Both the position numbers and the translations under genes were made by a program. A stretch of 24,671 nucleotides of DNA, from the IMG/VR virus record IMGVR_UViG_3300046007_000122, positions 1 through 24,671 of that record, one strand, 5' to 3'. The DNA is from a virus. The notes under the pieces were generated by a model. That model ran no database searches and was not told where the DNA came from. It saw only the letters and a list, made by a program, of their open reading frames with translations. Below, piece after piece: positions 1-24,671 of this stretch (the first letter of the stretch is position 1; each line of letters starts with the position of its first letter).

Positions 1-819
1 GGTACTATCCAGTCTACCTACACTCACTTCCCCTATCTGCGTAAGATTTGGCAGAAGAACACTGAGGAAGAGCGCCTGTTGGGTGTGTCGTTGACTGGGA
101 TCATGGACAACAAACTCCTAGGGGCTTCTAATGCTGGCCTCGAAAAAACTCTAAGGAAGTTGAGATATGTGGCTGTCGATACTAATCGTGAGTGGGCTGA
201 TCGTCTTGGCATCCCTGCTTCTGCTGCTATCACTTGCGTCAAGCCTTCTGGAACCGTTTCCCAGCTTGTTGACAGTGCTTCTGGTATCCATGCTCGTCAT
301 AGTCAGTACTATATCCGCACTGTGCGTGGCGATAACAAAGACCCTCTGACGCAGTTTATGAAGGATCAGGGTATTCCTAGTGAGCCTTGTGTGATTAAGC
401 CTGAGACTACGACAGTCTTTAGCTTCCCACAGAAGTCTCCCGAAGGTGCTATCACCCGTAACGACATGACTGCCATCGAACAGTTGGAGTTGTGGTTGAT
501 CTATCAGCGTAACTGGTGCGAACATAAACCTTCTGTTACGGTTACTGTTCGTGACAATGAGTGGATGGAAGTTGGTGCTTGGGTCTACAAATACTTCGAT
601 GAAGTATCTGGTGTGTCGTTCTTGCCGCACTCTGACCACAGCTACCAACAGGCACCCTATCAGGAAGTTAATCAACGGGAGTACGAAGACTTGCTTGCTA
701 TCATGCCACCAAAGATTGACTGGGCTAAACTAAGTGAGTATGAGACTGAGGACACTTCTAAAGGTTCACAGACTTTTGCTTGTGTTGGTGGCTCATGTGA
801 AATCGTGGACCTGACCTGA
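1..819 (+). CDS. nrdJ: Adenosylcobalamin-dependent class II ribonucleotide reductase, 3' part
   Basis: The reading frame is open from base 1, so the gene starts outside the window and only about 272 C-terminal residues are seen. It resembles the monomeric B12-dependent ribonucleoside-triphosphate reductase type (Lactobacillus leichmannii RTPR), which converts ribonucleotides to deoxynucleotides for phage DNA synthesis. Visible signatures are EEERLLGVSLTGIMDN near the window edge, a KPSGTVSQLV loop, and a C-terminal CVGGSC: a CX4C pair near the end, placed like the RTPR cysteines that shuttle electrons to the active site. The radical cysteine and the cobalamin-contact regions lie upstream and cannot be checked. 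The stop TGA overlaps the ATG of the next gene (TGATG), showing translational coupling. The class II assignment is strong; the monomeric subtype is a motif-based judgement. Confidence 0.93.
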   Translation, partial: GTIQSTYTHFPYLRKIWQKNTEEERLLGVSLTGIMDNKLLGASNAGLEKTLRKLRYVAVDTNREWADRLGIPASAAITCVKPSGTVSQLVDSASGIHARHSQYYIRTVRGDNKDPLTQFMKDQGIPSEPCVIKPETTTVFSFPQKSPEGAITRNDMTAIEQLELWLIYQRNWCEHKPSVTVTVRDNEWMEVGAWVYKYFDEVSGVSFLPHSDHSYQQAPYQEVNQREYEDLLAIMPPKIDWAKLSEYETEDTSKGSQTFACVGGSCEIVDLT

Positions 820-983
820 TGCTCTTTGATCTTGTACAGATTGCAGTCCTGTTCGTTCTGACCTACCTAACCTATAAGCAGGGGGACAGGATTGACGATC
901 TGGAAGCAATGGTGGGCTACATCCTTGGGAACCTTGCCAGTAAAGAGGGAGAAGAAGATGTTCTACATGATAACGAAGGATGA
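819..983 (+). CDS. Small single-pass membrane protein (54 aa), unknown function
   Basis: The ATG overlaps the RNR stop codon (TGATG), and the frame runs 54 codons to a TGA that lies inside the glutaredoxin gene. Residues 3-19 (FDLVQIAVLFVLTYLTY) are hydrophobic and look like one transmembrane segment. They are followed by an acidic, probably soluble tail (KQGDRIDDLEAMVGYILGN then SKEGEEDV). I recognise no family. The tight coupling on both sides supports it being a real gene. It might tether or regulate something at the membrane, but the sequence does not say what. The 3' end overlaps glutaredoxin by 26 nt and contains that gene's GAGGGAGAAG ribosome binding region. Confidence 0.6.
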   Translation: MLFDLVQIAVLFVLTYLTYKQGDRIDDLEAMVGYILGNLASKEGEEDVLHDNEG

Positions 984-1185
984 TTGTCCTTGGTGTGACA
1001 AGGCCAAGGAAATCCTACAACAACGGAAGGCCCCTTTTGGGGTCTTTCACTACGATGAACACCCTATGATCGTCAAACTCATGTTCAAGGGTGGGATTAA
1101 GTCTGTCCCACAAATCTGGTATGAAAATGAGTACATCGGTGGTTATGAAAATCTTGTAGAATGGTTGAAGAACAATGATGCTTGA
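958..1185 (+). CDS. Glutaredoxin
   Basis: This 75-residue protein fits a single glutaredoxin domain. The redox site is CPWC at residues 10-13 (CPWCDKAKEIL), preceded by a short beta strand (MFYMITKDD). The cis-proline motif SVPQIW follows, and then a GG-containing glutathione-binding turn (YIGGYENLVEWL). Glutaredoxins pass electrons from glutathione to ribonucleotide reductase; here the gene lies 139 bp after nrdJ, so the phage RNR is its likely client. I chose ATG 958 over an in-frame codon at 892 because the family begins right at this strand and a purine-rich GAGGGAGAAG site sits just upstream. The stop overlaps the start of phoH by 8-11 nt. Confidence 0.93.
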   Translation: MFYMITKDDCPWCDKAKEILQQRKAPFGVFHYDEHPMIVKLMFKGGIKSVPQIWYENEYIGGYENLVEWLKNNDA

Positions 1186-1879
1186 AAAGCCCAAAGGCAA
1201 ACGACAGTCTCGTTACAAAGGTGCTGAACAAGAGGGTGCAATGCGTACCGTCTCTATCAAGCCTCTTAACGACAACCAAGACACCTATCTGAAACGTCTA
1301 AAGGATTCAGATCAGATCATTGTTTGCGGTTTCTCAGGGACTGGTAAGACGTTCATTGCAGCCACCTATGCAGCGAACATGTATGCCAACCGTGAGATTG
1401 ACAAGATCATCCTGACACGACCCAATGTATCTGTGGGTAAAGACTTGGGCTACTTCCCCGGCACACTAGAAGAGAAGTTTGCTCCTTGGGCTGCACCTGT
1501 CCTTGATGTTCTGAATGAGCAACTAGGGAAGGGTACTGTAGAGACTGGCATCAAGAGTGGTAATATTGAAATGGCACCTCTATCTACTATGCGAGGTAGG
1601 TCATTCAAGAACGCCTTTATCATCCTAGATGAAGCACAGAATACCTCTGTCGCAGAAATCAAGATGTTCTTGACACGGATTGGTAAGGACTGTAAGGTCG
1701 TAATCAATGGTGACGTAAAGCAGTCAGACATTGGTGGTCAATCTGGGTTGTCTAAGGTTATCCACCTTGCTAAAAAACATAACCTACCTGTGCCAGTTAT
1801 TGAGTTTGGTGTAGACGACATTGTTCGATCTGACATCTGTAAAGACTGGATCATCGCTTTCGAAGCTGAGGGTATCTGA
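1175..1879 (+). CDS. phoH: PhoH-like P-loop ATPase
   Basis: This 234-residue protein has the PhoH fold: a Walker A motif GFSGTGKT at about residues 53-60, the PhoH-specific stretch ILTRPNVSVGKDLGYFPGTLEEK, then Walker B and switch IILDEAQNTS at about 150-159, and GDVKQSD near 180. PhoH proteins are common in marine phages and are predicted ATPases, possibly RNA-related; their exact role in infection is unsettled. The length matches stand-alone phage PhoH, without the extra PIN domain of some bacterial forms. Two adjacent ATGs (1175, 1178) are both possible starts and both overlap the end of the glutaredoxin gene. The stop overlaps the next start (TGATG). No Pho-box is visible, as expected inside an operon. 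Confidence 0.95.
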   Translation: MMLEKPKGKRQSRYKGAEQEGAMRTVSIKPLNDNQDTYLKRLKDSDQIIVCGFSGTGKTFIAATYAANMYANREIDKIILTRPNVSVGKDLGYFPGTLEEKFAPWAAPVLDVLNEQLGKGTVETGIKSGNIEMAPLSTMRGRSFKNAFIILDEAQNTSVAEIKMFLTRIGKDCKVVINGDVKQSDIGGQSGLSKVIHLAKKHNLPVPVIEFGVDDIVRSDICKDWIIAFEAEGI

Positions 1880-2232
1880 TGGATAACTTGGAATACTATA
1901 GTGTAGAGTGGGACGGCCCAATTAGTATACGGCAGTCTGGGGTTCCAATCTGGACGAAGACCCCTATGCAAATCGTAAATGAATACCACAAAGAGAAATG
2001 GGAAAAGATGGAAAAAGACGCAGTGAATAGCCCCGCACACTACAACACAGGGGGTATTGAGTGCATTGACTATCTCAAGGACAACATGTCATGGGAAGGC
2101 TTTACAGGTTATCTGGAAGGCAACACCAAGAAGTACCTTCATCGTTGGCGCTACAAGTCAAAGCCTGTAGAAGACTTGAAGAAGGCTCGTTGGTATCTGG
2201 ACCGTCTAATCACAGAGTTGGACAGTGAATAA
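1879..2232 (+). CDS. DUF3310 family protein
   Basis: The protein has 117 residues. Its C-terminal half is a clear DUF3310 domain: NSPAHYNTGGIECIDYL (about residues 50-66), GFTGYLEGNTKKYLHRW, and DLKKARWYLDRLI at the end. DUF3310 is widespread in phages and sometimes carries nucleotide-kinase-like annotations, but its biochemical role is not established, so I assign none. The N-terminal 48 residues (MDNLEYYSVEWDGPISIRQ onward) are a non-conserved extension. The start is fixed by TGATG overlap with phoH, and the stop overlaps the next start (TAATG). Its place in an RNR/glutaredoxin/PhoH operon fits a role in DNA metabolism by context only. Confidence 0.88.
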   Translation: MDNLEYYSVEWDGPISIRQSGVPIWTKTPMQIVNEYHKEKWEKMEKDAVNSPAHYNTGGIECIDYLKDNMSWEGFTGYLEGNTKKYLHRWRYKSKPVEDLKKARWYLDRLITELDSE

Positions 2233-2435
2233 TGGTCACACTCTTATTCCTAGTCTGCAACACACTGTCTGGTGAGTGCTACCCAACCACATCAGGTTTG
2301 ATCTACAAGACAGATGAAGAGTGTCAGCAGAGTGCTGTAGAAATCATTGAGAGGGTCAAAGAAGACCAACGTCTAGGGTTGTCCCCACCAGAAGAAGCCC
2401 TCTATGTCTGCTACAACTGGGGTGATCCAACATGA
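2232..2435 (+). CDS. Small cysteine-containing phage protein (67 aa), unknown
   Basis: This 67-residue ORF begins by TAATG overlap with the DUF3310 gene. It has a short hydrophobic N-terminus (MVTLLFLVCN) and four cysteines, near residues 9, 16, 31 and 60. The middle (KTDEECQQSAVEIIERVKE) is probably helical. The spacing resembles small phage proteins of the form CN...GECY...ECQ...VCYNW that recur in phage genomes, but I cannot name a family. The cysteines could form disulfides if the protein is exported, or bind a metal. The stop codon shares bases with the start of the next tiny ORF (ATGA). Confidence 0.7.
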   Translation: MVTLLFLVCNTLSGECYPTTSGLIYKTDEECQQSAVEIIERVKEDQRLGLSPPEEALYVCYNWGDPT

Positions 2436-2500
2436 TCGAAGCCCTGATCTTCTTAGCAGTCGTTGTACTTGTCGTCTGGTACTGCAACGAAGCCGATTAG
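2432..2500 (+). CDS. Possible 22-aa membrane micropeptide
   Basis: This is a very short ORF starting by ATGA overlap with the preceding stop. The peptide is MIEALIFLAVVVLVVWYCN followed by EAD, so nearly all of it is one hydrophobic helix long enough to cross a membrane. It is the last frame before the operon terminator. The hydrophobic pattern and start/stop coupling favour a real micropeptide, but its size means chance cannot be excluded. There is only a weak GGGGTG stretch as ribosome binding site. Confidence 0.4.
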   Translation: MIEALIFLAVVVLVVWYCNEAD

Positions 2501-2508
2501 AAATGAAA

Positions 2509-2544
2509 AAACCCCGTTCCCGGTTAATTCCGAGAGCGGGGTTT
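2509..2544. terminator. Bidirectional rho-independent terminator between convergent operons
   Basis: Left arm AAACCCCGTTCCCGG (2509-2523), loop TTAATT, right arm CCGAGAGCGGGGTTT (2530-2544). The arms pair over 15 positions with one U.G wobble and one C-A mismatch. Reading the - strand, the stem is followed by a run of six T (complement of 2506-2511), a good terminator for the late operon. Reading the + strand, it is followed by TTTCTTTA, a weaker but acceptable U-tract for the RNR operon. It sits exactly between the last + strand gene and the last - strand gene. Confidence 0.88.
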
Positions 2545-2571
2545 CTTTATGGAATAAGGTAATTTGTGTGG

Positions 2572-2814
2572 TTAAGAGTGCTGATCTGGGTCGCGTTTAT
2601 ACAATTCGATAATGTCGCGTTTCACTTCTTTAAGATCAGTCTTAATCTCGTTCATTATCTCACGGTCTTCTTGACGACGAACATCACGAGAACGTATTTC
2701 AGCCTGCATCAAAGCAATCTGTTTCTCGTTTGTCAAGACCCTACGGATTAGCCAAGTAATACCAGAGAAGATAGCTGCCACGGCACTTCCTATGATGTAC
2801 TCTAGATAATTCAT
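2572..2814 (-). CDS. Small one-TM protein of the lysis cassette, candidate holin
   Basis: The 80-residue protein has an N-terminal hydrophobic segment (about residues 5-24, EYIIGSAVAAIFSGITWLI), then RR, then a highly charged helix likely to be a coiled coil (QIALMQAEIRSRDVRRQED and LKEVKRDIIELYKRD). It is the last gene of the late operon and overlaps the preceding lipoprotein gene by ATGA. By context it belongs to lysis. The basic residues just after the TM segment suggest a cytoplasmic C-terminus, which would fit a small holin or holin regulator better than an inner-membrane spanin. The rival reading, an i-spanin with periplasmic coiled coil, cannot be ruled out. I see no specific family match. 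Confidence 0.6.
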   Translation of the reverse strand: MNYLEYIIGSAVAAIFSGITWLIRRVLTNEKQIALMQAEIRSRDVRRQEDREIMNEIKTDLKEVKRDIIELYKRDPDQHS

Positions 2815-3134
2815 TTCTTAAATAGCCCTCGTATCCATCTTGCGATTTCGTTGGGGGATGGTAGTAACCACCCAAGGATCAGAAGGACTAGTATCCACAT
2901 CGGGGTTTGCTGGATATTCACTTCTTCGATATTTTCTGCTTCTACAGGGCTAGTCTTCTGGATAATGTCCCGACCAGCCTCTGTCTTTTGTTGTACAGCT
3001 ACAGCCTGTTGTGTGTTCTCTTTACCAGCTTGCACATTGGCTGCGACATTAGGCCCACCACCCGTCAAGAGGCTCAAGGGGCCTTTACCACAACCAGATA
3101 AAGCTAGGAGAGCCACCAAGAGCAAGACACGCAT
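2811..3134 (-). CDS. Lipoprotein with C-terminal TM segment, candidate unimolecular spanin
   Basis: The 107-residue protein starts with a classical lipoprotein signal: MRVLLLVALLALSGCG, lipobox LSGC with Cys at residue 15 and Gly at +2, so outer-membrane sorting is expected. The middle is polar (NVAANVQAGKENTQQAVAVQ). The C-terminus has one strong transmembrane segment, about residues 79-93 (MWILVLLILGWLLPS), followed by basic residues. A lipid anchor in the outer membrane plus a C-terminal anchor in the inner membrane is the topology of u-spanins such as T1 gp11, which disrupt the outer membrane at the end of lysis. The LLTGGGPNVAANVQAGK stretch is one I have seen in other environmental phages. 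It lies one base after the lysozyme stop and overlaps the next gene by ATGA. Confidence 0.68.
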   Translation of the reverse strand: MRVLLLVALLALSGCGKGPLSLLTGGGPNVAANVQAGKENTQQAVAVQQKTEAGRDIIQKTSPVEAENIEEVNIQQTPMWILVLLILGWLLPSPNEIARWIRGLFKK

Positions 3135-3135
3135 A

Positions 3136-3609
3136 TCACAGCCCCTTCTTACAGAGTGTGACCTTGCTGTCAGCCCTACGGTTCTCTAGACCTTTCACAG
3201 TCCTACCACCAGCCTTAACCCACTTTCCCAGTTCATCACAGGCTTCTTTGAACTTACCTTGATTAGCTAGACGCATCATCGTAGACTTACAGACAGCCCC
3301 AGTGCCAGCGTTATAGGCCAGTTCCAGCATAGAGGCTTGTACACCCACAGGGATGTTAGGGTTAGTCATGCAAGGCTCTAGTTTAGCATAGAACTCTGCC
3401 ACACCCTTTTCAAGCATGGCAAAGCACTGTTCTTTGGTGTAGGTATCACCCATCTTAACCCCACGAGTTTCCCCGTAGCAGACAGTAGGGATACCCACAA
3501 TGTCCTTATAGGCTTTAGTCTCTAGCCCTTCCCATTTAGCAATGAAAGGGGTTGCTGACACGATAACAGCGGCTGCAACTGCACCAGTGACCTTCTTCCT
3601 TAAAGACAT
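3136..3609 (-). CDS. Endolysin, GH24 lysozyme with N-terminal signal-anchor (SAR-like)
   Basis: This 157-residue muramidase matches the T4/P21 lysozyme family (glycoside hydrolase 24). The catalytic triad has canonical E-x8-D-x5-T spacing: E27 (KWEG), D36 (YKDIVG), T42 (IPTVCYG). Further family features are LELAYNAGTGAVCKSTMM and a C-terminal GLENRR motif. Residues 7-24 (VTGAVAAAVIVSATPFIA) are hydrophobic but rich in Ala, Gly, Ser and Thr. This is typical of SAR domains, which export the enzyme through Sec and later release it from the membrane. Several cysteines, including C44 two residues after T42, could control activity by disulfide exchange. An AAGGAT site precedes the ATG. It is followed by the spanin- and holin-like genes. 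Confidence 0.92.
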   Translation of the reverse strand: MSLRKKVTGAVAAAVIVSATPFIAKWEGLETKAYKDIVGIPTVCYGETRGVKMGDTYTKEQCFAMLEKGVAEFYAKLEPCMTNPNIPVGVQASMLELAYNAGTGAVCKSTMMRLANQGKFKEACDELGKWVKAGGRTVKGLENRRADSKVTLCKKGL

Positions 3610-3625
3610 TGTGGTAATCCTTCAA

Positions 3626-4126
3626 TTAGACAGGTTTAGCGGGCCAGACTACATTGTGTGGGAAACCTTCCTGAGAAGTTATATCCCGAAGAGCCTGACG
3701 ATACTCAGCCCAAGCATCTTGATCTACAGGGGCATCAATCACTTGGGTCCAATCACTTTCAGAAAGCAACTTGTTACGTTGAGTGCGAACAATTTTAGAG
3801 GCTTCGTTATCAAGACCAGCTTGATAGGTAGCTTCTTGATCTGCTTTTGAGTGGATTTCGCCAGCTTCATCAATGTAGTTCGAGAACATGTCTACAACAG
3901 ACCAACCTTGAACCCAGTTGCCTTTAGCATCCTGAACCACACCATTACGAACAACAGTCTGGTACTTACCAGCTTCGGGCTTAGGGGTTTCAAAGACAGC
4001 CTCAAGGTTCAAGCCCTCAAGAGTTGTTTGCGCCCAAACACGGGGGAGAGAGACATTGCTAAAATGCTGACGCCACTCTCCTTGTGTCTTAACTTCCTCA
4101 GTTTCTTTATGTCTATATTCGCCCAC
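3626..4126 (-). CDS. Tail fiber assembly chaperone-like protein
   Basis: The 166-residue protein has a C-terminal domain typical of phage tail assembly chaperones (the Phage_tail_APC type): a charged helix RTQRNKLLSESDWTQ (about residue 115), then the sequence D-x-P...WAEYRQALRDI, and a terminal GFPHNVVWPAKP. Such proteins sit next to the fiber gene they help fold or attach, and here the 669-residue fiber gene lies directly upstream. The start codon is GTG at 4126, supported by AAGGAG eight bases before it. The N-terminal half (LPRVWAQTTLEGLNLEAVFE) looks like the accessory region of such chaperones and may be what the specific fiber recognises. Confidence 0.82.
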   Translation of the reverse strand: MGEYRHKETEEVKTQGEWRQHFSNVSLPRVWAQTTLEGLNLEAVFETPKPEAGKYQTVVRNGVVQDAKGNWVQGWSVVDMFSNYIDEAGEIHSKADQEATYQAGLDNEASKIVRTQRNKLLSESDWTQVIDAPVDQDAWAEYRQALRDITSQEGFPHNVVWPAKPV

Positions 4127-4154
4127 AGTTGATTCTCCTTATGGGTTGAAGTGA

Positions 4155-6164
4155 TTAAGAGATAGCCAGAAAAATGTAAGTGGCCGCATTAACATTGACA
4201 TTGGTAGCTGCAACTTGATTTACAATAAACCCAATACTTGCGGGGTCAATAGTGTCATCCGTTGTAACTTCTCCGGCGGTGCTGTTCAAGCGTAGATAGG
4301 GGTCATTGCCAGCAACAATACCACGGGCGCTGTCCCAGACATACCAATCACCAGTGCTGTCGATACGTTTGATAAGAACAAACCTTGCACCAGTAGTAAA
4401 ACCACACTCAATAGTTTGACTAGAACCGTTACCCGTGTACGTCCCAACCTTAGAAACATTGGGCAAAGTTGCAAACAAGTATGTAATAAAAAGCCCAGTA
4501 CTTTGGTTCACGTCATCATTTGTTCCAACAGTAAATACCGACGAAGTGGGTGCAGTATCATTCCACATAGTATCAAGATCAGCGGTAGCTGCCGTTGTAT
4601 TGAGGATTAGATAATCTGTGGGGTCATTGGCATAAACAGTCCAGTTGTCAATAGCAACAGTTTTTTTACGGAGCATCAATTCGGGTACTGCACCAAGATT
4701 GTGCTTTACAGTTTTAGCAACACCCGTCCCAGTGTCACAGACAATATCAAAGAAGCCCGGTGCGCGTTTGAAAGCATAAGCAATGTGATTATTTGCAGTA
4801 GTGTCAGCGTTTACTTTGCTCGTAGAATCGTTACCAACCCCAAAACCATTCATAATACTAAAAGAGTGACCATAACCACTTGTAACAGTCATTAGACTGT
4901 CAGCATCATCTACTTGAGCAGCAGTGCCACCAGTCGTGAGATAAGCGTTGAATCTCAGTCTGTCTCCAACAACAAGCCCAGCAACAACTGTGTCGTTTCT
5001 CTGTCTGACCCAAACTGAATCTGTCAGAAGATTGGTATAGACAAGCCTGTTATCGGTATTAGAACCAGTATAAACTACGGGAACAAAAACCTCTGAACCA
5101 GTTCTAGGTTTACGCATAGGTCCACGACGAATAGCAATGTAGTTGAAGTTTGTTCCACTGCCATTAGTATTATTATTTTGTTGAACACCAACCACAAAAC
5201 CATTAGCATTAACGCCCAACCAGTTACCATCATTTTCTGCTGTTGAGGCAGAGGGTAAGAGCCTACTGTAATTTTCTAGGCTTGATGTTGTAGCGGGACC
5301 AAGACCCCTCATAATGTCGGCCATGAGCCAGTCTTGACCACCAGAACCCTTTATAAGAACCCATTGAGGTTCCCAGCCAATATCAATGGTTCTAGGGCCT
5401 GTATTATCACCTGTGTAACTTCCACAAGCAATTAGTCCATCTGAACCATCACCAGAAGGCCCAAGAGGGTCGTGGGCAAACAAATACGCCACATAAGTAC
5501 CACCAGTAGCATTTACTGCGGCATTAGTCCCCACAGTAAAAACGCTGTCTGTAGGAAGGGTATCATTCCAGTATGTAATATCGTCAACAGTGGCTGTATT
5601 TGTATTCAAAACTAGATAGTCAGTTTCAGGTGCAGCAGTGTTGCCACGATGATACACAGCCCAAGCAGATGTAGTGTCAGTACGCTTGATAATGATGCAG
5701 CCAACAGTAGTGCCAAGACTGTGGTTGATTGTCCTGTTAGCGCCCGTGCCTGTGTAAGAAACCACATCAAAAAATCTAGTAGCCTTACCGAAAGTCCAAG
5801 ATACGTAGGGGGTTGACGAAGTGTTGACAGCAGTAGATGTTCCCACAGTAAAACCGTTTGAATTAAACGATGTCAGACTGCTGGAAAGGGCTGTGTTGGC
5901 ATCTGTTGTATTGCTGTTAATCTCAGTGTTTACACCCCTAAGAGTGTCAAACAAATGGTGATTAGTAGCAGTGCTTCTGTCCTTGATCCAGACTAAACCA
6001 TCTTTAATTGCAAGGTTAACCCCATTTTCGATAGTTTGGCTTGTCGGTGATTGCTGATCCCAAAAAACATAGTTACCTGTATACAGATAAGTGCTGAACA
6101 CGTCTTCAATCACTTGACCCTGTGCAGCAGAAGAAGCGGTTGCAAGTGCCTTTTTACTAAGCAT
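4155..6164 (-). CDS. Repeat-containing tail fiber / receptor-binding protein (DUF7483-like)
   Basis: The 669-residue protein starts at ATG 6164, which overlaps the upstream stop (TAATG) and has AGGAG nine bases before; a longer frame upstream is an artefact. It is rich in Thr, Asn, Gly and Val and built of repeated beta modules. Residues ~130-232 (FFDVVSYTGTG...DYLVLNT...WNDTLPTDSVFTVGTN...YLFA) are repeated at ~470-566 (FFDIVCDTGTG...DYLILNT...WNDTAPTSSVFTVGTN...YLFA). Shorter modules at ~248-287 and ~574-615 share YTG(D/N)...WVLIK/FVLIK...GDW. I recognise this as the DUF7483-like architecture of phage tail proteins. Its position just before a fiber chaperone and the lysis genes makes it the best host-recognition candidate. 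I see no enzymatic motif. Confidence 0.8.
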   Translation of the reverse strand: MLSKKALATASSAAQGQVIEDVFSTYLYTGNYVFWDQQSPTSQTIENGVNLAIKDGLVWIKDRSTATNHHLFDTLRGVNTEINSNTTDANTALSSSLTSFNSNGFTVGTSTAVNTSSTPYVSWTFGKATRFFDVVSYTGTGANRTINHSLGTTVGCIIIKRTDTTSAWAVYHRGNTAAPETDYLVLNTNTATVDDITYWNDTLPTDSVFTVGTNAAVNATGGTYVAYLFAHDPLGPSGDGSDGLIACGSYTGDNTGPRTIDIGWEPQWVLIKGSGGQDWLMADIMRGLGPATTSSLENYSRLLPSASTAENDGNWLGVNANGFVVGVQQNNNTNGSGTNFNYIAIRRGPMRKPRTGSEVFVPVVYTGSNTDNRLVYTNLLTDSVWVRQRNDTVVAGLVVGDRLRFNAYLTTGGTAAQVDDADSLMTVTSGYGHSFSIMNGFGVGNDSTSKVNADTTANNHIAYAFKRAPGFFDIVCDTGTGVAKTVKHNLGAVPELMLRKKTVAIDNWTVYANDPTDYLILNTTAATADLDTMWNDTAPTSSVFTVGTNDDVNQSTGLFITYLFATLPNVSKVGTYTGNGSSQTIECGFTTGARFVLIKRIDSTGDWYVWDSARGIVAGNDPYLRLNSTAGEVTTDDTIDPASIGFIVNQVAATNVNVNAATYIFLAIS

Positions 6165-6976
6165 TATGCATCTCCTACACGAGCGCCATACAAAGTTGAA
6201 CCAACTTTCCACAGAACAATAGCAGTAAAGCCTGTAGTATTCAAGATCGGGGCAACACCGTTGTCAGTCTTCCAAACCACAGAGGGCCAAGTGATCGTAA
6301 AGGCTGCGCCATCATCAATCATCAAGGTCACTGCTTCACCAGCAACAAAACTGTCTGTGGGAGTAGAAGCACCACTCAAGGTCCAAGTCTGGACTGTACC
6401 ATTGTTGGGGTTCAAAGCAGGGGTAGTACCAGACAACGCAAAGACAGTTTCAATGATAGCATTGGCGAACTTGACATCGCCATTAGCAGCAGCAGTCACA
6501 ACCTTAGAGGCTTGAGAAGTACCAAGGGTGGTGATGTCGTTGTAGTTCAACTCAGCAGCAGTTGCAGTAACACCAAAATCTGTCAATGCAGCCGCAGCAT
6601 TAATACTGGCCCAGTTCGTAGTATCAAGCGAAGGGTCTGTGGTCAACCCTGAATGGGTCAACTTAGCACGATACGTCGAGAAGTTGATGGGGGAGTATCT
6701 GACAGAACCTACAGTGTAAGAACCTCCAGATACCCAAGCGGAAGCTACTTGAGCCGCAGAGGCAGCACTGGCAGAGGCATTAGCAGCAGCGATAGCAGCA
6801 GCACTAGCATCAGCGTCTACAGCAGCACCTACACTCTCAATATAGTCACCAGCAGCATTTAGTTGAGTTTGAAAAGCAGGCAAGGCACCAAGAAAAGCAT
6901 CTGCTTGAACAGTAAAGTTTGTAGGGTCTTGACGAGAGGGTGGGGTAGGAAGTGTAGAAATCGGGGGGTAAGCCAT
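6164..6976 (-). CDS. Tail fiber-like structural protein with CBM-like module
   Basis: This 270-residue protein begins MAYPPISTLPTPPSRQDP, then a motif near ADAFLGALPAFQTQLNAAG. This N-terminus recurs in phage fiber proteins and probably attaches to the tail. Residues ~53-78 are an alanine-rich helix (ADASAAAIAAANASASAAS). Residues ~81-124 form a carbohydrate-binding-module-like unit (WVSGGSYTVGSVRYS...YRAKLTHSG...DTTNW) of the CBM5/12 kind. The last ~100 residues (TVQTWTLSG...ITWPSVVWKTDNG...LWKVGSTLYGARVGDA) are a beta-rich fiber tip domain. It is followed by the larger fiber with a one-base overlap. A short fiber or an adaptor between tail tip and main fiber is likely. Confidence 0.75.
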   Translation of the reverse strand: MAYPPISTLPTPPSRQDPTNFTVQADAFLGALPAFQTQLNAAGDYIESVGAAVDADASAAAIAAANASASAASAAQVASAWVSGGSYTVGSVRYSPINFSTYRAKLTHSGLTTDPSLDTTNWASINAAAALTDFGVTATAAELNYNDITTLGTSQASKVVTAAANGDVKFANAIIETVFALSGTTPALNPNNGTVQTWTLSGASTPTDSFVAGEAVTLMIDDGAAFTITWPSVVWKTDNGVAPILNTTGFTAIVLWKVGSTLYGARVGDA

Positions 6977-6977
6977 A

Positions 6978-7883
6978 TTAGGTTAATCCTTCTACTTCAA
7001 TGGCACCAAGCGAGTAAGATGGTGTTTCTAGGGTCAAGTCAAATCTACGATAGAAACCATAGACCACTGTGCCGTAAGACGTATCTTCTGAACCAATGTA
7101 CACAATTGGTGTAGCACGGTATTGGGCCAATGTAGACTGAATTTTTCTTGTGTTTTGTGTTGGGTAGCTTACGTTGTAGTCAACCAATTGTGCGAAAGCC
7201 CGCTCAACCACAATAAAGTTACCAAAGGCATCTGTCTCTTTACGGGAGAAATCTTCGATGCTAACCGAAGTACCATAGGTGGTCAAACCAATTTCTGAGA
7301 AGAAACCGCTGACAATCTGGCCAATTTTTACATCTTGACCTGTTGTATTGGTGACAGTGATTTGAACATCTGAACCAACGTAAGGGGGAATGTTCAAAAA
7401 CAAGGCTTCTTGAAGTTGGGTTTGCTCTTCAAAAAAGTATGTATACCAATCTATGATGTTTTTGTTGTCAAGAAGGCCGATAGTCTCATTGTAGACTTCA
7501 CCATCAATATTGTCAGTTACAGTCACATTTGCGGAGATACCTTGCAGACCAAACAAAGCCACAGCAGTTATGCTAGAATTTGGATCGTTTAGAACATATT
7601 CTGCACTTGTGGTCTGAACAACAGGGTCGCCAATTTTCTTGTCAAAGGCTTTCCAGCGGTTTGTTGCACCAATCTCCAACCACTTAGTGCCATTATCAGT
7701 TGTAGGATCATTACCAATATTGCTGTTGATAAGGCTTTCGTAGACTTTGTGAACACTTACAACAATGACCCTATTTCCAACGGCGTATGTGGTCCCCGAA
7801 GACCACTCAGCATAATCATTTTCGGGGACCGAGGAACTAACAAGGATACTGTCTGTCACAGTTACAGGTTTAATAAGTTTCAT
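6978..7883 (-). CDS. Tail-tip structural protein with N-terminal CBM-like module
   Basis: The 301-residue product is encoded directly after the tape measure gene, where siphoviruses place distal-tail proteins. Residues ~25-70 hold a CBM5/12-like unit (YAEWSSGTTYAVGNRVIVV, then KVYESLINSNIGNDP and NGTKWLEIG). The remaining ~230 residues are beta-rich, with no catalytic motif, and end in SYSLGAIEVEGLT, similar to the LEIEGL-type C-terminus seen in some distal tail proteins. It may be the distal tail or baseplate-like hub, but that assignment rests on position more than on sequence. ATG 7883 follows the tape measure stop by three bases. Confidence 0.68.
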   Translation of the reverse strand: MKLIKPVTVTDSILVSSSVPENDYAEWSSGTTYAVGNRVIVVSVHKVYESLINSNIGNDPTTDNGTKWLEIGATNRWKAFDKKIGDPVVQTTSAEYVLNDPNSSITAVALFGLQGISANVTVTDNIDGEVYNETIGLLDNKNIIDWYTYFFEEQTQLQEALFLNIPPYVGSDVQITVTNTTGQDVKIGQIVSGFFSEIGLTTYGTSVSIEDFSRKETDAFGNFIVVERAFAQLVDYNVSYPTQNTRKIQSTLAQYRATPIVYIGSEDTSYGTVVYGFYRRFDLTLETPSYSLGAIEVEGLT

Positions 7884-7886
7884 TCA

Positions 7887-10800
7887 TTAGACCCTTTCAG
7901 GAGGAAGACCATCTGTATCCCATTTACGTTCAATATCATACACACGCTTAACATTCTTAGAGATTTCAACTTGGATTTGCAGTTGCTCAGAACGCATACC
8001 CGAAACCTCTCTACGAAGACCTGCTACAGCACCTGCAAGTTCAGGATCACGGAACATATTAGCCGTATCCCTATTGCTATAGATACGAGAAGGACCAGTA
8101 ACTTCAAGTTCGGGACCACTCTCACCAACAATACGGGGACCACCAGAGTGCATACCCCCGTAAGCGAAACCGCGAACCTTGCCTGTAGGGACATTAGCAG
8201 CCGATGCAATCGCATTAGCTACAGCAGTCTGTGCAGCCGTTTGGGCAGCAATAGCAGAGTTGAGGGCAAGAATAGCATCAGCAACACTAAGGAACGTCTC
8301 ACTCAACATTGGGAACTGTGCGATAAGCTCTTCGTGTTGTGCTTGTACTTGCTCATAGGTAGCTTGCGCTTCCATGTATTGAGCCATTGCCTCTTCTACA
8401 GTAAGAACTTCTTCGTTGATGATAAGAAGTTTCTCAGCAGCAGCAATCTGACGGGCTTCATTGACCCTTGCTTGTTCCAGTTGACGTTCCAGAAGTTGCA
8501 CGGCTCTTTCATCAGCAGACATAGAGGCTTCTGCAACAGCACGGCTCTTTTCGATAGCATTGGTAGTCAGGGCAAAGTCTCTAGCGTAGTCTTGGAAGGT
8601 TCCAAAGAACTTTTCGCTAGGCTCATTCAAGATGCCCAAAGCACTGGTCAGCTTATCTACATCCATACCACCACTGGACACATAGGTCATGGCAGCACGA
8701 CGAGAAGCGAAAGCACCAGCCTCAGAGGTAGCACTGCGGCCACTCAGAGCATTGTCAAGCAGTTCAAAAATCCTGCGCGATCTTTCGGCTTTAGCCTTTG
8801 CAGAGTCTATCTGAGATTCAATGCTTGAGAAGATACGAGAAAAACCGCTTTGTATACGAGCTACACGCGCCCCTACAGCCTTCTCGAGTTGACTACGAGC
8901 GGTAGCCAAACCAGATTGTGCAGCAGACAGTTGCCTATCCATAGCACTACGAAGGTTAGAAGCGGCCTGATCTACTCTTTGAGCAGCCATCTGCACGTCT
9001 TCCATAGCATGGACGAGGGTGAGCAAGCCCCTGTTCAATTCATGTGTAGCTGCAAGTTCCAACTCACGGTTTCTACGCAGGAGTTCCTCAGCATTACCTT
9101 GGAGTTCAAGAAGTCTTGTGGTTAGATCGTAACGCTGTTGTGCAGCCGCCAGAAGTTCGTTCATCGAAGTGAATTGACCAGACAGGGCCGTGAAGGCATC
9201 CCCCATCTTGACGATTTCTTCGTTGATCTTCTGGATTTTCTGTTCTTCAGTCAGACCTTTCAGAGAGACTTCAAAGTCATAAACAAAGTTCTCGAAGGCA
9301 TCAGAAGAGATACCAAACAGTTCAGCAGCTTTAACGATCTGCGTCTGCATCTTCTGGACTGCTTCCACAATCGGATCAGAGATTTCAGCAGACACTTCAC
9401 TCTCTGTTGTGGTAGTCTTCTTAGACAAACCGAAGAAGCGTGTAGTCTGGATCGTCTGGAAACTCTTGACGAGAGCATCCATGTTGGTCACTGTGATACG
9501 AAGTCCAGCATCAAGTTCTTTAGTCTTCTTCTTGAAGAAACTGAAAATGCCTGCAACAGCAAGAAGAGGTGCGGCGATAGCACCAATGGCTGTAGAGATG
9601 CCAGACAAGCCACCAACAGACAAGCCACCACTGACAGCGCCCATAGTACCACCAAGGCCACCATAAACGGATGTCATAAAGCCTGAGCCAAAACCGGATG
9701 CGGCAGTTCCAAAGGCAGCGCCAATACCACCAGCAGCACCTGCCCCAGCAGCACTTGCACCGAAACCGCCTGCCAAAGCAGCACCTGCACCACCAGCACC
9801 TGCCCCTGCAAAACCAAGTCCAATGAGGATTTGATTACGAGCAGCAAGGGCAATCATCTGTGCAAGCATGTTCTTGAAGGAGCCAAGAATGTCTTTTACA
9901 AAACCCTTGAAACCTTTGAAACCACGCATAACAAAGTCTGCGAAAGCATCGGCCACACCATCAACAGCGTTGACAACGTAGCCATCCATTTGACTTGCAA
10001 ACTGTTTAGCAGCTTTTTCTGCGGCTGTCAGTTCTTCTTTGAGTTTCTTAGAACTTCCAGCAGCTTTCTTTTGAGACTCACTCAGCTTGTCAAAAGTTGC
10101 ATTTGCTTTTTCTAGCTTGGCTATTTTATCGATAGAAGAGACATATTCAGCATTAATTGCACGAAGTTGGTCTGCACCAACAGCGACTTGAGCGGCTGCA
10201 TCTCTCCGTTGCTTGGCCTCTTCCCTAAGACCTGCCACAGTTGCTGCACTAGCTGCGTTCAATCCCTTTTGAAGGGCATCAACTTTTGCAGTTGCTTGTG
10301 CCAGCTTAACATCAAGACCTGCACTAAAACCTGTTAGTTGAGACATGGCCGAAGCTGCGGCTTGCAAGGCTCTTTCCAGATTTTGCGCAGAAGCACTTGC
10401 AGATTCTAGTTCAGCAGCATTAGCAATGACTTCCGACTTCATCTCAAGCAGCTTTTGAATAATGCTGTCATGAATACCAAGTCTTTTAAGTTCTGCCTCA
10501 TAGTTCTCAAGAATTTGTTGGTTCTCTAATGCCTTGACTTCTAGAGATTGTTCACCATAGCTAATCTTAGCTTGACCCAACTCAATTTCTTGTTGAAGAG
10601 TTTTTTCTTCCTGATCGGCCAAAACCCTTCTTTTCTCAACAAGCAAACCTTGATATTCAAGAAGTTGTTCTGAGTTAGCTGCCCTCTCTTTTTCTAACGC
10701 GGCAATTTCTTGCTCTGTTGAAGAAACTAAGCCTAAAGAGGTTAGATAGGCTTGGTTGTTTGTAAGACCTTTTTCCTCAAAAGAGACTGAAACTTCTCGT

Positions 10801-11486
10801 TGTTTGGTCAGTTGCTCTTGCAACCTAAGAATTTCCAGAGTGATGTCCTCTTGTTGAGACAAGAGTTGAACTTGTTCTTCGGGAAGAAGTTGAACACCTT
10901 CCAAATCAGCAATCTCAGCTTTCAAATCTTTGATACGATCTGTCAGCAAACCTGCCGCTTCTTCACCTTTTAGGAAAGGCGCAATAAGCCCTGTACCGAT
11001 AGCAAGTGCAGCACCTGCAATAGCGCCTGCCGGACCAAAGAAACCAAGAAGTTGGGAACCTTGTTGTCCCAAAGCCACAGCAGCATTTGTCCCACTCTGA
11101 ATCTGAACAGCAAGGTCGCCAATCTGATAACCAGCTTGTTGGGCAATAACTTCGATCCTACGCATACCTTTTCGGCTAGTATTCTCAAAAGTTTGTGCTG
11201 ACCTGTTTGCATTTTGAAAGGCTTGGTCCATTTTCTGCGTTTGTTTCCAAACAGCTTCTATGGCCCTATCAACTTCTTGAACACCTTTACCATAAGTCTC
11301 CAGACTGATTTTACCAGTGTTAAAGGCTTTATCCAGAATAGCGTAACTACGCTCAAGTCTCTCTGTGGCTTTAATCTGCTTGACAACAGTGGACTCAAGT
11401 TTATTAAAGTCGTTGGTAAGGTTTCTGACAGAATCTTGGCCTTTTACCTGAACTTCAATCCCAATAACGCCAAGATCGTTAGACAT
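7887..11486 (-). CDS. Tail tape measure protein
   Basis: This is the longest gene in the window (1,199 residues). It scaffolds the tail tube and sets tail length; at about 0.15 nm per residue a tail of about 180 nm is expected. The N-terminus (IEVQVKGQDSVRNLTNDFNKLES) and long charged helices are typical. Hydrophobic stretches lie at ~147-170 (LLGFFGPAGAIAGAALAIG) and in a Gly/Ala-rich region at ~550-650 that ends in FSFFKKK; they may help membrane passage. The C-terminal motif YGGMHSGGPRIVGESGPEL (~1105-1125) is common in such proteins. The start is ATG 11486, overlapping the chaperone fusion stop by 8 nt; GTG 11495 is an alternative. I see no lytic transglycosylase or peptidase motif. Confidence 0.95.
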   Translation of the reverse strand: MSNDLGVIGIEVQVKGQDSVRNLTNDFNKLESTVVKQIKATERLERSYAILDKAFNTGKISLETYGKGVQEVDRAIEAVWKQTQKMDQAFQNANRSAQTFENTSRKGMRRIEVIAQQAGYQIGDLAVQIQSGTNAAVALGQQGSQLLGFFGPAGAIAGAALAIGTGLIAPFLKGEEAAGLLTDRIKDLKAEIADLEGVQLLPEEQVQLLSQQEDITLEILRLQEQLTKQREVSVSFEEKGLTNNQAYLTSLGLVSSTEQEIAALEKERAANSEQLLEYQGLLVEKRRVLADQEEKTLQQEIELGQAKISYGEQSLEVKALENQQILENYEAELKRLGIHDSIIQKLLEMKSEVIANAAELESASASAQNLERALQAAASAMSQLTGFSAGLDVKLAQATAKVDALQKGLNAASAATVAGLREEAKQRRDAAAQVAVGADQLRAINAEYVSSIDKIAKLEKANATFDKLSESQKKAAGSSKKLKEELTAAEKAAKQFASQMDGYVVNAVDGVADAFADFVMRGFKGFKGFVKDILGSFKNMLAQMIALAARNQILIGLGFAGAGAGGAGAALAGGFGASAAGAGAAGGIGAAFGTAASGFGSGFMTSVYGGLGGTMGAVSGGLSVGGLSGISTAIGAIAAPLLAVAGIFSFFKKKTKELDAGLRITVTNMDALVKSFQTIQTTRFFGLSKKTTTTESEVSAEISDPIVEAVQKMQTQIVKAAELFGISSDAFENFVYDFEVSLKGLTEEQKIQKINEEIVKMGDAFTALSGQFTSMNELLAAAQQRYDLTTRLLELQGNAEELLRRNRELELAATHELNRGLLTLVHAMEDVQMAAQRVDQAASNLRSAMDRQLSAAQSGLATARSQLEKAVGARVARIQSGFSRIFSSIESQIDSAKAKAERSRRIFELLDNALSGRSATSEAGAFASRRAAMTYVSSGGMDVDKLTSALGILNEPSEKFFGTFQDYARDFALTTNAIEKSRAVAEASMSADERAVQLLERQLEQARVNEARQIAAAEKLLIINEEVLTVEEAMAQYMEAQATYEQVQAQHEELIAQFPMLSETFLSVADAILALNSAIAAQTAAQTAVANAIASAANVPTGKVRGFAYGGMHSGGPRIVGESGPELEVTGPSRIYSNRDTANMFRDPELAGAVAGLRREVSGMRSEQLQIQVEISKNVKRVYDIERKWDTDGLPPERV

Positions 11487-12251
11487 TCTCTTCACCCATC
11501 GCTCTAATATAAATATTGTCTAGGTCTTTGATAACACCTATTTCCCAAGGTGTTAGTTCAATACCCATCATACGACACCAAAAGTAGATTGTGTCATAGG
11601 AAATTGGATTTGGGCCACTCATATTGTAGGTTCTACCGTTGTGTAGTTCCAAGAAAGCAGCCCAAATATGCAAAGCTAAATCAGGGAAGGTGGGAGGTTC
11701 CTCAAGGTTATCCTCACGGTCCTCAAGTTCCTCGACACTCTTCCCTAACTGTTTAGCGACTTGCTCTAGGTGATCCCTTTCTGTTGCTTTCGAACCTTTG
11801 ACTTTACGATCCAGTCTAAAGGACTTCTGAGCATAATCCAGAAGGGCCAGTCTTACTTCTCCAAAAAAGCCTGAGCGTCTCCAAGCGCAGCGTCAACTTG
11901 GTCCTTGACCCAAGGCAACTGAGTAAAGACTTCTCGCACTTTAGCTTCTGTGGCTTTAGGCTTAGTACCACCAAGAGTGATGGCCCAGTCTTCAACGCAT
12001 TGTACCAGAAGTTCCATAGCCGAGTTTTCAATCTCCTCAGCAGAAAGCGTCAGCTTACCACCACGTTGGGCTTTGGCAAGGCGACGGTTCTGTTGTGCAT
12101 GAGCAATAGCTTTGTACTTCTTGCTATAGGGGCCATGCACAGTAATAGTCATGTTAGACCCATCTTCATTCGTCAGTACTTCCGAGGTAACGGGGTGGTA
12201 CAGAATGACTTCGGTAGTCTCTTTCGGTTTACCAATTTTCAGCAAATCCAT
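11479..12251 (-). CDS. Tail assembly chaperone G-T fusion made by -1 frameshift
   Basis: The short chaperone frame (12251 to 11853) can be extended by a -1 shift at T TTT TTG (11868-11862). After the slip, reading resumes at 11862 with GGA GAA GTA AGA CTG and stays open for 127 codons to TAA at 11481-11479. The product is 257 residues (130 + 127). The extension contains a charged linker (EVRLALLDYAQKSFRLDRK, EQVAKQLGKSVEELEDRED) and a C-terminal T-like domain (HIWAAFLELHNGRTYNMSG, WCRMMGIELTPWEIGVI). The extension has no internal ATG until near NMSG and no ribosome site, so frameshifting is the natural way to express it. This matches lambda G/GT: before tape measure, after tail tube. Confidence 0.88.
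11853..12251 (-). CDS. Tail assembly chaperone, short (G-like) product
   Basis: The unshifted product is 132 residues, ending in DAQAFLEK just after the slippery site. It lies between the tail tube and tape measure genes, the invariable place of the G-type chaperone that coats the tape measure during tail assembly. The N-terminus (MDLLKIGKPKETTEVILYH, then GSNMTITVHGPYSKKYKAI) and a helical region (NRRLAKAQRGGKLTLSAEE) fit such chaperones, with a short helix (VREVFTQLPWVKDQVDAAL) at the end. The ATG has AAGGA upstream (about 12260-12264), but the same region is covered by an ACCCGACA repeat that runs into the start codon, so access to this start may be regulated by RNA structure. Confidence 0.85.
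   Translation of the reverse strand: MDLLKIGKPKETTEVILYHPVTSEVLTNEDGSNMTITVHGPYSKKYKAIAHAQQNRRLAKAQRGGKLTLSAEEIENSAMELLVQCVEDWAITLGGTKPKATEAKVREVFTQLPWVKDQVDAALGDAQAFLEK
11862..11882 (-). promoter_or_regulatory. Programmed -1 ribosomal frameshift site with upstream SD-like and downstream hairpin
   Basis: The slippery heptamer T TTT TTG occupies 11868-11862 in the frame GCT TTT TTG and allows both tRNAs to re-pair after slipping one base back. A Shine-Dalgarno-like GGAG at 11882-11879 lies 10 nt before it, the spacing that stimulates -1 shifting in E. coli dnaX. About 20 nt downstream, CTTCTG and CAGAAG (within 11845-11820) can form a 6-bp hairpin with a 9-nt loop. The two stimulators are modest but consistent with low-efficiency frameshifting as in lambda G/GT. 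Confidence 0.82.
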
Positions 12252-12358
12252 GTCGGGTATCCTTATTTGTCGGGTAGTGTGTCGGGTTTTATTAAAGACG
12301 GGGCGAGATTTCCGCCCGACACAGATTTTCTCGCCCCTACCCCTTACGGGGATTTCTA
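12252..12358 (-). promoter_or_regulatory. Structured untranslated RNA between tail tube and tail chaperone genes
   Basis: This 107-nt non-coding segment is the largest gap in the late operon. Read on the - strand it contains a small hairpin CCCC-GTAAGGGG (12351-12340), then a perfect 9-bp stem GGGGCGAGA/TCTCGCCCC (12337-12329 with 12308-12300). The loop of that stem contains GTGTCGGG (12322-12315), which pairs perfectly with CCCGACAC (12286-12279) downstream, giving H-type pseudoknot geometry. ACCCGACA occurs three times (12287-12280, 12275-12268, 12258-12251); the last runs into the chaperone ATG. There is no strong U-run, so it is not a standard terminator. It may lower downstream expression relative to the abundant tail tube, or control the chaperone start. 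Confidence 0.6.
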
Positions 12359-13270
12359 TTAAGCGGAGCGGGTCAGCTTGATGTTCGTGCCTTCCACGCT
12401 GTCATACAGAGCCACGAAGGGCAGAGTAATCAGACGCGACTGGGGGTTAGCCAGAGGAACCGAAGCACCGTTGTACTTGACACGCGGGAACAGGAAGGTG
12501 TAGTCCGAGGAACCCGTAGGATCGTCCACAGTAACTTGGATGGACGATTCGGTTTCGTTCAGGAACTTGTTGATGAGCGTAGCATTTTCGTAGTAGACGG
12601 TCATCGTACCTTCAACAACAGCGCGACCAAACTCCAACTGCGGGGTGGTCGAAGCACCAACCACAAAGGTCGGGGCCAGCGAGTTGGACAGCGAGAATTC
12701 AAGCGAAGTCACGATAGCAATACCCGAACCACCGTCCGAGATAACACCGCTATAGCTGTCGAAGGGAGCATTAGCAGAAGCAGCCGTAACAGGCGAAGCA
12801 GTCGCAGAGGTGCCAGACTGAACCATTGTCTGACCGACCATATCGAAGGTGCCAGTGACCATCTGGTTAGGAGCAATCGAAACACCAAGGGTCGAAACAG
12901 CCATACCCTTGAAGAGACGGTACTGAGAAATGTCAACAGCACGGTCTTCCATAGAGAAGAACTTGGGGGTGGTGCCAATCTTCAAGACGTTGGTCGAGAA
13001 CGAACTAAAGAAAGCCGATTCAAAGAGGGCGTCAAAGTCACCTTTACGCAGATCAACTTCAATCGAACCACCAGCTTGACGGTTGCCATGACGATCAACG
13101 CGAGGCATACGGTCAGCTTGGATTTCGTTACCTTCAACACGATCCTTGGTCAGATCAAGCGAGTGGCTGTTGATAGGCAGGTTAGCAAGCGTGGGGGTGG
13201 AAGGCGTAGTGCCGAAAGTGCTTTCAGCAATGTAAGCGAGGCTAGAGCGCGAACCCTGTGCAAAAGGCAT
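12359..13270 (-). CDS. Major tail tube protein
   Basis: The 303-residue protein starts MPFAQGSRSSLAYIAESTFG and continues with HSLDLTKDRVEGNEIQADR and GGSIEVDLRKGDFDALFES. These are hallmarks of the Phage_tube_2 type of siphovirus tail tube protein, which polymerises around the tape measure. The C-terminus (YNGASVPLANPQSRLITLP, then FVALYDSVEGTNIKLTRS) also fits. The gene sits between the tail completion genes and the tail chaperones. Its ATG has a good AAGGAG eight bases upstream, formed from the last codons of the preceding gene. Codon use is visibly more biased and richer in C-ending codons than in neighbouring genes, as expected for a very abundant protein. Confidence 0.92.
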   Translation of the reverse strand: MPFAQGSRSSLAYIAESTFGTTPSTPTLANLPINSHSLDLTKDRVEGNEIQADRMPRVDRHGNRQAGGSIEVDLRKGDFDALFESAFFSSFSTNVLKIGTTPKFFSMEDRAVDISQYRLFKGMAVSTLGVSIAPNQMVTGTFDMVGQTMVQSGTSATASPVTAASANAPFDSYSGVISDGGSGIAIVTSLEFSLSNSLAPTFVVGASTTPQLEFGRAVVEGTMTVYYENATLINKFLNETESSIQVTVDDPTGSSDYTFLFPRVKYNGASVPLANPQSRLITLPFVALYDSVEGTNIKLTRSA

Positions 13271-13273
13271 GAT

Positions 13274-13444
13274 TTATTCTCCTTCAAGAGTATTGGATTT
13301 TTGAGGTTTGGTGGTAGAAGTGGCCTTGACGGTTTCGAACAAATCTTCCCGATCAGCCAAGAGGGAGGCCACACTCTCTGGAACCTCATCCCCAATAAAG
13401 TAGGTATTACCTACAAACGCGAAATTAGAAATAGCTTTATACAT
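13274..13444 (-). CDS. Small protein of the tail completion module (56 aa), unknown
   Basis: The short product starts MYKAISNFAFVGNTYFIGD and continues EVPESVASLLADREDLFET, with a Lys/Thr/Ser-rich tail. I chose ATG 13444 because GGAG lies nine bases before it; ATG 13459 would add five residues (MEPEL) and overlap the preceding stop. Small proteins with an F-x-G-x-x-Y-x-x-G-D-x-V start and a V-A-x-L helix occur in phage head-tail regions, but their role is not defined. It is tightly packed between the tail terminator and the tail tube gene and supplies the tail tube's ribosome binding site, so the two are probably co-translated. Confidence 0.7.
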   Translation of the reverse strand: MYKAISNFAFVGNTYFIGDEVPESVASLLADREDLFETVKATSTTKPQKSNTLEGE

Positions 13445-13448
13445 TAGT

Positions 13449-13856
13449 TCAGGCTCCATAAATGTACCATGCGATTGCAACAGGAGTGCAATAGAAGGGT
13501 GAGTCTAGATAACTCGTACCAACTTCTGCATATTCAATGGAGACTGTGTAACCATTGTAAGTAATATCCGTTCCCGCATCAAACCTAGACAACAGGGTGT
13601 CAGCAATATCGTAACCAGCACCAGTTCCCAAACCTTCAGGAGTGCAGATCAGGATGTTATAGAACCCATCATATCTCTTTTGTGGGTTCAAACCACGAAC
13701 AGCAGGACGACGAAGTGTTGGTACAAGGGTTGCTTTAACAAAGGCTGTACCCGTTGTAGGTTCAAAAGGTACGTTCTGCCTTGCAATAGTCGGGATGCTA
13801 GTAGTACCAGTCAAATGAGTGTCGAGACAAGCACGAATGTCGTTAATGATGCTCAT
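13449..13856 (-). CDS. Tail terminator protein (DUF4128-like)
   Basis: The 135-residue product starts MSIINDIRACLDTHLTG and has the stretch ARQNVPFEPTTGTAFVKAT at ~25-43, then RYDGFYNILICTPEG and a helix DIADTLLSRFDAG. This arrangement matches the Phage_tail_terminator_5 (DUF4128) family, the ring that caps the tail tube and joins it to the head. The position just before the tail tube gene is the usual one. It starts by overlap with the previous stop (TAATG). The C-terminus (DSPFYCTPVAIAWYIYGA) completes the expected beta sheet. Confidence 0.84.
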   Translation of the reverse strand: MSIINDIRACLDTHLTGTTSIPTIARQNVPFEPTTGTAFVKATLVPTLRRPAVRGLNPQKRYDGFYNILICTPEGLGTGAGYDIADTLLSRFDAGTDITYNGYTVSIEYAEVGTSYLDSPFYCTPVAIAWYIYGA

Positions 13857-14299
13857 TACTCTCTACTCCTCACTTTGGCGACAGCACTGGCAAGGTGTTC
13901 CCCAGCCCTTCCTTGGACAGTCTGATAGACGTAGTAGCCATCCCGTGTCCAGTTAGCACCACCAAATTCAACAGCTTTGTTGTGTGGCGATCTGTTATTG
14001 ATGTAGATTTTAGTAGCACCAGCAGGCAATGCAGCAATATCCGAGTAGAGTTGCTCAAGGGCTTCTACTTGTTTTGCCCCAGTATCTTGACCACGAGGCT
14101 TATTCTCAGAGGTTCTAGACCGACCAGCACCAGAAGTTGTGGTAATGCTGTGGGAAGTCACATACGCCCCAGTATCAACAGGCGATCTGGATACAAGGTC
14201 ACGAGCCATGTTGCCCAGAAACTCACTTCGAACTTCATCAAGTTTCTCTTCTACGGACCTGAGGATTTGAGTGACGCTTCTTTGTACATTTTGAGCCAT
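13856..14299 (-). CDS. HK97 gp10-like head-tail joining / tail completion protein
   Basis: The 147-residue protein has an N-terminal helix (VEEKLDEVRSEFLGNMARD) and the typical RSPVDTGAYVTSHSIT motif at ~38-53, in which D-T-G-x-x follows a strand of charged residues. The C-terminal part holds IYINNRSPHNKAVEFGG and a YYVYQTVQG region. This pattern is common to HK97 gp10-like tail completion (neck) proteins. Residues 58-75 (GRSRTSENKPRGQDTG) look flexible. The gene has ATG at 14299 right after the preceding stop, and overlaps the next gene by TAATG. Confidence 0.82.
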   Translation of the reverse strand: MAQNVQRSVTQILRSVEEKLDEVRSEFLGNMARDLVSRSPVDTGAYVTSHSITTTSGAGRSRTSENKPRGQDTGAKQVEALEQLYSDIAALPAGATKIYINNRSPHNKAVEFGGANWTRDGYYVYQTVQGRAGEHLASAVAKVRSRE

Positions 14300-14300
14300 G

Positions 14301-14687
14301 TTACTCCCTCACTTGTAGCAAGTAGCACATAGTCCCACTACCAGACTTAATCTCCATCACCTTGACAATGTTCACTGTGTCGCCAAGGCCAATGATCTGG
14401 TCTGTGGCATCAGGTTCAGGAGTGGCAGACCCATTGGTGAGTTTATTGTCGAGGACTACCCGACGATCACCACGAAGGATAGACTCTCCGTCAACCATGT
14501 CTGGCGTATAGTCGTAGAAATAGCCCCGTAGAGCGTAGTCTGTGTTTGTGGTGGTCACAGTACCCGTGGCATCACTATACGCACTGGCGGCTCTCTTTCG
14601 AAGCGTGAGGGCTATGCCATGCTCTCTAATCATCTGTCGCAGAGTGTAGGGGTCAAACGCCATTGGGTTCATCGGGGATGTAACCAT
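14301..14687 (-). CDS. Head-tail connector (stopper-like) protein
   Basis: About 128 residues. The region MAFDPYTLRQMIREHGIAL then TLRKRAASAYSDATG opens the protein; later come YALRGYFYDYTPDMVDGES and RRVVLDNKLTNG. A beta-rich protein with a T-x-R-x-x-x-x-x-Y-D start, a fixed position after the adaptor and before the gp10-like gene is what head-completion stoppers look like; this is position plus weak similarity. I chose ATG 14687 because GAGG lies six bases upstream; ATG 14672 and 14663 are possible. All starts overlap the upstream gene's end. Confidence 0.68.
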   Translation of the reverse strand: MVTSPMNPMAFDPYTLRQMIREHGIALTLRKRAASAYSDATGTVTTTNTDYALRGYFYDYTPDMVDGESILRGDRRVVLDNKLTNGSATPEPDATDQIIGLGDTVNIVKVMEIKSGSGTMCYLLQVRE

Positions 14688-15126
14688 CACCCGCCTCTAC
14701 GTTATCGAATTGTGTAATGCTGAAAGCAGGCTTGACACGATCCGGGTCTTGGTTAGCAACTTCCATCTGAGACGATGAATAACCACCACCAAAGACGCCA
14801 AGGGCTTTACCAGAAGTCTTCTTACCCTGTGCTTCAACCTGTGCAGCCAGTTGCTGATACTGTTGAGCGCGAGTAGAGTACTTGGCACTCAAAGCCCCAT
14901 CAAGGGTAGTGTCAACCATACGGCTGAACTTAGCAGCGATAGTACGGCAAACCCAAGCAGCAGCATAGTAGATGTTGTTATTAGCTTGAGCCAAGCCAAA
15001 TGTAATCTCTTCGTTCTGAACCAATTGGTCAGAAGTGTCTGTGTCACCAACAAGCAGACGGACGCTGTTTAGACGACCAGACGATGTGGTTGTATTCAAG
15101 TCAGCAGCGGAATAACTCCAAGCCAT
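14653..15126 (-). CDS. Head-tail adaptor-like connector protein
   Basis: The 157-residue product starts MAWSYSAADLNTTTSSG and has VRLLVGDTDTSDQLVQNEE at ~22-40, then a helical section NIYYAAAWVCRTIAAKFSR. The L-V-G-D-T-D-x-x-D-x-L-x-x-x-E-I signature and the following Tyr/Ala-rich helix are characteristic of phage head-tail adaptors that bind beneath the portal. The C-terminal ~50 residues (GYSSSQMEVANQDPDRVK) are probably disordered and may reach into a neighbouring ring. It is followed by the stopper-like gene, with overlap. Confidence 0.83.
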   Translation of the reverse strand: MAWSYSAADLNTTTSSGRLNSVRLLVGDTDTSDQLVQNEEITFGLAQANNNIYYAAAWVCRTIAAKFSRMVDTTLDGALSAKYSTRAQQYQQLAAQVEAQGKKTSGKALGVFGGGYSSSQMEVANQDPDRVKPAFSITQFDNVEAGDGYIPDEPNGV

Positions 15127-15141
15127 CTGGTCGCCCTCTTA

Positions 15142-15558
15142 TTATTCAAACAATTCCCTATGAGTATCACGCCAGAACTTAATCCTGCGAACTTGTGTCT
15201 CAACGTCCTTCGGGACTTTAGGGCATTTCTTTTCTCGAAACTCTTTTGCAGTTTTAGCTTTCTCCTGAAACCTCTCATTGAGTTTATCAATGTAAGAGTG
15301 GAGTTCTGCAAGGGTCATGCCGTCAAGGTTCTTGTTGAACACATCGGCAAGGACTTCTTTTTCATCTTCAGTATCATTAGGATCGTGATAGAAGAAGTCT
15401 TGATTGAACAGGGTGAGGATTTTCTGAGAACTTTCAGTACCCCTCCAATCGTAGTATTCTCCCCTCTCTCGCCACCTTTCACCAAGATGCACTCTTTGTT
15501 TGACATAGAGCCTTCTTGTAGGGTCGAAAGAGTGGGAGAGAAAATAAGTCGGGATCAT
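15142..15558 (-). CDS. Conserved phage protein of unknown function (138 aa)
   Basis: The product is very charged. It begins MIPTYFLSHSFDPTRRLYV, with an aromatic/basic region (RWRERGEYYDWRGTESSQ), an acidic part (HDPNDTEDEKEVLADVF), and a long helix (TLAELHSYIDKLNERFQEK then KTAKEFREKKCPKVPKD). It has no signal or membrane segment. It lies between the major capsid and adaptor genes, which suggests a head-associated or regulatory role, but I do not recognise a family. The start is preceded by GGGGAGAGAG, a strong site, three to five bases from ATG 15558. The base composition is A-rich compared with the adjacent capsid gene. Confidence 0.72.
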   Translation of the reverse strand: MIPTYFLSHSFDPTRRLYVKQRVHLGERWRERGEYYDWRGTESSQKILTLFNQDFFYHDPNDTEDEKEVLADVFNKNLDGMTLAELHSYIDKLNERFQEKAKTAKEFREKKCPKVPKDVETQVRRIKFWRDTHRELFE

Positions 15559-15577
15559 TCTCTCTCCCCTTTCTTAA

Positions 15578-16585
15578 TTAGGCGATAACGCTGTCGATGA
15601 CTGCACCGAGGTCAGCCGAAACAACCTTGTGGTCGTAGGCCAAGTTGGCTTCCAGCACTTCGGCAACACCGTCGATAGCCAGATAGTCGCCACGATACGA
15701 CTTGATCGTGATGCCGTGGCCCGAAGCATTTTCCAGATCGTCCCAAGTGAAGGTGTAACCAGCCGAGGGGATCATCAGGCCCGAAGAACGCGGACGGTAG
15801 TAGAAAGCAGCCAGCTTGCCACCAATGAAAGCGTTCGATTCGGTCAGACCTTCGGCAGCGGTGTTCTTCACCGTCTCCATGACCATGAATTCTTCCACAC
15901 CGAAGATTTCAGCCAGTTTGGCATCCGTCACCAGAGCGGTGTTCGTCACGGTAGCGCCACCATTCAGGCGGGCAAGGATCGTGGGGTGGTTGACCAGAAT
16001 GTCACGAACTTCTTTACCGACAACCATGACGTTGGGCTTGAAGCCGCCCGACTTGAGTTGCACGGTACGCATGATGTTGGTAACGTCTTGGATCGGGGTC
16101 GAGGTCGAGTAGTTCGACCACTGGATGACCTGAACCGAAGAGGGCGACGAAGCAACGCCATCCCAGTCCGTACCCCAGACACCGCCCTTGAAGTAGGTAT
16201 CAGCCCACTTGATTTCGCGGTCAATCAGGAGTTGGTGGGTCAGCATCTGAGCGCCAGCAGCGCGGACATCCAGTGCTGCATCTTCGTTAGCCAGCGTCTC
16301 GAAGTCAAAGTCGGTTGCCAGCGAGAACACGTCAGCCGAGTAGGTGTCCTGCGACAGCGTCATGCCTACACGGGGAGCCTGAGTGCGCGGAGCGCGGGCC
16401 TGCACCTGACCAGTGCGATTGAAGTCGGCACGGTTGTAGATGTAGTACTTGTCAGTCTTCTTCGACACGCCAACTTTCGGGAACACACGGTCAGCAATAA
16501 AGCCATTAGCGTCTTGCAGGAAAGCAATCGTCAGGTTGGTAAGCGGTGCGTCAATATGAACGCTGCTAGGGGTCAACATAGCCAT
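15578..16585 (-). CDS. Major capsid protein (HK97-fold)
   Basis: The 335-residue protein resembles phage major capsid proteins: an N-terminus with TNLTIAFLQDANGFIADRV and FPKVGVSKKTDKYYIY, then the axial helix region (DVRAAGAQMLTHQLLIDRE) with WADTYFKGGVWGTDWDG, a peptide with PNVMVVGKEVRDILVNHP, and IFGVEEFMVMETVKN toward the C-terminus. The gene order protease-scaffold-decoration-capsid supports it. Codon use is strongly biased (many C-ending codons, GC-rich), unlike the adjacent 138-residue gene, consistent with high expression. An AAAGGA site precedes the ATG. The N-terminus gives no clear cleavage site, so processing by the prohead protease is uncertain. Confidence 0.93.
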   Translation of the reverse strand: MAMLTPSSVHIDAPLTNLTIAFLQDANGFIADRVFPKVGVSKKTDKYYIYNRADFNRTGQVQARAPRTQAPRVGMTLSQDTYSADVFSLATDFDFETLANEDAALDVRAAGAQMLTHQLLIDREIKWADTYFKGGVWGTDWDGVASSPSSVQVIQWSNYSTSTPIQDVTNIMRTVQLKSGGFKPNVMVVGKEVRDILVNHPTILARLNGGATVTNTALVTDAKLAEIFGVEEFMVMETVKNTAAEGLTESNAFIGGKLAAFYYRPRSSGLMIPSAGYTFTWDDLENASGHGITIKSYRGDYLAIDGVAEVLEANLAYDHKVVSADLGAVIDSVIA

Positions 16586-16620
16586 TTTTGGTAATCCTTT
16601 ATTAAACTATTCAGATGCTA

Positions 16621-16995
16621 TTAGGTGGAGGGAACAGCGGTTTCAGCACGCGACAGTTCGACCGTGATGATCTGATTGTCAACGCCAGCTTCAAGAGCAT
16701 AGCCGAGGATCACGTCGCCAGCACCAGCAGCAACAGCTTCACCAGCCGAGTCCGAAGCAACAGCAGCGCCACGAGTGATGTTGCCAGCAGCCTTAACAGT
16801 CACACGACCATCGTAAGCAACCGTAACAGCCTGACCAGCGCCAGTGGCAGCGTTCAGAGCCACACCACAAGCACGAGCGCCATCGCCGCAGGGATCAATT
16901 TGACCGTCCGAAGCGGGGCCAGCAACAAAGGTGAATTGAGAGATGACAGCGCCCGAAATGGAGGTGCGGGTCTGCATGTTTTCCGTAAATGCCAT
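16621..16995 (-). CDS. Capsid decoration / stabilisation protein (DUF2190-like)
   Basis: The 124-residue protein is Ala/Gly/Val-rich and probably all beta. The patterns VAYDGRVTVKAAGNITRGA and GEAVAAGAGDVILGYALEA are those of DUF2190 and related trimeric decoration proteins that bind outside the mature head. The N-terminus (MAFTENMQTRTSISGAVIS) is short. It is encoded between scaffold and capsid, the usual place for a decoration protein, and has the same strong codon bias as the capsid gene. The ATG has AAAGGAG a short distance upstream. Two cysteines, at about 36 and 43, are unusual for such proteins and might form a disulfide. Confidence 0.85.
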   Translation of the reverse strand: MAFTENMQTRTSISGAVISQFTFVAGPASDGQIDPCGDGARACGVALNAATGAGQAVTVAYDGRVTVKAAGNITRGAAVASDSAGEAVAAGAGDVILGYALEAGVDNQIITVELSRAETAVPST

Positions 16996-17009
16996 AATAG
17001 AGGCTCCTT

Positions 17010-17828
17010 TTACTTTTTGTAGGTTTCAAGCACGAGGGCGCGACCCTGTGCGGTTTTGATGACAGCAGCATACGCTTTGTGGAAGTCTTTCTCTTTCTTC
17101 TCGTCCTGATAAGCCTTCACGATATCGTTTAGCTTCTCAGTCGGAGATTTCAGATCATTAGCTGCATCAGTTTTGCCGACTTCTTCATAGATGCCTGCAA
17201 AGGCAGCGTCAGCGGAACGAAGGAGTGCAAGCAGTTCTTCGTCTTGCCCAATCGACTTCAACAGTTTACCACGCTCATCAGCAGTTCCCTTGAAATTGGG
17301 GAGAACCTCATCGGCGCGTTTACGGAGTTCTTCGACTTCGAGAGCCTTTTGAACATCTTCTAGTTTTTTCAGGATCGGTGCGGGGATAGCCGACTTGGCA
17401 ATCATCTCACCTTCAACTTCGATCATCTCTTCGGCAGGCTTTGCCTTCTCGACAGCAGCTACTTCAAGATCAGCGACTTTGCCTTTGAGAGTTTCGATCT
17501 CTTCCAGAAGCATCTTGTTGACTTCTTCAAGTTCAAGGGCTTCATTCTTCCAAGACTTACGAGCAGGCTTCTTTTCGCCCATCATGTCGTCTTCCATCAT
17601 TTCTTCTTCGTCGTCTTCCATGTCGTCCATCTTGTCGGACTTCATTTCTTCCATGTAACCCTTTTCGGTTTCAGTCTCTTCAACCGTGTCGAGTTTTTCG
17701 ACTTCTTCGTTTTCCATGTGTTCCCCTTCCGGGCTGCGCTTGAACAGTGCGACCTTAGCGAGTGGGTCATCGCCCATATCGACCAAGGAAACCTCTTCAA
17801 GTTCCAAGTTTACGAGTTCGGTGGGCAT
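17010..17828 (-). CDS. Capsid scaffold-like protein, probable C-terminal half of a split protease-scaffold
   Basis: The 272-residue product begins MPTELVNLELEEVSLVDMG, then DDPLAKVALFKRS. In many XkdF-like prohead proteases a very similar E-x-S-L-V-D-x-G...A-x-V-x-x-x-K-R segment follows the FSIGG active-site strand inside one protein. The rest looks like a scaffold: an extremely acidic, Met-rich region (~55-85, MDDMEDDEEEMMEDDMMG), a long coiled coil (ELEEVNKMLLEEIETLKGK) and a mostly helical C-terminus. Scaffolds organise coat protein assembly and are removed by the protease. The ATG has AAGGAG eight bases upstream, inside the HNH gene, and overlaps that gene's stop (TAATG). Confidence 0.82.
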   Translation of the reverse strand: MPTELVNLELEEVSLVDMGDDPLAKVALFKRSPEGEHMENEEVEKLDTVEETETEKGYMEEMKSDKMDDMEDDEEEMMEDDMMGEKKPARKSWKNEALELEEVNKMLLEEIETLKGKVADLEVAAVEKAKPAEEMIEVEGEMIAKSAIPAPILKKLEDVQKALEVEELRKRADEVLPNFKGTADERGKLLKSIGQDEELLALLRSADAAFAGIYEEVGKTDAANDLKSPTEKLNDIVKAYQDEKKEKDFHKAYAAVIKTAQGRALVLETYKK

Positions 17829-18325
17829 TACACCATCTCCTTCAAAGTTAATCTGTTACCCTTAGACATGTTCAAGTCCGCAGGAAGAATTTGTAAGTTC
17901 CACGGGACATGTAAACCACAAACGTCTTTGCCATTTAGAGGGACTATGTGGTCAACTTGATAATTTTCACCCGTGATTGCCCTCAAATCCCTAGCAAGCC
18001 AATAGATTTGTTCAATCTCTTTGCTGTAGCCAGACAGAGTTGCGCGTCTTTGTTTTGACCTTCTGGCAGAATTATAAGACAAAACTTTGTCGTAGTTAGA
18101 TGCAATCCAATTTTTGGAGGCTGCTAACTTTTTGGGACGATTATTTTTCGCCCAAGTTTTGTTATACTCTCTCATTTCGTCTTTTCTGTTGGCTCTTTGG
18201 AGCTTTTGTGAAACAGAGTCACAAACTTTGCAATGTGACCTAACCCCAAACTTACCCTGTTTACTTTTACTAAACTGGTAAATTGGTTTTTCGACAGAAC
18301 ATTTATTGCAAGTTTTAGTCTGCAT
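17828..18325 (-). CDS. Free-standing HNH homing endonuclease
   Basis: The 165-residue product starts at ATG 18325 (MQTKTCNKCSVEKPIYQFS), overlapping the end of the protease gene by 11 nt; a longer frame upstream is an artefact. A putative zinc-binding unit is formed by C6, C9, C32 and C35. The middle is basic (NRPKKLAASKNWIASNYDK and ARRSKQRRATLSGYSKE), suitable for DNA contact. The C-terminal HNH motif is YQVDHIVPLNGKDVCGLHV then PWNLQILPADLNMSKGNR, with D125, H126, N143 and N152 as likely metal-site residues. Such phage enzymes cut intronless alleles and promote their own spread. Here it is packed into the head operon by overlaps at both ends. Codon use is A/T-richer than its neighbours, consistent with a later arrival. 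Confidence 0.93.
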   Translation of the reverse strand: MQTKTCNKCSVEKPIYQFSKSKQGKFGVRSHCKVCDSVSQKLQRANRKDEMREYNKTWAKNNRPKKLAASKNWIASNYDKVLSYNSARRSKQRRATLSGYSKEIEQIYWLARDLRAITGENYQVDHIVPLNGKDVCGLHVPWNLQILPADLNMSKGNRLTLKEMV

Positions 18326-19442
18326 TTTCACTAAACTCTTTAAGAGCGCGGCCACCAATACTAAACGCAGCCAGTTTACCGCTTTTAACATCTTGCCACA
18401 CTTGGTCATCGTAGACCTTGATAGCGACTAGCCAGCCTTCGCGGTCAGACTGGATACCCAATGCCTTGGCAATCTCGTTAGTCAAGGGCATGGAATGGAC
18501 AACTTCCCCGATCTTACCACCACTGTGCATAGCCTTGGCGGTTCTCATGGAAAGCATAAAATTGGTTGCAGCCTTTGCGATCTGGTCAGGGCGAATAAAC
18601 TCTTCGCTGTGATCTAGGCTGATTTCACCGTTGACAGTTGAGACGTAAGCCCAACCAAAGGCAAGACGCTCTTCATCAAGTTGCTTGACGATCTGACCTT
18701 CAACGGAAACTTTGGTCAACTCTGAGACAGAGGTTCCGCTTTCCCACATGCGACAAGACCAGTAACGGGCTGAGGTTTTATCGGTGGCCGTGTCACAAGA
18801 ATGGCGGGAACGGAAGTTAGCACGAGCATCTGGATCGTCCCTTCGGATTTCCATGTTTGGGTCGCCAAAGGTGACTTTCTTTACTTTGTCACCATCTTTG
18901 ACGTAGACACCAAACTTCTTGGTGGAGCCAGCCGGGAGACGGAAAGGCTTGTCAAGTTCGACTTCTCGACCCTGATGCACAGCTTTTTCCACAGTCTTAG
19001 AGGCCATCGGATGATTTTCTGGCAACAGGTCTGTGTCATGCTTCCCAGAGCGGAACTTGCCATTTCGGATAGCCCGAAGGAAGTTGTTGACACGGGCCAT
19101 AGCCCACTGTTCAGGGGAAGTGACGTTAGGGCGGACACTCTGAGGGTTAGTGCGATAAGCACCGACACCACGATCATAAACTTGGCGAAGGGTTTCAGCA
19201 GTAACTCTGCCTTTGTCGCCATACTTTTCGTTGTGTTCTGTGGCCTTCTGACGAAGTGTGTCCATATTGACTTTTTCGACAGCCTGTTTAGCCTGTGACC
19301 ACGCACCAGCAAAAGCACGGCTTTCAGTCATACCGTCTTCGGTCATCATAGAGTTGAAGACGTTACGGAAGACTGATTGCTGATGTGCAGACAGTTTACC
19401 ACGAACTGCTTTCGGGAGGTCTTCATTGCTACTGTACGGCAT
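18315..19442 (-). CDS. Prohead protease, XkdF-like, with N-terminal ChaB domain
   Basis: The 375-residue protein has three parts. Residues 1-55 are ChaB-like (MPYSSNEDLPKAVRGKLSA, then SRAFAGAWSQAK). A middle section has a helical module at 81-140 (VYDRGVGAYRTNP, ARVNNFLRAIRNGKFRSGK) and a Cys-containing region at ~165-234 (FRLPAGSTKKFGVYVKDG; C206, C230). The C-terminal ~120 residues form the XkdF/S78-like protease (AFGWAYVSTVNGEISLDHSEE to GKLAAFSIGGRALKEFSEN). By analogy with S78 proteases the catalytic pair is probably H278 and S361. The protein ends just 14 residues after Ser361, which is short, because an HNH gene follows directly. The likely job is to cleave scaffold and coat during maturation. 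The start overlaps the upstream gene. Confidence 0.85.
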   Translation of the reverse strand: MPYSSNEDLPKAVRGKLSAHQQSVFRNVFNSMMTEDGMTESRAFAGAWSQAKQAVEKVNMDTLRQKATEHNEKYGDKGRVTAETLRQVYDRGVGAYRTNPQSVRPNVTSPEQWAMARVNNFLRAIRNGKFRSGKHDTDLLPENHPMASKTVEKAVHQGREVELDKPFRLPAGSTKKFGVYVKDGDKVKKVTFGDPNMEIRRDDPDARANFRSRHSCDTATDKTSARYWSCRMWESGTSVSELTKVSVEGQIVKQLDEERLAFGWAYVSTVNGEISLDHSEEFIRPDQIAKAATNFMLSMRTAKAMHSGGKIGEVVHSMPLTNEIAKALGIQSDREGWLVAIKVYDDQVWQDVKSGKLAAFSIGGRALKEFSENAD

Positions 19443-20157
19443 TGTTCCTCACCAAAATCATAGTAAAGTTTGTGGTAACTCGTGTGTTGTTAGTTTCAAC
19501 CTGAGCGGCTTGTACATCAAGGTCTGTCTTTTCAGGCATTGCAACAGGGGCGTAGAAGTCGTACCTGTAAGTGTTTTCGTAGACTTCGCCAATATGAGCA
19601 ATACGGAAACCTTGACCAAACGGTCGAATAAAGAAACGAACCTGAGCGTCTTCACCCTTCTGGACACTAAAGTTGCCAGTGATGATGTAAGCTGTATATC
19701 CAGCAGGTACTGTGTAAATGCCGTTAAGGGTTTGACCAATACCATTTTGGATAAGTCCAATAGTGTTTCCGTTGGCAGTAAGCGTGACATTCCCAGCGTT
19801 GTTAGATGCACCGTTCTTATAGACAGCAGAGTTTACACGCTTAAACTGCACAGTGCCTGTGGTGGGAGTAAGACCGCGACAATCAATCTCTTCTGTAATT
19901 GGGTTGAAGTCTGCATCTAGACCACTTACCACAACAGACCCTGTGTCGGAGGCAGATGCAGAGACGACTGTGACGACCCTCACAGAGTCCCAGACGGACC
20001 AAGGGTACAATCCCCCAGCCGCCCAGACAGTCTCGTCACCACCAGAGTCAACGTCTGCATTATACCCAGTGACATTGACAACAGAGTAGCCATCAAACTG
20101 ACCTTGAGCGATGGAGAAGTAACTATCCCTAAGAGTGAGGTGTCCCCAATCAGCCAT
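19429..20157 (-). CDS. Virion structural protein, unknown (242 aa)
   Basis: The product starts MADWGHLTLRDSYFSIAQG at ATG 20157, which overlaps the portal stop by 8 nt and has AAGGA eight bases upstream. It is nearly all beta, rich in Gly, Thr and Val: GGDETVWAAGGLYPWS, then VSASASDTGSVVVSG, NGIGQTLNGIYTVPAGYTAY and a conserved-looking C-terminal part (RFFIRPFGQGFRIAHIGEV, PEKTDLDVQAAQVETNNTR). Similar C-termini occur in many environmental phages as virion proteins, but the role is undefined. The place between portal and protease suggests a head fiber or head vertex protein. No enzymatic motif is visible. Confidence 0.7.
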   Translation of the reverse strand: MADWGHLTLRDSYFSIAQGQFDGYSVVNVTGYNADVDSGGDETVWAAGGLYPWSVWDSVRVVTVVSASASDTGSVVVSGLDADFNPITEEIDCRGLTPTTGTVQFKRVNSAVYKNGASNNAGNVTLTANGNTIGLIQNGIGQTLNGIYTVPAGYTAYIITGNFSVQKGEDAQVRFFIRPFGQGFRIAHIGEVYENTYRYDFYAPVAMPEKTDLDVQAAQVETNNTRVTTNFTMILVRNNAVQ

Positions 20158-21496
20158 CTGTAGCATCCTTCACAGGTTTGTTAAGTTTTGCTTCATACTT
20201 GGAACTATCGAAATCAATCTCAGCAATTGACATAAGGTCAGTGACAACCTCAGTCTGATCTTGAAGTTCAATACCAGCGCCATTGATGTTACGCAGGAAG
20301 GAAGCAATTTCACGAAGATCGTGGGGAGCAACATCACCAGCAACAAGTTTAGGCATGGTGGACCAATCAAGGCCGTTCAACTGCCACAGACGTTCAACAA
20401 GTTGCTTATTCAGGACATCTACAATCGTGTTGATGTAGCTTTCGAGGCTTCTGAGGAAGAGGTCAGTCTTAGTCTTTGACAGAGCGTAAGAACCGCTGCC
20501 ACTACCAAGCATAAGAAACTCAGCCATAAGGCTACGAGCAATATCATGCTGGTAACGCTTAACAACAGGATCAATGTCGATGGAGCGAGAGCCATTTGCG
20601 GTAATCAACTCCACGTCCATGAGACGTTGGTTAGTAGGTTTGCCATCAGCATCTACATACAGGTCTGAGGGAAGAAGGGCATAGCCTTGTTCGTTGTTCT
20701 TGAGGTCACGAAGGATACGCTCAAATTGGGTACGAAGTGCAGCCTGATCGGCAGTAGCATCTGCACTCAGATACTCCGCAGGCATACGGCCAACAGGCAC
20801 CCCATGAAGTTCTCGCTCAATAGCAATAGCTTCATATCCCTGAATCTTGTTGAGGTAAGTGTAAGAAACATAAGCGTTGCGAAGAACGGAGCGACCAGAG
20901 GGATCATTGTTGAGGCTCGTTGTGCGATAATACAGGGATTTTTCGACAGGGATCATCTTAGGGGGCTTGCCCCAAACAGCCTCTTGGTACATACCAAGAA
21001 TTTCACCAGTGCTTTGGTCAACTTGGAAAGTCTCTACAGTCCAAGGTGCGCGGATAGCAATCTTCTTTACACCGATACGACCATCTTCATGCTTAGAGTT
21101 TTTCTTAGGGGAGCGGGCATCACCAGCACGGACCTTGTAGATAACCTCGAACCACGAAAAGCCATAGGTCAGGTACGACAGGGCTTCTGAGATATGATCG
21201 TCAAGGCTGTGGTCCATGTCTTCAATGACAGATTTGAGGAAGACTGCACCTTCTTTAGCAGCTTCGCTGTCATCAGCAGGGACCACATCAACTTTGACAT
21301 CACGAAGGGTCTGTTCCACAGCATACATGATCGAACCGACAATCGCGTTGTTATCACGCATTTCCCGGTATTTTTGGATCGCCTTTTTGCCTTTGAGTTC
21401 TTGAAGAAACTCGTCAGCACGAATATCACCCGTGTAGGTGTTCTTACCATAAACGCCGAGTTCAATTTTAGCGGCGGTTTCTGAGAGTTTCTTCAT
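20150..21496 (-). CDS. Portal protein (DUF935, Mu gp29-like)
   Basis: The 448-residue protein has features of DUF935 portals: an N-terminal YREMRDNNAIVGSIMYAVE region (~44-62), DHISEALSYLTYGFSWFEV at ~99-117, RAPWTVETFQVDQSTGEIL, and a wing/stem section (SVLRNAYVSYTYLNKIQGY, IAIERELHGVPVGRMPAEY). The C-terminal half has DVELITANGSRSIDIDPVV, then RYQHDIARSLMAEFLMLGS, typical of the stem and clip. Portals form the 12-fold ring through which DNA is packaged by terminase. The gene lies downstream of terminase and upstream of the protease as expected. The size fits a complete portal without the fused head-morphogenesis domain found in some relatives. Confidence 0.93.
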   Translation of the reverse strand: MKKLSETAAKIELGVYGKNTYTGDIRADEFLQELKGKKAIQKYREMRDNNAIVGSIMYAVEQTLRDVKVDVVPADDSEAAKEGAVFLKSVIEDMDHSLDDHISEALSYLTYGFSWFEVIYKVRAGDARSPKKNSKHEDGRIGVKKIAIRAPWTVETFQVDQSTGEILGMYQEAVWGKPPKMIPVEKSLYYRTTSLNNDPSGRSVLRNAYVSYTYLNKIQGYEAIAIERELHGVPVGRMPAEYLSADATADQAALRTQFERILRDLKNNEQGYALLPSDLYVDADGKPTNQRLMDVELITANGSRSIDIDPVVKRYQHDIARSLMAEFLMLGSGSGSYALSKTKTDLFLRSLESYINTIVDVLNKQLVERLWQLNGLDWSTMPKLVAGDVAPHDLREIASFLRNINGAGIELQDQTEVVTDLMSIAEIDFDSSKYEAKLNKPVKDATDG

Positions 21497-21521
21497 TGTA
21501 AATACTCTTCTTTAGACAGGA

Positions 21522-21824
21522 TCACCAAGGAAGCCCGGTGGCAATTGGTGGATTCTTTTGAACCTCAATCTGTTGAAGTAGGTTACCCTCAACTTCACCT
21601 TTATCAATTGAATCCCAAACCCATGCCATAACGTCAGCTTCAGTTAGGTTTTGAAAAGGTACAAACTCCAATGCGGCAGGGTCGGGGGTGAAGCCAGCAG
21701 TACCGTAGGAAGATGCACTGTGGTCCCCATCAACGGCAGATACAGCCCAGTGAGCCATAGTCACACCACCATCAACAGCGTTGCGTTCAAGTTGCGAGAT
21801 GGTCCAAGTGATCGTTGCGGTCAT
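21522..21824 (-). CDS. Conserved phage protein (DUF7936-like)
   Basis: The 100-residue product begins MTATITWTISQLERNAVDG, followed by VTMAHWAVSAVDGDHSASS and the sequence YGTAGF; the remainder includes LTEADVMAWVWDSIDKGEV, VEGNLLQQIEVQKNPP. This small protein family is widespread in marine phages. It is probably a beta/alpha accessory virion protein, but no function is established, and I only recognise the pattern from memory. It starts by ATGA overlap with the upstream gene and is followed by the portal after a 25-nt gap. Confidence 0.78.
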   Translation of the reverse strand: MTATITWTISQLERNAVDGGVTMAHWAVSAVDGDHSASSYGTAGFTPDPAALEFVPFQNLTEADVMAWVWDSIDKGEVEGNLLQQIEVQKNPPIATGLPW

Positions 21825-22033
21825 TCTGCGGCACCTTCTGTCAGGGATTCAGTCAGCATGTTCATAAAGGCGTTGCGGCCCACCTGAAGCTGGTCGAGGT
21901 TAAACTGAGTAGAACCGATCTTACGGTCCAAATCAGCGATGTGGTTGATAAGAACCTTCTGCTGATCGTTAAGTTGGTCTTCGGTATAGTCTTTATCGTT
22001 GATCGTGATGACGAATGGTTTTTTCTCGGCCAT
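21821..22033 (-). CDS. Small coiled-coil phage protein (DUF6447-like)
   Basis: The 70-residue product begins MAEKKPFVITINDKDYTED. It then continues QLNDQQKVLINHIADLDRK and ends in a helix (NLDQLQVGRNAFMNMLTES). A short beta hairpin followed by a helix with D-L-x-x-K-I spacing is what DUF6447-type proteins show; they often sit near structural genes in marine phages. No function is known. The ATG has AAGGAGG seven bases upstream, one of the best ribosome binding sites in the window, so it may be made in quantity. The stop overlaps the next gene (ATGA). Confidence 0.8.
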   Translation of the reverse strand: MAEKKPFVITINDKDYTEDQLNDQQKVLINHIADLDRKIGSTQFNLDQLQVGRNAFMNMLTESLTEGAAE

Positions 22034-22050
22034 CTTGATCCTCCTTTTTC

Positions 22051-23979
22051 TTAGCTAATACGGTAAACAGTATAAGTGTTGGTTGCAGTCTTACGAACAC
22101 GGAACATGCCACTTGTAGCCGCTGTAACGGCCATAGAACCTGTGAGGGTGAGGCCAGCAGCAGTACCAAGAGTTGCCGTCCCAGAACCCGTATTGATGAC
22201 GGAAAAATCAAAGGACATATCAACTGGGAAAGTAGCAGGCACACCACCTTCAATCAGAGTTCCTGTCGGCATAGTTAGCGTGGCTAGAGCGCCCGTGTAC
22301 TGGATGATCCCCGTCAGCAATTCTGCAATGGTCAGCGTTGCTGCTGCGGCCTTTGAGGTCTGTGCAGGCTGGTTCTTGTAGACCACACCAGTGGTGACGG
22401 TAGCGCCAGTGACGTGGAGCGGGGTAATGGGTGTGGTGTTGCCAATCCCCACGTTGCCCGTAGAGGTGATGTGCATCCGGTTTGTCGCATTGGTATAAAA
22501 CGCAAGTGGAAATGCGCCCTGAGAAGCAACAAACGGCACATTCCCGTTAAGGCTCCCGAGCAACAAGTCAGAATCTACACCCGGCCCGAGTCTCGCAGCC
22601 ACATTTGTTTGTGAGGAAACCGTTGTGCTGCCCAACACGCGGAGACGCACATCAGGGCTGCTTGTTCCGATGCCAACAAAGCCCGAAGAGTCGATCCGCA
22701 TACGTTCACTAGTGGAAGACGCTCCATCAGCAGTCGTGCTGAACACCAGACGACCCGGCATGTCGTTGGTGCCGGGGGTGCCATCAACAGCGGCTTCAAT
22801 TGTTGCAGCAATTATAGGCGCAGTGCCGTCTGTCCCGTAGAATCTCATAACCCCCAGTTGACGATTATTTGCAACCGCAGTGTTATCCCCAAAAGTCGTG
22901 CCGCCGCCGGTGACAAAACTGAAAATAGGTCTTGCAGCGTTGTAGGCATAAAATGTCTGAGCAAAAGCAGAGCTTGGGTTGGCGTCAACAGCAACAGCAG
23001 GGGCGGTGATGCCAGACCAAGCGGCATTATGCAAAACTTTTACCTTGCCGTCAGCCCCAACCACAAAAGGCGAAGCATCTGGGCTAGTGCTATCCTCAAC
23101 CACAAGAGCATCCCCGGCACCCGTCTGGGTGATTCGGACAGCAGGTTCAGTAGCGGAGGACGAGAGAACATCGAGCCTTGCGGCAGGAGAACTCACCCCA
23201 ATTCCTACGTTGCCCGCACCAGTGATCCTCATGCGCTCTGTGTTAGTCGTGCCAAAAATAAGTGGAGTAGAACCGTTCGTGCCGATAGTAGCATTAGTGC
23301 AATTCAAGAACCGCAGTGAGCCGAGGTTTGCCCTTGAGATACCAAACTGGGTTCCTGTCGAGTCAATCGGCCAATACTCAAGCGCGGTGGCCCTGAAATT
23401 ATCAGAATAGTTGACTTCGGTCACAAGCACATTGGCGATAACGGTAGAAGACCGTGCGGCTGCTTGTAGACTGGCAGCGGGAGATGTTGTGCTAATCCCG
23501 ACTAGGCCATCAGAGGTAATCCTCATGCGCTCAGCCCCACTCGTCTCCACCGTCATGGTGTCATTAGCAGGGAAACGAATGGCGGTGTTAGTGTCGCCAG
23601 AATGGACGATCTTGTCAATTACCGTAACATCTCCATTTGGGCCAATACGGAGTTGTTCAACACCACCCAATGTGATTGCTAGGGTGTCTATAGTGGGTCT
23701 ATAAATACCCGTGTTAGTGTCACTTGCGAAACTGATTGAAGGTAGGCTGGCAGACCCATTAGGAAAGAGTCCGTTACCTGACCCAACAATAGCAGAAGCT
23801 GTAGCTGCACTGGCTGCGGCAGCAACTGCACTAGCTGCGGCTGCGGAAGCATTAGCCTCTGTTTCTTGAACAACAACAGCTAGAGAAGCAGAATCTGTTG
23901 TACCAACACTAACAGTGATTGGATTTCTCGGTTGCATAGCCGAGATAAGATTGTTCGTGTTTGTGATCTCAAGGCTCAT
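22051..23979 (-). CDS. Repeat-rich fiber protein (642 aa) in the head module
   Basis: The N-terminus is followed by an alanine-rich helix at ~41-65 (ANASAAAASAVAAAASAAT). Then five copies of a unit of the form E-R-M-R-I-x-x-x-G-x-V-G-I-G-x-x-S-P occur at ~107-118, 148-170, 247-272, 424-450 and 499-523. Such units build beta-helical or triple-stranded fiber shafts. The last ~110 residues (LTGIIQYTGALATLTMPTG, DFSVINTGSGTATLG, FRVRKTATNTYTVYRIS) are a conserved fiber tip; no S74 chaperone domain is present. It overlaps the BppU-like gene by ATGA. It stands between terminase and portal, far from the other fibers. Its composition looks more GC-rich than its neighbours, which suggests a separate origin. 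Role: receptor binding or head decoration fiber. Confidence 0.82.
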   Translation of the reverse strand: MSLEITNTNNLISAMQPRNPITVSVGTTDSASLAVVVQETEANASAAAASAVAAAASAATASAIVGSGNGLFPNGSASLPSISFASDTNTGIYRPTIDTLAITLGGVEQLRIGPNGDVTVIDKIVHSGDTNTAIRFPANDTMTVETSGAERMRITSDGLVGISTTSPAASLQAAARSSTVIANVLVTEVNYSDNFRATALEYWPIDSTGTQFGISRANLGSLRFLNCTNATIGTNGSTPLIFGTTNTERMRITGAGNVGIGVSSPAARLDVLSSSATEPAVRITQTGAGDALVVEDSTSPDASPFVVGADGKVKVLHNAAWSGITAPAVAVDANPSSAFAQTFYAYNAARPIFSFVTGGGTTFGDNTAVANNRQLGVMRFYGTDGTAPIIAATIEAAVDGTPGTNDMPGRLVFSTTADGASSTSERMRIDSSGFVGIGTSSPDVRLRVLGSTTVSSQTNVAARLGPGVDSDLLLGSLNGNVPFVASQGAFPLAFYTNATNRMHITSTGNVGIGNTTPITPLHVTGATVTTGVVYKNQPAQTSKAAAATLTIAELLTGIIQYTGALATLTMPTGTLIEGGVPATFPVDMSFDFSVINTGSGTATLGTAAGLTLTGSMAVTAATSGMFRVRKTATNTYTVYRIS

Positions 23980-24299
23980 CGTGTAATATCCTGCACAACT
24001 ACAATCTCGAATGTCTCAGAAGAAACAACCGTACCAGTCAGTGAAAACTCAATATCACAAAAGAGGTTTGAGGCATAAGTCGTAATAGGCCACAAAGCTG
24101 TAAAAGATGCCGCACGAGTCACAGTAAATTCACCATTGGCAGCATTTGTCACAGTGACAACCAGATTATCAACAAAAGTTTCTGTCCTAACCTGAGAGGC
24201 TATGATATAACCAGACAGGTTTACAGGGCTACCAGCAGCATCCCTCCAAACACAAGACAGCGTAAAGGTGTCTGCCCTTTTGTGATAAATCTGTGCCAT
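23976..24299 (-). CDS. BppU-N-like small structural protein
   Basis: The 107-residue product starts MAQIYHKRADTFTLSCVWR, then DAAGSPVNLSGYIIASQVR. It contains VVTVTNAANGEFTVTR and WPITTYASNLFCDIEFSLT and ends SSETFEIVVVQDITR. This is the common BppU N-terminal/immunoglobulin-like fold that links fibers to virions. It is followed immediately, with ATGA overlap, by the 642-residue fiber, so it is probably the adaptor for that fiber. ATG 24299 has AGGG six bases upstream, in the short space after the terminase stop. Function by analogy; a stand-alone virion adaptor seems likely. Confidence 0.8.
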   Translation of the reverse strand: MAQIYHKRADTFTLSCVWRDAAGSPVNLSGYIIASQVRTETFVDNLVVTVTNAANGEFTVTRAASFTALWPITTYASNLFCDIEFSLTGTVVSSETFEIVVVQDITR

Positions 24300-24307
24300 A
24301 GTGATCC

Positions 24308-24670
24308 CTATAATCTAGCCAGCAAGCCTTTTGCATCAGCATAGGCCAAATTGAGTTCAGGTTTAGCCACACCTTTGAGGGCAAGTTCAGTTACAGCCCA
24401 GACCATTGCATCAAGCCTGTCAGGTGAACCAATAGAACCTAGAGGCTCCCACTGGACCATCTGATCTTCTAGGGCATCTAGACCCTTGACATGCTTTACC
24501 CGACCCCGTTCATAGAGGGCCGAGACAGGTTCTGCACGAGCGAACTTACCACGGGATGCGTGTACGAGTTTAATGGGGATAGTCTCATCTACACTCTTGA
24601 ATGTGTAGCGAACCATCTCACCACCTTGGTTGCGTTCTGCAACAATACGATCTGCACCATACTCATTGTA
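24308..24670 (-). CDS. terL: Terminase large subunit, 3' part (nuclease domain)
   Basis: The frame is open to the window edge, so about 120 C-terminal residues are seen. NEYGADRIVAERNQGGEMV is the well-known nuclease-domain motif D-x-I-V-x-E-x-N-x-G-G-x-x-V. KGLDALEDQMVQWEPLG and the sequence GSPDRLDAMVWAVTEL, with the catalytic-type Asp in D-R-x-D-A, complete the RNase H-like fold. The enzyme pumps DNA into the procapsid through the portal and cuts it. The ATPase domain and any small subunit lie outside. An internal ATG at 24616 is not a real start: the motif begins upstream of it. The stop is followed by a 9-base space and the BppU-like gene. Confidence 0.93.
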   Translation of the reverse strand, partial: YNEYGADRIVAERNQGGEMVRYTFKSVDETIPIKLVHASRGKFARAEPVSALYERGRVKHVKGLDALEDQMVQWEPLGSIGSPDRLDAMVWAVTELALKGVAKPELNLAYADAKGLLARL

Positions 24671-24671
24671 C

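Follow-up and report, generated by a model that had tools for sequence, protein, structure and literature searches.

The window analyzed here, that is the whole stretch of 24,671 nucleotides of the IMG/VR virus record IMGVR_UViG_3300046007_000122, contains a minus-strand cassette in which a tail-fibre-assembly gene (3626-4126) is followed by an endolysin gene, a putative u-spanin gene and a gene encoding a protein of 80 aa (Table 1). The spanin gene thus lies, as the original prediction had it, between a SAR-like lysozyme and a small protein with one TM segment. The endolysin stop codon and the spanin start codon are separated by 1 nt, and the spanin stop codon overlaps the start codon of the 80-aa protein gene as ATGA. 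The cassette faces plus-strand genes, such as the one encoding a DUF3310 protein (1879-2232), and a possible bidirectional terminator was noticed between the converging genes. The stem found there by program is smaller (2526-2543), and the three terminator-like sites found do not exceed the number in shuffled sequences (mean 2.2, sd 1.5).

Table 1. Features of the putative lysis cassette and of the predicted spanin (positions in the window; residues counted from the ATG)
Feature	Position	Strand	Basis or remark
Putative u-spanin gene	2811..3134	-	107 aa, stop included
Lipobox LSGC, residues 12-15, with predicted lipidated Cys15	3090..3101	-	Sequence
Anchor-proximal motif LLTGGGPNVAANVQAGK, residues 22-38	3021..3071	-	Most conserved block of the family alignment
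Juxtamembrane segment VEAENIEEVNI, residues 64-74	2913..2945	-	hhalign alignment and residue comparison by eye
C-terminal TM segment, residues 79-93, end adjoining the conserved PSP	2856..2900	-	Hydropathy; AF2 helix 79-90
Basic C-terminal tail, residues 94-107, predicted cytoplasmic helix	2814..2855	-	AF2 helix 94-105; charge pattern
Endolysin, phage lysozyme PF00959 (1.4e-36)	3136..3609	-	42% identical to T1 endolysin gp12
SAR-like N-terminal segment VTGAVAAAVIVSATPFI of the endolysin	3541..3591	-	Aligned with the T1 endolysin N-terminus
E-x8-D-x5-T pattern of the endolysin	3484..3531	-	Sequence
80-aa protein, one N-terminal TM segment and charged tail, predicted N-out/C-in	2572..2814	-	Flanking charges
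Hairpin AAACCCCG...CGGGGTTT, possible bidirectional terminator	2509..2544	.	By eye

The 10 ORFs scanned against PHROG gave matches to portal, major head, tail terminator and tape-measure proteins and none to a sheath protein, which is consistent with the siphovirus originally proposed. The portal and its counterpart in Roseobacter phage CRP-6 share 66.7% identity. Together with three matches in roseobacter-type bacterial genomes (see below), this makes a roseobacter-type bacterium the probable host.

The spanin gene starts with ATG, preceded by the Shine-Dalgarno-like sequence AAGAAGGGGC. Its lipobox reads as first described, with Cys15 followed by Gly16 at position +2, and the strong TM segment announced at about residues 79-93 was found as well: the most hydrophobic 15-mer starts at residue 77 (measured on the identical L001 protein, with the ATG numbering). 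The protein has no periplasmic Cys, and the Pfam search with it gave no family match. The lipobox Cys is kept in all 62 aligned representatives, a set made of the window and 61 loci that were picked for presence of the lipobox, for their start and for limited mutual identity. The conserved motif LLTGGGPNVAANVQAGK, thought to occupy the central part of the protein, is indeed present and forms the best conserved block of the family, but it lies directly behind the lipid anchor. Among the 109 ORFs of at least 60 aa of the window, this is the only one to combine a strict lipobox with a C-terminal TM segment; nine of the 4343 ORFs of at least 60 aa of the homologous loci have both without the QxG motif. 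Furthermore, in comparisons with nine selected close homologues over the C-terminal 87 codons (two of which, L017 and L018, give identical values), dN ranges from 0.018 to 0.123 and dS from 0.357 to 1.640. Since dN is far below dS in all nine pairs, the gene encodes a protein under purifying selection.

A scan of viral contigs with the window protein yielded 308 candidate stretches with 303 relatives, and a second one with the distant 'spanin2' of T5S1 yielded 96 candidate stretches with 90 relatives. The best 80 of the 303 and the best 80 of the 90 constitute 160 loci (L053 and L133 being on the same contig). Two of them (L029 and L051) are cut at their 3' end, leaving 158 3'-complete loci that encode 122 distinct mature proteins. 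Homologues lacking either membrane anchor would have refuted the original prediction, and this is not what was observed. In this sample, which favours full-length relatives, the lipobox is present in 156 of the 158 loci according to a permissive sequence pattern, the exceptions being L138, cut at its 5' end, and L114, which has SPSC. The C-terminal TM segment is present in 157, L127 being slightly below the hydropathy cut (1.49), and also occurs in all 10 loci in which tblastn aligned no more than the N-terminal portion of the query (L131, L134, L143, L144, L146, L147, L148, L155, L159 and L172). The net charge rises across the TM segment in 157 of the 158 loci, so that the C-terminus is predicted to be cytoplasmic. 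A second Cys before the TM segment occurs in none of the 156 loci in which the lipidated Cys was assigned, and 59 to 81 residues (median 65) separate the two anchors. Position +2 is occupied by Gly or Ser in 143 of the 158 loci; to our knowledge, the rules of lipoprotein sorting have been little tested in Rhodobacterales. Three loci (L095, L098 and L115) have TM variants without the GWLLPSP form (e.g. VGWVTDTP or LFMDSP) and keep the Pro after the TM segment.

Scanning bacterial genome contigs gave three loci from 30 candidate stretches (L173 to L175). They are located on roseobacter-type contigs (Roseobacter, Roseovarius and Rhodobacteraceae) and probably belong to prophages. Viral-contig scans with the relative from DSS3_VP1 and with T1 gp11 gave one locus, 100% identical, and eight T1-like loci only (76-100% identity), respectively.

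The window endolysin aligns with T1 gp12 from its first residue, and Gly, Ala, Ser and Thr make up a 0.53 fraction of the 17 residues of the N-terminal segment in both proteins, suggesting that it may be exported as a SAR-like protein. Using eight seed proteins, two of them from these loci, an endolysin-like ORF was found at most 1.5 kb from the spanin gene, upstream or downstream, in 138 of the 160 loci; none was found with these seeds in the other 22, several of which are of little length or truncated where the contig stops. Several kinds of seeds were matched, indicating exchangeable endolysin types. Apart from the window lysozyme and the proteins annotated in their records, these seeds are presumably lysozyme-like, GH108-like, M15-like and amidase-like, as judged from the appearance of their sequences. 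The 80-aa protein has no match to a named family in the PHROG, Pfam and NCBIfam scans; as it is the sole holin candidate seen in the cassette, we would guess that it is a putative holin. When the one best same-strand ORF per locus is considered, a TM neighbour of this type is found only among L001-L042, while L079 and the sioviruses have a different one. Since both the endolysin type and the TM neighbour vary, the spanin candidate is not tied to a single partner gene, in keeping with a u-spanin.

Other small ORFs were noticed around the cassette. The tiny ORF MIEALIFLAVVVLVVWYCNEAD (2432-2500, plus strand) encodes little more than a TM segment, and similar peptides are encoded on the minus strand in 17 of the 45 loci L001-L045. 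A Cys-containing ORF of 67 aa with a hydrophobic start (2232-2435, plus strand) was retrieved in three of these 45 loci by a narrow text pattern. Moreover, a gene for a small protein ending with KMSAAYWA(D/A)KVKW often lies next to the spanin gene, on its downstream side (e.g. in L116, L135 and L145).

Because the lipobox, the TM segment and the charge pattern are kept, and in view of the endolysin context, the identity with SIO1 gp22, the match to the NCBIfam spanin2_3 family and the T1-like profile, we consider it highly probable that 2811-3134 encodes a u-spanin. Predicted topology, cassette and homologues all fit this assignment, and the follow-up therefore bears out a reading that had been made from the raw sequence. 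Speaking against it are the short distance between the two anchors, the low-confidence structure model without periplasmic strands, a score under the spanin2_3 cut-off (see below for all three), the SPSC of L114 and the Asp at position +2 of L030.

Three other readings were weighed. The first would have the protein act as o-spanin in a two-component system, the 80-aa protein being its i-spanin. The two genes are adjacent and overlapping, the 80-aa protein has an N-terminal TM segment and a charged tail, and for its counterpart in the siovirus ICBM1 (gp33), the charges predict a periplasmic tail and weak matches to Rz-like spanin PHROGs were obtained (0.03 and 0.075). However, an o-spanin would not need the C-terminal TM segment kept in nearly all homologues, a periplasmic Cys is absent from all those in which it was looked for, the 80-aa-type neighbour is confined to L001-L042 when one best same-strand ORF per locus is considered, and its tail is predicted to be cytoplasmic in 14 of 14 relatives, where an i-spanin would have a periplasmic coiled coil. 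We therefore regard such a pair as improbable. An envelope lipoprotein unrelated to lysis, for instance one involved in superinfection exclusion, is more improbable still. It would account for the lipoprotein signal and for a weak match of the distant DSS3_VP1 relative to a Cor PHROG (0.0073, weaker for 9A at 0.06), but neither for the conserved TM segment, nor for the similarity to T1 gp11, nor for the frequent neighbourhood of endolysins of exchangeable types. Finally, a lysis regulator or antiholin held wholly in the inner membrane by its lipid and its TM segment is the least credible of the three. In its favour are the little-tested sorting rules of Rhodobacterales mentioned above and the Asp at position +2 of one homologue (L030); against it, Gly or Ser occupies this position in most loci, and no antiholin family was matched in the PHROG and NCBIfam scans.

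For the u-spanin, the following mechanism can be proposed. Signal peptidase II would cut ahead of Cys15, which would then be lipidated, and Gly16 would permit transfer to the outer membrane by the Lol system, while the C-terminal TM segment would remain in the inner membrane with its basic tail in the cytoplasm. From Cys15 to the TM segment, about 62 residues would pass, extended, through the peptidoglycan. The periplasm is about 20 nm wide. Fully extended, these residues would span about 22 nm, which would be just enough and leave little slack; given the distances of 59 to 81 residues found in the family, such proteins must stretch almost fully to cross it. This length fits an extended tether. 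Degradation of the wall by the SAR-like endolysin would free the tethers, allowing them to cluster and collapse, and this collapse would fuse the inner and outer membranes, thereby eliminating the last barrier to lysis. Lipidation, localisation, membrane fusion and lysis function are all deduced for this protein. The AF2 model, computed from 62 sequences (mean pLDDT 64.3), contains the TM helix and the further helix of the tail. It has no confident periplasmic fold: pLDDT is below 50 at residues 42-50 and 52-57, and the periplasmic part, at low pLDDT, contains no strands.

The protein belongs to a known kind and is mostly ordinary, so that its novelty is low. Kongari et al. (2018, PMC6139136) sorted u-spanins into 13 families at 40% identity, one of which, in their Table 5, is a group of two consisting of SIO1 and P12053L, and they report all 58 u-spanins as devoid of periplasmic Cys. 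The same authors state that neither physiology nor biochemistry had yielded data on the mode of action of u-spanins. An N-terminal lipoprotein signal and a C-terminal TM segment have also been described for ICBM1 and ICBM2 in the cobavirus paper (PMC6775973), which states that BLAST retrieved relatives from roseophages and Rhodobacteraceae only, apart from one in an E. coli phage whose similarity is very low. In our tblastn search of 50,697 phage records, 17 were matched; the gene is annotated as spanin in four of them, as hypothetical or gp22 in eight, and is unannotated in five. The NCBIfam family NF037952 (spanin2_3) matches all 62 representatives at an E-value of 0.001 or better, the window protein doing so over residues 6-94 (4.6e-21) with 74.7-74.8 bits, below the curated cut-off of 80 bits. 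The expectation that the finding could name a large unannotated group thus holds in part: 13 of the 17 records lack a spanin label and the family of the window protein, PHROG_30566, is labelled 'unknown function', but the name already exists in the other records, in NF037952 and in both papers. Hence, PHROG_30566 could be labelled u-spanin, and so probably could PHROG_36050 and perhaps PHROG_16830, which are both of 'unknown function' too.

The closest known system is that of the cobaviruses. SIO1 gp22 is 50.0% identical to the window protein over 81% of the query (tblastn), which exceeds the 40% identity over 40% of the length that defines the SIO1/P12053L group. SIO1 gp22, the ICBM1 spanin and the window protein have in common the lipobox, the GGGPNVAANVQAG motif, a TM segment with GW(L/V)LPSP and a position in the lysis region. 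In contrast, SIO1 and ICBM1 have podoviral virions whereas the window derives from a long-tailed phage, and the cobavirus endolysins are reported without membrane anchors (PMC6775973), unlike the SAR-like endolysin found here.

A more remote likeness links the family to T1 gp11, the prototype u-spanin (PHROG_1804), which complements an RzRz1 defect (PMC6139136). According to the same paper, u-spanins of the T1 family accompany, with two exceptions, a pinholin and a SAR endolysin. T1 gp11 has the same architecture as the window protein, and its SAR endolysin partner is the T1 protein resembling the window endolysin. DVTAQVGAEN, close to the anchor of T1 gp11, and VNAESITV, which precedes its TM segment, are similar to segments of the window family; VEAENIEEVNI in the window protein resembles the V-x-A-(D/E)-x-(I/V) stretch found in T1-type u-spanins. 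However, 89 residues separate Cys and TM segment in T1 gp11 against 62 in the window protein (70-97 in eight T1-family proteins), and the structure prediction published for T1 gp11 is beta-rich (PMC6139136), in contrast with the strandless AF2 model of the window protein.

With signal peptides removed and E-values counted for one comparison rather than for a database, hhalign aligned the family (62 sequences) with the eight T1-family proteins over 76 columns (probability 93.3, score 44.7, 25% identities, below the 40%/40% criterion of the T1 family). None of 200 column shuffles (maximum 18.0) and none of 200 local shuffles (maximum 35.9) reached this score. When the alignment was split, one of 200 local shuffles reached the score of the N-terminal half and none that of the C-terminal half, which includes the TM segment. 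Taken singly, three of the eight T1-family sequences (T1, vojen and PM16) were clear of all 60 shuffles, the others being equalled by 43 (EB49), 6 (CPP1m), 5 (PS3), 3 (PK7R) and 1 (pSf1), so that, for individual sequences, the link to T1 is weak. The full-length window protein matches the PHROG_1804 HMM at 4.3e-7, a score inflated by the signal peptide, its mature part doing so at 0.0044 and the reversed mature protein, used as a control, matching nothing. No match to PHROG_1804 was found at E 0.1 for the relatives L083, L089 and L173, nor was any found for T1 gp11 with PHROG_30566 at E 1 or with spanin2_3 at E 0.1; PM16 (1.9e-5) and 9A (2.2e-4) match the latter. PHROG_1804 had also been considered as a sign that the family originated from o-spanins; this was rejected, as it contains the T1 u-spanin itself (T1 gp11, 9.7e-45) and thus provides no link between u- and o-spanins.

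Similarly, the three proteins of the Colwellia phage 9A group (9A belonging to PHROG_36050) align with the family with a probability of 93.9, their score being reached by none of 200 shuffles (maximum 19.4 for column and 21.0 for local shuffles). The third member, VP41s3, is not above shuffles when taken alone (4 of 60), and 9A without its signal peptide matches neither PHROG_30566 nor PHROG_1804. Vibrio phage VpV262 encodes a protein, ORFB (L197, 44422-44835, minus strand), annotated as holin-like from two TM predictions, which combines a TSGC lipobox with a C-terminal TM segment and is probably the VpV262 u-spanin listed by Kongari et al. Its juxtamembrane TLTINEGVPFWW is similar to that of the family (hhalign probability 33.5, reached by 0 of 60 shuffles). 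By contrast, the u-spanin of Pseudomonas phage PB1, identified by its AWAC lipobox and a C-terminal hydrophobic stretch, has only the architecture in common with the family, without similarity detectable by hhalign (probability 0.1, 54 of 60 shuffles scoring as high). Scores at the level of chance were also obtained for the T1 holin and for both of the neighbouring TM proteins.

T1, SIO1/P12053L, 9A and VpV262 stand as separate families in Table 5 of Kongari et al. (PMC6139136). In the part of the literature on u-spanins and roseophage spanins available to us, neither a link of the family to T1 gp11 and 9A nor the motif string GGGPNVAAN was found. From the profile comparisons, we lean towards the view that T1, SIO1/P12053L, 9A and perhaps VpV262/CW02 form one old superfamily, the PB1 u-spanin having a separate origin. 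Its marks, proposed with the same reserve, would be (P/G)-x-(V/I)-x-A-(N)-x-Q-x-G-(K/A)-E-N near the lipid anchor and the juxtamembrane V-x-A-(D/E)-x-(I/V). If this is true, the function proven for T1 gp11 would carry over to the marine phages and the two conserved segments would be working parts of the fusogen. Hence, provided that the T1 link holds, these segments narrow down the residues worth mutating in T1 gp11, the u-spanin for which a working assay exists.
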